Of a stretch of 64,000 nt of DNA, positions 1 through 64,000 are shown piece after piece; within the stretch, counting starts at the first letter, position 1; each line of letters begins with the position of its first letter. The translations under genes and the position numbers were made by a program. Below the pieces are notes generated by a model that saw nothing but the letters and a program-made list of their open reading frames with translations, was not told the origin of the DNA and did not search any database. Source of the stretch: Variovorax sp. Root411 (GTDB lineage Bacteria; Pseudomonadota; Gammaproteobacteria; Burkholderiales; Burkholderiaceae_C); contig NZ_LMDW01000020.1 of the NCBI RefSeq assembly GCF_001425205.1, forward strand, positions 314,489-378,488, in the 5' to 3' direction.

Positions 1-20
1 CGGCCGGATTGTTCCGGCCG
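1..20. repeat. Perfect 8-bp inverted repeat (hairpin)
   Basis: CGGCCGGA and TCCGGCCG form a perfect 8-bp stem around a TTGT loop at the very start of the window. No T-tract follows on the plus strand, and the other side lies outside the window. It could be the terminator hairpin of a gene ending to the left, but this cannot be decided here. Confidence 0.5.
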
Positions 21-109
21 TCAGCTTGCTGCAAGATCAATCTCCATAATTATGAATTCAGTTTTGGCGGTGCCGCCAGACCCGAATGAATAACAGGAGC
101 CACGTCCAG

Positions 110-2023
110 ATGAGCCGCTACGAAGAGTTCTATCGCCAATCCGTCGACGCGCCCGAGGCCTTCTGGGCCGAACAGGCGAAGCTGATCGACTGGCAGACCC
201 CTGCGCAACAGATCCTGGACGCCAGCCAGCCACCTTTTGCGCGCTGGTTCGTCGGCGGCACGACCAACCTGTGCCACAACGCGGTCGATCGGCATCTGGC
301 CGCGCGGGGCGATCAGCCCGCGCTGGTCTTCGTCTCCTCCGAAATCGGCGTCGAGAAGAGCTACAGCTTCGACGAGTTGCATGCCGAGGTGCAGCGCACC
401 GCCGCCAGCCTGATCGAACTTGGCGTGGGCAAGGGCGATCGCGTGCTCATCTACATGCCGATGATTCCCGAGGCCGCCTTCGCGATGCTGGCCTGCGCGC
501 GCATCGGCGCCATCCACTGCGTGGTGTTCGGCGGATTCGCCAGCGGCTCGCTGGCCACGCGCATCGAGGACGCCGAGCCCAAGGTGATCGTGAGCGCCGA
601 TGCGGGCTCGCGTGGCGGCAAGGTCATTGCGTACAAGCCCTTGCTCGACGAGGCGATCCGGTTGTCGAAACACAAGCCCTCGGCGGTGCTGCTTACGGAC
701 CGCGGCCTCGCATCCATGGACCTGACTGCCGGCCGTGACCACCTGGCCGCCGAACTCAGGCGCAAGCACCTCGACGCCAAGGTGCCCTGCACATGGCTCG
801 CCTCCACCGACATCAGCTACACCATCTACACCAGCGGCACGACCGGCAAGCCCAAGGGCGTGCAGCGCGACGTGGGCGGCTATGCGGTCGCGCTGGCCGC
901 GAGCATGAAGCACATCTTCGACGGCCGGCCCGGCGAAACCTACTTCTCCACCAGCGACATCGGCTGGGTGGTGGGCCACAGCTACATCGTCTACGGCCCG
1001 CTCATCGCGGGCATGGCGACGATCATGTACGAGGGCCTGCCCACGCAAGGCATCGACCGGCAGCCCGACGGCGGCATCTGGTGGCGGCTCGTCGAAAAGT
1101 ACAAGGTGACGGTGATGTTCAGCGCCCCCACCGCGGTGCGCGTGCTCAAGAAGCAGGACCCGGCGCTGCTGAAGAAGTACGACCTGTCGAGCCTGCGCGC
1201 GCTGTTTTTGGCGGGCGAGCCGCTCGACGAGCCCACCGCACGCTGGATCAGCGAAGGCCTGGGCGTGCCGATCATCGACAACTACTGGCAGACCGAATCG
1301 GGCTGGCCGATGATCACCATCGCCAACGGCGTCGAGGCCAAGTCCAGCAAGTTCGGCAGCCCGGGCGTGCCGATGTACGGCTACCGCATCAAGATCCTGC
1401 ACGAATCGACCGGCGAGGAACTGACCGCCCCGAACGAGAAGGGCGTGGTGGTGGTCGAAGGCCCGACGCCGCCCGGCTTCATGCAGACCGTGTGGAAGGA
1501 CGACGCGCGCTTCGTCAACACCTACTGGAAGAGCGTGCCCGGCAAAATGGTCTATTCGACCTTCGACTGGGGCATCCGCGACGAAGACGGCTACTTCTAC
1601 ATCCTCGGTCGCACCGACGACGTGATCAACGTCGCGGGCCACCGCCTCGGCACGCGCGAGATCGAGGAGAGCATCTCGGGCCATGCCAACGTGGCCGAGG
1701 TCGCGGTGGTCGGCGTGGCCGACGCGCTCAAGGGCCAGGTCGCGATGGCCTTCGTCGTTCCCAAGGACGGCAAGGCCGTGGGCGACGCCGATGCGGCTCT
1801 CAAGCTCGAGGGCGAGATCATGAAGATGGTGGCCGACCAGCTCGGCGCACTGGCGCGGCCAGCGCGCGTGCGTTTCGTGAGCGGCCTGCCCAAGACCCGC
1901 AGCGGCAAGCTGCTGCGCCGTGCCATCCAGGCCGTGTGCGAGCAGCGCGATCCGGGCGACCTGACCACCATCGACGACCCCGCCACGCTGCAGCAAATCA
2001 AGCAGTTACTTTCTTCTGACTGA
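110..2023 (+). CDS. prpE: Propionate--CoA ligase (PrpE type)
   Basis: An AMP-forming acyl-CoA synthetase of 637 aa that activates propionate (and probably acetate) to its CoA ester through an acyl-adenylate. The adenylation-loop motif YTSGTTGKPKG lies near residue 240, the hinge motif GRTDDVINVAGHRLGT near 500, and the C-terminal KTRSGK near 595, whose lysine is the acetylation-controlled catalytic residue in Acs/PrpE enzymes. The C-terminal stretch (GDLTTIDDPATL) is closer to PrpE than to Acs as I know these families, so propionate is the favoured substrate. I chose the ATG at 110 because AGGAG at 95-99 sits about 10 nt upstream; an in-frame ATG at 86 would add eight residues. An AT-rich, promoter-like stretch lies at 40-60. 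No prpB or prpC is adjacent in the window. Confidence 0.9.
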   Translation: MSRYEEFYRQSVDAPEAFWAEQAKLIDWQTPAQQILDASQPPFARWFVGGTTNLCHNAVDRHLAARGDQPALVFVSSEIGVEKSYSFDELHAEVQRTAASLIELGVGKGDRVLIYMPMIPEAAFAMLACARIGAIHCVVFGGFASGSLATRIEDAEPKVIVSADAGSRGGKVIAYKPLLDEAIRLSKHKPSAVLLTDRGLASMDLTAGRDHLAAELRRKHLDAKVPCTWLASTDISYTIYTSGTTGKPKGVQRDVGGYAVALAASMKHIFDGRPGETYFSTSDIGWVVGHSYIVYGPLIAGMATIMYEGLPTQGIDRQPDGGIWWRLVEKYKVTVMFSAPTAVRVLKKQDPALLKKYDLSSLRALFLAGEPLDEPTARWISEGLGVPIIDNYWQTESGWPMITIANGVEAKSSKFGSPGVPMYGYRIKILHESTGEELTAPNEKGVVVVEGPTPPGFMQTVWKDDARFVNTYWKSVPGKMVYSTFDWGIRDEDGYFYILGRTDDVINVAGHRLGTREIEESISGHANVAEVAVVGVADALKGQVAMAFVVPKDGKAVGDADAALKLEGEIMKMVADQLGALARPARVRFVSGLPKTRSGKLLRRAIQAVCEQRDPGDLTTIDDPATLQQIKQLLSSD

Positions 2024-2201
2024 ATGAGCAGGCGAGGGGTTGCGAAGCCTCTTTGGGCCGTCATATGGTTGACGTGGCACAATGCCAAGGTACTCAGGCC
2101 CTTCCCCAGCCACAGTCGCATCCGCCAATCGGTTCAGCCGTGTCGCGGAAGGTTTCTTAACCAGCTAGTGCTTCCTTCAGGGAAGCGAAGGTCAGCGGAT
2201 C

Positions 2202-5078
2202 ATGAGCGATTCTTCTACGCCCTCGGCGTACACAGCCTATCAAGGCAACACCTACCTCTTCGGTGGCAATGCGCCCTATGTCGAAGAGATGTACGAGAAC
2301 TACCTCGCCAACCCAGGCAGCGTGCCCGACAACTGGCGTTCGTATTTCGACGCGTTGCAGAACGTTCCCGCCGTCGACGGCACCAACACCCGCGACGTTC
2401 CGCACCTGCCGGTCATCAATGCTTTCGCCGAACGTGCGAAGCAGGGCACGACCAAGGTCGTGCAGGCCAGCGGAGCCGACTCCGAACTCGGCCGCAAGCG
2501 CACCGCGGTCCAGCAACTGATCGCCGCCTACCGCAACGTCGGTGCCCGCTGGGCCGACCTCGATCCGCTCAAGCGCGCTGAGCGTCCTTCGATTCCGGAA
2601 CTCGAACCCTCGTTCTACGGCTTCACCGACGCCGACCTCGAGACGGTGTTCAACACCAGCAACACCTTCTTCGGCAAGGAGACCATGTCGCTGCGCGACC
2701 TGCTCAACGCCTTGCGCGAAACGTACTGCGGCACGATGGGCGCCGAGTACATGTACACCACCGACCAGAACCACAAGCGCTGGTGGCAGCAGCGGCTCGA
2801 AAGCGCCCGAACCAACCCCAAGCTCAGCGCCGAGCAGAAGAAGCACGTGCTGAACCGCCTCACGGCCGCTGAAGGCCTCGAGCGCTTCCTGCACACCAAG
2901 TACGTCGGCCAGAAGCGCTTCTCGCTCGAAGGCGGCGAAAGCTTCATCGTCGCGATGGACGAGCTGATCAACCAGGCCGGCGCCAAGGGCGTGCAGGAAA
3001 TCGTGATCGGCATGGCCCACCGCGGCCGCCTGAACGTGCTGGTCAACTCGCTCGGCAAGATGCCGGCCGACCTGTTCGCCGAGTTCGACCACACCGCCCC
3101 CGAAGACCTGCCCAGCGGCGACGTCAAGTACCACCAGGGCTTCAGCTCGGACGTGACCACCCCCGGCGGCCCGGTGCACCTGAGCCTTGCGTTCAATCCC
3201 TCGCACCTCGAGATCGTGAATCCCGTGGTCGAAGGCTCGGTGCGCGCCCGCATGGACCGCCGCGGCGACCCGCTGGGCAAGCAGGTGCTGCCCGTGATCG
3301 TGCACGGCGACGCCGCCTTCGCAGGCCAGGGCGTCGTGATGGAAACGCTGGCGCTGGCCGAGACCCGCGGCTACTCCACCGGCGGCACGGTGCACATCGT
3401 CATCAACAACCAGATCGGCTTCACCACCAGCGACCCGCGCGACAGCCGCTCGACGCTGTACTGCTCGGACATCGTCAAGATGATCGAAGCGCCGGTGCTG
3501 CACGTGAACGGCGACGACCCCGAAGCCGTGGTGCTCGCCACCCAGATCGCGCTGGACTTCCGCATGGAATTCCAGAAGGACGTGGTTGTCGACATCATCT
3601 GCTTCCGCAAGCTGGGTCACAACGAGCAGGACACCCCGTCGCTCACCCAGCCGCTCATGTACAAGAAGATCGCAGTCCACCCCGGCACGCGCAAGCTGTA
3701 CGCTGAAAAGCTGGCTGCCCAAGGCCTGGGCGACACGCTCGGCGACGACATGGTCAAGGCGCAGCGCGCCGCCTTCGACGAAGGCAAGAACACCGTCGAC
3801 CCGGTGCTCACCAACTTCAAGAGCAAGTACGCCGTCGACTGGAGCCCGTACCTCAACAAGAAGTGGACCGACGCCGGCGATACCGCCATTCCCTCGAGCG
3901 AATGGAAGCGCCTGGCCGAGAAGATCACCGCCGTGCCGCAAGGCTTCACGGTGCACCCGCTCGTGAAGAAGGTGCTGGACGACCGCGCAGCCATGGGCCG
4001 CGGCGACGTGAACGTCGACTGGGGCATGGGCGAGCACATGGCCTTCGCATCGCTGGTGGCCAGCGGCTACCCGATCCGCCTGTCGGGTGAAGACTCTGGC
4101 CGCGGCACGTTCACGCACCGCCACGCCGTGCTGCACGACCAGAACCGCGAGAAGTTCGACACCGGCACCTACACGCCGCTGGAGAACGTGGCCGACAACC
4201 AGGCCCCGTTCGTCGTGATCGACTCGATCCTGTCGGAAGAAGCCGTGCTTGCATTCGAATACGGCTACGCGTCTAACGACCCCAACACGCTCGTGATCTG
4301 GGAAGCCCAGTTCGGCGACTTCGTGAACGGCGCGCAGGTCGTGATCGACCAGTTCATCGCTTCCGGCGAAGTGAAGTGGGGCCGCGTCAATGGCCTCACG
4401 ATGATGCTGCCGCACGGCTACGAAGGCCAGGGCCCCGAGCACAGCTCGGCTCGCCTGGAGCGCTTCATGCAACTGAGCGCCGACACCAACATGCAGGTGG
4501 TGCAGCCGACCACGGCCAGCCAGATCTTCCACGTGCTGCGCCGCCAGATGGTGCGCAACCTGCGCAAGCCGCTGATCATCCTCACGCCCAAGTCGCTGCT
4601 GCGCAACAAGGACGCGACCTCGCCGCTGTCCGAGTTCACCAAGGGCAGCTTCCAGACCGTCATTCCCGACAGCAAGGGCCTGAAGGCGGAGAAGGTCAAG
4701 CGCCTGATCGCCTGCTCGGGCAAGGTCTACTACGACCTGGCCAAGAAGCGCGAAGAGCAGGGCACCGAAGACGTGGCGATCATCCGCGTCGAGCAGCTCT
4801 ACCCCTTCCCGCACAAGGCCTTCGCTGCCGAGATCAAGAAGTACCCGAACCTCGTCGACGTGGTGTGGTGCCAGGACGAGCCGCAGAACCAGGGCGCCTG
4901 GTTCTTCGTGCAGCACTACATCCACGAAAACATGCAGGACGGCCAGAAGCTCGGCTACTCCGGCCGTGCCGCCTCGGCATCGCCAGCGGTGGGCTACTCG
5001 CACCTGCACCAGGAACAGCAGAAGGCGCTCGTCGATGGCGCGTTCGGCAAGCTCAAGGGCTTCGTGCTGACCAAGTAA
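2202..5078 (+). CDS. sucA: 2-oxoglutarate dehydrogenase E1 component
   Basis: The thiamine-diphosphate-dependent E1 subunit (958 aa) decarboxylates 2-oxoglutarate and passes the succinyl group to the lipoyl arm of SucB in the TCA cycle. The N-terminus carries the short E1o helix that docks onto E2 (residues about 17-47). HRGRLNVL near residue 272 and the C-terminal transketolase-like domain are typical, and the length fits the family. It is the first gene of a sucA-sucB-lpdA operon, with 55 nt to sucB. The 178-nt leader upstream holds a perfect inverted repeat, TGGCA-CAA-TGCCA at 2075-2087, just after a TTGACG at 2069-2074; I found no convincing -10 partner, so the promoter is not placed. Confidence 0.97.
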   Translation: MSDSSTPSAYTAYQGNTYLFGGNAPYVEEMYENYLANPGSVPDNWRSYFDALQNVPAVDGTNTRDVPHLPVINAFAERAKQGTTKVVQASGADSELGRKRTAVQQLIAAYRNVGARWADLDPLKRAERPSIPELEPSFYGFTDADLETVFNTSNTFFGKETMSLRDLLNALRETYCGTMGAEYMYTTDQNHKRWWQQRLESARTNPKLSAEQKKHVLNRLTAAEGLERFLHTKYVGQKRFSLEGGESFIVAMDELINQAGAKGVQEIVIGMAHRGRLNVLVNSLGKMPADLFAEFDHTAPEDLPSGDVKYHQGFSSDVTTPGGPVHLSLAFNPSHLEIVNPVVEGSVRARMDRRGDPLGKQVLPVIVHGDAAFAGQGVVMETLALAETRGYSTGGTVHIVINNQIGFTTSDPRDSRSTLYCSDIVKMIEAPVLHVNGDDPEAVVLATQIALDFRMEFQKDVVVDIICFRKLGHNEQDTPSLTQPLMYKKIAVHPGTRKLYAEKLAAQGLGDTLGDDMVKAQRAAFDEGKNTVDPVLTNFKSKYAVDWSPYLNKKWTDAGDTAIPSSEWKRLAEKITAVPQGFTVHPLVKKVLDDRAAMGRGDVNVDWGMGEHMAFASLVASGYPIRLSGEDSGRGTFTHRHAVLHDQNREKFDTGTYTPLENVADNQAPFVVIDSILSEEAVLAFEYGYASNDPNTLVIWEAQFGDFVNGAQVVIDQFIASGEVKWGRVNGLTMMLPHGYEGQGPEHSSARLERFMQLSADTNMQVVQPTTASQIFHVLRRQMVRNLRKPLIILTPKSLLRNKDATSPLSEFTKGSFQTVIPDSKGLKAEKVKRLIACSGKVYYDLAKKREEQGTEDVAIIRVEQLYPFPHKAFAAEIKKYPNLVDVVWCQDEPQNQGAWFFVQHYIHENMQDGQKLGYSGRAASASPAVGYSHLHQEQQKALVDGAFGKLKGFVLTK

Positions 5079-5133
5079 TCAAAAGCCTCTTTTCACACGA
5101 ACACCCTGAAGAAAAAATCGGAGCTCACTCCAA

Positions 5134-6393
5134 ATGTCTATCGTAGAAGTCAAAGTCCCCCAGCTTTCCGAATCCGTGGCCGAAGCCACCATGCTCACGT
5201 GGAAGAAGAAGGCCGGCGAAGCCGTCGCCATCGATGAAATCCTGATCGAGATCGAGACTGACAAGGTCGTGCTGGAAGTGCCCGCGCCCTCGGCTGGCGT
5301 GCTGGCCGAAATCGTGCAGCCCGATGGCGCCACCGTGGTGGCCGATCAGCTGATCGCCAAGATCGACACCGATGGCAAGGCTTCGGCCGCCGCACCGGCG
5401 GCTGCGCCTGCCGCGGCTCCGGCTGCCGCCGCGCCTGCACCGGCAGCTGCTGCCGCCGCCACCGGCGGTTCGAAGGCCGACGTGGCCATGCCCGCCGCCG
5501 CCAAGCTACTGGCCGACAACAACCTGAAGACCAGCGACGTGGCCGGCACCGGCAAGGATGGCCGTGTCACCAAGGGCGACGTGCTCGGCGCGGTCGCTTC
5601 GGGCGCCAAGCCCGCGGCCACCATTCCCGCACCGGCTGCCAAGCCCGCACTGCCGCAAGTCGCCGCGCCTACCCGTGCGCCCGACCTGGGCGAGCGCCCC
5701 GAGCAGCGCGTGCCGATGAGCCGCCTGCGCGCCCGCATCGCCGAGCGCCTGCTGCAGTCGCAATCGACCAACGCGATCCTGACGACCTTCAATGAAGTGA
5801 ACATGGCGCCCGTCATGGAACTGCGCAAGCGCTTCCAGGACAGCTTCACCAAGGAACACGGCGTGAAGCTCGGCTTCATGAGCTTCTTCGTGAAGGCCGC
5901 GGTGCACGCACTGAAGAAGTACCCGGTGATCAACGCCTCGGTCGACGGCAACGACATCCTGTACCACGGCTACTTCGACATCGGTATCGCCGTCGGTTCG
6001 CCGCGCGGCCTGGTGGTGCCGATCCTGCGCAATGCCGACCAGATGAGCTTTGCCGACATCGAGAAGAAGATCGCCGAGTTCGGCAAGAAGGCACAAGACG
6101 GCAAGCTGGGCATCGAAGACATGACCGGCGGCACGTTCTCCATCTCGAATGGCGGCACCTTCGGCTCGATGCTCTCGACCCCGATCATCAACCCGCCCCA
6201 GTCGGCCATCCTCGGCGTGCACGCCACCAAGGACCGCGCCGTGGTCGAGAACGGCCAGATCGTCGTTCGCCCGATGAACTACCTCGCCATGAGCTACGAC
6301 CACCGCATCATCGACGGCCGCGAAGCCGTGCTGGGCCTGGTCGCCATGAAGGAAGCGCTGGAAGACCCGTCGCGCCTGCTGTTCGACATCTGA
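5134..6393 (+). CDS. sucB: Dihydrolipoyllysine succinyltransferase (E2 of 2-oxoglutarate dehydrogenase)
   Basis: E2 core enzyme of the 2-oxoglutarate dehydrogenase complex (419 aa), which transfers the succinyl group from lipoamide to CoA. The lipoyl domain is at about 1-78, with the lipoylated lysine in ETDKVVLE near residue 44. An Ala/Pro-rich flexible linker covers about 82-115. The peripheral-subunit-binding domain covers about 118-155 ([22 protein letters not shown]). The catalytic domain ends with [13 protein letters not shown] near 388-400, which holds the active-site His and Asp. It lies between sucA and lpdA, 18 nt before lpdA, as expected for a single transcription unit. Confidence 0.97.
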
Positions 6394-6411
6394 TCCGGGA
6401 GAAAGAACCAG

Positions 6412-7842
6412 ATGGCAAACAAGCAATTCGACGTCGTCGTCATCGGCGGCGGCCCCGGCGGCTACATCGCGGCGATCCGCGCCGCGCAACTCGGCTTCAA
6501 CGTGGCCTGCATCGACGAGTGGAAGAACGGCAAGGGCGGCCCCGCACCGGGCGGCACCTGCACCAACGTCGGCTGCATCCCCTCGAAGGCGCTGCTGCAA
6601 TCGTCGGAACACTTCGAGCAGGCCGGCCACCACTTTGCCGACCACGGCATCAAGGTCGAAGGCCTGGGCCTCGACATCGACAAGATGCTGGCCCGCAAGG
6701 ACCAGGTCGTGAAGCAGAACAACGACGGCATCCTGTACCTGTTCAAGAAGAACAAGATCACGTTCTTCCATGGTCGCGGCTCGTTCGTGAAGACCGACGA
6801 AACCGGCTATGAGATCAAGGTGGCGGGCGCGGCCGAGGAGTCGATCAGCGGCAAGCACGTCATCGTGGCCACGGGCTCCAATGCCCGCGCGCTGCCGGGC
6901 ACGCCGTTCGACGAGGAGAACATCCTCTCGAACGACGGCGCTCTGCGCATCGGCGCGGTGCCGAAGAAGCTGGGCCTGATCGGCTCGGGCGTCATTGGCC
7001 TCGAAATGGGTTCGGTGTGGCGCCGCCTCGGCGCGGAAGTCACGGTGCTCGAAGCACTGCCGACCTTCCTGGGCGCCGTGGACGAGCAGATCGCCAAGGA
7101 AGCCAAGAAGGCCTTCGACAAGCAGAAGCTCAAGATCGAACTCGGCGTCAAGGTCGGCGAGATCAAGTCGTCGAAGAAGGGCGTGAGCGTCGCCTGGACC
7201 AATGCCAAGGGCGAAGCCCAGACGCTGGAAGTCGACAAGCTGATCGTGTCGATCGGCCGCGTGGCCAACACCATCGGCCTGAATGCCGAAGCCGTGGGCC
7301 TGAAGCTCGACGAGCGCGGCGCCATCGCCGTCGATGACGACTGCAAGACCAGCCTGCCCAACGTCTGGGCCATCGGCGACGTGGTGCGCGGCCCGATGCT
7401 CGCGCACAAGGCCGAGGAAGAGGGCGTTGCCGTGGCGGAGCGCATCGCGGGCCAGCATGGCCACGTGAACTTCAACACGGTTCCGTGGGTGATCTACACG
7501 AACCCCGAGATCGCGTGGGTCGGCCAGACCGAGCAGCAGCTCAAGGCCGCGGGTCGCGCCTACAAGGCCGGCACCTTCCCGTTCCTTGCGAACGGCCGCG
7601 CACGCGCGCTGGGCGACACGACCGGCATGGTCAAGTTCCTGGCCGACGCAGCGACCGACGAGATCCTGGGCGTGCACATCGTGGGCCCGCAGGCCAGCGA
7701 GCTGATCTCCGAAGCCGTCGTGGCGATGGAGTTCAAGGCGAGCGCCGAGGACATCGCGCGCATCTGCCATGCGCACCCGTCGCTGTCGGAAGCCACGAAG
7801 GAAGCGGCACTCGCCGTGGACAAGCGCACGCTGAACTTCTGA
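6412..7842 (+). CDS. lpdA: Dihydrolipoyl dehydrogenase (E3)
   Basis: FAD-dependent disulfide oxidoreductase (476 aa) that re-oxidises dihydrolipoamide on SucB with NAD+. The N-terminal dinucleotide fold begins with [10 protein letters not shown] near residue 9. The redox-active pair is Cys50/Cys55 in CTNVGC. A second Rossmann motif ([13 protein letters not shown]) binds NAD, and the C-terminal HAHPSLSEA carries the catalytic His that acts with a Glu. A GGGAG-like ribosome site precedes the ATG. As third gene of the suc operon, this copy most likely serves the 2-oxoglutarate complex; a separate E3 for pyruvate dehydrogenase may exist elsewhere. Confidence 0.97.
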
Positions 7843-7858
7843 TCTCCCGGTCTTTCTT

Positions 7859-8959
7859 TTGACCAGCGTCAAACAGGCCTATGAGGCGGAACTCGCTGCG
7901 CGCGGGTTCCGCAGCGATCCCGCGCAACTTCACGCCGTGGAGGCGCTGGATCGCTGTGCCAACGAGTGGGCCGAATACAAGGCCCAGCGGTCGAACGCGC
8001 TGAAGAAGTTCATCAACCGGCCTGAGCTTCCGCGCGGCGTCTACATGTACGGTGGCGTCGGACGGGGCAAGAGCTTCCTGATGGACCTGTTCTTCAACGC
8101 GGTGCCGCTGCGGCGCAAGACGCGCCTGCACTTTCACGAGTTCATGCGCGAAGTGCACCGCGAGCTGCGCGAGCTGCAGGGCACGGTGAACCCGCTCGAC
8201 GAGTTGGGGCTGCGCATATCGAAGCGCTACAAGTTGATCTGCTTCGACGAGTTCCACGTGGCGGACATCACCGACGCGATGATCCTTCATCGGCTGCTGG
8301 TGTCGCTGTTCGAGAACGGCGTGGGCTTTGTCACTACCTCGAACTTCAAGCCCGACGACCTGTATCCCGGTGGCTTGCACCGCGACCGCATCCTGCCGGC
8401 CATCGCGCTCTTGAACGAGAAGCTCGAAGTGCTCAGCGTCGACAACGGCACCGACTACCGGCGCCGCACGCTCGAGCAGCTGCGCATGTACCTCACGCCG
8501 AACGATGGCGCCGCCGAGAAGGAGATGCGCAAGGCCTTCGACAAGTTGGCCGAGACGGCCGACGAAAGCCCGATCCTGCACATCGAGCAGCGCGAGATCC
8601 GCGCACTGCGCAAGGCCGGCGGCGTGGTCTGGTTCGACTTCAAGACGCTGTGCGGCGGTCCGCGCTCGCAGAACGACTACCTCGAGATCGCCAGCCAGTT
8701 CCACACCGTGCTGCTGTCCGACGTGCCGCACATGCCGGTGCGCATGGCCTCGGAAGCACGCCGTTTCACATGGCTGGTCGACGTCTTGTACGACCGGCGC
8801 TGCAAGCTCATCATGTCGGCTGAGGTTCCGCCCGAGGCGTTGTACACCGAGGGGCCGCTGTCGCATGAGTTTCCGCGCACGGTCTCGCGGCTCACCGAAA
8901 TGCAATCGAGCGAGTTCCTTGCCCTTGAACGCCGCATCGTCGACACCCGACTCACATGA
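7859..8959 (+). CDS. zapE: Cell division ATPase ZapE (AFG1 family)
   Basis: AFG1/ZapE-family P-loop ATPase, 366 aa. Walker A is YGGVGRGKS near residues 63-71, followed by MDLFF. Walker B with family-specific residues is CFDEFHVADITDAM near 127-140. In E. coli, ZapE destabilises FtsZ polymers late in constriction; the mitochondrial homologue AFG1 is linked to respiratory-complex quality control. The start is the TTG at 7859, 16 nt after lpdA; no in-frame ATG is near and no strong ribosome site is visible, so translation may depend on lpdA. The stop codon overlaps the start of the next gene (ATGA at 8956-8959). Confidence 0.9.
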   Translation: MTSVKQAYEAELAARGFRSDPAQLHAVEALDRCANEWAEYKAQRSNALKKFINRPELPRGVYMYGGVGRGKSFLMDLFFNAVPLRRKTRLHFHEFMREVHRELRELQGTVNPLDELGLRISKRYKLICFDEFHVADITDAMILHRLLVSLFENGVGFVTTSNFKPDDLYPGGLHRDRILPAIALLNEKLEVLSVDNGTDYRRRTLEQLRMYLTPNDGAAEKEMRKAFDKLAETADESPILHIEQREIRALRKAGGVVWFDFKTLCGGPRSQNDYLEIASQFHTVLLSDVPHMPVRMASEARRFTWLVDVLYDRRCKLIMSAEVPPEALYTEGPLSHEFPRTVSRLTEMQSSEFLALERRIVDTRLT

Positions 8960-9609
8960 AAAAAATCGCTCTTGCCCTGCTGATGACGCTGGCCAGCCTT
9001 CCGCTGTGGGCGCAGTCCAACGCCGCCACGGGCAATGCCGACCTCGAGGCCGAAAAGCGACGGCTTTCCAGCGAGCGCGAGGCCATCGAGAAGCGTTTTG
9101 TCGGAGAGCGGGCCGCCTGCTACAAGAAGTTCGCGGTGGAAGACTGCCTGCGCGAGAGCCGGGGCCGGCGCCGCAAGGAAACCGACAACATCAAGCGGCA
9201 GGAAACCGCGATCAACGACATCCTGCGCCAGCGCAGCGGCGCGGCCGAGTTGCAAAAGCTCGACCAGAAGGCCGGCACCCAGCGCCCGCAGGACACCCGC
9301 GAGAAGCAGGAGGAGTCGATCCAGGGCCAGAAGGACCGCGAGCAGCGCGCGGCCGACCACGCGGCCAGCCGCGCCGCCACAGCCGCCGATGCGGCCGAGC
9401 GCGAACGCCAGTTCCGGTCCAAGCAGCAGGCCCATTCCGACGAGCAGGCCAAGGCCGCCCAGCGTCAGGCCGAGGCGCCCGCTGCCGTCAAGCGTTTCGA
9501 AGACAAACAGAAGCGGGCCGAAGAGCACAGGGCCAGCCGCGAGCGGCAGAACGCCAACCGCAGCAAGCCGCGCGCGGCGCCGCTGCCGCCGCCGCCGGCC
9601 GCACCCTGA
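8956..9609 (+). CDS. Secreted, charged coiled-coil protein of unknown function
   Basis: Not recognised. The 217-aa product has a clear signal peptide (MKKIALALLMTLASLPLWAQ, cleavage after about residue 20). The mature part is almost entirely Glu/Lys/Arg/Gln/Ala helix with heptad-like spacing, and it ends in a Pro/Ala tail. Two cysteines about ten residues apart near 55-65 (AACYKKF and VEDCLRE) could form a disulfide in the periplasm. It overlaps zapE by ATGA, so it is translationally coupled and likely shares its expression. It is probably a periplasmic coiled-coil protein; no enzyme motif is visible. Confidence 0.8.
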   Translation: MKKIALALLMTLASLPLWAQSNAATGNADLEAEKRRLSSEREAIEKRFVGERAACYKKFAVEDCLRESRGRRRKETDNIKRQETAINDILRQRSGAAELQKLDQKAGTQRPQDTREKQEESIQGQKDREQRAADHAASRAATAADAAERERQFRSKQQAHSDEQAKAAQRQAEAPAAVKRFEDKQKRAEEHRASRERQNANRSKPRAAPLPPPPAAP

Positions 9610-9634
9610 GCGGGGCAAGAAGGCAGGGCGCCGC

Positions 9635-10408
9635 TCAGGCGGCTGTCGCCGGCAGCGGATCGAACTTCAGGACGACAATCGAGATGTTGTCGCCCGTGCC
9701 CCGGGCTCGGCGGCGCGCTTCACCCACCAGGATTTCGACCGCATCGCGCGGCGGCTGTGCGTACAGCACGCTCGCCAGCTCTTCGGGGCTGAAGTAATGC
9801 CACAGTCCGTCGCTGCAGGCCATCAGCAGGTCGCCCGGTTCCATCTTCGGAATGTAGTAGGGGTCGATGGGCGGCGGCGTGGTCGTCATGCCCAGGCAGC
9901 CGAGCAGGATGTTGCCCTGCGGATGAACGTTGGCCTGGGCCTCGGTGATCTGGCCTCGGTCGACCAGCACCTGCACGTACGAATGGTCGCGCGTGCGCTT
10001 GACGAGCTGCCCGTCGTGGAAGTGATAGATGCGCGAGTCGCCGGCATGGATCCAGGCGCAGTCGCCCTTGGGCGTCATGAGGAAGGCCGCGAGCGTGCTG
10101 TGCGGTTCCTGTTCGCTGGAAACCGCGGTGAGCTTGATGACCGTGTGCGAGTCTTCGAGGATCTGCTTCAGCACGGCTTCGGGGTCGTCGCGGCTTGGCA
10201 GGTAGCGGGTGAAGAGCTGGCGTGCCGTCATCAGCACCTGGTCGGAGGCCTTGCGCCCGCCGCTGCGCCCGCCCATGCCGTCGGCCACGATGCCCAGCAC
10301 GCAGCCAGGCACGCGCGGATGGCTCATCATCAGCACCTGGTCTTGTTGGTACGGGCGGTCTCCCTTGTGGAGTCCGGTGGCCGCGGCGAGTCGAAAGCCT
10401 TGGGTCAT
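9635..10408 (-). CDS. PP2C-family serine/threonine protein phosphatase
   Basis: Metal-dependent Ser/Thr phosphatase (PPM/PP2C, Stp1-like), 257 aa. Family motifs appear in order: GDRPYQQDQ near the N-terminus, VADGMGGRSGG (metal-binding Asp-Gly), HAGDSRIYHF, ACSDGLWHYFSPEEL and a C-terminal GTGDNISIVVLK (metal-binding Asp). I set the start at the ATG at 10408 (MTQGFRL); the longer open frame upstream overlaps the divergent gene and looks non-coding. No protein kinase gene is adjacent, so its partner kinase is unknown. The 107-nt divergent gap to the YdcH-like gene contains TATTAT at 10466-10471, a possible -10 element. Confidence 0.9.
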   Translation of the reverse strand: MTQGFRLAAATGLHKGDRPYQQDQVLMMSHPRVPGCVLGIVADGMGGRSGGRKASDQVLMTARQLFTRYLPSRDDPEAVLKQILEDSHTVIKLTAVSSEQEPHSTLAAFLMTPKGDCAWIHAGDSRIYHFHDGQLVKRTRDHSYVQVLVDRGQITEAQANVHPQGNILLGCLGMTTTPPPIDPYYIPKMEPGDLLMACSDGLWHYFSPEELASVLYAQPPRDAVEILVGEARRRARGTGDNISIVVLKFDPLPATAA

Positions 10409-10515
10409 GAGGCATATGCGCCGAAGCGCGTGTTTTCTGTCTTCTCGGAGATTCGTGTCAGGACGTATTATCGAATGAACACGCGCCGCGAAAACCTCGC
10501 AGCCGCTCCCCACCG

Positions 10516-10719
10516 TTGGACTCCAATCTTCACTCCCTTTCCCGCCAACTGATCGAATTGCGCATCGAGCATGCCGATCTCGACGCCACCATCGACCGGC
10601 TGGCCGAGGGCTCGCCGCAAGACGAGCTGCTGCTGCGGCGCCTGAAAAAGCGCCGCCTCGCACTGCGCGACCAGATCGCGCGCCTCGAAAACGACCTCGA
10701 TCCGAAAGAGCCGGCGTGA
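10516..10719 (+). CDS. YdcH-like small helical protein (DUF465)
   Basis: A 67-aa two-helix protein of the YdcH/DUF465 type. The characteristic core is LIELRIEHADLDATIDRL followed by a charged helix (LLRRLKKRRLALRDQI). It starts at a TTG (10516), and its TGA overlaps the GTG of the following helicase gene (GTGA at 10716-10719), giving translational coupling. The biochemical role of the family is unknown. Codon bias and the overlap support a real gene despite its size. Confidence 0.75.
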   Translation: MDSNLHSLSRQLIELRIEHADLDATIDRLAEGSPQDELLLRRLKKRRLALRDQIARLENDLDPKEPA

Positions 10720-12794
10720 CGGGGGTGCTCGAAGACCAGGTGCGCGACGCCTTCGCGCAGGACGGCGCGCTGTCGCGTGCCGCCGAGCAGTTTCGCGAGC
10801 GCTCGGGTCAGACCGAGATGGCGATGGCCGTGGCCCGCACCATCGACCAGGGCGGCGTGCTGGTGGTCGAGGCGGGTACTGGGGTAGGCAAGACTTTTTC
10901 GTACCTCGTGCCGGCCCTGCTGAGCGGCGAGCGCGTACTGCTCTCGACCGCCACCAAGACGCTGCAGGACCAGCTGTTCGGCCGCGACCTGCCGCGTCTC
11001 GTCGAAGCCTTCGGCCTGCCGGTGCGCACCGCGCTGCTCAAGGGGCGCGGCAGCTATCTGTGCCTGCACCGGCTCGACCTGGCGCGCCACGATGCTTCAT
11101 TGCCTGAACGCGGCAGCTTGCGCACGCTCGCCAAGATCGAGCAGTGGTCGAAGGCCACGCGCACCGGCGACCTTGCCGAGTTGCCGGGGCTGGACGAGCG
11201 CTCGCCGCTGATCCCGCTGATCACCTCCACGCGAGAGAACTGCCTGGGCGCGCAATGCCCGCAGTTCAAGCCCTGCCATGTCAACCTGGCGCGGCGCGAG
11301 GCGCTGGCGGCCGACATCGTGGTCATCAACCACCATCTGTTCTTTGCCGACCTCGCGGTGCGCGAGACCGGCATGGCGGAGCTTCTGCCGACCGTGAGCG
11401 TGGTGGTGTTCGACGAAGCCCACCAGCTCAACGAAACCGGCGTGCAGTTTCTTGGCGCACAGCTCGGCAGCGGCCAGGCGCTCGACTTCGCGCGCGACAT
11501 GCTGGGGGCCGGCTTGCAGCATGCGCGCGGCCTGGTCGACTGGCAGCAACTGGTCGCCGCGGTCGAACGGGCCGCGCGCGAACTGCGGCTCGTGGTCGGC
11601 AAGCAATGGCCGGGTGCCAAGCTGCGCTGGCTGGGCGCCTCGCCCGAAGGTGTAGCTCCCGATGCGTGGCAGCGCGCGCTGGACGACCTGCTGCAAGCGT
11701 TCGAGCTGTCGGCCGAGGGGCTCGCTACTGTCAGCGAAATCTCGCCCGATTTCGTCCGGTTGCACGAGCGGGCCCGCCAACTCGCGAAGCGCATCGCGCG
11801 CTTCGCCCTGCCATGCGAGATCGATTCGGTGCGCTGGGTCGATGTGGGCTCGCAGCTGCGGCTCATTGAATCGCCGCTGGACATCGCCGACGCCATGCGC
11901 AAGAGGGTGCTCAAGATCGCCGAGGCAAACCCCGATGCGGCCGATGGCGACGACGAGGATCTCGACGGCTATGGCGAGCGGCCGGCGCGCGAGACGGCGG
12001 CGCAGCAAGATGGCGGCCGCGCCTGGGTCTTCACCTCCGCAACGCTGGGCGACGAGCCCACGCTGCGCTGGTTCACCGAGCCCTGCGGCCTGCAGGATGC
12101 GGAAGTGCTGCGCGTGCAAAGCCCGTTCGACTATGCCTCGCAGGCCGCGCTCTATGTGCCGCGTGCGTTTCCCAAGCCCAACGATCCGTCGCACAGCCAG
12201 CGCGTCGCTCAACTGGCCGCGCACGGCGCGACCCAGCTTGGAGGCCGCACGCTGGTGCTGACGACCACGCTGCGCGCACTGCGCACCATCGGCGATGCGA
12301 TGAAGCAGCAGTTCGAACTGCTCGATGCAGAAGTGCGGCCCGAGGTGCTGGTGCAGGGCGAACTGCCAAAGCGCGTGCTGATGGACCGCTTCCGCGAAGG
12401 CGCGAGCGCCGGGCGCGCGGGCTGCGTGTTGGTGGCATCGGCCTCGTTCTGGGAGGGCTTCGACGCACCGGGCGATGTGTTGCAACTGGTGGTGATCGAC
12501 AAGCTGCCGTTCCCGCCGCCGAACGATCCGCTGGTCGAGGCGCGCTCACAGCGCCTTGAAGCGCAGGGGCGCAGTTCGTTTGCCGACTATTCGCTGCCCG
12601 AGGCGGCCGTGGCGCTCAAGCAGGGGGCGGGGAGGTTGATCCGGCGCGAAACCGACAGCGGCGTATTGGCGATCTGCGATACACGGCTGGTGGCCATGGG
12701 CTACGGCCGCCGGTTGCTGGCGGCGCTGCCATCGATGCGGCGGCTCGAAAACGAATCGGATTTCGAGGCCGCGCTGGACGCACTCAAGACCTAG
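10716..12794 (+). CDS. ATP-dependent DNA helicase of the DinG/YoaA (XPD-like) family
   Basis: Superfamily 2 helicase with an iron-sulfur cluster, 692 aa. Walker A is EAGTGVGKTFSYL near residues 52-64. The DEAH box is VVFDEAHQLNE near 230-240. Four cysteines between them (one in YLCLHRL near 115, three in NCLGAQCPQFKPC near 175-187) match the 4Fe-4S ligand pattern of XPD/DinG/YoaA proteins. C-terminal motif VI is GAGRLIRRETDSGV. These enzymes unwind 5'-to-3' at damaged or structured DNA. There is no exonuclease domain. The GTG start overlaps the upstream ydcH-like stop. It is closer to YoaA than to E. coli DinG by length and the short N-terminus, which is an inference. Confidence 0.9.
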   Translation: MTGVLEDQVRDAFAQDGALSRAAEQFRERSGQTEMAMAVARTIDQGGVLVVEAGTGVGKTFSYLVPALLSGERVLLSTATKTLQDQLFGRDLPRLVEAFGLPVRTALLKGRGSYLCLHRLDLARHDASLPERGSLRTLAKIEQWSKATRTGDLAELPGLDERSPLIPLITSTRENCLGAQCPQFKPCHVNLARREALAADIVVINHHLFFADLAVRETGMAELLPTVSVVVFDEAHQLNETGVQFLGAQLGSGQALDFARDMLGAGLQHARGLVDWQQLVAAVERAARELRLVVGKQWPGAKLRWLGASPEGVAPDAWQRALDDLLQAFELSAEGLATVSEISPDFVRLHERARQLAKRIARFALPCEIDSVRWVDVGSQLRLIESPLDIADAMRKRVLKIAEANPDAADGDDEDLDGYGERPARETAAQQDGGRAWVFTSATLGDEPTLRWFTEPCGLQDAEVLRVQSPFDYASQAALYVPRAFPKPNDPSHSQRVAQLAAHGATQLGGRTLVLTTTLRALRTIGDAMKQQFELLDAEVRPEVLVQGELPKRVLMDRFREGASAGRAGCVLVASASFWEGFDAPGDVLQLVVIDKLPFPPPNDPLVEARSQRLEAQGRSSFADYSLPEAAVALKQGAGRLIRRETDSGVLAICDTRLVAMGYGRRLLAALPSMRRLENESDFEAALDALKT

Positions 12795-12797
12795 GGG

Positions 12798-13604
12798 TTA
12801 CCAGAGCTTCCACCAGGGATCGTCCTTGCCCTTGAAGCCGTTCGCGAGGTAGGCGCTCTTCGGATAGTTGGTGGTCAGCACGCGTTGGGTGTCGTCGCGC
12901 AGGTCCTTCATGCCGAGAGCGTCGTACGACTTCACCATGATGTACAGGGCTTCTTCGAGCGCCGGCACTTCGCGGTAGTCGGCCAGCGCGACCTGGGCGC
13001 GGTTGATGGCCGCCAGGTAGGCGCCGCGCGAATAGTAGTAGCGCGCCACGTGAACCTCGTACTGCGCGAGCGAGTTCACGATGTAGTTCATGCGCTGGCG
13101 CGCGTCAGGGGCGTAGCGCGACTCGGGGAAGCGCGTGACGAGGTCCTTGAACGACTCGAAAGATTCCTTGGCGGCCTTCTGGTCGCGCTCGGACAGGTCC
13201 TGGCGCGTCATGAACGCGAACATGCCGAGGTCGTCGTTGAAGTTGATAACGCCCTTGAGGTAGAGCGCGTAGTCCAGCGCGGGGCTCGCCGGGTGCAGCT
13301 TCATGAAGCGGTCGATGGTGGCGATGGCGTTCGCCTTTTCGCCCGACTTGTACTGTGCGTAGGCCTTTTCCAGTTGCGCCTGCTGAGCGAGCGGCGTGCC
13401 GGCGGCGCGGCCTTCGAGCTTCTCGTAGAGCGGCACAGCCTTGTCGTAGGCGCCCGATCCGGCCTCGTCCTTGGCTTCCGAATAGATACGGTTGGGGCTC
13501 CAGTTGGCGGTCTTGTCGACGGAGGTCGACGAGCACCCAGCAGCCAGCAGAGCCGCGGCGCTGAGCGCGATCCAGGCGGGGACCGATAATTTGGCGCGAA
13601 ACAT
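12798..13604 (-). CDS. bamD: Outer-membrane assembly lipoprotein BamD
   Basis: BamD (ComL), the essential TPR lipoprotein of the BAM complex that folds beta-barrel proteins into the outer membrane; 268 aa. The lipoprotein signal ends in ALLAAGC, with the lipidated cysteine at residue 24, followed by SSTS. The rest is helical TPR repeats (for example YDKAVPLYEKLEG and YEVHVARYYYSRGAY). I chose the ATG at 13604; an upstream in-frame start at 13637 would spoil the signal peptide. It is divergent from rluD with only 14 nt between start codons, so the two promoters must overlap each other's genes. This is a conserved beta- and gamma-proteobacterial arrangement. Confidence 0.95.
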   Translation of the reverse strand: MFRAKLSVPAWIALSAAALLAAGCSSTSVDKTANWSPNRIYSEAKDEAGSGAYDKAVPLYEKLEGRAAGTPLAQQAQLEKAYAQYKSGEKANAIATIDRFMKLHPASPALDYALYLKGVINFNDDLGMFAFMTRQDLSERDQKAAKESFESFKDLVTRFPESRYAPDARQRMNYIVNSLAQYEVHVARYYYSRGAYLAAINRAQVALADYREVPALEEALYIMVKSYDALGMKDLRDDTQRVLTTNYPKSAYLANGFKGKDDPWWKLW

Positions 13605-13618
13605 CACATACGGCTTTC

Positions 13619-14653
13619 GTGAAACAGTTGCCCTCAATTATATCGACCGACCCTTTGGGCAATACCCCTGAGGCGCTGGAGGTGCCCGAGTTCGAGGAGG
13701 GCGCCGATCCGATCGAACCCAGCGAGCAGCGGCCCTTCGTCATCGATCCGGCCCAGCACGGCCAGCGGCTCGATCGCGCGCTCGCTGCGCTGGTGCCCGA
13801 GTTTTCCCGCAGTTACCTGCAGCAACTGATCGAGGCTGGCGCTGTCGAGCTGCAGGGCCGCATGCTGACCAAGGTCTCGGCCACCGTCAAGGCGGGACAG
13901 GCCGGCCGCATCGAGCTTCGTCCCACGCCCCAGAGCCAGGCCTTCCGGCCCGAACCGATGGACATCGTCACCGTGCACGAGGACGAACACCTGCGCATCG
14001 TCGACAAGCCCGCCGGCCTGGTCGTGCATCCGGCGCCGGGGCACTGGAGCGGCACGCTGCTCAATGGCTTGCTGGCGCTGGACCCGAAGGCCGTGCTGCT
14101 GCCGCGCGCCGGCATCGTGCACCGGCTCGACCGCGACACCAGCGGCCTGATGGTGGTGGCGCGCACCCGGGCCGCCATGGATGCGATGGTGGCGCTGATC
14201 GCCGCGCGCGAGGTCAAGCGGCAGTACCTGGCCATCGGCCACAAGCCGTGGGAGGGCGCCGCGGGCCGGCAGGTCGACGCCCCCATCGGGCGCGATCCGC
14301 GAAATCGGCTGCGCATGGCCGTGGTCGATCTCGAGCGGCATGCGGGCAAGACGGCGCGCACGCTGATCGAGCGGCTCGACAGCAACACCGAAGGCTGCGC
14401 CGTGCGCTGCACCCTCGAAACCGGGCGCACCCACCAGATTCGCGTGCACATGGCGTCGATCGGCCATCCGCTGGTGGGCGATGCGCTCTACGGCGGGGCG
14501 CCGGCTGCCGGGCTGTCGCGCCAGGCGCTGCATGCATTCAGGCTGGCCTTCGTGCATCCCGTCACACAAGCGGCGCTGGAGTTCCGCTCGCCGCCGCCCG
14601 CCGACCTCGTCGGGGCTTTGCAGTCCTGGGGGCTGGATTACAATCGTGCCTGA
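13619..14653 (+). CDS. rluD: 23S rRNA pseudouridine synthase RluD
   Basis: RluA-family pseudouridine synthase (344 aa), which in E. coli modifies U1911, U1915 and U1917 of 23S rRNA helix 69. It has an S4 RNA-binding domain at about 46-105 ([23 protein letters not shown]) and the catalytic motif [13 protein letters not shown] near 163-175, with the nucleophilic Asp. The closing motif is [21 protein letters not shown]. It starts at the GTG at 13619 and carries an acidic N-terminal extension of about 40 residues. Its position divergent from bamD supports the RluD rather than RluC assignment. Confidence 0.93.
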
Positions 14654-14781
14654 CGGCCCGAGGGCCGCGCCGGTCACCCGAGGCCGGCCTTGCGTTGCAT
14701 TTGCCGCGTGCCTGCAGCGCCTACTCCTTTCATCCTTCTGAACAAGCGCCCCGAGGCGCCTTTTCCCGGATAACGCGAACC

Positions 14782-15624
14782 ATGAATACGGCGGATGCCA
14801 AGCGCATTCTCGAAACCGCCTTGATCTGTTCGAGCCAGCCGTTGCCGGTGCGCGATATGCGCGTGCTGTTCGACGACGAGCTGGGTGTGGACACCATCAA
14901 GGTGCTGTTGCTTGAATTGCAGGAAGACTGGGCGCAGCGCGGCCTGGAGCTGGTGAGCGTGGGCAGCGGCTGGCGTTTCCAGAGCCGACCCGAGATGCGC
15001 GACCATCTCGATCGCCTGCACCCCGAGAAGCCGCCGCGCTACACGCGCGCCGCACTCGAGACACTGGCCATCATTGCCTACCGGCAGCCGGCCACGCGCG
15101 GCGACATGGAAGACATCCGTGGCGTGACGATCAACTCGCTGATCCTCAAGCAGCTGGAAGACCGCGGCTGGGTCGAGGTCATCGGCCATCGCGAAACGGT
15201 CGGCCGCCCGGCGCTGTACGCGACCACGCGCCAGTTCCTCGACGACCTGGGCCTCGCCTCGCTCGACCAGCTGCCCCTGATCGAAACGCCCGCGCAGCAG
15301 GCCGCGCTGGTCGATGCGCTCGAGCGGGCGTCCGGCGAGCAGCAAGGGTTGCCCATGGATGCCGCGCCCGAGACCGAGGCGCTGGTAGAGGGCGATGCGG
15401 ATGCCTCTGGCATGGCCGAACTGGAGTCCGCCGCCGCCGAAACCGCCGAGGCGCAGTTTGCCGAGAACGCCGTAGACGCCGAATCTCCCGCCGAACCCGA
15501 GCTCGCGCCAGAACCCGAAGTCATATCCGAGCCCGAGCCCGCCCAGGCGCCGTCGCCAGAACCCGATGCCCCGTCCCAGGACGAGGCCGACCCCCACGCT
15601 CCCTCTCCCGGAAAAACCCCATGA
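14782..15624 (+). CDS. scpB: Segregation and condensation protein ScpB
   Basis: ScpB (280 aa) forms the SMC-ScpA-ScpB condensin with its kleisin partner. Two winged-helix domains occupy about 1-165 ([15 protein letters not shown] near the start; [16 protein letters not shown] and [17 protein letters not shown] further on). Beyond about residue 190 there is a Glu/Ala/Pro-rich, strongly acidic tail of about 90 residues that E. coli-size proteins lack. No scpA is next to it; it must lie elsewhere. Its TGA overlaps the ATG of rluB (ATGA at 15621-15624), so the two are co-translated. Confidence 0.9.
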
Positions 15625-17444
15625 GCACAACCGACACCGAAGACGCGGCGATGCTGCCGGCCGAGCCCGAAGTCAAAAAGAAGAAAAGGGCGGCTGCGTC
15701 CAAGAAGGCTGCAGGTGGTGCTATTGAATCGGTAGCGCCGGAGGCGGCTGCGCAAGAAAGCGCCGCACCGGTGGAGGCCGAGGCGCCCAAGAAACCGAGA
15801 GCGCCTCGCAAGAAGAAGCCGGTCGAACCGTCCGTGGCGGATGACGCGGTGGCATTGCCTGACGCGCAGCCCCCCGAGGCGATCGCGCCGGCGGTCGTCG
15901 CCACCGAGGAGGCTCCGGTTGTCGCCTTCGCCGCTGAAGAGGCCCGCAATCCCGCACCGGTCGAAGCCGATCGCCAGAACAGCGATGACGGCGAAGAAGA
16001 GCGGGATGAAGACGAGGACGAGGAAGAGCCTGACGAGGAAGAAGACGACCTCGACCGCGCCCGCCGTGCCGCCGAGCGCGAGCAGCGCAACGCGCCGCCG
16101 CCCGAGCCGATCCGTTTCTCGGACGTCATCTCCGGCCAGTTCGACGCCGACGAAGAAAGCCCCGAAGTCCCGCCGCTCAAGCGCGTGCTGCTGCCCGAGG
16201 CGGATTCGCCCAAGCTGCACAAGGTGCTGGCGCAGGCCGGCCTCGGCTCGCGGCTCGAGATGGAGCAGCTGATTCTCCAGGGCCGCATTTCCGTCAACAA
16301 CGAGCCGGCCCACATCGGCCAGCGCATCCAGTACGGCGACCAGGTCAAGATCAACGGCAAGCCGATCCGCTACCGCATCGCACCCCCGCCGCCGCGCGTG
16401 ATCGCGTACCACAAGCCCGTCGGCGAAGTGGTCACGCATGACGATCCGCAGAACCGCCCGACCGTGTTTCGCAAGCTGCCGCGCCTGCAGCAGGGCAAGT
16501 GGCAGTCGGTCGGCCGCCTCGACCTGAACACCGAAGGGCTGCTGCTGTTCAGCAGCTCCGGCGATCTGGCCAACCAACTGATGCATCCGCGCTTCGGTCT
16601 GGAGCGCGAGTACGCGGTCCGCGTGCTGGGCGCGCTCACCAGCGAAGAAAAGCAGAAGCTGCTCGACGGGGTGCGCCTCGACGACGGCATGGCGCAGTTC
16701 GGCACCATCGAGGATGGCGGCGGCGAAGGCTCGAACTGCTGGTATCGCGTGACCATTTCCGAAGGCCGCAATCGCGAGGTGCGCCGCCTGTTCGAGTCGG
16801 TGGGCCACGCGGTCAGCCGGTTGATTCGCATCCGCTACGGCGCCATGGTGCTGCCGCGCGGCCTGAAGCGCGGCGCCTGGATGGAACTCGACGAACGCGA
16901 TATCCGCGCGCTGTTCCAGGCCTCCGGCGGCGCAGTTGCCCGGCCCGGACCGCAGCAGCGCGGCCCGGGGCAGGAGGGCGGTGGCGGCAATGGCCGAAAC
17001 GGGCGCAACAAGAAGCGCCGGGGCAATCGCAATGGTGGTGGCGGCCAACCCCCGCGCGACATGCGCGATGCTCGCGACGAAGGCAGCCGCGAGGCGCCGA
17101 TCCCGAATCCGCTGGGCGATGGACGTCCGCCGCGCGGTGACCGGGGTGGCCGTCCCAATCGCAGCGGTGGCAACGGCGGTCCGCCCCAGGGGCAGGGACG
17201 CCGCGGCAACAGCGGCAACCGCCAAGGCGGCGGCAATCGCCCGCAGGGCGACGACCGTCAACCGAGCGGCGCCAACCAGCCCGATCCGATGAAGACCTCG
17301 CTGGGCTACATCGGCGCCGACAGCTTCTCGCGCCAGCGCAAGGAGCAGCGCGGAGGCCCGCGTCGTGGTGGAGGCGGGGGCGGCGGTGGTGGCGGCTTCG
17401 GCGGCCAGGGCGGCCAAGGCGGCGGCCGCCGCCGCGGGCGCTGA
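15621..17444 (+). CDS. rluB: 23S rRNA pseudouridine synthase RluB with long disordered extensions
   Basis: RsuA/RluB/RluE-family pseudouridine synthase, which in E. coli modifies U2605 of 23S rRNA. The conserved core is about 190-430: an S4 domain ([19 protein letters not shown]) and the catalytic motif [15 protein letters not shown] near 294-308. At 607 aa it is about twice the E. coli length. The first 190 residues are Lys/Ala and then acidic low complexity; the last 175 are rich in Gly, Arg, Asn and Gln, ending in Gly tracts and RRRGR. These tails are probably disordered RNA-binding arms. The palindrome GCTAT-N7-GTAGC at 15720-15736 lies inside the N-terminal tail. Confidence 0.92.
15720..15736. 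repeat. Short interrupted palindrome inside rluB
   Basis: GCTAT, seven bases, GTAGC. The same architecture (GCTAT-N7-ATAGC) recurs at 37527-37543. Small GCTAT/ATAGC palindromes are, from general familiarity, frequent between genes in Comamonadaceae; here one lies in frame within the low-complexity N-terminal arm of RluB. That it is a mobile-type repeat is an inference. Confidence 0.35.
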
Positions 17445-17597
17445 AAGCCAGCCGTCGGTGCGCGGCCTTTCGCGGGGTTTTCACCAATCCGAAAGGCTGC
17501 GCCGGTTAAAATCAGAGGCTTTGTCGACATGTGATGCAACAAGCGCGTTGCAGCTGTGACAAAACACTTCAAAATCAAAGCTCCAGGAAGCATTTCA

Positions 17598-18023
17598 ATG
17601 GCTATCGAACGTACCCTTTCCATCATCAAGCCCGACGCAGTTGCCAAGAATGTCATCGGCAAGATCGTTTCCCGTTTTGAAGCTGCCGGCCTCAAGGTCG
17701 TCGCCGCCAAGCTGGTGCACCTGTCGCGCAACGAAGCCGAGCAGTTCTACGCCGTGCACAAGGAACGTCCCTTCTTCAAGGATCTGGTCGAGTTCATGAT
17801 CTCGGGCCCCGTGTTCGTGCAAGCACTCGAAGGCGACAACGCCATCGCCAAGAATCGCGACCTGATGGGCGCCACCGATCCCAAGAAGGCCGCTGCCGGC
17901 ACCATCCGCGCCGACTTCGCCGACAGCATCGACGCCAACGCCGTTCACGGTTCGGACGCTCCCGAAACCGCTGCGAACGAAATCGCTTTCTTCTTCGCCG
18001 GCCTCAACGTCTACGCACGCTGA
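17598..18023 (+). CDS. ndk: Nucleoside-diphosphate kinase
   Basis: Ndk (141 aa) equilibrates nucleoside di- and triphosphates through a phosphohistidine. The N-terminus [12 protein letters not shown] and the active-site histidine at residue 117 ([10 protein letters not shown]) are intact, and the length is that of bacterial enzymes. The ATG at 17598 is preceded by AGGAAG at 17585-17590. The 153-nt gap from rluB includes TAAAAT at 17507-17512, a reasonable -10 element without a clear -35, so ndk probably starts the long rlmN-to-der transcription unit. Confidence 0.97.
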
Positions 18024-18044
18024 AGCTGTCTGCCGATCGATTCC

Positions 18045-19193
<1,149 letters not shown>

Positions 19194-19197
19194 ACCG

Positions 19198-20052
19198 ATG
19201 AGCATGGCCATTCCGATGACGACCGCGAGCGTGCAGCGGATGCTGACTGTGGGTTTCGCGGGCGTTGCCATGGCGTTCCTGCTTGGGGGATGTGTGAACA
19301 CGCGCACCACCACCACCAGCCTGGCCGACACCAGCTCGGGCAAGGGCGCCGAGATCGTCACGGAGTCCGACGAAACCAGCCGGCAGCGACGCGCGCGGCT
19401 GCGCATGGAACTGGCCTCCGGCTACTTCGAGCACGGCCAGACCACCGTCGCGCTCGACGAGATCAAGCAGGCGCTCGCCGCCGACCCCAACTACGCCGAT
19501 GCCTACAACCTGCGCGGCCTGGTCTACATGCGGCTCGATGACGCCGCCCTGGCCGAAGACAGCTTCCGCCGCGCCATCGCCATCAATCCGCGCGACCCCA
19601 ACACGCGTCACAACTACGGCTGGCTGCTGTGCCAGCAGAACCGCTACGGCGATGCGGCCGCGCAGTTCACCGAAGCCCTGGCCGTGCCGAGCTATGCGGA
19701 CCGTGCCAAGACGCTCATGACGCAGGGCGTGTGCGAGCTCAAGGCCGGCCAGCGGGTCCAGGCGGAGCGCAGCCTCATGCAGGCCTACGAGATCGACGCC
19801 GGCAATCCGGTGGTCGGCTTCAACCTGGCTTCGTTGCTGGCGCAGCGCGAAGAATGGTCGCGCGCGCAGTTCTACATTCGCCGCGTCAACAACGGCCCCT
19901 CGGCCAGCGCCGAGACGTTCTGGCTCGGCATCAGGATCGAACGAAAGCTGAACAACCGCGAGGCAGTCGCGCAGTTGGGAGGCCAATTGCAACGACGCTT
20001 CCCCCAGTCGCGGGAGGCAGCAGCGTACGAGCGCGGGAATTTCAATGACTGA
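19198..20052 (+). CDS. pilW: Type IV pilus biogenesis lipoprotein PilW/PilF (TPR pilotin)
   Basis: Outer-membrane lipoprotein of 284 aa that helps the PilQ secretin assemble or stabilises type IV pili. The signal peptide ends in the lipobox LLGGC, with Cys32 as lipid attachment site. TPR repeats follow (SGYFEHGQTTVALDEIKQAL, YADAYNLRGLVYMRL, NTRHNYGWLLCQQNRYG). The ATG at 19198 is preceded by AGGAG. The gene overlaps rodZ by 8 nt. The homologue is called PilF in Pseudomonas and PilW in Neisseria; position before ispG-hisS is conserved. Confidence 0.88.
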   Translation: MSMAIPMTTASVQRMLTVGFAGVAMAFLLGGCVNTRTTTTSLADTSSGKGAEIVTESDETSRQRRARLRMELASGYFEHGQTTVALDEIKQALAADPNYADAYNLRGLVYMRLDDAALAEDSFRRAIAINPRDPNTRHNYGWLLCQQNRYGDAAAQFTEALAVPSYADRAKTLMTQGVCELKAGQRVQAERSLMQAYEIDAGNPVVGFNLASLLAQREEWSRAQFYIRRVNNGPSASAETFWLGIRIERKLNNREAVAQLGGQLQRRFPQSREAAAYERGNFND

Positions 20053-20997
20053 TCGGGTTTCGGAGTTCGGCACTTCCGCAGCGCAACCGCTGGAAGAAGG
20101 CGACATCACGCACAAGACGGCCGGCGACCTGCTGCGCGAGGCGCGGGAGGCCCATGGCCTGCACATCGAGATGGTGGCTGCCGCACTGAAGGTGCCGCCG
20201 CAGAAGCTCATGGCGCTTGAAGCGGACGATATCGCCTCGCTGCCCGATCCGGTCTTCGCTCGTGCGCTGGCGAGCAGCGTCTGCCGCGCGCTGCGCATCG
20301 ATCCGATGCCCGTGCTCGCGAAGCTGCCCAGTACGCAAAGGGTGTCGCTGGCCGAAGCCGATCGCACTCTCCGAACGAACATCGCCTCGAACACGCCGCG
20401 CTGGAACAGCAACGGCCGCTCCAGCGGGCTGCCTTCGCGTGCGCTGCTGATCGTGGTTGTGCTGCTGCTGGTCGGCGCGGGTGCGTTGTTCTGGTTGCCG
20501 CAATCGGTGTTCGACCAGATCGGCGCCTCCGTGTCGCGACTGACGGCGCATGGCGAATCCAATGAAGCGCCCGCACCCGCGAACGGGCCGGCTTCGTCGG
20601 GCGAGACCGGCGCCGTCGCCGAGAACGTGCCCGTGCAGGCGGTGGCTCCGAGCGGCCCGGTGGGCATGGCTCCAGCCGCCAACCCCGGCGCGCCTGCCGC
20701 CCCAGCAGTACCGGCCGCCACTGCCCCCGTCGTTGCGCCTGTGGTGGCTGCCGCCAGCAGCCAGCAACTCGTTTTCGTGGCGCGTGAAGAGTGCTGGGTC
20801 ACCGTCACCGAAGCCGGCGGCAAGCAACTGCTGCGCCGCAGCCTGCAGGCCGGTGAAACGGTCGGCTTGTCGGGCACGCTGCCGCTGTCCGTCGTGGTCG
20901 GTCGCGCGTCGAGCGTCGATGTACAGGTGCGCGGCCAGCCCTACGATCTGAAGCCCTTCACCAAGGGCGGTGGCGTGGCGCGCTTCGAGGTGAAATC

Positions 20998-21001
<4 letters not shown>
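20045..21001 (+). CDS. rodZ: Cytoskeletal protein RodZ (HTH and DUF4115 domains)
   Basis: Bitopic membrane protein (318 aa) that links MreB filaments to the elongation machinery. It has a cytoplasmic helix-turn-helix of the Xre type at about 20-90 ([38 protein letters not shown]) and one transmembrane helix at about 137-157 ([19 protein letters not shown]). An Ala/Pro-rich periplasmic linker leads to the C-terminal DUF4115 beta domain ([15 protein letters not shown]). It overlaps both neighbours (8 nt with pilW, ATGA with ispG), so it is tightly coupled. Confidence 0.93.
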
Positions 21002-22278
<1,277 letters not shown>

Positions 22279-22293
22279 CACCTCCGCAGACCC

Positions 22294-23604
22294 ATGGCTG
22301 AAAAACTGAATGCCGTCAAAGGCATGAACGACATATTGCCGCCCGAATCGGCGCGCTGGGAGTGGCTCGAAGCCACCGTGCGCGACCTGATGGGGCGGTT
22401 TGCGTATCGCAACGTGCGCACACCGATCCTGGAGCACACGGCGCTGTTCGTGCGCGGCATCGGCGAGGTGACGGACATCGTCGAGAAGGAGATGTACGCC
22501 TTCGAAGACCGGTCGGACAAGCACGGGCAGGCCGAGCATCTGGCGATGCGGCCGGAGAACACGGCCGGCCTCGTGCGCGCCGTGATCGAGCACAACATGC
22601 TCTACGAGGGCCCCAAGCGCCTCTGGTACACGGGGCCGATGTTCCGCCGCGAAAAGCCGCAGCGTGGGCGTTTCCGCCAGTTCCACCAGATCGGCGCGGA
22701 AGCGCTCGGCTTTGCCGGGCCCGACGTCGACGCCGAGCTGATTCTGCTGGCCACCGCGCTGTGGAAGGCCATCGGCCTGACCGATGTGCGCCTGGAGCTC
22801 AACAGCCTCGGCCAGCCGGCCGAGCGCGCGGTGCACCGCGCCCAGCTCATCGCTCACTTCGAGCAGCACGCCGACAAGCTCGACGAGGACGGCAAGCGCC
22901 GGCTGCACAGCAATCCGCTGCGCATCCTCGACACAAAGAATCCGGCGATGAAAGAGGTGGTCGAATCGGCACCGAAGCTGATCGATTTCCTTGGTGCCGG
23001 ATCGCTGGCGCACTTCGAGGGGCTGCAAGCCATCCTCAAGGCCAACGACATCGCCTTCACGATCAATCCGCGCCTGGTGCGCGGGCTCGACTACTACAAC
23101 CTCACGGTGTTCGAGTTCGTGACCGACCGTCTCGGTGCGCAGGGCACGGTGTGCGCCGGTGGCCGCTATGACGACCTGATCGCACAGATCGGCGGCAAGC
23201 CCGCGCCTGCGGTCGGGTGGGCCATCGGTGTCGAGCGCGTGCTCGACCTGCTGAAGGAGCAGGGCGCTGAAGTGCCCGCGCCGGTGCCTGATGCCTATGC
23301 CATCGTGCCCGACGCCGCATCGATGCCCGCCGTGCTGCGCGCGCTGCAGCAACTGCGCGAAACCGGCGTGCGCGTGCAGATGCACGCCAGTACGGCCGAA
23401 GGCCTTGCGAGCTTCAAGGCGCAGATGCGAAAGGCGGACGCCAGCGGTGCCACCTACGCCCTGATCTTCGGCGCCGATGAACTTGCACGCGGCGAAGTGA
23501 CTCTCAAGGCGCTGCGCGACGGAAGCGGTGCGCAGACCTCCCGGCCACTTGCCGAAGTGGCCGCCTGGGCCGCCACCCTACAATCGCCGGCTCCCAACAT
23601 CTGA
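22294..23604 (+). CDS. hisS: Histidyl-tRNA synthetase
   Basis: Class II aminoacyl-tRNA synthetase (436 aa). Motif 1 begins after [17 protein letters not shown]; motif 2 is in [25 protein letters not shown]; the histidine-specific loop is [15 protein letters not shown]; motif 3 is [13 protein letters not shown]-terminal anticodon-binding domain follows. It lies 15 nt after ispG and 6 nt before the next gene. The catalytic arginines and motifs distinguish it from the paralogue hisZ at 31111. Confidence 0.97.
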
Positions 23605-23610
23605 CAGCGC

Positions 23611-24303
23611 ATGGCAACCCATCTCGACCTCGAAGAACAAGAACAGCTCGACCAGCTCAAGCATTTCTGGAATACCTACGGCACCCTGATCACCTGGGCC
23701 GTGCTGCTCGTCGCCGGCGCCTTCGTGGCCTGGAACGGCTGGCAATGGTATGGACGCAACAAGGCGGCGCAGGCCTCTTCGCTCTACGACGAAATCGAGA
23801 AGACCGCGCAGGCCGGCGATCCGGCACGCATCGCGCTCGTGCTCGACGACATGAAGAAGCGCTTCTCGGGCACGACCTACGCGCAGCAGGCCGGCCTGCT
23901 GGTCGCCAAGACGCTGTACGAAAAGGGCAATGCCGCGGGCTCTCGCGCCGAACTCGAATGGGTTGCGCAGAACGCCGTCGATCCGGGCTACAAGGCTATT
24001 GCCAGGCTGCGGCTGGCGGCCGAACTGCTCGACAGCAAGTCCTACGACGATGCGATCAAACAGCTCGACGGCAGCGTGCCCAAGGAATTCGAACCGCTGG
24101 TGGCCGACCGCAAGGGCGACATCTACCTGGCCCAGGGCAAGCGCGCCGAGGCGCAGGCCGAATACCGCAAGGCCTGGACCGGTCTTGGCGCCACCTCCGA
24201 CTACCGCCGCCTGGTCGAAATCAAGCTCAATGCGGTCGGTGTCGACCCGAAGAGCCTGGCGCCAGTCGTCACCGTCACACCCGCAGCCCCCAAAACTCCC
24301 TGA
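23611..24303 (+). CDS. YfgM-like TPR membrane protein
   Basis: Inner-membrane protein of 230 aa of the YfgM family (DUF2133). A short acidic cytoplasmic N-terminus (EEQEQLDQLKHFW) is followed by one transmembrane helix at about 26-48 (LITWAVLLVAGAFVAWNGW) and a periplasmic TPR-like domain. In E. coli, YfgM associates with the SecYEG translocon and the chaperone PpiD. It sits between hisS and bamB, as in E. coli, which supports a role in envelope protein traffic. Confidence 0.88.
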   Translation: MATHLDLEEQEQLDQLKHFWNTYGTLITWAVLLVAGAFVAWNGWQWYGRNKAAQASSLYDEIEKTAQAGDPARIALVLDDMKKRFSGTTYAQQAGLLVAKTLYEKGNAAGSRAELEWVAQNAVDPGYKAIARLRLAAELLDSKSYDDAIKQLDGSVPKEFEPLVADRKGDIYLAQGKRAEAQAEYRKAWTGLGATSDYRRLVEIKLNAVGVDPKSLAPVVTVTPAAPKTP

Positions 24304-24309
24304 CCGCAT

Positions 24310-25452
24310 ATGAATTTCAAGCGTTTCATGCCTGAATCGACCGCCCTGCGCGCGGGATCAGCTCTTGTTTTGGTGGCGTTCCTCGCCGCCTGTTCGGGCA
24401 GCAGCAAGCCGAAGCCGGAGGAGCTTGCCGCCAATCCGGCCCTGATGGGCGTGCGCCAGGCCTGGACGGTGCGCATCCCCGAGGTCAAGTTCCCTCTCAC
24501 CACCGACATCAGCGGCGACACCGTCACCGTGGCCGGCAGCGACGGCACGGTGATTGCCATCGACGCCCGCGCCGGCCGCGAAACCTGGCGCGCCAGCGCC
24601 GGCGCGCCGCTGGCAGCCGGTGTAGGCAGCGACGGGTCGATGGCCGCGGTCGTGACCACCGGCAACGAACTGGTCGCCATCGAGAATGGCAAGATCCTGT
24701 GGAAGCAGAAGCTCTCAGCCCAGGCCTTTACCGCACCACTGGTGGCAGGGCGCCGCGTGTTCGTGCAGACCGCCGACCGCAGCATCAGCGCCTGGGACGG
24801 CCAGAGCGGCCGCCGCCTCTGGATCCAGCAGCGCACGGGTGAAAACCTCGTGCTGCGCAAGTCGGGCGTGCTGATCGCCGTGGGTGACACGCTGGTCGCA
24901 GGCATCGGCGGCCGCCTGGTGGGCATCAACCCCGCCAACGGCACTTCGCGCTGGGAATCGCCCATTGCGGCACCGCGCGGCACCAACGACGTGGAGCGCC
25001 TGGTCGATCTGACCGGCAGCGTGAGCCGCTTCGGCGACACCATCTGCGCCCGTGCGTACTACGCCAGCGTAGGCTGTGTCGAGACCGTGCGCGGCTCGCT
25101 GGTCTGGAGCAAGCCCGCCTCGGGCGCCGACGGCGTCAGTGGCGACAGCGGTTTTGTCTACGGTACCGAGTCCGACGGCAGCGTCGTCGCGTGGCGCCGT
25201 GCCGACGGCGAGCGCGCCTGGCAGATGAGCCGCTTGAAGAACCGCAACCTCACCGCGCCGCTGGCCGTGGGCCGCTCGCTGATCATTGGCGAAGACACCG
25301 GCACGCTGCACTTCGTTTCGCGTGAAGATGGCGCGCTGCTCAATCGCGTCACGCCCGATGGCTCGGCCATCACCGTCACGCCGGTGCTGGCCGGCAACAC
25401 GGTCGTGGTCGTGACTGCCAAGGGTGGCGTGTTTGGCTATCGCCCTGAATAA
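24310..25452 (+). CDS. bamB: Outer-membrane assembly lipoprotein BamB
   Basis: BamB (YfgL), the beta-propeller lipoprotein of the BAM complex; 380 aa. The lipoprotein signal ends in FLAAC with the lipidated cysteine at residue 28. Eight-blade PQQ-like repeats are visible as recurring motifs (VIAIDARAGRETWRA, SAWDGQSGRRLW, GINPANGTSRWES, VVAWRRADGERAWQM). It is 6 nt after the yfgM-like gene. With bamD at 12.8 kb, two BAM lipoproteins are encoded in this window. Confidence 0.95.
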   Translation: MNFKRFMPESTALRAGSALVLVAFLAACSGSSKPKPEELAANPALMGVRQAWTVRIPEVKFPLTTDISGDTVTVAGSDGTVIAIDARAGRETWRASAGAPLAAGVGSDGSMAAVVTTGNELVAIENGKILWKQKLSAQAFTAPLVAGRRVFVQTADRSISAWDGQSGRRLWIQQRTGENLVLRKSGVLIAVGDTLVAGIGGRLVGINPANGTSRWESPIAAPRGTNDVERLVDLTGSVSRFGDTICARAYYASVGCVETVRGSLVWSKPASGADGVSGDSGFVYGTESDGSVVAWRRADGERAWQMSRLKNRNLTAPLAVGRSLIIGEDTGTLHFVSREDGALLNRVTPDGSAITVTPVLAGNTVVVVTAKGGVFGYRPE

Positions 25453-25489
25453 CTCTTTCTTTTTCCTTTTCTCTTTCCAAGGCCCGACC

Positions 25490-25522
25490 ATGAAAACCGC
25501 GCCATCGAAAGGCCGGCCATGA
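25490..25522 (+). promoter_or_regulatory. 10-codon leader ORF overlapping the der start
   Basis: ATG at 25490 opens a ten-codon frame ([10 protein letters not shown]) whose TGA at 25520-25522 overlaps the der ATG as ATGA. It lies after a pyrimidine-rich tract (25451-25478) at the end of bamB. A short AAGG precedes it. This layout could couple der translation to a leader peptide. The frame may also be fortuitous; conservation has not been tested. Confidence 0.35.
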
Positions 25523-26862
25523 AGCCGGTCGTGGCCCTGGTCGGGCGGCCCAACGTTGGCAAGTCGACCCTCTTCAACCGCCTGACCCAGACGCGCGACG
25601 CCATCGTCGCCGACTTCGCCGGCCTCACGCGCGACCGCCACTACGGCAATGGCCGTCTGGGCAAGCACGAGTTCATCGTCATCGACACCGGCGGCTTCGA
25701 ACCCGACGCGGGCAGCGGCATTTACAAGGAAATGGCCAAGCAGACGCGGCAGGCCGTGGCCGAGGCCGACGTGGTGATCTTCGTCGTCGACGCTCGCGAG
25801 GGCCTGTCGGCGCAAGACCACGACATCGCCAACGAATTGCGCCGCCTCGGCAAGCCTTGCGTGCTGGCGGCCAACAAGGCCGAAGGCATGCACGACGGCA
25901 CCAAGCTGGTCGACTTCTACGAACTCGGCTTCGGCGACGTGCATGGCGTATCTGCTGCGCACGGGCAGGGCATGCGCGACCTCGTCGAACTTGCCCTGGA
26001 GCCGCTGAACCTGCCCGATCCCGACGACGAGACGGACGAGGACGAGGTCAATAAGCCGATCAAGCTCGCCGTGGCCGGACGGCCCAACGTGGGCAAGTCG
26101 ACGCTGATCAACACCTGGCTCGGCGAAGAGCGCCTGGTGGCCTTCGACATGCCGGGCACCACGCGCGACGCGATCTCCGTGCCCTTCGAGCGCAACGGCC
26201 AGCGCTTCGAGCTGATCGACACGGCTGGCCTGCGCCGCAAGGGCAAGGTGTTCGAGGCGATCGAGAAGTTCTCGGTGGTCAAGACGCTGCAGGCCATCGA
26301 GTCGGCCAACGTGGTGCTGCTGCTGCTCGACGCCACGCAGGGTGTGACCGACCAGGACGCACACATCGCCGGCTACATCCTCGAAAGCGGCCGCGCGGTG
26401 GTGATCGCCATCAACAAGTGGGACGCGGTCGACAGCTACCAGCGCGAGCAGATCCAGCGGCAGATCGAGACCCGGCTGCCGTTCCTGAAGTTCGCGGCGC
26501 TGCATTTCATCTCGGCCATCAAGCGCCAAGGCCTGGGCCCGGTGTGGCAGGCGATCGCACAGGCCCACAAGTCGGCCACGCGCAAGATGTCGACGCCGGT
26601 GCTGACCCGCCTGCTGCTGGAGGCGGTGCAGTTCCAGGCGCCCAAGCGCGGCGGCATGTACCGGCCCAAGCTGCGCTATGCGCACCAGGGGGGCATGAAC
26701 CCGCCGGTGATCGTGATCCACGGCAATTCGCTGGAGCACGTGACAGAGGCGTACAAGCGCTTCCTCGAGGGGCGTTTCCGCAAGGAGTTCGACCTGGTGG
26801 GTACGCCGCTGCGAATCCAGTTCAAAAGCTCGGCGAACCCGTTTGCCGACAAGGATGACTGA
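25519..26862 (+). CDS. der: Ribosome biogenesis GTPase Der (EngA)
   Basis: Essential GTPase with two tandem G domains (447 aa) that acts in 50S subunit maturation. P-loops are GRPNVGKST at about 9-17 and 187-195. Each domain has its DTGG/DTAG switch and NKxx/NKWD guanine-recognition motifs. The C-terminal KH-like domain contains [17 protein letters not shown]. The ATG at 25519 is preceded by AAAGG and overlaps a small upstream frame. The 66-nt pyrimidine-rich spacer from bamB is the longest gap inside this block. Confidence 0.97.
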
Positions 26863-27033
26863 GGCGGTGCGGGTCTTGGCGGCCGATGGCGGCCGTTGAC
26901 TTGCTGCCGTCACTGAAGTTCCGCCTTTTGAGAGACGTTATTTTCTCAAGGCTTTTGAACCCGATTGCTGCGGCGCAGAAACCCTGTGTTAAGGTCATCT
27001 CTCCAACAACTACTCTTGAACACGGAGAATATC
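26863..27033. other. Intergenic region upstream of hfq
   Basis: 171 nt without a gene between der and hfq. It contains TTGAGA (26928-26933) and TCTCAA (26944-26949) as an inverted repeat separated by an AT-rich 10-nt spacer, and TTGAAC at 26955-26960. These could belong to an hfq promoter or operator, but I could not place a convincing -35/-10 pair. Confidence 0.35.
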
Positions 27034-27279
27034 GTGAGCAATAAAGGGCAACTTCTGCAAGACCCGTTTCTGAACACCCTGCGTCGTGAGCACGTGCCGG
27101 TTTCCATTTATTTGGTGAATGGCATCAAGCTGCAGGGCCAGATCGAGTCTTTTGACCAGTACGTCGTGTTGCTTCGCAATACGGTGACGCAAATGGTCTA
27201 CAAGCACGCCATTTCCACCATCGTGCCGGGTCGTGCCGTCAACTTCTCGGCTAACGAGAACGAAGACGCCGCAGCCTGA
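27034..27279 (+). CDS. hfq: RNA chaperone Hfq
   Basis: Sm-like hexameric RNA chaperone of 81 aa that pairs small RNAs with mRNAs. The proximal-face motif [30 protein letters not shown] (shown here by its ends: LLQDPF and KLQGQ) and the Sm2 motif [12 protein letters not shown] are intact. The start is the GTG at 27034, with CGGAG at 27023-27027. The C-terminal tail is very short and acidic (NENEDAAA), unlike the longer E. coli tail, as is usual in beta-proteobacteria. A strong terminator follows directly. Confidence 0.97.
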
Positions 27280-27288
27280 TCGCGCGGA

Positions 27289-27317
27289 GCGCGGCAGCCC
27301 CTGCTGCCGCGCTTTTT
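27289..27317 (+). terminator. Intrinsic terminator between hfq and hflX
   Basis: GCGCGGCAG (27289-27297) pairs with CTGCCGCGC (27304-27312) around a 6-nt loop, followed by TTTTT. It lies 10 nt after the hfq stop and 19 nt before the hflX start, so it should end or attenuate hfq transcripts and limit read-through into hflX. Confidence 0.8.
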
Positions 27318-27335
27318 CCCAATTTCTGATCCCGC

Positions 27336-28505
27336 TTGTCTGAACTGATCCCCCGCCAGGAAGGCGCCGCCGTTCTCGTCGGCGTCGATTTCGGGCTGCC
27401 CCATTTCGACAGCGAACTCGAGGAACTCGGCCTGCTCGCGCAGACCGCGGGCCTGACGCCCGTCGCCCGGCTTGCGTGCAAGCGCAAGGCGCCCGACGCG
27501 GCCCTGTTCGTTGGCAGCGGCAAGGCCGAAGAAATCAAGGAGCTGGCTGCCCTGTACAGGGCCAGCGAGGTCATCTTCGACCAGGCCCTGAGCCCCGCGC
27601 AGCAGCGCAACCTCGAGCGCCAGCTCGATATCGCGGTCTACGACCGGACCTTCCTCATCCTTGAAATCTTCGCCCAGCGTGCGCGTTCGCACGAAGGCAA
27701 GCTGCAGGTCGAGTTGGCTCGCCTGCAGTACCTCAGCACGCGGCTGGTGCGCCGCTGGTCCCACCTGGAGCGCCAGACCGGCGGTGCAGGCGTGCGCGGC
27801 GGCCCGGGCGAGAAGCAGATCGAACTCGATCGCCGGATGATCGGCGAGTCGATCAAGCGCACGCGCGAGCGCCTTGCCAAGGTGCAGAAGCAGCGCGGCA
27901 CCCAGCGCCGGCAGCGCGAGCGACGCGACACCTTCAACATCTCGCTGGTGGGCTACACCAACGCGGGCAAGTCGTCGCTGTTCAATGCGCTGGTCAAGGC
28001 CCGCGCCTATGCGGCCGACCAACTGTTCGCCACGCTCGACACCACCACGCGCAACCTCTACCTGGGCGACGCCCGGCGGCAGGTGTCGATCTCCGACACC
28101 GTGGGTTTTATCCGCGACCTGCCGCACGGGCTGGTCGATGCCTTCAAGGCCACTTTGCAGGAGGCGGTCGATGCCGACCTGCTGCTGCACGTGGTCGATG
28201 CCTCCAACCCCCACTACCCCGAGCAGATGGCCGAGGTGCAGACGGTGCTGCGCGAGATCGGCGCCGACACCGTGCCGCAACTGTTGGTATTCAACAAGCT
28301 CGACGCTCTTGAAAGCGCGCAGCATCCGCTGCATCTGCAGGACGAGATGGAAATCGACGGCGTTCAGGTCCCCCGCATCTTCCTCAGCGCCAAGAGCGGC
28401 GAGGGCGTGCCGCTGCTGCGCGCCGAGCTCGCCCGGCAGTCGGGTTCCGTAGCCGATACGATGACCCCTGAGGCAGACGCTGAATTGCACGATGCAACCG
28501 ATTGA
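27336..28505 (+). CDS. hflX: GTPase HflX
   Basis: Ribosome-associated Obg/HflX-type GTPase (389 aa), able to split stalled 70S ribosomes under stress. The N-terminal HflX domain (about 1-195) includes the glycine-rich GGAGVRGGPGEKQIELDRR. The G domain starts near residue 205 (GYTNAGKSSLFN), followed by DTVGFIRDLP and NKLD. The start is a TTG at 27336, and no in-frame ATG is nearby. A terminator precedes the gene, so expression relative to hfq is probably reduced or separately driven. Confidence 0.95.
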   Translation: MSELIPRQEGAAVLVGVDFGLPHFDSELEELGLLAQTAGLTPVARLACKRKAPDAALFVGSGKAEEIKELAALYRASEVIFDQALSPAQQRNLERQLDIAVYDRTFLILEIFAQRARSHEGKLQVELARLQYLSTRLVRRWSHLERQTGGAGVRGGPGEKQIELDRRMIGESIKRTRERLAKVQKQRGTQRRQRERRDTFNISLVGYTNAGKSSLFNALVKARAYAADQLFATLDTTTRNLYLGDARRQVSISDTVGFIRDLPHGLVDAFKATLQEAVDADLLLHVVDASNPHYPEQMAEVQTVLREIGADTVPQLLVFNKLDALESAQHPLHLQDEMEIDGVQVPRIFLSAKSGEGVPLLRAELARQSGSVADTMTPEADAELHDATD

Positions 28506-28543
28506 TTGGGCACAATCCCGCCACTGACAAGAGAACGAAGCGA

Positions 28544-29938
28544 ATGAATTCAAAGCCAGCGCGGAGAGGGTTTCTGGGCATGTTCAACCTGAACGACGGT
28601 CGATGGGGTCGCGGCGACGAGCCGTCTTCCAGCGGCAGCCGCCCCCCCGACGCCAATCCTCCGGGTGCACCGACCCCGCCGCCTTCGAGCAACGGTGGCA
28701 ACAACGGCAACAACGACAATCGCCCTCGCGGACAGGGCCCCAACCAGGGCCCTCCCGACCTCGATGAGCTCTGGCGCGACCTCAATCGCAAGCTTGGCGG
28801 CTTCTTCGGTGGCAAGGGTGGCGGCAATCGCCCCAACGGCAGTGGCGGTGGTGGCGGCAACGGCTACAGACCCGACATGAAGAACGCAGGATTCGGCCTC
28901 GGCCTCGTGGCGGCGGTGGTAGTCCTGATCTGGCTCGGCACCGGCTTCTTCATCGTGAACGAAGGCCAGCAGGCCGTCATCACCCAGTTCGGCCGCTACA
29001 AGAGCACCGTGGGCGCCGGTTTCAACTGGCGCCTGCCGTATCCCATCCAGCGCCACGAGGTGGTGGTGACCACGCAGATCCGTTCCGCCGACGTCGGCCG
29101 CGACGCCATCGTGCGTTCCACGGGCCTGCGCGAGTCGGCCATGCTGACCGAAGACGAGAACATCGTCGAGATCAAGTTTGCCGTGCAGTACCGCCTGAGC
29201 GATCCGCGTGCCTGGCTCTACGAGAGCAAGTCGCCCGCCGACACCGTCGTGCAGGTGGCCGAGACCTCCGTGCGCGAGGTGGTCGGCAAGATGAAGATGG
29301 ACGCCGCGCTGGCCGAAGAGCGCGATCAGATCGCGCCGCGCGTGCGCACGCTGATGCAGACCATCCTCGACCGCTACAAGATCGGCGTCGAAGTCGTCGG
29401 CATCAACCTGCAGCAGGGCGGCGTGCGTCCGCCCGAGCAGGTGCAGGCCGCGTTCGACGACGTGCTCAAGGCTGGCCAGGAGCGCGAGCGCACCAAGAAC
29501 GATGCGCAGGCCTATGCCAACAACGTGGTACCGCTCGCCACCGGTACGGCTTCGCGCCTGAAGGAAGAATCCGAGGCCTACAAGGCGCGGATCGTGGCGC
29601 AGGCGCAGGGTGATGCCGGCCGCTTCAGTGCGGTGCTGGCCGAATACCAGAAGGCCCCGCAGGTGACGCGCGATCGCATGTACACCGATGCCATGCAGCA
29701 GATCTACGCCAGCACGACGAAGGTGCTGGTCGACAGCAAGCAAGGCTCCAACCTGCTGTACCTGCCGCTCGACAAGCTCATGCAGCTGAGTGGCAGCAAC
29801 GCTGCCACGCCGGTCGACGCGGCCAGCCCGAACGTTGCGGGCACAGCACCGGCCCAGTCCTCGGTGATCCCGGTGGCACCTGCGACGAACGACGCGCGCG
29901 CCCGCGATGGCCGCTCGCGTGACCGCGACGTGCGTTGA
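28544..29938 (+). CDS. hflK: FtsH protease modulator HflK
   Basis: SPFH/Band 7 membrane protein (464 aa) forming with HflC a large periplasmic cage that regulates FtsH. The first 110 residues are Gly/Asn/Pro-rich and disordered. One transmembrane helix lies at about 117-139 (GLGLVAAVVVLIWLGTGFFI), followed by the SPFH domain (VNEGQQAVITQFGRY) and long helical coils. The ATG at 28544 was chosen over an upstream in-frame start at 28502 that lies only just inside the gap. The gene ends at TTGA, where a possible hflC TTG start overlaps. Confidence 0.95.
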   Translation: MNSKPARRGFLGMFNLNDGRWGRGDEPSSSGSRPPDANPPGAPTPPPSSNGGNNGNNDNRPRGQGPNQGPPDLDELWRDLNRKLGGFFGGKGGGNRPNGSGGGGGNGYRPDMKNAGFGLGLVAAVVVLIWLGTGFFIVNEGQQAVITQFGRYKSTVGAGFNWRLPYPIQRHEVVVTTQIRSADVGRDAIVRSTGLRESAMLTEDENIVEIKFAVQYRLSDPRAWLYESKSPADTVVQVAETSVREVVGKMKMDAALAEERDQIAPRVRTLMQTILDRYKIGVEVVGINLQQGGVRPPEQVQAAFDDVLKAGQERERTKNDAQAYANNVVPLATGTASRLKEESEAYKARIVAQAQGDAGRFSAVLAEYQKAPQVTRDRMYTDAMQQIYASTTKVLVDSKQGSNLLYLPLDKLMQLSGSNAATPVDAASPNVAGTAPAQSSVIPVAPATNDARARDGRSRDRDVR

Positions 29939-29955
29939 AAAAGGCCCGAAAGAAT

Positions 29956-30855
29956 ATGAACAGAATCGGATTCATTGCAACGTCGATCCTCGTGCTGCTG
30001 GTGCTGGCAAGCTCGACCCTCTTCGTGGTCGACCAGCGGCAGTTCGGCGTGGTCTATGCGCTTGGCCAGATCAAGCAGGTCATCACGGAGCCCGGCCTCA
30101 ACTTCAAGCTGCCGCCACCGTTCCAGAACGTGTCGTACATCGACAAGCGCCTGCTGACGCTGTCGAGCGTGGACACCGAGCCGATGCTCACCGCCGAGAA
30201 GCAGCGCGTGGTGATCGACTGGTACGTGCGCTGGCGCATCAGCGACCCGCAGGCTTACATCCGCAACGTCGGCCTCGACGAGAACGCCGGTGCGATGCAA
30301 CTCAACCGCGTGGTGCGCAATGCGTTCCAGGAAAACATCAACAAGCGCACCGTGCGCGACCTGATCTCGGTGCGCCGCGAGGCCTTGATGGCCGACGTGC
30401 AGCGCGAGGTGCTGTCGGTGGTGAAGGGCGCCAAGCCCTGGGGCGTGGACGTGGTCGACGTGCGCATCACGCGTGTCGACTACGTGGAAGCCATCACCGA
30501 ATCGGTCTACCGCCGCATGGAAGCCGAGCGCAAGCGCGTGGCCAACGAGCTGCGTTCGACCGGCACGGCCGAAGGCGAGAAGATCCGCGCCGACGCCGAC
30601 CGCCAGCGCGAAGTGATCGTGGCGAACGCCTACCGCGACGCCCAGAAGATCAAGGGCGAGGGCGATGCCCAGGCGGCTTCCACGTACAGCGAGGCCTTTG
30701 GCCGCGACCCGCAGTTCGCTCAGTTCTACCGAAGCCTCGAAGCCTACAAGCAGAGCTTCAACAAGAAGAGCGACGTGATGGTGCTCGATCCGTCCTCGGA
30801 CTTCTTCCGCGCCATGCAAGGTTCGGGTTCGAACACCAACGCTTCCCGTCGTTGA
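29956..30855 (+). CDS. hflC: FtsH protease modulator HflC
   Basis: SPFH-domain partner of HflK (299 aa). It has an N-terminal transmembrane anchor (GFIATSILVLLVLASSTLFV) and then VDQRQFGVVYALGQI, the start of the SPFH fold. I chose the ATG at 29956 because it puts the anchor at the very N-terminus as in other HflC proteins. A TTG at 29935 overlapping the hflK stop would add seven basic residues (MKKARKN) and is a real alternative, since overlap-coupled starts are common here. Confidence 0.93.
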   Translation: MNRIGFIATSILVLLVLASSTLFVVDQRQFGVVYALGQIKQVITEPGLNFKLPPPFQNVSYIDKRLLTLSSVDTEPMLTAEKQRVVIDWYVRWRISDPQAYIRNVGLDENAGAMQLNRVVRNAFQENINKRTVRDLISVRREALMADVQREVLSVVKGAKPWGVDVVDVRITRVDYVEAITESVYRRMEAERKRVANELRSTGTAEGEKIRADADRQREVIVANAYRDAQKIKGEGDAQAASTYSEAFGRDPQFAQFYRSLEAYKQSFNKKSDVMVLDPSSDFFRAMQGSGSNTNASRR

Positions 30856-30877
30856 TTCGCAGCCGCCCTCAGGAGCC

Positions 30878-31066
30878 GTGAGCGCCGACACTTTCTGGAG
30901 CGCGCTGGCGCTCGTCCTGGTGATCGAAGGCATCCTGCCTTTCGTCTCGCCGGGAGGGTGGCGGCGCGGCTTCGGCCAGCTCATGCAGCTGCGCGACGGC
31001 CAGCTTCGTTTCTTCGGACTTTGCAGCATCCTGCTGGGTTTGCTACTGCTCTGGATCTTGGGGTAG
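30878..31066 (+). CDS. YjeT-like small inner-membrane protein (DUF2065)
   Basis: A 62-aa protein with two hydrophobic helices (FWSALALVLVIEGILPFVSP and LRFFGLCSILLGLLLLWIL) separated by GGWRRGFGQLMQLRDGQ, typical of DUF2065/YjeT. The GTG start at 30878 has AGGAG immediately upstream. It lies between hflC and hisZ/purA, as in many proteobacteria. Function is unknown. Confidence 0.88.
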   Translation: MSADTFWSALALVLVIEGILPFVSPGGWRRGFGQLMQLRDGQLRFFGLCSILLGLLLLWILG

Positions 31067-31110
31067 CGCGGTCCCGGTAGAATTCCGGTTTAACCACGCC
31101 CTCGATCCCC

Positions 31111-32271
31111 ATGTCCGCCTGGGTCCTCCCGGATCACATTGCCGATGTGCTGCCCTCAGAGGCGCGCCACATCGAAGAACTTCGACGCCAGCTGCTCGAT
31201 ACCGCCCGTGGCTATGGCTACGAGCTGGTGATGCCGCCGCTGCTCGAGCACCTCGAATCGCTGCTCTCGGGCACCGGCGAGGCGCTCGACCTCCAAACCT
31301 TCAAGCTCGTCGACCAGCTCTCCGGCCGCAGCATGGGCCTGCGTGCCGACACCACCCCCCAGGTGGCGCGCATCGATGCCCATCTGCTGAACCGCGACGG
31401 CGTGGCCCGCCTGTGCTATTGCGGCCCGGTGCTCCACACTCGGCCCGACCGCCCGCACGCCACCCGTGAGCCGCTGCAGTTCGGCGCCGAGATCTACGGC
31501 CATGCCGGGCTCGAGGCCGACACCGAAACCCTGCTGCTGGCGCTCGACTGCCTCGACGCCGCCGGTCTGCGCGAAGGCGTGATCGTCGACCTGGCCGACG
31601 CCCGCATCGTGCGTGCGCTGTTCGCCGGCGTGCCGGTCGATGCCGCGTCGCTGGCCCGGGTGCATGCCGCGCTGGCCGCCAAGGACGCGAGCGAGCTCGA
31701 TTCGCTCACCAAGGACTTCCCCGCCGCCTCACGCGAAGGCCTGCGCGCCCTGGTCCAGCTGTACGGCGACGCGTCGGTGCTCGATGAGGCCACCAAGGCC
31801 CTGAAGGGCACGCCTGCCGTGGGCGCCGCGCTGGCCGGCCTGAAGCAGCTCGCTGCCGGCCTTCAGGGCGTGGCCGGCCGCCAGATCAGCTTCGACCTGG
31901 CCGACCTGCGCGGCTATGCGTACTACAGCGGCATGCGTTTCGGGATCTACGTGCCCGGCGCGGCCGATTCGCTGGTGCGCGGCGGCCGCTACGACGAAGT
32001 GGGAGCCGTGTTCGGCCGCAACCGTCCGGCCGTCGGCTTCAGCCTCGACGTGCGCGAGCTGGTCGGCGTGCTGCCGGCCCGCCCGCTGCGCGCCGCCATC
32101 CGCGCGCCCTGGAGCGACGCGGCCGGCCTGCGTCAGGCGATTGCCCAATTGCGCAAGTCCGGTGAAACGGTAGTCTGCGTGCTGCCGGGCCATGGCAGCG
32201 AAATCGATGAATTCCACTGCGACCGCGAGCTCGTCGAGCAAGCAGGGCAGTGGAGTGTCCGAGCGATCTGA
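31111..32271 (+). CDS. hisZ: ATP phosphoribosyltransferase regulatory subunit HisZ
   Basis: HisS paralogue (386 aa) that has lost aminoacylation and serves as regulatory subunit of the short-form ATP phosphoribosyltransferase HisG in histidine biosynthesis. The class II core is recognisable ([47 protein letters not shown]). There is no anticodon-binding domain. hisG is not in this window; the position before purA is the common beta-proteobacterial one. Confidence 0.93.
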
Positions 32272-32279
32272 ATTTTTGA

Positions 32280-33626
<1,347 letters not shown>

Positions 33627-33642
33627 AGAGGAAAAAAGACCC

Positions 33643-34167
33643 ATGTTGACCGAAGACGGCAAGCATCTCTACGTCAGCTACGACGAATACCACAACCTGA
33701 TCGAGAAGCTCGCGATCAAGGTGCACCAGTCGGACTGGCAGTTCGACACCATCCTGTGCCTGGCGCGCGGCGGCATGCGCCCTGGCGACGTGCTCTCGCG
33801 CATCTTCAGCAAGCCGCTGGCCATCATGTCGACCAGCTCGTACCGTGCCGACGCAGGCACGGTGCAGGGCCATCTCGACATCGCACGCTTCATCACGACA
33901 CCCAAGGGCGAGATCGCTGGCAAGGTGCTGCTGGTCGACGACCTGGCCGACTCGGGCCATACGCTGCACGCTGTGATGGACATGCTGCGCAACAACTACA
34001 AGCCGATCACCGAACTGCGCAGCGCGGTGATCTGGACGAAGGCACTGTCGACCTTCACGCCCGACTACTCGGTCGAATACCTGGCGACCAACCCCTGGAT
34101 CCACCAGCCCTTCGAAGGCTACGACTCGCTCGGCGCCGAGAAGCTGATCGAGAAGTGGTCGGTCTGA
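33643..34167 (+). CDS. Purine-type phosphoribosyltransferase
   Basis: Type I phosphoribosyltransferase of 174 aa. The PRPP-binding loop is VLLVDDLADSGHTL near residues 96-109. ILCLARGGMRPGDVLSRI near 38-55 matches the xanthine/hypoxanthine salvage branch. Location next to purA fits purine salvage, but the base specificity (xanthine, guanine or hypoxanthine) cannot be decided from motifs alone. Confidence 0.85.
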   Translation: MLTEDGKHLYVSYDEYHNLIEKLAIKVHQSDWQFDTILCLARGGMRPGDVLSRIFSKPLAIMSTSSYRADAGTVQGHLDIARFITTPKGEIAGKVLLVDDLADSGHTLHAVMDMLRNNYKPITELRSAVIWTKALSTFTPDYSVEYLATNPWIHQPFEGYDSLGAEKLIEKWSV

Positions 34168-34171
34168 TCTC

Positions 34172-34540
34172 TCAGCCGGCGCCGCCGAGCATCTCGGCAT
34201 AGCGCCGCTGCATTTCTTCCGGCGTCAGCTTCTCGATGCTGTGCCCCACGTTCCAGCGATGGCCGAAGGGGTCGCGAAAAACGCCGGAGCGTTCCCCGTA
34301 AAACTGATCCTGCGGTGCCATGTCGAGCGTGGCGCCTGCAGCGACTGCGCGCGCCACCAACGTGTCGGCATCGTCCACATGCAGGTGCAGCGTGACGGCC
34401 GTGCCGCCCAGCGTCTTCGCACTGTGGATGTTGAATTCGGCGAATTCGTCCGAGATCATCAGGATCGCGCCGTTGTGGAAGTCCAGCTCCGCGTGGCCGA
34501 ATGCGCTGCTGACATGCCCGCTGCGCAGCCGCGATAGCAT
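34172..34540 (-). pseudogene. Shortened VOC (glyoxalase/PhnB-like) protein lacking its N-terminal half
   Basis: The frame encodes 122 aa matching the distal two-thirds of a PhnB/glyoxalase-type VOC protein: HAELDFHNGAILMISDE, LHLHVDDADTLVARAVAAGA and DPFGHRWNVGHSIEKLTPEEM. Complete relatives are about 150 aa and begin with a conserved beta strand-helix section ahead of HAEL; here only about 15 unrelated residues precede it. The region where the missing part should lie is the start of the divergent metC gene (6 nt between starts). It is either a truncated remnant or a recently shortened gene. The convergent phosphoribosyltransferase ends 4 nt away. Confidence 0.6.
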
Positions 34541-34546
34541 CCACCC

Positions 34547-35740
34547 ATGAGCAAGCCTTCCACGACCCTGATCCACCACCCCTACGTTCCGCCCGCCACC
34601 TTCGCCGCGCCGCAGCCCGGCGTGTTCAAGGCATCGACGGTGTTCTTTGCCGACGTGGCCGCCATGCGCGCGCGCGACTGGCGCACCAAGGCCGGCTATA
34701 CCTACGGCCTGCATGGCACGCCCACCACCTTCACGCTGGAAGAGCGCCTGGCCACGCTCGAAGGCGGCGCCGAGTGCCTGCTCGTGCCCAGCGGGCTGGC
34801 GGCCATCTCGCTGGTCTCGTTCGCTTTCCTCAAGACCGGCGACGAGGTGCTGATCCCCGACAACGCCTACGGACCCAACAAGGCGCTTGCCACCGGCGAA
34901 CTGGCGAACTTCGGCATCACCCATCGCCTGTACGACGCGATGAATCCGGCCGACCTCGCGGCCAAGCTGTCGGACCGCACGCGGCTGGTCTGGGTCGAGG
35001 CGGCCGGCTCGGTGACGATGGAGTTTCCCGACCTGCCTGCGCTCGTGAACGTCTGCCGCGCGCGCGGTGTGATGACCGCGCTCGACAACACCTGGGGCGC
35101 GGGCCTGGCCTTCGCGCCCTTCGATTTCAACGGCAGCGGGCAGGGCGTCGACATCTCGGTGCACGCGCTCACCAAGTACCCGAGCGGCGGCGGCGACGTG
35201 CTCATGGGCAGCGTGACAACGCGCGACGAGCGGCTGCACCGCGCGCTCAAGCTCACGCACATGCGCATGGGTTGGGGCATCGGCGTGGGCGACGTGGAAA
35301 CGCTGCTGCGCTCGCTGCCCAGCATCGCGCTGCGCTATGCCGCGCACGACCGCGCGGCGCGCGAACTGGCCGGCTGGCTCAATGGCTGCGAGGAGATTGC
35401 GCAGGTGCTGCACCCCGCGCTCGAAGACTCGCCGGGCCACACCCACTGGCGTGCGCTGTGCGGCGCCACCGACCTCGCGGCGGGCCTGTTCTCGGTGGTA
35501 TTCGACGAGCGCTACAGCACCGAGCAGGTCGATCGTTTCTGCGACAGCCTGCGGCTGTTCCGCCTCGGCTATTCGTGGGGCGGACCGATCAGCCTCGTGG
35601 TGCCTTATGACATCGGCCTGATGCGCGACGCCGGCGTGGCGCGCTGGCCTTACAAGGGCACGCTCGTTCGTTTTTCCATCGGCCTCGAAGACGTCGAAGA
35701 CCTGCGCGCCGACCTTCAGCAGGCCTTGGCGCGGATGTAA
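34547..35740 (+). CDS. metC: Cystathionine beta-lyase
   Basis: PLP-dependent Cys/Met-metabolism enzyme (397 aa). MetC cleaves cystathionine to homocysteine, pyruvate and ammonia. The N-terminus RTKAGYTYGLHGTPTTFTLEERLATLEGG is represented by its motif YGLHGTPT. The cofactor lysine lies in SVHALTKYPSGGGDVLMG near 210. LDNTWGAG holds the pyridine-nitrogen Asp. Assignment as MetC rather than MetB or MetZ rests on the overall motif set and is reasonably but not fully certain. Confidence 0.88.
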   Translation: MSKPSTTLIHHPYVPPATFAAPQPGVFKASTVFFADVAAMRARDWRTKAGYTYGLHGTPTTFTLEERLATLEGGAECLLVPSGLAAISLVSFAFLKTGDEVLIPDNAYGPNKALATGELANFGITHRLYDAMNPADLAAKLSDRTRLVWVEAAGSVTMEFPDLPALVNVCRARGVMTALDNTWGAGLAFAPFDFNGSGQGVDISVHALTKYPSGGGDVLMGSVTTRDERLHRALKLTHMRMGWGIGVGDVETLLRSLPSIALRYAAHDRAARELAGWLNGCEEIAQVLHPALEDSPGHTHWRALCGATDLAAGLFSVVFDERYSTEQVDRFCDSLRLFRLGYSWGGPISLVVPYDIGLMRDAGVARWPYKGTLVRFSIGLEDVEDLRADLQQALARM

Positions 35741-35771
35741 AAAATCGCTTCCTGATCCTTGGGGGCGCCAC

Positions 35772-35801
35772 GGGGTACCCCATGAGGTACCGTCTCGAGA
35801 C
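35772..35801. repeat. Three adjacent perfect palindromes upstream of the small Lys-rich gene
   Basis: GGGGTACCCC (35772-35781), GGTACC (35786-35791) and GTCTCGAGAC (35792-35801) lie almost end to end in a 126-nt gap between metC and the next gene. About 65 nt separate them from the start codon at 35867. They could be protein-binding sites or a cruciform-prone terminator region; no T-tract is present. Confidence 0.5.
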
Positions 35802-35866
35802 TGCGGCGTTATCGCTTACAGTAGGCCACGTGCAGTCACCCTGACTGCCTCGCCCAAGGAGAAGCA

Positions 35867-36070
35867 GTGGCAACACCCAATTACGGCTACGAGAAGCGCC
35901 AGAAAGAGCTGGCCAAGAAGAAAAAGAAGGAAGACAAGCTCCGGGAAAAGGCGAACCGCAAACTCAGCCCGAGCAGCGACGGCCTGGCGCCCGGAGACCC
36001 GGAAACCGACGTGGCCTCGCTCGAACGCGATCCACCCACGGTGCCCGAGTTGCCCACCAAGAACGGTTGA
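35867..36070 (+). CDS. Small Lys-rich protein of unknown function
   Basis: Not assigned to a named family. The 67-aa protein begins MATPNYGYEKRQKELAKK, has a strongly basic helix to about residue 32 and an acidic, Pro-rich tail. It starts at the GTG at 35867 with a good AAGGAG-type site (about 35856-35862). A strong terminator follows 24 nt after the stop, making it a self-contained monocistronic unit. Similar small proteins are common in beta-proteobacteria as I recall, but no role is known to me. Confidence 0.75.
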   Translation: MATPNYGYEKRQKELAKKKKKEDKLREKANRKLSPSSDGLAPGDPETDVASLERDPPTVPELPTKNG

Positions 36071-36094
36071 TCCGCTCCTGGAACGTCGATCAAG

Positions 36095-36131
36095 AAGCCG
36101 CCGCAGGCCTGTGCCTGCGGCGGCTTTTTTT
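36095..36131 (+). terminator. Strong intrinsic terminator
   Basis: GCCGCCGCAGGC and GCCTGCGGCGGC form a 12-bp stem around a short loop (36097-36124), followed by TTTTTTT. An AA run precedes the stem, so it may work in both directions, ending the small gene on the plus strand and the esterase gene (stop at 36135) on the minus strand. Confidence 0.88.
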
Positions 36132-36134
36132 CCA

Positions 36135-36788
36135 TTATTTGGGCAGCAGCTTGCGCAGTTCGGGCCAGACGTTGTCGAGCAGTTGCGGCTGTGCCGCGGC
36201 GGTCGGATGGATGCGGTCGGACTGGAACAGCGAGAGCGCATCGGGCGCATCGGCCACGCCCTTGAGCAGGAAGGGAACGAGCGCGGACTTGGTGGTGCCC
36301 GCCACCTTGGAGAACACTGCCTCGAAGCGCCGCGTGTAGTCGCCGCCATAGTTGGGCGGCACCTGGATGCCGACGATCAGCACCTTCGCGCCCGCAGCCT
36401 GCGCGGCCCTGGCGATCTGCAGCAGGTTGCTTTCCGTGTCCGCGAGCGGCAGGCCGCGCAGGGCGTCGTTGGCGCCGAGCTCGATCACCACGTGGCTGGG
36501 CTTGTGCTGCGCAAGCAGCGACGCAAAGCGGGCGCGCCCACCGGAGCTGGTGTCGCCGCTGATGCTGGCGTTGACCACCGTGGCCGCGATCTTCTGCTGC
36601 GCAAGCCTTTTTTCCAGCAGGGGCACCCAGCCTTCGCCGCGCTTGAGGCCGTACTCTGCGCTCAGCGAATCGCCGAGCACCAGGATCACCGGCTTGCCGG
36701 TTGCCACAGCCTGGGCCTGCGCCGCGGCCGTCCATATCCCCGCGCTGCCGAGCGCGGCGGTGGTCAAGATAAAGTCACGTCGATTCAA
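36135..36788 (-). CDS. SGNH-hydrolase arylesterase / TesA-like lysophospholipase
   Basis: GDSL-family hydrolase (217 aa) related to TesA. The nucleophile is Ser41 in LGDSLSAEYG, the block III motif is ELGANDALRGLP, and the catalytic Asp/His are in SDRIHPTAAAQP. The N-terminus NRRDFILTTAALGSAG ending in AQAQA is a Tat-like or Sec signal, so it acts in the periplasm. The start is a TTG at 36788; no ATG fits and GGAAAGG lies upstream. It is divergent from the YbbA-like ATPase, the same arrangement as tesA-ybbA in E. coli. Confidence 0.87.
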   Translation of the reverse strand: MNRRDFILTTAALGSAGIWTAAAQAQAVATGKPVILVLGDSLSAEYGLKRGEGWVPLLEKRLAQQKIAATVVNASISGDTSSGGRARFASLLAQHKPSHVVIELGANDALRGLPLADTESNLLQIARAAQAAGAKVLIVGIQVPPNYGGDYTRRFEAVFSKVAGTTKSALVPFLLKGVADAPDALSLFQSDRIHPTAAAQPQLLDNVWPELRKLLPK

Positions 36789-36803
36789 AACCAGAGCCTT
36801 TCC

Positions 36804-37514
36804 ATGTCCCAACCCCCGTCTGATGCCATTGTCGCCGTCGAGCATGTCTTCAAGTCCGTCACCGACTCGACCGGCACGCTGGACATTCTGCAGGACATCG
36901 ATTTCACCCTCGGCGCGCGGGAAACCGCCGCCATCGTCGGCGCCTCGGGCTCCGGCAAGAGCACCTTGCTGTCGATCATCGCGGGGCTGGACACGCCCAC
37001 GCGCGGCACGGTGCGCATCGCCGGCGAGGACATCTTCGCCATCGACGAGGACGAGCGCGCAGCGGTCCGGGCGCAGCGCGTGGGCTTCGTGTTCCAGAGC
37101 TTCCAACTGCTCGGCAACCTCAGCGCGCTCGAAAACGTGATGCTTCCGCTGGAGCTGGCCAACCGCAAGGACGCCCGCAAGGCAGCCACCGAAATGCTCG
37201 GCCGCGTCGGGCTCGGCCAGCGGCTCGGCCACTATCCCAAGGTGCTCTCGGGCGGCGAACAGCAGCGCGTGGCGCTGGCCCGCGCCTTCGTGGTCCAGCC
37301 CGCGCTGCTGCTGGCCGACGAGCCCACCGGCAGCCTGGACTTCGCAACGGGCGAGCAGGTGATGCGGCTGATGTTCGACCTCAACCGTGAACTGGGCACC
37401 ACGCTCGTGCTCGTCACCCACGACCGCGGAATTGCGGCGCGGTGCGAGCGGCGCATCACGATCGAGGCCGGGCACGTCGCGCTTAATGAAAAAGTGGCTC
37501 TGGCGCCCGCATGA
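36804..37514 (+). CDS. ABC transporter ATP-binding protein (YbbA/LolD-like)
   Basis: ABC ATPase of 236 aa, MacB/LolD type. Walker A is GASGSGKSTLL near 46-56, the Q-loop is in VGFVFQSFQL, the signature is LSGGEQQRVALARAF, and Walker B is LLADEPTGSLD. Such ATPases normally drive an FtsX-like permease (YbbP in E. coli), but the next genes encode no such permease. Partnership is therefore unclear: a remote permease, or a function linked to the downstream membrane proteins. Divergence from the tesA-like gene matches ybbA synteny. Confidence 0.88.
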   Translation: MSQPPSDAIVAVEHVFKSVTDSTGTLDILQDIDFTLGARETAAIVGASGSGKSTLLSIIAGLDTPTRGTVRIAGEDIFAIDEDERAAVRAQRVGFVFQSFQLLGNLSALENVMLPLELANRKDARKAATEMLGRVGLGQRLGHYPKVLSGGEQQRVALARAFVVQPALLLADEPTGSLDFATGEQVMRLMFDLNRELGTTLVLVTHDRGIAARCERRITIEAGHVALNEKVALAPA

Positions 37515-37526
37515 CAAGCGCAATAA

Positions 37527-37543
37527 GCTATCAAATAAATAGC
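37527..37543. repeat. Interrupted palindrome GCTAT-N7-ATAGC
   Basis: GCTAT (37527-37531) and ATAGC (37539-37543) flank CAAATAA in the 51-nt gap after the ABC ATPase. It resembles the small GCTAT/ATAGC palindromes common between Comamonadaceae genes; that statement is from general familiarity. A similar element is in rluB at 15720-15736. Confidence 0.45.
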
Positions 37544-37565
37544 GAGTCAACTCGAGGAGATAGCC

Positions 37566-38060
37566 ATGGAGGAACTTCCGCCGGACGCCGTCCTGGCGCT
37601 GCAGCGCGGCAGGATGATCGAGGCCATCAAGATCGTGCGCAATCGCACGGGCGTGGACCTCAAGTCGGCCAAGGAAGCCGTCGATCGCTACGCCGACCGG
37701 CAGGAAGCAGGGGATGGCGATGCTCCGTGCGGCCGCGGTGCGCCCGCTGCCGCAAGGCAGGACCGCGGCTTCGCGGCCATGCCGTCCACCGCGCTCGCGG
37801 CGCTGGCGCGGGGCAACAGGATCGAGGCCATCCGCCTCACCCGCGAGGCCACCGGCCTGAGCCTGGCCGCGGCCAAGCGGCTGGTAGACAACCACGAGGA
37901 TCCGTCGGGCATCGGCTTCGGCCCCTTGACCCGGCACATGCCCCGATGCTCGATGAACGAACCGGGCCGGGTGCATGGCGATGGCTACAAGTGGCTGCCG
38001 ACGTTGGTCATCGTGATGGCCGCGCTCATGATCTGGCTGTATTTCGGCAGAGGGACTTGA
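37566..38060 (+). CDS. Membrane-anchored protein with two L7/L12-C-terminal-like motifs
   Basis: The 164-aa protein contains two copies of the helix-turn-helix segment of the ribosomal L7/L12 C-terminal domain: GRMIEAIKIVRNRTGVDLKSA (about 15-35, followed by KEAVDRY) and NRIEAIRLTREATGLSLAAA (about 82-102, followed by KRLVDNH). A linker with Pro/Ala/Gly separates them, and a single C-terminal transmembrane helix covers about 143-160 (LPTLVIVMAALMIWLYF). A ribosome site (GAGGAGATAGCC) precedes the ATG. It is 4 nt from the next gene, so they form a pair. In ribosomal L7/L12 this motif recruits translation GTPases; whether it does so here is unknown. Confidence 0.82.
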   Translation: MEELPPDAVLALQRGRMIEAIKIVRNRTGVDLKSAKEAVDRYADRQEAGDGDAPCGRGAPAAARQDRGFAAMPSTALAALARGNRIEAIRLTREATGLSLAAAKRLVDNHEDPSGIGFGPLTRHMPRCSMNEPGRVHGDGYKWLPTLVIVMAALMIWLYFGRGT

Positions 38061-38064
38061 ACCG

Positions 38065-39048
38065 ATGATCGTTCCCCAGTTCTGGGCGGAAGGCCGCATC
38101 CAGGAGCGTGTCGCGGGCAAGCAGTTCACCGTGCGCCGCTACGGCTGGTCCGACGAGAGCCCGATCGCCGCGCAGGCGCATGCCGACCAGCGCACGCGCG
38201 ACGCCTTCGACCGCATCGTCCACCAGGGCGAGAAGCTCGAACGCCGCGAACGCAAGGTGCCCTACAACGGCGCCGACGGCATGCCGATCCGCGAGGAAAT
38301 CGTCGAGCGCCATGGCGACACCGTCATCACGCGCAACACTTACGGCGCGCGCTGCCTCAATACGCCCGATGTGCTGTTCGTCGACATGGATTTCGAGGAG
38401 CCCCTGCGCGGCAGCGTGTTCGGCTTTGCGCTGGTGCCGGCGCTGATCGCGGGCGTGGTCGGCGGCTGGGCCGCCAAGACCTGGCTGGGTGGATTGGTCG
38501 CGGCTATCGTGGTGTTCGCCGTGGCCTGGGTCATCGGGCAGCGCAAGAAGCGCGGCGAGCCCAGCGGCAACCCCGTGCCGGAGAAGCAGGCGGCCGAGCG
38601 CATCGCGCGCTTCATGCAGCAGCACCCCGACTGGAACCTGCGCATCTACCGCACGCCCGCGGGCTTCCGGGTGCTGGCGATGCACGATGTCTTCAGCCCG
38701 TCCGACACCGCGGTGGCCGACTGCTTCCAGGCGCTGGGCGTCGACAAGGTCTACGCGCGCATGTGCCGCAACCAGAACTGCTTTCGCGCCCGGGTGAGCG
38801 CCAAGCCCTGGCGCATCGGCATCGGCGACCACATGCGGCCCCGGCCGGGCGTGTGGCCGGTGTCGCCCGACAAGCTGCCCGCACGCGACGCCTGGATCGC
38901 GCGCTACGAAAAGGCCGCCGAAGGCCATGCCGCCTGCCAGTACCTGGAGAGCGTTGGCAATGGCGGGAAGGTGCATCCGAGTGCGCTGGCGGTGCAGGAG
39001 CTGCACGACGAGCGCACTCGCGCGCTCAGCGGTTTGCCGTTGGCCTGA
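38065..39048 (+). CDS. Uncharacterised membrane protein with a conserved-looking C-terminal domain
   Basis: Not recognised. The 327-aa protein has a soluble N-terminal part (1-115), a central hydrophobic segment that can span the membrane twice (about 116-158, FALVPALIAGVVGGWAAKTW and LGGLVAAIVVFAVAWVI), and a C-terminal domain. That domain contains WNLRIYRTPAGFRVLAMHD (190-208), a CRNQNC pair (Cys234 and Cys239), FRARVSAKPWR (240-250) and ACQYLESVG. The motif-rich C-terminus looks enzymatic or nucleic-acid binding, but I cannot name it. It is coupled to the L7/L12-like gene (4-nt gap) and precedes rlmB by 28 nt. Confidence 0.8.
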   Translation: MIVPQFWAEGRIQERVAGKQFTVRRYGWSDESPIAAQAHADQRTRDAFDRIVHQGEKLERRERKVPYNGADGMPIREEIVERHGDTVITRNTYGARCLNTPDVLFVDMDFEEPLRGSVFGFALVPALIAGVVGGWAAKTWLGGLVAAIVVFAVAWVIGQRKKRGEPSGNPVPEKQAAERIARFMQQHPDWNLRIYRTPAGFRVLAMHDVFSPSDTAVADCFQALGVDKVYARMCRNQNCFRARVSAKPWRIGIGDHMRPRPGVWPVSPDKLPARDAWIARYEKAAEGHAACQYLESVGNGGKVHPSALAVQELHDERTRALSGLPLA

Positions 39049-39076
39049 CCGAGCCTGGGGTAGGGATAATCAGGGG

Positions 39077-39823
39077 ATGTCTTCTCCCAAAGTGATCTTC
39101 GGCTTCCATGCCGTGGGCGTGCGCATCAAGACCGCGCCGAAATCGGTGCTCGAAGTGATGTTCGACGCCAGCCGGCGCGATGCGCGCATGAAACAGTTCA
39201 TCGCGCGTGCGCAGGAAGCCGGCGTGCGGCTGGTCGAGGCCGACGGCCTGCGGCTGTCCAAGCTCAGCGGCAGCCACGGCCACCAGGGCGTGGTGGCGCG
39301 CGTGGAGCCCGCCGCGCAAATCCATTCGCTCGACGAACTGCTCGAAGGCCTCGAAGAGGCCGGCACCGTGCCCCTGCTGCTGGTGCTCGACGGCGTGACC
39401 GATCCGCACAACCTCGGCGCCTGCCTGCGCGTGGCCGACGGCGCGGGCGCGCACGCGGTCATCGCCCCCAAGGACCACGCGGCCGGCATCAATGCCACCG
39501 TGGCCAAGGTGGCGAGCGGCGCGGCCGAGACGGTGCCGTACTTCATGGTCACCAACCTCGCGCGCACGCTGAACGAACTCAAGGAGCGCAACATCTGGTG
39601 CGTGGGCACCAGCGACGACGCGCCGGGCACGATCTACCAGAGCGACTTCAAGCGCCCCCTGGCGCTGGTGCTGGGCGCCGAGGGCGAAGGCATGCGGCAA
39701 CTTACGCGCAAGACCTGCGACGAACTGGTGAGCATCCCGATGGCCGGCGCGGTCGAGAGCCTGAACGTCTCGGTGGCGAGCGGCGTGTGCCTCTACGAGG
39801 CGATGCGCCAGCGCGGCGCCTGA
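39077..39823 (+). CDS. rlmB: 23S rRNA (guanosine-2'-O-)-methyltransferase RlmB
   Basis: SPOUT/TrmH-family methyltransferase of 248 aa, which in E. coli methylates the 2'-O of G2251 in 23S rRNA. An N-terminal L30e-like RNA-binding part (about 1-90) precedes the SPOUT domain. Motifs are VLDGVTDPHNLGACLRVAD, VLGAEGEGMRQLTRKTCDE and IPMAGAVESLNVSVASGVCLYE, with the knot and SAM-binding residues intact. The ATG at 39077 follows CAGGGG. It ends 12 nt from the convergent FAD reductase. Confidence 0.93.
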   Translation: MSSPKVIFGFHAVGVRIKTAPKSVLEVMFDASRRDARMKQFIARAQEAGVRLVEADGLRLSKLSGSHGHQGVVARVEPAAQIHSLDELLEGLEEAGTVPLLLVLDGVTDPHNLGACLRVADGAGAHAVIAPKDHAAGINATVAKVASGAAETVPYFMVTNLARTLNELKERNIWCVGTSDDAPGTIYQSDFKRPLALVLGAEGEGMRQLTRKTCDELVSIPMAGAVESLNVSVASGVCLYEAMRQRGA

Positions 39824-39835
39824 GCGTCTCTCCGG

Positions 39836-41032
39836 CTAGTTCCTCGGCAGCGGGCCACCCTTGCGGTGGAAGTAGACAAGTTCCGCCACCCGCCGCATCT
39901 GCGGCGTACCCAGCAAGTGGTTGAACACCCAGTCGCTCTGGAAATGGTCGAAGGCCCAGCGCAGCGTGCGCTTGAGGCGAAAACCGGGGTAGCTGCGCAC
40001 GAACCACGTGGCGGGGTCGCCGGCTTCACGGCGCACGAAGCGCGCCACCGCCTCGCCCGCGCGCTGGCCGTGCAGCAGCGCCGTGTGGATGCCGCCTGCC
40101 GTCACCGGCGACACCATGCCGGCCGCGTCGCCCACCAGCAGCGCCCGTTCCCGCGCCACCACCGGCAGCACGCCACCGCACGGGATCATGCCCGCGCGCA
40201 CCGCGACCGGCGGCGCTTCGCCTGGCGTGACCACGGGTGCGATCTTGCGCAGTAGCGGGTCGAGCTTCAGCGCCCCGGCGTCGCTGCGCACCATGCGACG
40301 CGCCAGCCCGATCTGGCTCACGCCCACCCCTTCGAGCGCCCAGCCGATGTAGCCGGGCGCGAGCTGGCGATCGACGAAACAATGCAGCAGGCCGGGTGCC
40401 ATGCGTGCACCCTGGTATTCGTGCTCGACGCCGTAGAGAAAGCGCGTGTTGCGCGACAGGCCCAGTGCCTTGGCAACACGCGAATGCGGGCCGTCGGCGC
40501 CCACGAGGTAAGTAGCGGTGATGCATGCGCCCTGTGTCACAGGCACCTCCCACCGGCCGTTGACCCACAGCGCCTGCTCGAGCAGCGTGCCAAGCTGCAC
40601 GTCCACACCGCAGGAGCGCGTCGAATCCACCATCCAGTCGAGCAGCGCCGGCGCGTCGGTGGCCCAGAACCAGTAGCCCGGCGCATGCAGGTCGACATGG
40701 CGCATGTTGGGGGCGTAAAGCCGCACCCCTTCGATGCGTCGCACGAGCGCGGGCGGCACCTCGGCCAGCCATGGAACGCTGTCGACCGCGTCCTTGACGA
40801 TGATGCCGGTGGTGTGGAGCTTGGCGCCGGCGCTGGTCTTCTTCTCCAGCACCCTCACGCTGAGGCCCGCAAGGGCGGCGGCCCGTGCACAGGCCAGGCC
40901 GGCAAAGCTTGCGCCCACGACGAGAAGATCGACCTTGACGCTGCCTGAACCGTTGCCCGCTATGGGCACCGGGGCCGGCTCGGCGGAAGAAGAAGAGGCG
41001 GGGGGAGAAAAGAAACAGGAAGAGGTATGCAT
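39836..41032 (-). CDS. FAD-dependent oxidoreductase of the geranylgeranyl-reductase type
   Basis: Flavoprotein of about 398 aa. The FAD dinucleotide motif is VVGASFAGLACARAAALAGL followed by VLEKK; YLVGADGPHSRVAKALGL and LLVGDAAGMVSPVTAGGIHTALLHG complete the GR2/squalene-epoxidase-like fold. Substrate is probably a prenyl or hydrophobic ring compound, by family only. The ATG at 41032 gives a 40-residue Ser/Pro-rich leader before the Rossmann fold; a later in-frame GTG just before KVDLLVVG could be the real start. Confidence 0.8.
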   Translation of the reverse strand: MHTSSCFFSPPASSSSAEPAPVPIAGNGSGSVKVDLLVVGASFAGLACARAAALAGLSVRVLEKKTSAGAKLHTTGIIVKDAVDSVPWLAEVPPALVRRIEGVRLYAPNMRHVDLHAPGYWFWATDAPALLDWMVDSTRSCGVDVQLGTLLEQALWVNGRWEVPVTQGACITATYLVGADGPHSRVAKALGLSRNTRFLYGVEHEYQGARMAPGLLHCFVDRQLAPGYIGWALEGVGVSQIGLARRMVRSDAGALKLDPLLRKIAPVVTPGEAPPVAVRAGMIPCGGVLPVVARERALLVGDAAGMVSPVTAGGIHTALLHGQRAGEAVARFVRREAGDPATWFVRSYPGFRLKRTLRWAFDHFQSDWVFNHLLGTPQMRRVAELVYFHRKGGPLPRN

Positions 41033-41125
41033 GGGCTGCTGACTTGAAGCAATGCGCACCGCGTTCTGCGATGCGCATGCGAAGTTAGCAACCCTCTGTG
41101 CGTGCGGCGTGAAGCCCGCGTGAAC

Positions 41126-41296
41126 TCAGGAAGGATCCTTGCTGCGCGTGCGGCTCACTGCGCTGAAGATGCCGATGCCCAGCAGGATCACCAAACCGAT
41201 GCCAATGTAGAGCGAGGGTACGCCGGCAACGGATGCACCCCAGGCGACGCCGCCCAGGAAAATCAAGAAACCGATCAGGTAGAGCGCGAAAGACAT
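41126..41296 (-). CDS. Small two-helix membrane protein
   Basis: A 56-aa protein made of two transmembrane helices (FALYLIGFLIFLGGVAWGASV and LYIGIGLVILLGIGIFSAV) and a basic tail (SRTRSKDPS). The ATG at 41296 is preceded by a good AAGGA site. Function unknown. It resembles short integral membrane proteins often seen upstream of stress genes. The 93-nt gap to the FAD reductase holds nothing recognisable. Confidence 0.75.
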   Translation of the reverse strand: MSFALYLIGFLIFLGGVAWGASVAGVPSLYIGIGLVILLGIGIFSAVSRTRSKDPS

Positions 41297-41507
41297 GGTC
41301 GTTCCTTCGAAGAGCCGAGATGCCTTGAAGTATTCCGAGCGGCGCCGCCCGCTGCACCGGTGCGCGCCTACTGTGCGTGTGGGAGCTTGCCTACCCTGTG
41401 GGTGGGACGGTCGACACCGAAATCGCGGCAATCGCCGGGTGCGAGCTGGAAGTGCTCGTCGCCGTAGTTATCCTCATATATCGAACAGCATTCCCGCGAG
41501 GAACACC
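41297..41507. other. Intergenic region between the small membrane protein and the GNAT gene
   Basis: 211 nt without a supported gene, between two divergent starts, so promoters for both should lie here. TATATCGAA near 41476-41486 is AT-rich and lies close to the GNAT gene. I could not place paired promoter boxes. Confidence 0.4.
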
Positions 41508-42029
41508 ATGCGTCTCATCCCCTGCACCGAAGAAGCCCACGCCACCGCGATCCTGGCCATCCTCAACGAGGCCATCGTTGCCTCCACGGCGCTGTACGAC
41601 TACAAGCCGCGCACGCCCGAGAACATGGTCGCGTGGTTCGCCACCAAGCGCGCCAACGGATTCCCGGTGGTCGGCGCCGTGGACGATGCAGGCAAGCTGC
41701 TGGGCTTCGCAAGCTATGGCGCTTTCCGCGCCTTTCCCGCCTACAAGTACACGGTGGAGCACTCGGTCTACGTCGACAGCGCGCACCGCGGCGAGGGCCT
41801 GGGCCGCACGCTGATGGAGGCGATCATTGCCGAGGCGACCGCGCGCGACGTGCACGTGATGGTCGGCGCCATCGATGCCGCCAACGCCGGCAGCATCGGA
41901 CTGCACGAGCGCCTTGGCTTCGAGCATTCGGGCACCGTGCGGCAGGCCGGCTTCAAGTTCGGCCGCTGGCTCGACGTGGCCTTCTACCAGCGCATTCTTG
42001 CGACGCCGCTGAACCCGGTGGACGGCTAG
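41508..42029 (+). CDS. GNAT-family N-acetyltransferase (phosphinothricin/methionine sulfoximine type)
   Basis: GNAT acetyltransferase of 173 aa. Acetyl-CoA binding motif A is VYVDSAHRGEGLGRTLMEAII; motif B follows with IDAANAGSIGLHERLGFEHSGT and the family ending GFKFGRWLDVAFYQRIL. Related enzymes acetylate phosphinothricin, methionine sulfoximine or similar amino-acid analogues. The substrate here is not determined. Its 3' end overlaps the convergent DUF3237 gene by 4 nt. Confidence 0.87.
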   Translation: MRLIPCTEEAHATAILAILNEAIVASTALYDYKPRTPENMVAWFATKRANGFPVVGAVDDAGKLLGFASYGAFRAFPAYKYTVEHSVYVDSAHRGEGLGRTLMEAIIAEATARDVHVMVGAIDAANAGSIGLHERLGFEHSGTVRQAGFKFGRWLDVAFYQRILATPLNPVDG

Positions 42030-42502
42030 ACCAGCGTGTAGAAGCGCATCATCACTTCGGCAGGGTGTCGAATACCGGCGCCGATGAACATGCGCTCGTT
42101 GATCCACCGCAGCGAAGGCGACGCGGTCTCGAAGCGCGGGCTGCAGCGGAAGTACACCTGCGACGGATCGACCGGTTCGCCGCGCAGCAGCCTGCCCATC
42201 ACCTCGGGCGAGGCCGAGCGCACTGCGTGGTTCTGCACGTAGACCAGATCGCCCGCATCGGTCTCGAGGCCGTAGCGCGCATCGAGTTCGGAGTGCGTGT
42301 CGCTCACGATCAGCTGGAAGTCGCTGCCGCCCGGCAACACGCGCGCGCGCCAGCCGTGGCCGATGGCCTCGCCCCCAGTGATCGGCACCACGCGGCGCAG
42401 CCCGCGCTGGCTGCTGCCCAGCACCTGCGGCAGGCCCACCTCGACGCGCAGGTCGGCGAAGTGCTCGAGCGCAGGGGCTGCGATGGAGTCGAACACGCTC
42501 AT
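42026..42502 (-). CDS. DUF3237 domain protein
   Basis: A 158-aa soluble protein matching DUF3237: LRVEVGLPQVLGSSQRGLRRVVPI, GGEAIGHGWRARVLPGGSDF and VYFRCSPRFETASPSLRWINERMF. The family is a small beta barrel of unknown enzymatic role that is often near aromatic or xenobiotic degradation genes. It lies 13 nt before the aldo/keto reductase gene end and may be co-transcribed with it on the minus strand. Confidence 0.88.
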   Translation of the reverse strand: MSVFDSIAAPALEHFADLRVEVGLPQVLGSSQRGLRRVVPITGGEAIGHGWRARVLPGGSDFQLIVSDTHSELDARYGLETDAGDLVYVQNHAVRSASPEVMGRLLRGEPVDPSQVYFRCSPRFETASPSLRWINERMFIGAGIRHPAEVMMRFYTLV

Positions 42503-42515
42503 TGCCGTTGGCCGT

Positions 42516-43487
42516 TCAGGCTGCGGGTTGGGTTTCGGCGCTGGCGCGGTCGAGCATTTCGACGGTGCCTGCGTCGAGCTTCAGCTGCGTCGCGATCACG
42601 AGCTCTTCGAGCTGCCCGATGGAGGTTGCGCTGGCGATGGGCGCCGTCACGCCCGGCCGCGCGATCTGCCACGCAATGGCGACCTGGCCCGGCTTGGCGT
42701 TGTACTGCTGGGCCACCTTGTCGAGCGCGTCGAGAATGCGCAGGCCGCGCTCGTTGAGGTATTTCTTGGTGGTGTTGGCGCCGCGCGCGCTCTTGGCCGC
42801 ATCAGCCTCGGTGCGGTACTTGCCCGTGAGGAAGCCGGCCGCCAACGCGTAGAAGTTGATCACGCCCACCTCGCGCTTCAGGCACAGCGGCTCCAGCGCG
42901 TCCTCGAACACGGCGCGGTCGTACAGGTTGTACAGCGGCTGCAGGCTTTCATAGCGCGCGATGCCCAGGCGCTCCGACACGTCGAGCGCCTCGGCCAGCC
43001 GCGGTGCGCTGTAGTTCGAAGCGCCGATGGCGCGGACCTTGCCTTCCTTGATCAGCTTGTCGAAGGCGCCGAGCGACTCCTCGAGCGGCGTGTTGGCATC
43101 ATCGTCGTGCGACTGGTAGAGGTCGATGTAGTCCGTCTGCAAGCGCTTGAGCGAGGCCTCGACGGCTTCGCGGATGTAAGCGGGCGACAAGCCCGACTTG
43201 CCTTCGCCCATCGGCTTGCCGACCTTGGTGGCCAGCACCACGCGGTTGCGCTTGCCGCTCTGCTTGAGCCATTTGCCGATGATGGTCTCGGACTCGCCAC
43301 CGGTGTGGCCCGGCACCCATGCCGAATAGACGTCGGCGGTATCGACGAAGTTGAACCCCGCGTCCAGCCAGGCATCGAGCAGCTTGAACGACGCCGCTTC
43401 GTCGACGGTCCAGCCGAACACGTTGCCGCCGAAGGCGAGCGGAGAAACCTGGAGGCCGGAGCGGCCGAGTGGGCGAAGTTGCGACAT
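42516..43487 (-). CDS. Aldo/keto reductase
   Basis: NADPH-dependent TIM-barrel reductase of 323 aa. The catalytic tetrad is visible as Asp and Tyr in VDTADVYSAW, Lys in LATKVGKPMG and His in DLYQSHDDD. N-terminal RPLGRSGLQVSPLAFGGNVFG is typical of the YajO/Tas-like branch. The ATG at 43487 is chosen because it starts the conserved LRPLGRSG; the longer frame upstream has no support. Substrate unknown. Confidence 0.9.
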   Translation of the reverse strand: MSQLRPLGRSGLQVSPLAFGGNVFGWTVDEAASFKLLDAWLDAGFNFVDTADVYSAWVPGHTGGESETIIGKWLKQSGKRNRVVLATKVGKPMGEGKSGLSPAYIREAVEASLKRLQTDYIDLYQSHDDDANTPLEESLGAFDKLIKEGKVRAIGASNYSAPRLAEALDVSERLGIARYESLQPLYNLYDRAVFEDALEPLCLKREVGVINFYALAAGFLTGKYRTEADAAKSARGANTTKKYLNERGLRILDALDKVAQQYNAKPGQVAIAWQIARPGVTAPIASATSIGQLEELVIATQLKLDAGTVEMLDRASAETQPAA

Positions 43488-43534
43488 GTCGAGGTGTTCC
43501 TGAGTAAACGAAGGAATGCGAAAGATGAGAGCGG

Positions 43535-44134
43535 TCAGACGAAGCCCACGGCGCCCAGCACCGCTCCGGCGCCGAGCAGCCAGAGCAGGTGGATGCGCGT
43601 GCGCCAGACGATAAGCGCGGTCGCGCCGCTGAGCAGCCACAGGTGCCATGCAGGCGCATTGCCCGCATGGTTACCTGCCGCCAGCACCCAGCCGGTGGCG
43701 ATCAGCAGGCCCACGACCACGGGGGCCATGCCCTGCTTGAAGGCGCGCACCTCGCGCCGTGTGCGGTTGCGGTGGCCCCAGCGCGTGGCGAAGTAGGTGA
43801 GGGTGGTGCTCGGCAGCATGATGCCGACCATGGTGACCATCAGCCCGAAAAAACCCAGCAGCCAAGCCGAGGGCCCGGCCCCGATGCCGCCGCCCGCGTT
43901 GAGCCCCACGTTCCAGCCCATCAGCGCCACGAACAGCACGTTGGGTCCGGGCGCAGCCTGCGCGATGGCAACGGAAGAGCTGAACTGCGCATCGGTGAGC
44001 CAGCCGTTCTGGGCCACGAGGTAGCGGTGCATGTCAGGCACCGTGGTGATGGCGCCGCTGATCGACAGCAGCGACAGCAGCATGTATTGCCCGAACAGCG
44101 CCAGCCAGTCGTGCCATTGCATCGCGATGCTCAT
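43535..44134 (-). CDS. Chromate transporter, C-terminal half protein
   Basis: CHR-family membrane protein of 199 aa with the signature VAIAQAAPGPNVLFVALMGWNVG and about six predicted transmembrane segments. Together with the upstream gene it makes a heterodimeric version of the two-domain ChrA transporter. Start ATG at 44134 overlaps the stop of its partner by 4 nt (TCAT on the plus strand). Substrate could be chromate/sulfate, by family. Confidence 0.88.
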   Translation of the reverse strand: MSIAMQWHDWLALFGQYMLLSLLSISGAITTVPDMHRYLVAQNGWLTDAQFSSSVAIAQAAPGPNVLFVALMGWNVGLNAGGGIGAGPSAWLLGFFGLMVTMVGIMLPSTTLTYFATRWGHRNRTRREVRAFKQGMAPVVVGLLIATGWVLAAGNHAGNAPAWHLWLLSGATALIVWRTRIHLLWLLGAGAVLGAVGFV

Positions 44135-44700
44135 GCGGGGATTTTCTTCCAGGTCCACACGCAGGCCACGCCGCCCACCACCAGCAGCACCCAGCCGAGC
44201 GGGATCTTGAGCACCACGATGGCCACGAACACCAGCGCCATGAAGGCGAGGCAGGCCGCGAAGCCCAGGGGGTGCTTGCGCAGCTGCGGCACCAGCTTGA
44301 TGCCGGTCGCGGCGATCAGCCCACCCGACACCGCGCCCATGCCGCGCAGCGCCGCCGCCACCTGCGGGTTGCCGGCGTAGTGCGCGTACAGCACGGCCAG
44401 CGCAAGGATGACGACCAGCGGAATGGCCAGCATGCCAGCGACGGCGGCGAGCGCTCCGCGCAGGCCGAAGTAGCGGTCGCCGATCATCAGGCCGAGGTTG
44501 ATCACGTTGGGCCCAGGCATCACCTGCGCCACGGCCCAGTCTTCGAGAAACTGCTCGGGCGTGAGCCATTTCTTCTTCTCGACCATCTCGCGCTGGACGA
44601 TGGCGAGCACGCCGCCAAAGCCCTGCAGCGCGAGCCAAGTGAACGAAAGGAACAGGTCGCGTGGCGATCGGGGCTGGGCGGCGGGGGGAGACGGGTGCAT
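44131..44700 (-). CDS. Chromate transporter, N-terminal half protein
   Basis: CHR-family protein of 189 aa: FTWLALQGFGGVLAIVQREMVEKKKW at the start and WAVAQVMPGPNVINLGLMIGDRYF as the signature. It pairs with the 4-nt-overlapping downstream CHR gene (short-chain type). In two-gene ChrA systems the two halves insert in opposite orientation. No chrB or chrR regulator is next to it, so inducible chromate resistance is not assured. Confidence 0.88.
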   Translation of the reverse strand: MHPSPPAAQPRSPRDLFLSFTWLALQGFGGVLAIVQREMVEKKKWLTPEQFLEDWAVAQVMPGPNVINLGLMIGDRYFGLRGALAAVAGMLAIPLVVILALAVLYAHYAGNPQVAAALRGMGAVSGGLIAATGIKLVPQLRKHPLGFAACLAFMALVFVAIVVLKIPLGWVLLVVGGVACVWTWKKIPA

Positions 44701-44785
44701 GTGGAGCGATTATCGTAGGCAGGCTTTCAACTCGCCGGGCATCGGACTGACACGGCGCCGGGCGGCTTCACGGAGACACTTCCGC

Positions 44786-45709
44786 ATGCTCATGCAACTG
44801 CGCGCACTCTTCAGTCTTTGCCAGAGGGCCTTCAATTCCTGGTCGAACGACTATGCGCCAAGCATGGGTGCGGCGCTGGCGTACTACACGGTGTTCTCGA
44901 TCGCGCCGCTGCTGCTGATCGTGATCTCGGTGGCCGGCCTGGTGTTCGGGGAAGAGGCTGCGCGCGGCGAAATCTTCGCGCAACTCGCCGGGCTCATGGG
45001 CGCACAGGGCGCGGCGGCGGTGCAGGGCATGCTGCAGGCCGTCAACAAGCCGGCCGAGGGCATCGTCGCCACGGCGATCGGCCTCGGGCTGGTGGTAGTG
45101 GGCGCCACCACCGTCTTCGGTGAGCTGCAGGATGCGCTCGACCGCATCTGGCGCGCGCCGGCCCGCGTCGAGAACAAGGGACTGTTCAACATGCTGCGCG
45201 TGCGGATGCTGTCGTTCGGCATGATCATGGGCATCGGCTTCCTGCTCATGGTGTCGCTGGTGGCGAGTGCTGCGCTCGCGGCCCTGGGCAAGTGGTGGTC
45301 GCCGGTGTTCGGTGCGTGGGAGACCACGGCCCAGGTCGTCAACTTCGTGTTCAGCTTCGCGATGGTCACGGTGATCTTCGCGATGATCTACAAGATCATG
45401 CCGCGTGCCAAGGTCGAGTGGAGCGACGTGTGGGTGGGTGCGGCGGTCACTGCGCTGCTCTTTACCGTGGGCAAGCACCTCATCGGTCTGTACATCGGCA
45501 AGAGCAGCGTGGCCTCGGGCTACGGGGCAGCGGGCTCGCTGGTGGTGGTGCTGGTGTGGGTGTACTACTCGGCGCAGATCTTCCTGCTGGGAGCCGAGTT
45601 CACCTGGGTCTATGCGCGCACCTACGGCTCGATGAAGGACGCCAAGGGCGCGGGCGACCTGAATCCGTCGCCGACGCGCGAAGCGCCGCTGCCGCACAAC
45701 GACGCCTGA
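44786..45709 (+). CDS. YihY/virulence factor BrkB family membrane protein
   Basis: Integral membrane protein of 307 aa, about six helices, formerly mis-annotated as RNase BN. Family motifs are APSMGAALAYYTVFSIAPLLL, a FGELQDALDRIWR loop and GAAGSLVVVLVWVYYSAQIFLLGAEFTWVYA. Likely envelope function; its substrate is unknown. The ATG at 44786 was chosen; a second at 44792 is equally possible. It ends convergently 3 nt before the DUF924 gene. Confidence 0.87.
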   Translation: MLMQLRALFSLCQRAFNSWSNDYAPSMGAALAYYTVFSIAPLLLIVISVAGLVFGEEAARGEIFAQLAGLMGAQGAAAVQGMLQAVNKPAEGIVATAIGLGLVVVGATTVFGELQDALDRIWRAPARVENKGLFNMLRVRMLSFGMIMGIGFLLMVSLVASAALAALGKWWSPVFGAWETTAQVVNFVFSFAMVTVIFAMIYKIMPRAKVEWSDVWVGAAVTALLFTVGKHLIGLYIGKSSVASGYGAAGSLVVVLVWVYYSAQIFLLGAEFTWVYARTYGSMKDAKGAGDLNPSPTREAPLPHNDA

Positions 45710-45712
45710 GCG

Positions 45713-46264
45713 TCAGCCGGCAAAGCCGCCTTCGTCGAGAAAGCCCTGTTCTTCCGCCGTGCTGCTGCGCCCGAGCATCCCGTTGCGGTGCGGGAAGCGG
45801 CCGAAGCGCGCAATGATGTCGCGGTGCAGCACCGCATAGCGCTGCGTGTTGGCGTCGAGCGCCGCGTTGAGTTCGACCGAGCGTTCCTGCTCGGCCAGCA
45901 TCTCGGAGTGCATGAAGGGCAAGTAGAAGAAGGGGCGCAGCGCCGGCTCGCACTGCCGGTCGAAGCCCGCAGCTACGGCCTGCTTCGCCACGGCCAGCGC
46001 CTTGCCGTCGGTGGCCAGCATGTGCGGATTGCCGCGCCAGGTGTTGCGAGGGAACTGGTCGAGCAGCACCAGCAGGGCCAGTGCGCCTTCGGCATCGGAG
46101 GTCCAGTGGTCGAGTTCGCCGCGGGCTGCTGCCTGATGGGCTTGCGAGAAGCGGGCGGCGAAGTCGGCGTCGAAGGCGTCGTTCTTGGCAAACCAGCGGC
46201 CGGGGCCGGCTTCGCGCCAGAAATCGGCCACGTCGCGGGCGCTGGGGAGGGCATTGGAAGTCAT
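45713..46264 (-). CDS. DUF924 family protein
   Basis: A 183-aa helical protein of DUF924 (TPR-like, alpha-helical bundle). The hallmark LVLLDQFPRNTWRGNPHMLATDGKAL is present, as is FYLPFMHSEMLAEQERSVEL and the tail HRNGMLGRSSTAEEQGFLDEGGFAG. Function unknown; widespread in proteobacteria. The start is the ATG at 46264 (MTSNALP). Confidence 0.9.
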   Translation of the reverse strand: MTSNALPSARDVADFWREAGPGRWFAKNDAFDADFAARFSQAHQAAARGELDHWTSDAEGALALLVLLDQFPRNTWRGNPHMLATDGKALAVAKQAVAAGFDRQCEPALRPFFYLPFMHSEMLAEQERSVELNAALDANTQRYAVLHRDIIARFGRFPHRNGMLGRSSTAEEQGFLDEGGFAG

Positions 46265-46381
46265 CGCCGCATTCTCTTTCAGCCGCCTGGGAACCATCAA
46301 AGTCGGGGTGGTGGCCGACAAGACAAGACGCGCGGCGCTGCCTATGCTGTGGAGGTTTTCATAACTCAGGAGATCAAGCTC

Positions 46382-46831
46382 ATGACCAAATATGGCACCC
46401 TTTTGCGCGCAGCCGTCGTCACCGCGGTGGCCAGTGCCGCGCTGGTCGGCTGCGGAATGATGTCGAAGTCGAATGTCGCGAGCTTCAGCGGCGCGATGAA
46501 CGCAGCCAGCGAAGTCCCGCCCAACATGACGCGCGGCAGCGGCATGGCCGAGGCCTGGCTCAACCGCGACACCAACGTGCTCAAGTACAAGATCACCTAC
46601 ACCGGCCTGAGCGGTCCGGCCACCATGGCGCATTTCCACGGCCCGGCCGCCGCCGGCGCCAATGCCGGCGTGGTACTGCCCTTCGCCAACCCGGCGAGCC
46701 CAATCGAAGGCCAGGCCACGCTCACGCCGGCACAGGCCGCCGACCTGGCCGCGGGCAAGTGGTACGCCAACGTGCACACCGCGGCCAACCCGGGTGGCGA
46801 GATCCGCGGACAGATGCTGCCGAAGATGTGA
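46382..46831 (+). CDS. CHRD-domain lipoprotein
   Basis: A 149-aa predicted lipoprotein: signal with lipobox LVGC (Cys24) and one CHRD domain (FSGAMNAASEVPPNMTRGSGMAEAWL, followed by FHGPAAAGANAGVVLPF and VHTAANPGGEIRGQM). CHRD is a beta-sheet domain also found in chordin; the His and Asn motifs are conserved. Role is unknown, perhaps envelope or surface binding. A GGAG site (AGGAGATC) lies before the ATG. A hairpin follows the gene. Confidence 0.85.
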   Translation: MTKYGTLLRAAVVTAVASAALVGCGMMSKSNVASFSGAMNAASEVPPNMTRGSGMAEAWLNRDTNVLKYKITYTGLSGPATMAHFHGPAAAGANAGVVLPFANPASPIEGQATLTPAQAADLAAGKWYANVHTAANPGGEIRGQMLPKM

Positions 46832-46838
46832 CATCGTT

Positions 46839-46860
46839 CCAGGGGCACAACGGCCCCTGG
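46839..46860 (+). terminator. Hairpin after the CHRD gene
   Basis: CCAGGGGC and GCCCCTGG form a perfect 8-bp stem around ACAACG, 7 nt after the stop codon. There is no T-tract, so termination is uncertain; it may instead stabilise the 3' end. Confidence 0.4.
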
Positions 46861-46897
46861 TCAGGTTGGCGTCGCGGGGCTGGTGTCAAATGAACGA

Positions 46898-48103
46898 ATG
46901 ACGACACCACCCAATAAGAAAATCCGTGCCGCCTCCAAACCCCTCGACCCATTCGCTTCGCGCCGCGAAGACATGCGCACCGCCCGCAAGGCGCTGGTGC
47001 TGCAGGGCGGGGGTGCGCTCGGCGCCTACCAGGCCGGCGTGTATGCAGCGCTCAGCGAAACCGAACTGCAGCCGCACTGGATCGCAGGCGTTTCCATTGG
47101 CGCCATCAACGCAGCGCTGATCGCGGGCAATGCGCCCGAACGCCGGGTCGACCGGTTGCGCGAGTTCTGGCACCTGGTGTCTTCGGGCCCTTCACAGCGC
47201 CTGCCTTCATGGCTCGGCGACCGGGCAACGCAGAACCAGTACAGCGCGACGATGGCCTCGCTGCTCGGCATTCCCGGCTTCTTCGAACCTCGCTACTCGC
47301 CGGCCTTCCTGATGGGCGGCGCGGCGCCGCTGCTGAGCTACTACGACACCTCGCCGCTGAAGGCCACGCTCGAGCGGCTGGTGGACTTCGACCGCATCAA
47401 TGCCTGCGAAGCGCGCTTCAGCGTGGGCGCGGTCAACGTGCGCACCGGCAACTCGGTGTACTTCGACAACACGCGCCAGCGCATCGGGCCCGAGCACATC
47501 ATGGCCAGCGGCGCGCTGCCGCCGGGCTTCGCGCCGGTGAGCATCGACGGCGACGATTACTGGGACGGCGGCATCGTGTCGAACACGCCGCTGCAGTACG
47601 TGCTCGACACGCACCCGCGCTCCGAGTCGCTGGTGGTGCTCCAGGTTGACCTGTTCAATGCGCGCGGCGAGATGCCGCGCACCATGGCGGGCGTGATGGA
47701 GCGGCAGAAGGACATCACGTATTCGAGCCGCACCCGCATGAACACCGACGCGCTGGCCGCCAACATGAACCTGCAGCAGGCCATTGCCGACCTGATCTCC
47801 AAACTGCCGGCCAGCCTGCGCAACGACCCCAGCGTGCTCGCGGTGCAGTCGCAGCTCACGCACGAACCGATCGACATCTTCCACCTGATCTATCGCGACA
47901 AGCCCTACGAGCTGGAGTCGAAGGACTACGAGTTTTCGCGCGCCGCGGTGGAAGAGCATTGGGAATCGGGCGCGCGCGACATGCGCAATACGCTGGCCCA
48001 TCCCGAGACCCTGCGCGCCGATGCCACGGTCAACGGCGTGACCACCTTCGACCTCGGCGAACACGGTTCGGGGCGCGTCAAGCGGCCGGGCCTGTCGCGA
48101 TGA
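46898..48103 (+). CDS. Patatin-like phospholipase (RssA type, DUF3734)
   Basis: Patatin-fold hydrolase of 401 aa. The oxyanion-hole motif LQGGGALGAYQAGV is near 35-48, the nucleophile Ser66 lies in GVSIGAINA, and the catalytic Asp is in DYWDGGIVSNTP. The C-terminal extension after about 290 (MERQKDITYSSRTRMN, IFHLIYRDKPYELESKDYEFS) is the DUF3734 region. I chose the ATG at 46898; a GTG at 46883 would add five residues. It precedes adc and bdhA, an arrangement seen in PHB-forming beta-proteobacteria. Confidence 0.88.
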   Translation: MTTPPNKKIRAASKPLDPFASRREDMRTARKALVLQGGGALGAYQAGVYAALSETELQPHWIAGVSIGAINAALIAGNAPERRVDRLREFWHLVSSGPSQRLPSWLGDRATQNQYSATMASLLGIPGFFEPRYSPAFLMGGAAPLLSYYDTSPLKATLERLVDFDRINACEARFSVGAVNVRTGNSVYFDNTRQRIGPEHIMASGALPPGFAPVSIDGDDYWDGGIVSNTPLQYVLDTHPRSESLVVLQVDLFNARGEMPRTMAGVMERQKDITYSSRTRMNTDALAANMNLQQAIADLISKLPASLRNDPSVLAVQSQLTHEPIDIFHLIYRDKPYELESKDYEFSRAAVEEHWESGARDMRNTLAHPETLRADATVNGVTTFDLGEHGSGRVKRPGLSR

Positions 48104-48180
48104 CGATGAAGATGCCTCGATTCAGCCGCGGCTAAGAAACCGGCGCCAGACTGGCTGCCACTTCAACAGGAGGAATGTCC

Positions 48181-48930
48181 ATGAACATTGAAGACGTGCG
48201 GCGAACGGCATTCGCGATGCCGCTGACCAGTCCCGCTTTTCCGCCCGGCCCGTACCGGTTCGTGCGGCGCGAATTTCTCATCGTCACCTACCGCACCGAC
48301 ATGGACGCTCTGCGCGCCGTGGTGCCCGAGCCGCTCGAAGTGGTCGAGCCGCTCGTGAAGTACGAATTCATCCGCATGCCCGACTCCACCGGCTTTGGCG
48401 ACTACACCGAGTCGGGCCAGGTCATTCCGGTGCAACTGCGCACCGCCAGGGGCGTGGAGAAGGGCGCCTACGTGCACGCGATGTACCTCAACGACCATCC
48501 GCCCATTGCGGGCGGGCGCGAGCTCTGGGGTTTTCCGAAGAAGCTGGCCTCGCCGGTGCTCGACTACGAGACCGACGTGGTGGTCGGCACGCTCGACTAT
48601 GGCAAGGTACGCGTGGCCAAGGCCACGATGGGCTTCAAGCACCGCGCGCTCGAGCCCGGGCCCATCCTCGCGGGCATCGCGCAGCCGAACTTCCTGCTGA
48701 AGATCATTCCGCACGTCGACGGCACGGCCCGCATCTGCGAGCTGGTGCGCTATCACATGGTCGACGTGACGCTGCACGGCGCGTGGGCCGGCCCGGCTTC
48801 GCTCGAACTGCATCCCCATGCGCTGGCGCCGGTGGCCGACCTGCCGGTGCGCAAGGTTGAATCTGCGGTGCACTACATCGCCGACATGACGCTGGCGCTG
48901 GGCACCGTCGAGCACGACTATCTCGCCTGA
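48181..48930 (+). CDS. adc: Acetoacetate decarboxylase
   Basis: Adc family (249 aa), converting acetoacetate to acetone and CO2 through a Schiff-base lysine. [20 protein letters not shown] contains the active-site lysine (position 120 or 121) and a following Lys that tunes its pKa. [11 protein letters not shown] and [15 protein letters not shown] are further family motifs. The start is the second ATG, at 48181, because AGGAGG at 48168-48173 is 7 nt away; the ATG at 48175 would be only 1 nt away. Confidence 0.9.
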
Positions 48931-48976
48931 TTCCTGCAGCCTCTTTCCCACCCAACCCTCATTCAAGGAACTCACC

Positions 48977-49759
48977 ATGCAACTCAAGGACAAGGTCGCC
49001 TACATCACCGGCTCGGCCAGCGGCATCGGCAAGGAAATCGCCATCCTGTTCGCACAGGAAGGCGCGAAGATCATCATTGCCGACCTCAACAAGGAAGCGG
49101 CCGACGCTACCGCGGCCGAGCTCAAGGCCACGGGCGCGCAGGCCATCGGTGTGGCCGTCGACGTGACCAACGAAGACCAGGTCAATGCCTCGGTCGAAGA
49201 GGGCGCTGCAGCCTTCGGCGGCATCGACATCCTCATCAGCAACGCCGGCATCCAGATCGTTCACCCGGTGGAAGAATTCAGCTTCGCCGACTGGAAGAAG
49301 ATGCTCGCCATTCACCTCGACGGCGCCTTTCTCACCACCAAGGCCTGCCTGAAGCACATGTACGCGCAGGGCCGCGGCGGCAGCGTGATCTACATGGGCT
49401 CGGTGCATTCGAAGGAAGCCTCTCTGCTGAAAGCGCCTTACGTGACGGCCAAGCACGGTCTCATCGGGCTGGCCAAGACTGTCGCGAAGGAAGGCGCCAA
49501 GCACAACGTGCGCGCCAACGTGATCTGCCCCGGCTTCGTGCGCACGCCACTGGTCGAGAAGCAGATTCCCGAGCAGGCCAAGACGCTGGGCATCAGCGAG
49601 CAGGAAGTCATCAAGAACGTGATGCTGAAGGAGACGGTGGACGGCGAATTCACGACCACGGAAGACGTGGCGCGCGTGGCGCTGATGTTCGCGGGTTTTC
49701 CGACGAATGCGTTGACCGGCCAGTCGCTGGTGGTGAGCCACGGCTGGTTCATGCAGTAA
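48977..49759 (+). CDS. bdhA: D-3-hydroxybutyrate dehydrogenase
   Basis: SDR enzyme (260 aa) interconverting 3-hydroxybutyrate and acetoacetate with NAD+. The cofactor motif is [12 protein letters not shown] near 9-20, NNAG-equivalent is SNAGIQIV, and the catalytic Ser-Tyr-Lys are in [22 protein letters not shown]. Length and the C-terminal [13 protein letters not shown] match bacterial BDH. It follows adc by 46 nt, so with the patatin they form a ketone-body/PHB utilisation group. Confidence 0.92.
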
Positions 49760-49767
49760 AGGTGTAT

Positions 49768-49881
49768 TTCTCCCTCCCCTCCGGGGGAGGGTTGGGGTGG
49801 GGGCACGACGGCCTTCACTTCATCAAGGCGCTCGTTGGGCGCTGCCCCCATCCCAGCCTTCCCCCGGGAGGGGAAGGAGCA
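49768..49881. repeat. Long imperfect inverted repeat with nested hairpins
   Basis: Two G/C-rich arms of about 38-40 nt (49769-49807 and 49842-49880) are reverse complements with a few mismatches, separated by about 34 nt. Each arm holds its own palindrome around CTCCGGGGGAG or CCCGGGAGGG. It lies between the convergent ends of bdhA and the MarR-GNAT gene. Elements of this type (CTCCCTCCCC...GGGTGGGGG) are abundant in Comamonadaceae genomes, from general familiarity. Confidence 0.7.
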
Positions 49882-49891
49882 AGACCCCAAC

Positions 49892-50833
49892 TTACAGCTT
49901 CAGCTCCCAGGTCTCGCCCACCTGCGGCGCGCCGTAGCCCTCGTGCGGCTCCGACTTGGTCAGCCGGAAGCCGCGCTTCGCATAGATGCCGCGCGCGGCC
50001 GACAGGCAGCTGTTGGTCCACAGCACCATCTTCCTGTAGCCCTTGCGGCGCGCGAAGGCGATGCATTCGTCCACCAGCTTGCCGCCCAGGCCCAGCCCGC
50101 GCGCGGCGGGCGCCAGGATCAGCATGCGCAGCTGCGCCACCGTGGCCGACTTGCGCACCACGAAGATCGCGCCTACGCGCTCGCCGTTGAGCTCGGCGAT
50201 CCAGCAGCGCTCCCACTCGGGCTGGAACTTGAGCAGGAACTCGCTCGCGATGCCGGCCACCAGAGCCTCGAACTCGCTGTTCCAGCCGTACTCGCGCGCA
50301 TAGATTTCGCCGTGCTGCTGCACCACCCAGCCGATGTCGCCGGGCGCCGGGTCGCGCAGCACGGCCGCCGGAAGCTTCGCGGGCGGCGCCTCGGAGTCGA
50401 GCAGCGACTGCATCGTGCCCATGGCCTGCACCAGCTGCTGGCGCTGGGCCGGCGCCAGCGGGGCGAGCAGGGCGGCGGCTTCTTCGCGCGATTTCTGTTG
50501 CAGCGGCGCGAATGCGGCATGGCCGGCGTCGGTCAGGCGCAACACGCTCTGGCGCGCATCGCGCGGATGCGGCTCGCGCGAAAGCCAGCCCTCGTTCTCG
50601 AAGCGGCGCAGGATGCGGCTCATGTAGCCCGCATCGAGCCCGAGGTCGCGGCCGATCTCGCTGGCGACGGCCGTTTCACGGTGCGCCAGCTCGTACAGCA
50701 CGCGCACGTCGGTCAACGACATGGCGCTGCCGAGGTAAGGGTCGAGGGCACCGATGCGGCGCGTGTAGAAGCGGTTGAACTGCCGGATTGCCTTGACGGC
50801 AGCAGGGTCGACGGTTGGAGATGGGGTGGACAT
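49892..50833 (-). CDS. MarR-family regulator fused to a GNAT acetyltransferase
   Basis: A bifunctional protein of 313 aa. The N-terminal winged helix-turn-helix (about 1-145; SLTDVRVLYELAHRETAVASE and YMSRILRRFENEGWLSREPHP) is MarR type. The C-terminal GNAT domain (about 160-313) includes RMLILAPAARGLGLGGKLVDECI and the terminal FRLTKSEPHEGYGAPQVGETW. Such fusions are annotated as MarR-GNAT regulators and may sense the acetyltransferase substrate. The start is the ATG at 50833. Palindromic sites lie immediately upstream. Confidence 0.88.
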   Translation of the reverse strand: MSTPSPTVDPAAVKAIRQFNRFYTRRIGALDPYLGSAMSLTDVRVLYELAHRETAVASEIGRDLGLDAGYMSRILRRFENEGWLSREPHPRDARQSVLRLTDAGHAAFAPLQQKSREEAAALLAPLAPAQRQQLVQAMGTMQSLLDSEAPPAKLPAAVLRDPAPGDIGWVVQQHGEIYAREYGWNSEFEALVAGIASEFLLKFQPEWERCWIAELNGERVGAIFVVRKSATVAQLRMLILAPAARGLGLGGKLVDECIAFARRKGYRKMVLWTNSCLSAARGIYAKRGFRLTKSEPHEGYGAPQVGETWELKL

Positions 50834-50835
50834 GA

Positions 50836-50874
50836 TTGACATTGTCATTAAATTATTTGACTTGGGCAATCAAT
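50836..50874 (-). promoter_or_regulatory. Candidate MarR-type operators
   Basis: Directly upstream of the MarR-GNAT start are TGACA-T-TGTCA (50837-50847) and an AT-rich TTGA(50857-50860)...TCAA(50870-50873) inverted repeat. MarR proteins often bind such TTGA...TCAA palindromes and repress themselves. The position fits autoregulation, but binding is not shown here. The divergent YgiQ gene is 116 nt away. Confidence 0.4.
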
Positions 50875-50989
50875 TGAAGGCCTTCCGGCGGCCGGGTCAC
50901 AGGATGTTTGTCGCGACAGCCAAGGTGGAAAACCCTAAAATCGAGGGTTGCCCACAATGGCGCCCGCATGGCGCTGTCAACTCCCACCG

Positions 50990-53380
50990 ATGAACGCCCC
51001 CGTCGACGTCTCCCTTTTTGCGCGCGCCGCCAAGCCGCTGACCAGCTACCGAAAGTACTGGGCGGTCCGTTTCGGCACGGCCAAGTTCCTGCCGACCTCG
51101 CGCAAGGAAATGGAAGCGCTCGGCTGGGACAGCTGCGACATCATCGTGGTCACCGGCGACGCCTACGTCGACCACCCCAGTTTCGGCATGTCGGTCATCG
51201 GCCGCATGCTGGAGGCGCAGGGCTTTCGCGTCGGCATCATCGCCCAGCCTGACTGGCAGAGCGCGGAGCCCTTCAAGGCACTGGGTAAACCGAACCTGTT
51301 CTTCGGCGTGACCGCCGGCAACATGGATTCGATGATCAACCGCTACACCGCGGACCGCAAGATCCGAAGCGATGACGCCTACACGCCCGGCGACGTCGGC
51401 GGCTCGCGCCCCGACCGCGCGGCCATCGTGTATTCGCAGCGCTGCAAGGAAGCCTGGAACGACGTGCCGATCATCCTCGGCGGCATCGAAGGTTCGCTGC
51501 GCCGCATCGCGCACTACGACTACTGGTCGGACAAGGTGCGCCGCTCGATCGTCGTCGATTCGAAGTGCGACCTGCTGCTCTACGGCAACGCCGAGCGAGC
51601 CATCGTCGAGATCGCTCATCGCCTGGCCGCCAAGGAGCCGGTGCAGCAGATCACCGACGTGCGCGGCACCGCGTTCGTGCGGCGCGAAACGCCCGAAGGC
51701 TGGTTCGAGATCAATTCCACCAGCGTCGACGAGCCCGGCCGCGTCGAGGCGCATGTCAACCCGTACCTGATGGTGTCCGACCAGGCCAAGGCCAACGGCG
51801 CCACCTGCGCGAAGGAAGACGAGGCCGAAGCCGTCGCAAAGGCGGCACAAGCTGCTGGTTCGGTCGTCAACCCCGCCATCAAGCCGCTGAACTTCGTGCC
51901 CAACCCGGCGCTGGCCGTGCGGGCAAGAATCAAGGTTCCGCCGCGCGACCATTCGGTGATCCGCCTGCCGTCGTACGAGCAAGTGCGCAGCGACCCGGTG
52001 CTCTATGCCCACGCCAACCGCGTGCTGCACCTCGAGACCAACCCCGGCAACGCCCGCGCGCTGGTGCAGGCGCACGGCGAGGGCGCCACGGCGCGCGACG
52101 TGTGGATCAACCCGCCGCCCATTCCGCTGACCACGGCGGAAATGGACCATGTGTTCGACCTGCCATACGCGCGCAGCCCGCATCCGCGCTACGCCGACGA
52201 GAACGGCAGCCACGACGGCGCGACCAAGATCCCCGCGTGGGAAATGATCCGCTTCAGCGTGAACATCATGCGCGGCTGCTTCGGCGGCTGTACCTTCTGC
52301 TCGATCACCGAGCACGAGGGCCGCATCATCCAGAGCCGCTCAGAAGACTCGATCATCAAGGAGGTCGAGGCCATCCGCGACTCGGTCAAGGGCTTCACCG
52401 GCACCATCTCCGACCTGGGCGGCCCCACGGCCAACATGTACCGCATCGGCTGCAAGTCGCCCGAGATCGAATCGGCCTGCCGCAAGCCCAGCTGCGTGTA
52501 CCCGGGCATCTGCCCGAACCTCAACACCAACCACGACCCGCTCATCAAGATCTACCGCCGGGCGCGTGCGCTCAAGGGCATCAAGAAGATCCTCATCGGC
52601 TCCGGCCTGCGCTACGACCTGGCCGTGCAGTCGCCCGAGTACGTGAAGGAGCTGGTGCAGCACCACGTCGGCGGCTACCTGAAGATCGCGCCCGAGCACA
52701 CCGAGCAGGGCCCGCTCACCAAGATGATGAAGCCCGGCATCGGCAGCTACGACAAGTTCAAGCAGATGTTCGAGAAGTACTCGGCCGAGGCTGGCAAGAA
52801 GCAGTACCTCATTCCGTACTTCATTGCCGCGCATCCGGGCACCAGCGACGAGGACATGATGAACCTCGCGATCTGGCTCAAGAAGAACGGCTTCCGCGCC
52901 GACCAGGTGCAAACGTTCTACCCGAGCCCGATGGCCACGGCGACGACGATGTACCACACCAACAAGAACCCGCTGCGCAAGATCACGCGCGAGAGCGAGA
53001 CGGTGGACATCGTGCGCGGCGACAAGCGCCGCCGCCTGCACAAGGCCTTCCTGCGGTATCACGACGCCAACAACTGGCCGCTGCTGCGTGAGGCGCTCAA
53101 GAGCATGGGCCGCGCCGACCTGATCGGCAATGGCAAGCACCACCTCATTCCAACGTGGCAGCCGCTGACTGACGGCGGCTACACCAGCGCACGGCGCAAG
53201 AATTCGACGGCCGCACCGGCCGTGGCCAAGGCTGCGCCGGTCAAGCTGACGCCGGTGAAGCCTTCAAAGGGCCGCATCCTCACCCAACACACCGGCCTGC
53301 CGCCGCGCGACAACGGTTCGGGTCCGGCCTCGCGCAAAGCCGCCGGCCCGGTGCGTGGCAGCATCCGCAAGCCGCGCTGA
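50990..53380 (+). CDS. YgiQ-family radical SAM protein
   Basis: Radical SAM protein of 796 aa in the YgiQ family. The cluster motif is Cys430, Cys434 and Cys437 in [10 protein letters not shown]. An N-terminal YgiQ domain ([28 protein letters not shown]-like stretch near 165) and a central SAM barrel are followed by a lysine-rich tail to the end. The biochemical reaction is not known to me. I took the ATG at 50990; in-frame starts exist upstream. TAAAAT at 50936-50941 is a plausible -10 box. Confidence 0.85.
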
Positions 53381-53386
53381 GCAACC

Positions 53387-54013
53387 TTACAGAGCCGGCA
53401 CGAGCTTGCCGACCCAGGCTCCCACGGTCGCCATGTGCGCCAGCACCGTGGTCCAATAGACCGCCATGAAGTTCGTCTTGCTCACCTTGTGGCGAAACAG
53501 CTTCTGCGCGATCCACGCGCCCGGCCAGCCCCCGATCAGCGAGAGCAGGTGCAAGGTGTTCTCCGCAGTGCGCCAGCGGCCCGCTTCAGCCGCGTTCTTG
53601 TCGAAACCGTAGACGAAGAAGGTCAGCAGGCTGAGCAGCAACAACACGCCGAGCGCGATCGGCGGGATTCGCCCAGTCCACACGCCGTAGCCGAGTAGCC
53701 CGGCGTAGCCGATCAGCAGCAGTGTCATCGGCAGCGAGGAAGAGACCGAAGAGGAAGAACGGCGTTGCGGTTGCTGCGGCCGCTGTTGTGACCGCTTCTG
53801 TTGTGCACCTGCCGCTTGAACCGCCACCGCGCGCGGCCCCTTGCCACCCACATGGATCTCCTCGAAATTCAGCCTCATGCCGATCTGCGGCGCAGCGCTT
53901 CGGTCGGTGAAGTCGCGCAGGTGCACGAACACATCGGCGGAAATTTCGGGGCAGCGGATGAAGCCGAAGCCCCGTTCCTTCTCCCATCGAACGAGTGTGC
54001 CCTGACGTTTCAT
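53387..54013 (-). CDS. Cold-shock domain fused to a DUF1294 membrane protein
   Basis: A 208-aa two-part protein. The N-terminal 70 residues form a cold-shock domain with the RNP motifs WEKERGFGFIRCPEI and DVFVHLRDF. A Gln/Arg/Ser-rich linker leads to three or four transmembrane helices of DUF1294 (LLIGYAGLLGYGVWTG, TFFVYGFDKNAAEAGRWRTAE, LHLLSLIGGWPGAW). Nucleic-acid binding at the membrane is an inference. The start at 54013 is an ATG. Confidence 0.85.
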   Translation of the reverse strand: MKRQGTLVRWEKERGFGFIRCPEISADVFVHLRDFTDRSAAPQIGMRLNFEEIHVGGKGPRAVAVQAAGAQQKRSQQRPQQPQRRSSSSVSSSLPMTLLLIGYAGLLGYGVWTGRIPPIALGVLLLLSLLTFFVYGFDKNAAEAGRWRTAENTLHLLSLIGGWPGAWIAQKLFRHKVSKTNFMAVYWTTVLAHMATVGAWVGKLVPAL

Positions 54014-54030
54014 CGGCGGGATTCTCGCTG

Positions 54031-54411
54031 TTATGCGTACTGCATCTCGCCGTTCCCGAACGACCAGTTCTCCTTCGCCACCTCGACGAGGTTGATGAAC
54101 ACGTCTTCGCGCCGGATGCCCAGCTGGCCGTGCAGGTCGTCGGCCACTCGCTTGTAGAAAGCCTTCTTCATCTCCGTCGTGCGACCCTGGTTCAGCGTGA
54201 CCTGGATCAGCACGAAGCCCGGCGAATACACCACGCCGAGGTAGCTCGCCGGATGCACCAGCTCGTGCGCGGCGTGGCGCGTGATGACCTGGAACTTGTC
54301 GTGCTCCGGCACGTTGATGGTGTCCCGCATGGCCTGGTAGACGACATCGCCGATGGCTGGGCCCAGGGCTTCGGGGCTGTTGTTGGAAAGCTCGATCCGA
54401 ACGAGTGGCAT
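54031..54411 (-). CDS. Tautomerase-family protein
   Basis: A 126-aa protein with Pro2 after the initiator Met (MPLVRIEL), the catalytic base of the tautomerase/4-oxalocrotonate tautomerase superfamily. It is roughly twice the length of the small 4-OT monomers, so it may be a fused two-unit form. The ATG at 54411 is chosen so that the proline is exposed at the N-terminus. Substrate not known. It lies 17 nt upstream of the CSD-DUF1294 gene on the same strand. Confidence 0.83.
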   Translation of the reverse strand: MPLVRIELSNNSPEALGPAIGDVVYQAMRDTINVPEHDKFQVITRHAAHELVHPASYLGVVYSPGFVLIQVTLNQGRTTEMKKAFYKRVADDLHGQLGIRREDVFINLVEVAKENWSFGNGEMQYA

Positions 54412-54651
54412 GTGCTGTTCCTCGAAAGAAGTGTGGGGGCCTAAGATACGCGACATGGCTCAGCACCGTTCTCCTCCCTCCGCGACCCGCAGCTGACGCG
54501 CGCTTTTCAAGCGCCGCGCTCAGGCCCGCAAGTGGTCGCCGCCGTTCGTGCCCCTTGGGCCGGCCGGTGGCTCGGATGGTCACGCCCGCTCCCCGAATCC
54601 GATCCCGAACCGATCGGCCATGGCGGGCGTCATGGAGAAAGAACTTTCACA

Positions 54652-55569
54652 ATGAACGCAAGAACGTCTGCCGCCCTGGCCTGGGGCGGCGTGCTGCTGG
54701 CCGGCGCCCTGTGGGGCGCGGGTGCGCTGGTGGCGCAATTCCTTATTGATGGCGGCATCGCGCCGCAGAGCCTGTCGCTGGCGCGCTTCGCCCTCGGGCT
54801 GCCGCTGCTCTGGTGGCTGCATTGGCGCACGCCCGCGATGCCCGGTGCCGGCTGGGCCGATCTGAGCAGCCGGGAGCGCCTGCAGATGCTGGCCACCGGC
54901 GCGGCCATGGCGCTCAACGTGAGCTGCTGGTTCGTAGGCATCGTGCATCTGGGGGCGGCGCTGCCGACCGTCATTTCGATCTGCTGCGCGCCGGTGATCG
55001 TCGCGCTGGTATCGGTGCTGCGAGGCTATGAGCACCTCGGCCGCAGGCTGATCGCAGGGCTGCTGCTCGCGTTGGCGGGCGTGCTGCTGCTGGTGATGCC
55101 CACCGGAGGATGGGGCCCGCTGGCGCCGGGGCACGCGGCCGGCGTGGCCTGGTCGCTGGGCTCGGCCTTCTGCTATGCGATGGTGGTGCTGGGCAACGCG
55201 CGCATGCCTGCGCGGGTGCCCGCCGTCAGGGCTTCGGCCTGGGGCATGACGGTGGCGGCGCTGTGCATGCTCGCTGTCGCGTGGCCCTCCGGCATCACCT
55301 GGCCGGTCGGGGCCGCGCAATGGCTGGGCGTGGGCTACACGGGCGTGGTGACGACCTCGGTCGCCTACCTGGCCTTCGCATGGGGCGCGCGGCGCCTGTC
55401 GCCGACTGCGGCGGTGGTCGGCACGCTGATCGAGCCGCTGGTGGCCGCCTTGCTGGCCGCGGCGTTGCTCGCGCAGCCGATGACGCCGCGCCAGTGGGGC
55501 GGAGCCTTGCTGCTGGGAGGTGCGATGCTGCTGTTGGTGCGGCGCAGCAAGCCCTTGTTGTCCGATTGA
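54652..55569 (+). CDS. EamA/DMT-family exporter
   Basis: Drug/metabolite transporter of 305 aa with about ten transmembrane helices in two EamA repeats (LLAGALWGAGALVAQFLI in the first, GVAWSLGSAFCYAMVVLG in the second). YLAFAWGARRLSPTAAVVGTLIEPLVA is a conserved region. Likely exports a small metabolite or amino acid; substrate unknown. The ATG at 54652 has no strong ribosome site (a modest GGAGAAAG is 15 nt upstream). Confidence 0.87.
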   Translation: MNARTSAALAWGGVLLAGALWGAGALVAQFLIDGGIAPQSLSLARFALGLPLLWWLHWRTPAMPGAGWADLSSRERLQMLATGAAMALNVSCWFVGIVHLGAALPTVISICCAPVIVALVSVLRGYEHLGRRLIAGLLLALAGVLLLVMPTGGWGPLAPGHAAGVAWSLGSAFCYAMVVLGNARMPARVPAVRASAWGMTVAALCMLAVAWPSGITWPVGAAQWLGVGYTGVVTTSVAYLAFAWGARRLSPTAAVVGTLIEPLVAALLAAALLAQPMTPRQWGGALLLGGAMLLLVRRSKPLLSD

Positions 55570-55619
55570 ATCGTCCGATTCAAGGCAAGGGCGGGGCACT
55601 CCGCTGTATGGTGTGGTCC

Positions 55620-56522
55620 ATGAGCAGTTTTCCCTCCCTGCCGGCTTCATGGACGCGCACCCTGGCCGGAGCGCTGCTGCTCGCGGCCTCGCTGCAGGCG
55701 CTTGCCGCCGCACCGGAAAACTCTTCCGCCCAGGCGCTGCGCGCCACGTACCAACGCTTGAGCGACAAACTCGACCACAGCAGTTTCGGGCGCCCCGTGC
55801 AGCTCGATTCCATGGAGACGCCCGACGGCCTGCAGGGCGATGTCTACGCCGTGGTCGAGCATCCGCTGTCGGCGATCAGCGCAACGCTCAAGGGGCCGGC
55901 CCACTGGTGCGGCGTGCTGACCCTGCACATCAACAACCGTCGCTGCCGCACGGCCAGCGGCCCGCAAGTCGGCGAAATGCTCATGCTCTACGTGGTGCGT
56001 CGCTACGACAAGCCGATCGACCAGGCCTTCGAGCTGCCGTTCGTCTACCGGGTCACCAGTGCCACGCCCGAGTACATGTCGGTCGAGCTCACGGCCGAGA
56101 GCGGTCCGCTGGGCACCAGCAATTACCGTGTCACGTTGCAGGCCGTGGCGCTTGACGAGCGCAAGAGCTTCCTGCATTTCAGCTACAGCTACGACCACAA
56201 CGCGATGGTGCGGCTGGGCACCATGGCCTACTTGGCGACTTTCGGCAGCGACAAGGTCGGCTTCACCGTGGTGGGCAAGACGCCGGAAGGGCAGCCCGAG
56301 TACATCCGCGGCCTGCGCGGGTTGGTGGAGCGCAACGCGATGCGCTACTTCCTGACGCTCGACGCCTACCTCGCCGCGCCGGGCCCCGACCAGGCCGAGC
56401 GCCGTCAGCGCCGCTGGTTCGCGGCGGTGGAGCAGTACCCGCGGCAGCTGCACGAAGTGGACCTCGCCACCTACCTCGCGCTCAAGCGCGAGGACAGGCA
56501 GCGCGACGGGCCGGCGCGCTGA
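55620..56522 (+). CDS. Exported protein of unknown function
   Basis: Not recognised. The 300-aa protein has a signal peptide (LAGALLLAASLQALAAA, cleavage near residue 30). The mature protein is beta-rich with a conserved-looking central part: SAISATLKGPAHWCGVLTLH, followed by CRTASGP, and HFSYSYDHNAMVRLGTMAYLATFG. The two cysteines near 100 and 110 could form a disulfide. It may be a periplasmic START-like or lipid-binding protein, a guess only. ATG at 55620 is preferred over 55608. It starts 50 nt after the EamA gene. Confidence 0.75.
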   Translation: MSSFPSLPASWTRTLAGALLLAASLQALAAAPENSSAQALRATYQRLSDKLDHSSFGRPVQLDSMETPDGLQGDVYAVVEHPLSAISATLKGPAHWCGVLTLHINNRRCRTASGPQVGEMLMLYVVRRYDKPIDQAFELPFVYRVTSATPEYMSVELTAESGPLGTSNYRVTLQAVALDERKSFLHFSYSYDHNAMVRLGTMAYLATFGSDKVGFTVVGKTPEGQPEYIRGLRGLVERNAMRYFLTLDAYLAAPGPDQAERRQRRWFAAVEQYPRQLHEVDLATYLALKREDRQRDGPAR

Positions 56523-56523
56523 A

Positions 56524-57405
56524 TCAGCCGGCCAGCGTGAGCAGTGGCACGTCGCGCGTGCGACTCATGGCTTCGAGTTCGGCGCGCGTGCGGGCCGCGA
56601 GCCAGGCGGCCAGCGCCTCGTGCGTGGCCGGCGTCGTCATATCGCGCGAGGCGATTCCCGCGGCCTCGCAGAGCCGCGCCGCGAAATGCGGCTCCAACGC
56701 GGCCACCGCCACGCGGCCGTCGGCGCAAGAGTAGACGCGGTAGCCGGCATGCGCGCCGCCGACCGTGCCCGAGGGCTGCGTCAGGCCCCAGGTGCGGGGC
56801 AGGGCGAGCCAGTCGGCCGAGGCGTTCAGCGCCACTTCGAAATACGCGCCGCCGGCCTTGCGGGACCGCCGCAGCACGGCCTTCAGCACCGCCTCGCTCG
56901 CGAGCAGGGCGCCGCCCATGTCGGCATAGAGCGTCGGCGGCAGCTCTATGCCGGTGACGAGCCCGCTTTCGGCGAGGTAGGTCAGGTCGTGGCCCGGCTC
57001 CTCGGCGCGCTCGCCCGGCGCGCCGACGATGGCCACCTGCGACAGCGCGGGGTAGCGCGCATGCAGCGTGGCCCAGTCGAGCTTCAGCTTGCCGAGCGCG
57101 GAAGGGCGGAACGAGGTGAGCAGCACATCGGTCGTCGCGAGTTCGGCGTGCAGCTGCTGCTGCCCGGCCTCGGTCTTGAGATCGACGGCGCGGATCTCGA
57201 TGCCCGCATGCAGCGCGGCATAGGCGGGCCGGTTGTATAGCCCCATCGGATCGCCGCCCGGCGGCTCCAGCTTGAGGCAGGTGGCGCCCATTTCACGGCA
57301 GCGCAGCAGCGCGGCGGGGCCGGGGAGGTTGAGCGCGAGGCTCACGACGCGCACGCCCTCGAGCGGCGTGGCATGGTCGTTGGCGGGGCTGGCTGAACTC
57401 GGCAT
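56524..57405 (-). CDS. Family III CoA-transferase (CaiB/BaiF)
   Basis: CoA-transferase of the CaiB/BaiF/AMACR family, 293 aa. EGVRVVSLALNLPGPAALLRCREMG begins the conserved domain, and GATCLKLEPPGGDPMGLYNR and TYLAESG/YADMGGALLASEAVLKAV contain the catalytic Asp region. Members are alpha-methylacyl-CoA racemases or acyl-CoA transferases. At 293 aa it is shorter than the usual 360-400, with the C-terminal part reduced. It is divergent from the dienoyl-CoA-reductase-like gene (148-nt gap). Confidence 0.86.
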   Translation of the reverse strand: MPSSASPANDHATPLEGVRVVSLALNLPGPAALLRCREMGATCLKLEPPGGDPMGLYNRPAYAALHAGIEIRAVDLKTEAGQQQLHAELATTDVLLTSFRPSALGKLKLDWATLHARYPALSQVAIVGAPGERAEEPGHDLTYLAESGLVTGIELPPTLYADMGGALLASEAVLKAVLRRSRKAGGAYFEVALNASADWLALPRTWGLTQPSGTVGGAHAGYRVYSCADGRVAVAALEPHFAARLCEAAGIASRDMTTPATHEALAAWLAARTRAELEAMSRTRDVPLLTLAG

Positions 57406-57553
57406 CGGCGTCTTGTCTCCGGGAAACTTGTTCCGCGCATTCTCACCCCCCGGCCCGAAGCTACTTTCCGCAAGCCGCCGCCGCGTCTCGCGCGTAGCAT
57501 CCGCAGGTGGCAGCCACTACCTCGCCGCTGCCTCAACGACAAGGAGATGAACC

Positions 57554-58456
57554 ATGTTTGAAGCTTCCCTCATGAGCGGCCGGCGCATCCTCGTGACCGG
57601 CGGCGGCACGGGCCTTGGCCGCGCGATGGCCGAGCATTTCCTGAGCCTGGGCGCCGACGTCGCCATCTGCGGCCGGCGCCAGTCGGTCTGCGACGAGACC
57701 GCGGCCGAGTGGCGACAGCAGTTCCCGGACAGGCGCATCGACACCTTCGGCGTCGACATCCGCATCGCGCAGCAGGTCGACGAGATGGTCGAGAGCCTGT
57801 TCCAGAGCGGTGGCCTCACGGGGCTCGTCAACAACGCGGCGGGCAACTTCGTCTCGCCGACCGAGAACCTCTCGCCGCGCGCCTTCGACGCCATCGCCAA
57901 CATCGTGTTCCATGGCAGCTTCTACGTGACGCAGGCGGTGGGCAAGCGTTGGGTGGCGCAGGCCAAGTCGGGCGAGTGGAAGCCGGGCGATGTCTTCCGC
58001 AGCGTGATGAGCATCATCGTCACCTGGGTGGACAACGGCAGTCCCTACGTCGTGCCCTCGGCAATGAGCAAGGCCGGCATCGAGGTCATGACCAAGTCGC
58101 TGGCGGTGGAGTGGGCGCGGCACGGCATCCGGCTGAACGCCGTCGGCCCCGGCGAGATTCCGACCGAGGGTATGAGCAAGCGCCTGAACCCCGGCGAGGA
58201 GCCCGGCGCGCGCAGCAAGCAGAGCAATCCGATGGCGCGCACCGGCCGCATGAGCGAGCTGCAGAACCTCGCGTCCTTCCTGATGGCACCTGGCCAGTGC
58301 GACTGGCTCACGGGGCAGAGCATCATGATGGACGGCGGCAACGCGCTGGCCACCGGCGGCAACTTCTATGAGCTGCGCCAGTGGAGCGACGCCGACTGGC
58401 TGGCCGCGCGCGAACGCATCGAGGCGCAGAACCAGAAGGACAAGGCGCAGCGCTGA
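57554..58456 (+). CDS. SDR oxidoreductase of the 2,4-dienoyl-CoA reductase type
   Basis: Short-chain dehydrogenase of 300 aa. TGGGTGLGRAMAEHF binds NADP(H) at about 11-25 and NNAAGNFVSPTENL follows. The position of the usual catalytic Tyr is Ser in VPSAMSKAGIEVMTKSLAVEW, as in mammalian mitochondrial 2,4-dienoyl-CoA reductase, which lacks that Tyr. This supports a role in beta-oxidation of unsaturated fatty acids. AAGGAG at 57541-57546 fixes the ATG at 57554. Confidence 0.87.
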   Translation: MFEASLMSGRRILVTGGGTGLGRAMAEHFLSLGADVAICGRRQSVCDETAAEWRQQFPDRRIDTFGVDIRIAQQVDEMVESLFQSGGLTGLVNNAAGNFVSPTENLSPRAFDAIANIVFHGSFYVTQAVGKRWVAQAKSGEWKPGDVFRSVMSIIVTWVDNGSPYVVPSAMSKAGIEVMTKSLAVEWARHGIRLNAVGPGEIPTEGMSKRLNPGEEPGARSKQSNPMARTGRMSELQNLASFLMAPGQCDWLTGQSIMMDGGNALATGGNFYELRQWSDADWLAARERIEAQNQKDKAQR

Positions 58457-58487
58457 TGCATTGCCCGTGGGGCGGGGTTCGACCCGC

Positions 58488-58886
58488 TCAGTCCGCGATG
58501 TCCGCGCCGCGCTCGGCCAGCAGGCTGCGCAGCACGGAGCGGTGGCAATGCGATTCGTCCTCGCAGTAGCAGCCCACCGAAAGCGAAGTGCTGTGCGACA
58601 GCGCGGCGAGCAGGTCGAGGCTGCGGCTCGCGTCCGACTCGGCCATCTCGGCCTTGAACTTGCGTACGAAGGCGTTCCACTGCGCGGGCGATTCCGCCTT
58701 CTGGGCTTCCTGCGCCTGTTTCATCGTCTCGACGGAGGGCGCGAGGTTCGGGTACCACACGTCGTACCAGTTCTGCGAGGCGAATTCGGTCTTCGGAACG
58801 CCGCGCGGCGAGCGGCGTACGGTGCCTACGCGCAGGCCTTCGTCGGGCGCGCGCGGGGTGCCGAGGCGGACGATGCGGATGCTCAT
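58488..58886 (-). CDS. DUF488 family protein
   Basis: A 132-aa protein matching DUF488: IRIVRLGTPRAPDEGLRVGTVRRSPRGV at the N-terminus, NWYDVWYPNLAPS, and the cysteine-containing GCYCEDESHCHRSVLRSLL near the end. The two nearby Cys/His clusters suggest a metal or redox function, as inferred. It ends 31 nt from the SDR gene on the opposite strand. Confidence 0.85.
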   Translation of the reverse strand: MSIRIVRLGTPRAPDEGLRVGTVRRSPRGVPKTEFASQNWYDVWYPNLAPSVETMKQAQEAQKAESPAQWNAFVRKFKAEMAESDASRSLDLLAALSHSTSLSVGCYCEDESHCHRSVLRSLLAERGADIAD

Positions 58887-58913
58887 GGTGGGTTCCCCTT
58901 TTCTCTGTTTGTC

Positions 58914-60782
58914 TCAGGTGCCGACGATACCGCCGTCGCGCCGGCGAATCGCCAGCGTCGCGGAGCGCGGCCGCGCGCTGCCCGGTGCGGGGCCGTCGGG
59001 CCAGGCGCTGTTGGGCTTCGTGTCGCCGTCATCACGAGCTTCGCCCGGATGCTGGATGTTGACGAACAGCGTGCGCCGGTCGGGCGTGACCACGCAGCCC
59101 GTGATCTCGCAGCCGTTCGGCCCGGTGAGAAAGCGCTTGATGCGGCCCGAGGCCGGGTCGGCGCACAGCATCTGGTTGTTGCCCAGGGAGGTGTAGGGCG
59201 GCTTGCCCAGCACTTGGCCGCTCAGGTCGGTCTGGATCCACAGCAGGCCGCCCTTGTCGAAGTGCAGGCCGTCGGGGGCGCCGAACATGTCGGCCTCGTT
59301 CGATGGATAGCGCGCGCCGCTGCCGGACTGCGCGGGATCGCCCGCGAGCGCGAAATGGTCCCAGGCGAAGCTGGTGCTGGCGGCGTCGCTGCCATCTTCG
59401 CGCCAGCGCAGGATGCCGCCGAACAGGTTGTTGGCGCGCGGGTTGGCCGCGTCGGGGCCGGGCTTGCCGGCGTCGCCACGCTGGCTGTTGTTGGTGAGGG
59501 TGACGTAGACCTCGCCCGACTGCGGGTGCACGGCGATCCATTCGGGGCGGTCCATCTTCGTGCCGCCGACGATATCGCCCGCCAGCCGCGCATGGATCAG
59601 CACCTCGGCCTGGTCGGCGAAGCCGCCGGCCGCATTCAGGCCGTCGCGGCCATGCACGAGTTCGAGCCAGCGGCCGCGGCCACCGGTGTCGTAGCGCGCC
59701 ACGTAGAGCGTGCCATCGTCGAGCAGGTGGCGGTTGGCTGCGCGCGCGGCGGCGTCGGTGCCGGGGCGCACCTTCTCTCGGCTGATGAACTTGTAGATGT
59801 ATTCGAAGCGCGAGTCGTCGCCCATGTAGACGACCAGCCGGCCGTCTCTGGCGACGGTGCAGGTGGCGCTCTCCTGCCGCTTGCGGCCGAGCGCGGTGCG
59901 CTTGATGGGCGTGGCCGTTGGGTCGAAAGGATCGATCTCGACCACCCACCCAAAGCGGTGCGGCTCGTTCGGATGCCGGCTCAGGTCGAAGCGCTCGTCG
60001 TGGCGCCAGTACTCCACCCATTGCGAGCCTGCCACCGTGCCGTAGCGGCGCTGGGCGACCGTCGCGTCCTGGGCGGCCTCCTTCGGACCGCCGAAGTAGC
60101 CATGGAAGTTTTCCTCGCACGTGAGGTAGGTGCCCCACGGCGTGACGCCCATGGCGCAGTTGGCAAAAGTGCCGAACACCGCGTCGCCTGCCGGGTTGGC
60201 GGCGGTGCGCATCAGCGGCGTGCCCGCGGCCGGACCCGTGATGCGCATCGGCGTGTTGCCGTGCACGCGGCGCGCGAAGGGCGAGGGCTGCACCTGCTGC
60301 CAGCCCTGCGTGCCGAGCCGGATCTCGATCACCGAGACGCCCATGGCATGCAGCGACTTGCGCACCTTCTCGGCGGTCCATGCCTTCACGCCGTCGGTGT
60401 GCAGCAACTGCTCGTCGGTGTATTCGTGATTCATCACCAGCAGGCCGCGGTCGCCATTCGCGTCGAGCGCGAAGAAGTGCATGCCGTCGTGGTGCATGCC
60501 GGCCTGCACGGCCTGGTCGTTGGCACTGTTGCCGGCGTCTGGCGCGAAGGCCGGCATTTGGCCCGCGATGCCGGTGGGCGTGCCCCAGGGGTAGAGCAGT
60601 TGCCATTCGTACCCGGGCGGAACCACGACGCCATCGTGCAATGAGGCCGGCACGCCGGTAAAGCCCAGCACGTCGCCATGTGGCGCGGACGGGGAAGGCG
60701 CGGCGCAGCCCTGGTCGAACAGCGCTACCACGGCGGCGGCCGAACCCGATTGAATGAGAAAGCGGCGGCGGTCCAGAGGCAT
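58914..60782 (-). CDS. DUF839/PhoX-like exported phosphatase
   Basis: A 622-aa exported protein of the DUF839 family, to which alkaline phosphatase PhoX belongs. The N-terminus DRRRFLIQSGSAAAVVALF is a twin-arginine signal. Repeats of a calcium-rich propeller include DGLHFDKGGLLWIQTDLSG, GGTKMDRPEWIAVHPQSGEVY and NFGxHEYTDEQ-like NHEYTDEQL. PhoX enzymes use Ca and Fe in the periplasm to hydrolyse phosphomonoesters. The start is the ATG at 60782. No phosphate-regulon gene is next to it. Confidence 0.87.
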   Translation of the reverse strand: MPLDRRRFLIQSGSAAAVVALFDQGCAAPSPSAPHGDVLGFTGVPASLHDGVVVPPGYEWQLLYPWGTPTGIAGQMPAFAPDAGNSANDQAVQAGMHHDGMHFFALDANGDRGLLVMNHEYTDEQLLHTDGVKAWTAEKVRKSLHAMGVSVIEIRLGTQGWQQVQPSPFARRVHGNTPMRITGPAAGTPLMRTAANPAGDAVFGTFANCAMGVTPWGTYLTCEENFHGYFGGPKEAAQDATVAQRRYGTVAGSQWVEYWRHDERFDLSRHPNEPHRFGWVVEIDPFDPTATPIKRTALGRKRQESATCTVARDGRLVVYMGDDSRFEYIYKFISREKVRPGTDAAARAANRHLLDDGTLYVARYDTGGRGRWLELVHGRDGLNAAGGFADQAEVLIHARLAGDIVGGTKMDRPEWIAVHPQSGEVYVTLTNNSQRGDAGKPGPDAANPRANNLFGGILRWREDGSDAASTSFAWDHFALAGDPAQSGSGARYPSNEADMFGAPDGLHFDKGGLLWIQTDLSGQVLGKPPYTSLGNNQMLCADPASGRIKRFLTGPNGCEITGCVVTPDRRTLFVNIQHPGEARDDGDTKPNSAWPDGPAPGSARPRSATLAIRRRDGGIVGT

Positions 60783-60872
60783 GGCAGAAGGTGTTGTGCA
60801 GGCGACAGGCGCCATCATCGCCGAGTGCCATGCCCGGCGATACTGGCGCAGAACCCATCCCGGAGACATCGA

Positions 60873-61700
60873 ATGACCGACCGCATCGAATCGACCCGAC
60901 ACGCCGACGGTGTGGTGGAACTGCAGCTCGCTCGCGCCGACAAGATGAACGCACTCGACCCCGCGATGTTCGACGCACTCATCGAAGCCGGCGAGGCGCT
61001 GCGTGACGACAAGGCGGTGCGTGCCGTGGTGATCTCGGGCCGCGGCAAGGCCTTCTGCGCGGGGCTGGACATGGCGTCTTTCGAACGCATGCAGCAGGGC
61101 GCGGGCTCCGATGTGCTGGGCGAGGGTGCGGCCGGCGCCGACCTGCTGGTGCGCACGCATGGCATCTCGAACGCCGCGCAGCAGGTGGCGATGGTCTGGC
61201 GCGAGGTGCCGGTGCCGGTCATTGCGGCCGTGCATGGCGTGGCCTTCGGCGGTGGGCTGCAGGTGGCACTCGGCGCGGACATCCGCATCGTGGCGCCCGA
61301 CACCAAGCTCTCGGTGATGGAAATCAAATGGGGCCTGGTGCCCGACATGGCCGGCATGGTGCTGATGCGCGAACTCGCCCGCAGCGACGTGGTGCGCGAA
61401 CTCACCTTCACGGGCCGCATCTTCTCGGGCGAGGAGGCCCTTAGCATCGGCTTCGCCACCCGCGTTGCGGCCGATCCGCTGGCCGAGGCGCTGCAGATGG
61501 CGCACGAGATCGCAGGCAAGAGCCCCGACGCCATCCGCGCCGGCAAGCGGTTGCTCAATGCGTCGGCCTCGCACAGTGCAGCCGAACTGCTGATGGCCGA
61601 ATCGGTCGAGCAGAAGGCACTGATCGGCAACCCGAACCAGCTTGAGGCCGTGAAGGCCAACATCGAGCGGCGCATGCCGCAATTCAGCGCTCCGGCCTGA
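60873..61700 (+). CDS. Crotonase/enoyl-CoA hydratase family protein
   Basis: Crotonase-fold protein of 275 aa. The oxyanion region is GRGKAFCAGLDMASF near 48-62 and GVAFGGGLQVALGADIRI near 122-140. One catalytic Glu of enoyl-CoA hydratase (in GCEL of the model enzyme) is Gln here (GGLQ), while the second, in MEIKWGLVPD, is kept. It may be an isomerase, hydrolase or an altered hydratase; the precise activity is unknown. The ATG at 60873 follows CGGAGA. Confidence 0.85.
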   Translation: MTDRIESTRHADGVVELQLARADKMNALDPAMFDALIEAGEALRDDKAVRAVVISGRGKAFCAGLDMASFERMQQGAGSDVLGEGAAGADLLVRTHGISNAAQQVAMVWREVPVPVIAAVHGVAFGGGLQVALGADIRIVAPDTKLSVMEIKWGLVPDMAGMVLMRELARSDVVRELTFTGRIFSGEEALSIGFATRVAADPLAEALQMAHEIAGKSPDAIRAGKRLLNASASHSAAELLMAESVEQKALIGNPNQLEAVKANIERRMPQFSAPA

Positions 61701-61995
61701 TCCACAACTGGCTTGCGGCCCTGACCCTGGTGCAGGGGCTGTCCCCAGTGTGCCGCGCCTGCCGTCGCCGTGGCGGCCTTCAAGTCGCACCCAACCAGCC
61801 CAAAACACGCGAAGAGCTCTTCCGGGCGTCTTTATGTAAGAATAAAGTAGTTGTTTTAAAGAGAGAAGAAGAGGGAATGGAGGCAGTTTGTGTGCAGAAG
61901 GTCACGTCTTCCCCTCTGATGGCTTCCACAAAGAGTGGATGCTGGCAGCGCACTAATTAACAATCGAACGCTTTGCTTAGCGACGGCGATCCTGC
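61701..61995. other. Non-coding stretch with an AT/purine-rich island
   Basis: 295 nt between the crotonase and the small unknown gene. It has no supported ORF; a 76-codon plus-strand frame at 61730-61960 has poor codon bias. The part at about 61830-61880 is AT- and purine-rich (TTTATGTAAG, TAAAGTAG, then GAGAGAAGAAGAGGG), strikingly unlike the surrounding sequence. No DnaA box or promoter pair was recognised. Confidence 0.5.
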
Positions 61996-62310
61996 ATGTC
62001 GACGACCACGTTTTTTTGCAACCTCAGCGTGCCCATCCTGGTGGGCGAGGATCGCTACAAGTACATCCCCATCGTGGGGGTCTTCCGCAGCATTCCATTC
62101 GATCAAGTCGATGAATGGGTAATGCACCCCGACGGCGGGCCCCGCAGCGACCGCGAATTGGCGGCCGAAGTTCTTGTCGAGATCCGCAAGCCACTCGGTT
62201 CGAGTGGACGCACAGCGCCGCACGCTTTCGATGTGGGAGACATCCTGCAGCTCGACCGCGCCGCCGCGATTGTGGTGTCCACCTTCCTTGCGGCGCTTCC
62301 GCGCGTCTGA
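61996..62310 (+). CDS. Small protein of unknown function
   Basis: Not recognised. A 104-aa frame with moderately biased codons: STTTFFCNLSVPILVGEDRY, then VGVFRSIPFDQVDEWVMHPDGGPRS and a C-terminal hydrophobic segment AAAIVVSTFLAALPRV. No signal or clear domain. It has no strong ribosome site. It lies alone after the AT-rich island; on the opposite strand an ORF also spans this area, so coding status is likely but not certain. Confidence 0.55.
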   Translation: MSTTTFFCNLSVPILVGEDRYKYIPIVGVFRSIPFDQVDEWVMHPDGGPRSDRELAAEVLVEIRKPLGSSGRTAPHAFDVGDILQLDRAAAIVVSTFLAALPRV

Positions 62311-62335
62311 CGCCTCTGTGTCGGCCCCGGGACGC

Positions 62336-63493
62336 CTATCGCTTGCCGCGCGCGTCCACCGGCCAGATGGCGACCAGCGTGCCGCCTTCGACCACGTGAT
62401 ACGCGTCATGAAGGTTGACCGTCGGATCGCAATGCGGCGTAACGAACTCCACGCGCGCGCCCAGCGCGGGCCGCTGTGCCTGCGAGCCCTGGGGCGGCAT
62501 CAGCTTGCCGTGCTCGTCGCCGAAGAAGGCATAGCGGCTCGCAGCGTCGACGCCTTTGGCCACCAGCGGCACGCCGCTGTCGGTCGAGAAGCACTTGGTG
62601 CCGCCATCCACCGTCACCCAGCCGGTCGCATTCGTGCTGACCACTGCCGTCTGCACGAACAGCGAGACCTCGAAGGGCGACGGCTGCCCGTCGCTGGCGA
62701 GCACCTGCGTGTACTCGGCATCCATGAACACATACGAGCCTGCCTGCAGTTCGGTGAACGCGTTCTCCTGCGAATCCAGATCGTGGGTGCCGGTGCCTGC
62801 GCCGGTCACGATGTCGAAGTGCAGGCCCTGCCGCTTCGCCGCCGCGACAATGGCCGCCACCGTTTCGCGCAGGCCGGCCGCCGCCGCGCTGCGCTCGTCG
62901 CGCGACACGATGTGCTGCAGGTTGCCCGCATAGGACTGCAGCCCGCGCAGCCGCAGGCGCGGCTCGGCGGCCACGAGCGCCGCGAGTTCGAGCACCTTCG
63001 CCTGCGTGGCTGCGCCGGTGCGGTTGTAGCCCGCGCCGTAGTCCACCAGCACGTCGAGCGGGTGTGTGAGTTCGCTCGCGGCACGCGCCAGATCGGCCAG
63101 GTTCTGCGGGTTGTCGACCACTACCATCACGTCGCCCGGGCGCGCACGCTGCGCCAGCCTGACGAGCCGCGAGATCTTGCTCGGCGTGACGGCGGGCGAG
63201 GTAATGAGCACGCCCGGAATGCCGCCCTGGACCATCACCTCCGCCTCGCCCAGCGTGACGCAGCTCACGCCGATGGCGCCCGCCGCAACCTGGCGCCGCG
63301 CGATCTCGACCGACTTGTGCGTCTTCACGTGCGGGCGCAGGTTGATGCCGCGCGCCTTGGCGAAGGCGGCCATGCGTTCGATGTTGCGCGTCATTGCGGG
63401 CAGGTCGATCAGCAGGGCGGGCGTGTCGAGCAGGTGGCGGCCACCGGGAACGCCGATCAGCGGCGCGTTGACTTGCAGCAGGTCTTGGGGCAT
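62336..63493 (-). CDS. D-serine dehydratase/D-threonine aldolase-like PLP enzyme (DSD1 type)
   Basis: Fold-type III PLP enzyme of 385 aa. The Schiff-base lysine is Lys57 in RPHVKTHKS. LDVLVDYGAGYNRTG and AGTGTHDLDSQE belong to the barrel. C-terminal PHCDPTVNLHD supplies the Zn ligands of DSD1-like enzymes. Members dehydrate D-serine or cleave D-threonine and related beta-hydroxy-D-amino acids; the actual substrate is unknown. Start ATG at 63493 (MPQDLLQV). Confidence 0.87.
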   Translation of the reverse strand: MPQDLLQVNAPLIGVPGGRHLLDTPALLIDLPAMTRNIERMAAFAKARGINLRPHVKTHKSVEIARRQVAAGAIGVSCVTLGEAEVMVQGGIPGVLITSPAVTPSKISRLVRLAQRARPGDVMVVVDNPQNLADLARAASELTHPLDVLVDYGAGYNRTGAATQAKVLELAALVAAEPRLRLRGLQSYAGNLQHIVSRDERSAAAAGLRETVAAIVAAAKRQGLHFDIVTGAGTGTHDLDSQENAFTELQAGSYVFMDAEYTQVLASDGQPSPFEVSLFVQTAVVSTNATGWVTVDGGTKCFSTDSGVPLVAKGVDAASRYAFFGDEHGKLMPPQGSQAQRPALGARVEFVTPHCDPTVNLHDAYHVVEGGTLVAIWPVDARGKR

Positions 63494-63603
63494 CGAGAAA
63501 AGCCTTTGAAGGGGAGAGGGCGCGAAAAATGAGCCAGTGTTTCGCGCGCGAATGATCGCACCGAATGCCTGCCTGGCGCAGGACGCCAGAGACGGAAATG
63601 TCC

Positions 63604-63909
63604 TTACGCCGGATGCGATCGGCTGTGATGTGGGGGGCGACGCAACGCCAGCCACCACAGCAGCGCGGCATTGACTGCCCAGCTGCCTGCCAGCAGCATC
63701 AGCGCCGTGTTCGCCACGCCGGGTGACAGGTCCAGCGTCAGCAGGCTCAGCGACCATGGCAGTCCGCCCACGACGGCGGCGAGCAGGCCCGCTTCGCTCT
63801 CGGGCGCGGCGACGCAGGCCAGGGTGCACGCGGCGCCGGTGACCGTGTAGATCAGTGCGGCGACGCGCCATCCGACGCGCGCGGGCGGCCGTGAATTTGC
63901 AGTGGGCAT
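63604..63909 (-). CDS. Small membrane protein of unknown function
   Basis: A 101-aa protein with two or three transmembrane helices (VGWRVAALIYTVTGAACTLACVA, AGLLAAVVGGLPWSLSLLTL, TALMLLAGSWAVNAALLWWLAL) and a basic tail ending in HHSRSHPA. No family recognised. It follows the DSD1-like gene on the minus strand after a 110-nt gap and may be independent. Confidence 0.6.
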   Translation of the reverse strand: MPTANSRPPARVGWRVAALIYTVTGAACTLACVAAPESEAGLLAAVVGGLPWSLSLLTLDLSPGVANTALMLLAGSWAVNAALLWWLALRRPPHHSRSHPA

Positions 63910-63933
63910 GCCTCGAGCATCGCCGATTCCGCA

Positions 63934-64000
63934 TCAAGCTGCGAAGGCTTGTTGCGCGAAGGGGCGTAGTTTTCTGCCGTGCTCGGCGGCTTCTTCGGCT
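63934..64000 (-). CDS. Possible C-terminus of a gene running off the window
   Basis: From the window end leftward, a minus-strand frame encodes AEEAAEHGRKLRPFAQQAFAA and then TGA at 63934-63936. It has GC-rich third positions and could be the C-terminus of a larger protein. With only 21 codons the call is tentative. Confidence 0.3.
   Translation of the reverse strand, partial: AEEAAEHGRKLRPFAQQAFAA

Follow-up and report, generated by a model that had tools for sequence, protein, structure and literature searches.

A small membrane locus of Variovorax sp. Root411 encodes a 327-residue protein, here called p327, that we consider, on balance, to be a divergent nucleotide-binding protein of the archaeo-eukaryotic primase (AEP) fold and probably a nucleotidyltransferase; a hairpin lying just after its DxD strand would hold it at the inner membrane. 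Its kinship with the AEP fold is likely, and catalysis by p327 is predicted with about an even chance of being correct. The evidence comprises an ordered set of nearly invariant residues, the predicted structures of p327 and of a relative that lacks the membrane hairpin, and the distribution of p327 with and without the L12-like protein (ORF1) encoded beside it.

A membrane locus with an L12-like gene

The host genome comprises 6.06 Mb in 21 contigs. Between 36.1 and 39.8 kb of the window (the whole stretch of 64,000 nucleotides that was analysed), the gene order is a divergent GDSL esterase, a YbbA-like ABC ATPase, ORF1, p327 and, downstream of p327, a SpoU-type rRNA methylase (39077-39823). 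ORF1 (37566-38060, + strand) encodes 164 aa, and p327 (ORF2; 38065-39048, + strand) is predicted to be a primase-like (AEP-fold) protein with an inserted membrane hairpin; both genes have an ATG start and a TGA stop, and the gap between them is 4 nt (ACCG). The upstream ATPase matches the YbbA-like model with E 1.2e-77 and 260.7 bits, under the 336-bit cut-off. A first-pass annotation of this DNA had remarked that no permease adjoins the ATPase, and this is so; the neighbour on its other side is the divergent GDSL esterase. ORF1 begins 51 nt past the stop codon of the ATPase and has an AGGAG, found by eye, before its ATG; a consensus ribosome-site pattern matched elsewhere only, at chance level. 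A promoter and terminator scan of 36700-39200 gave no match, a result consistent with co-transcription of ORF1 and p327 without proving it. When the locus was compared with its relative L025, differences at codon positions 1/2/3 numbered 19/14/56 in p327 and 24/16/54 in ORF1, an excess at the third position in both genes that is clearer in p327. Because differences from relatives concentrate at third codon positions, we take both to be real, translated genes.

ORF1 contains two hairpins of the L7/L12-CTD type (approximately residues 9-41 and 77-110), which Pfam Ribosomal_L12 (PF00542) matches in two stretches with E 6.5e-11, and a C-terminal membrane helix at approximately residues 142-160, the sole hydrophobic window in its hydropathy profile. 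Two L7/L12-type motifs followed by a membrane helix had been described in the first-pass annotation, and that architecture holds. The repeats do not amount to a complete L7/L12 CTD: they are hairpins of about 30 residues, and the best PF00542 stretch covers profile positions 9-37 of 67, that is, the helix-turn-helix part. DUF6793, a family named in no paper found in our literature search, also matches ORF1 (E 3.7e-6, profile positions 71-100). Against the NCBIfam L12 model ORF1 scores 37.6 bits for a cut-off of 84.4; unlike bL12, it has no match to the N-terminal dimerisation domain, its CTD is incomplete and present in two copies, and it carries a tail anchor, and we do not class it as bL12. 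The host genome's own bL12 is a separate gene elsewhere. By eye, the residues that we take to be the GTPase contacts of bL12 are mostly kept in ORF1, and a GTPase-contact function is uncertain because the domain is incomplete. At three other loci (L005, L052 and L054), a two-hairpin L12-like gene is followed by an extra single L12-like hairpin upstream of p327, giving three matches each.

Conserved residues and predicted fold of p327

The profile and structure searches that the first-pass annotation had proposed for both proteins returned Ribosomal_L12 and DUF6793 for ORF1, and for p327 nothing that scored above the Pfam or NCBIfam cut-offs, together with AEP-like structural models. PADLOC gave no match to p327, PHROGs gave weak matches only (the best, 0.0087, for a Fischerella relative), and sequence and profile searches of the p327 family against the PDB gave either nothing or one unrelated match (E 0.64, 1.6). 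A match to the holin family PF07332 (E 0.0027, below its cut-off) was discarded, as it spans only the membrane hairpin region of p327. In a viral-library search, an uncharacterised protein of a Sulfolobales filamentous virus matched with E 1.1e-3.

We assessed conservation in 45 non-redundant rows and in a separate set of 11 rows, about 30% identical to L091, that includes four hairpin-less relatives. The N-terminal region (residues 1-100; 38065..38364, + strand) has conserved P4, W7, A8, R25, G27, W28, R76, E77, R90, N91, Y93, C97 and N99. It is followed by motif I, VLFVDMD (residues 103-109; 38371..38391, +), in which D107 and D109 are present in 45/45 rows and also in the hairpin-less relatives. 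Motif II, YRTPAGFR (residues 195-202; 38647..38670, +), contains invariant Y195, T197, G200 and R202 and places a small-x-Arg element (G200, R202) in a beta hairpin; motif III is V226-D227 (38740..38745, +), with D227 invariant; and motif IV lies in FRARVSAKPWR (residues 240-250; 38782..38814, +), where R241, R243, P248, W249 and R250 are found in 100% and K247 in 98% of the 45 rows. Overall, the residues assigned to AEP motifs are conserved at 98-100% in the 45 rows and are invariant in the 11-row set. The 4-nt spacing, the two membrane segments and the sequences RIYRTPAGFR, CRNQNC and FRARVSAKPWR, all listed in the first-pass annotation, are borne out. The cysteine pair of CRNQNC is present in p327 but is not universal: two hairpin-less relatives have Thr instead of C239, and L014 has Ser instead of C234. 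It is therefore no defining metal site, and we reject a zinc site here.

The excerpted text of PMC5862659 gives the AEP motifs as hhhDhD/E (I), sxH with other residues in some families (II), hD/E (III) and Rh on the flange strand (IV). The motifs of p327 fit this scheme in order, with LFVDMD as hhhDhD, G-F-R as small-x-basic, V-D as hD, and R241 followed by K247. Motif I lies on a strand (105-109). Motif II is an Arg variant (G200-x-R202) in place of the canonical His; the same excerpts note Gln, Arg or Lys variants in some families and Arg/Lys in DR0530-like AEPs, a family to which we liken p327 by description only. V226-D227 agrees with motif III, although hD alone is a weak pattern and, in the model, D227 sits just before a helix and off any DSSP strand. 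The motif IV Arg of the PrimPol-PV1 supergroup has its counterpart in the invariant R241 on strand 240-243, which we infer to be the flange strand. The six-residue spacing of R241 and K247 equals that of positions 231/237 in PolpTN2 (179/231/237) and of K318/H324 in human PriS (H166/K318/H324), as given in those excerpts. This mapping was made by eye, after both sets of motifs had been seen. A loose regular expression of the p327 motifs matched 82/83 p327 rows and 3/228 other neighbours, together with 6/16 LigD and 0/22 Prim-Pol domains; it is not specific for known AEPs and misses most of the AEP domains given to it.

The AlphaFold model of p327, built from 34 sequences, has a pLDDT of 90.4 and runs from strand 105-109 through the membrane hairpin and helix 171-186 to strands 191-196 and 200-205, further helices and strand 240-243, an order that in the model appears RRM/palm-like with a long insert. 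Among 50 VIA-align rows for this model, 11 are AEPs (PriS, CAPP, ASFV PrimPol and D5) covering residues ~80-327 with Z 4.0-5.3, 23 match the membrane hairpin region only, 9 are HIV RT palms and 7 are others. The relative L091, a hairpin-less protein of 284 aa from a genome of the same class, gives a model with a pLDDT of 78.9 for which 46/50 VIA-align rows are AEPs (Z 3.2-5.6), as classed by title and general knowledge: PriS, S-2L PrimPol, RepB', LigD, Prim-PolC, CAPP, ASFV PrimPol, poxvirus D5/E5 and herpes helicase-primase. The other four are HP0184, two de novo designed proteins and IlvN. Foldseek against the PDB gave no match at E <=0.001 for either model; for L091 its top match was the CAPP Prim-Pol (E 0.062) and its second the uncharacterised HP0184 (E 0.066). 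HP0184, an uncharacterised Helicobacter pylori protein (PDB 2atz), ranks among AEP matches and may share the p327 fold.

Structural Z scores below 8 can reflect a common arrangement, and matches of this strength to predicted models support AEP kinship without proving it. Profile comparison by hhalign gave P values of 0.003 and 0.01 for p327 profiles against Prim-Pol, with reversed and shuffled controls at 0.18-0.73; against LigD it gave 0.059 and 0.068, no better than chance given controls at 0.053-0.32, one shuffled control reaching P 0.053. Probabilities were 1-10% throughout and only the Prim-Pol comparison stands out; the DxD is in register for both Prim-Pol and LigD where the alignment was printed. 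In sum, p327 resembles the AEP superfamily (PriS, S-2L PrimPol, RepB', the LigD PolDom and CAPP) in its palm-type model matches and in motifs I-IV, but differs in the membrane hairpin after motif I, in Arg for His in motif II, and in having no recognisable helicase, PriCT or ligase domain and no significant sequence match.

The membrane hairpin (residues ~113-165; 38401..38559, + strand) separates the motif I strand from the helix that follows. Two hydrophobic windows begin at approximately residues 114 and 135, and the AlphaFold model has helices at 118-137 and 140-164. Across 82 aligned rows the insert contains two hydrophobic windows in 69, one in 10 and none in 3 at the threshold used; of the last group, L077 has no hairpin, and the inserts of L050 and L070 resemble weak ones. 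The hairpin is likewise absent from L091, from the Fischerella plasmid protein L084 and from L085. Because some relatives are hairpin-less, the hairpin would be an insertion into a soluble domain or would have been lost several times. The L084 gene (7479-8567) is carried by a 24-kb plasmid, where it adjoins an integrase gene and a protein with weak AAA matches is encoded nearby. L085 comes from a record labelled Bacteriophage sp.; the genes near it read, by eye, as bacterial transporters, and the record may be a bacterial contig.

Distribution of p327 and inheritance of the pair

The p327 family occurs in several phyla (Proteobacteria, Planctomycetes and Verrucomicrobia), is scattered and unnamed, and has no Pfam or NCBIfam model. 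The closest named relatives are from Variovorax, with 99% identity in L020. Matches were found in 19/299 genomes of the same family and in 8/398 genomes of the phylum (the genome itself included in both), and at 64 loci of named records, among them MAGs labelled Planctomycetes or Verrucomicrobia as well as Acinetobacter, Pseudoxanthomonas and Achromobacter. A further search (A3) of 299 genomes at E 0.5 returned four clear family members and otherwise weak, short matches (E >=0.03) in 14 genomes. A scan of viral contigs detected no p327 relative.

That the two proteins might never co-occur elsewhere, a doubt raised in the first-pass annotation, is excluded. Across 81 Variovorax genomes p327 is present in 47 and ORF1 in 30, and in 30/30 of the ORF1-positive genomes p327 lies directly downstream on the same strand; p327 occurs without ORF1 in 17 further genomes (Fisher 2e-10 for the association, uncorrected for kinship). 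The same annotation knew of no described system with this pairing, and our literature search found none. A hairpin HMM run on 83 p327 loci identified an L12-like gene upstream in 33 and none in 50. A quick tree was built from 82 p327 rows, without L079. In it, all 33 paired rows fall within one 47-row group comprising Variovorax, Achromobacter, Xenophilus and kin, in which 14/47 are unpaired, and 0/35 rows outside that clade are paired. The label needs at least 5 changes on this tree, which would fit one gain of ORF1 and several losses. Because the neighbours of the Achromobacter pair (L050, L068) differ from those in Variovorax, the pair probably moved as a unit. Since p327 is often unpaired and ORF1 is always beside p327 in the 81 Variovorax genomes, we take p327 as the core component and ORF1 as a lineage-specific accessory that joined it late. 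Additional copies were also seen: one genome has, besides an intact pair, a further p327 copy that is split in two and probably broken (G823 C1:5977543-5978515), and NZ_FOXJ01000001.1 has an unpaired and a paired copy at separate places in one genome (L046, L055).

We collected 91 neighbour proteins at 30 distant p327 loci, of which 80 were scanned with Pfam, 10 singly and 70 together; for the 70, 25 of 101 families were listed. The neighbours are varied metabolic, transport and regulatory proteins, including four tRNA synthetases, three GGDEF proteins and one IMS polymerase; this polymerase aside, no replication theme is seen in the 25 listed families. The tRNA synthetases (4/70) are taken as chance and probably belong to a cluster including L017 and L018, which share a genus, as well as L064 and L074. 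At two loci from distant, unrelated MAGs (L065:691-5004 and L075:19-5004), large DUF4011/SF1 helicase/MTES_1575 genes overlap the start of p327 with their last 4 nt and match PADLOC PDC-S37 (E 4.4e-164 and 1.4e-190); the viral-contig scan found no relative of the L075 helicase either.

A candidate nucleotidyltransferase at the membrane

We propose that the palm (RRM-like) domain of p327 would hold metal ions through D107, D109 and D227 and an NTP through R202, R241/R243, K247 and R250. In most relatives the hairpin inserted after the motif I strand would leave the N-terminal domain and the palm at the inner membrane, facing the cytoplasm, a topology suggested by the charge pattern, with positive charges after the hairpin, as judged by eye. 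So arranged, p327 would bind nucleotides and, at the membrane, most likely transfer them to a nucleic-acid end to make a primer or a tail. The tail-anchored two-hairpin L12-like protein of Variovorax, Achromobacter and their close relatives may dock a cytosolic factor onto p327.

The palm could instead retain its nucleotide pocket but lack polymerase activity, so that p327 would be a scaffold or would sense, at the membrane, a ligand that is a nucleotide or a nucleic acid. Arg in motif II, p327 having no helicase or other known domain that we could find, and the varied neighbours outside the paired clade would all suit such a role, but neither the three acidic positions nor the basic ones vary between phyla or in the hairpin-less relatives, and such invariance usually marks catalysis; we regard this reading as doubtful, at perhaps one chance in a few. 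It is unlikely that p327 is another RRM/palm enzyme (a cyclase, or a GGDEF-like, Rep/HUH or RT-like palm) or an unrelated fold merely resembling AEPs. Z and E-values are weak throughout, the profile comparison with LigD does no better than its control, RT palms make up 9/50 rows for the p327 model, and SV40 T-antigen and AAV Rep are among the Foldseek matches; against this, the hairpin-less L091 model brings up AEPs almost exclusively, and the motif II-IV residues fit AEPs beyond the DxD.

Two further readings look to the partners of p327. As a component of anti-phage defence teamed with helicase-nucleases, p327 would explain the 4-nt overlap with PDC-S37 genes at L065 and L075 and its patchy occurrence in family and phylum. 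However, a reverse search found p327 at 0/30 other PDC-S37 loci (the match and <=1.5 kb on each side, from 39 positive genomes), and the two helicases are neither within each other's best 8 matches nor clustered with the gene of another p327 locus; we set aside the PDC-S37 partnership and judge a defence role quite improbable. The first-pass annotation had suggested that the pair could recruit translation GTPases or ribosomes to the membrane, a notion in keeping with the two L12-CTD-type hairpins and membrane helix of ORF1 and with its never occurring without p327 in the 81 Variovorax genomes. We reject such a tether as the core function because most p327 loci lack ORF1: p327 is unpaired in every row outside one clade and in some within it. 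The fold and residues of p327 suggest a primase-type palm and not a part in translation, the L12 domain is matched by the best hairpin over positions 9-37 of 67 only, and the genome has its own bL12; the tether is thus the least credible of these readings, and very unlikely.

Building on the preferred reading, of p327 as an AEP-fold nucleotidyltransferase, we tentatively raise a broader possibility, one we think will rather fail than hold: that p327 founds an integral-membrane primase-polymerase family, in which an AEP palm is split by a transmembrane hairpin after the DxD and nucleic acid is made or tailed at the inner membrane, for example on incoming single-stranded DNA, with a lineage-specific L12-like adaptor to a cytosolic factor. 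Replication, end joining, damage tolerance and CRISPR adaptation all involve primase-type polymerases. No membrane-inserted AEP or primase-polymerase was apparent in a literature search of open-licence papers by titles and abstract starts; the word 'transmembrane' is absent from PMC5862659, and PMC4158269, the only one of these papers with both 'AEP superfamily' and 'transmembrane', describes no membrane-inserted AEP in its excerpted text. The more modest claim would by itself give a testable active site to a family outside the Pfam and NCBIfam models. If the broader proposal is true, nucleotide transfer would be linked to the membrane by a conserved, multi-phylum family whose anchor lies within the catalytic fold.
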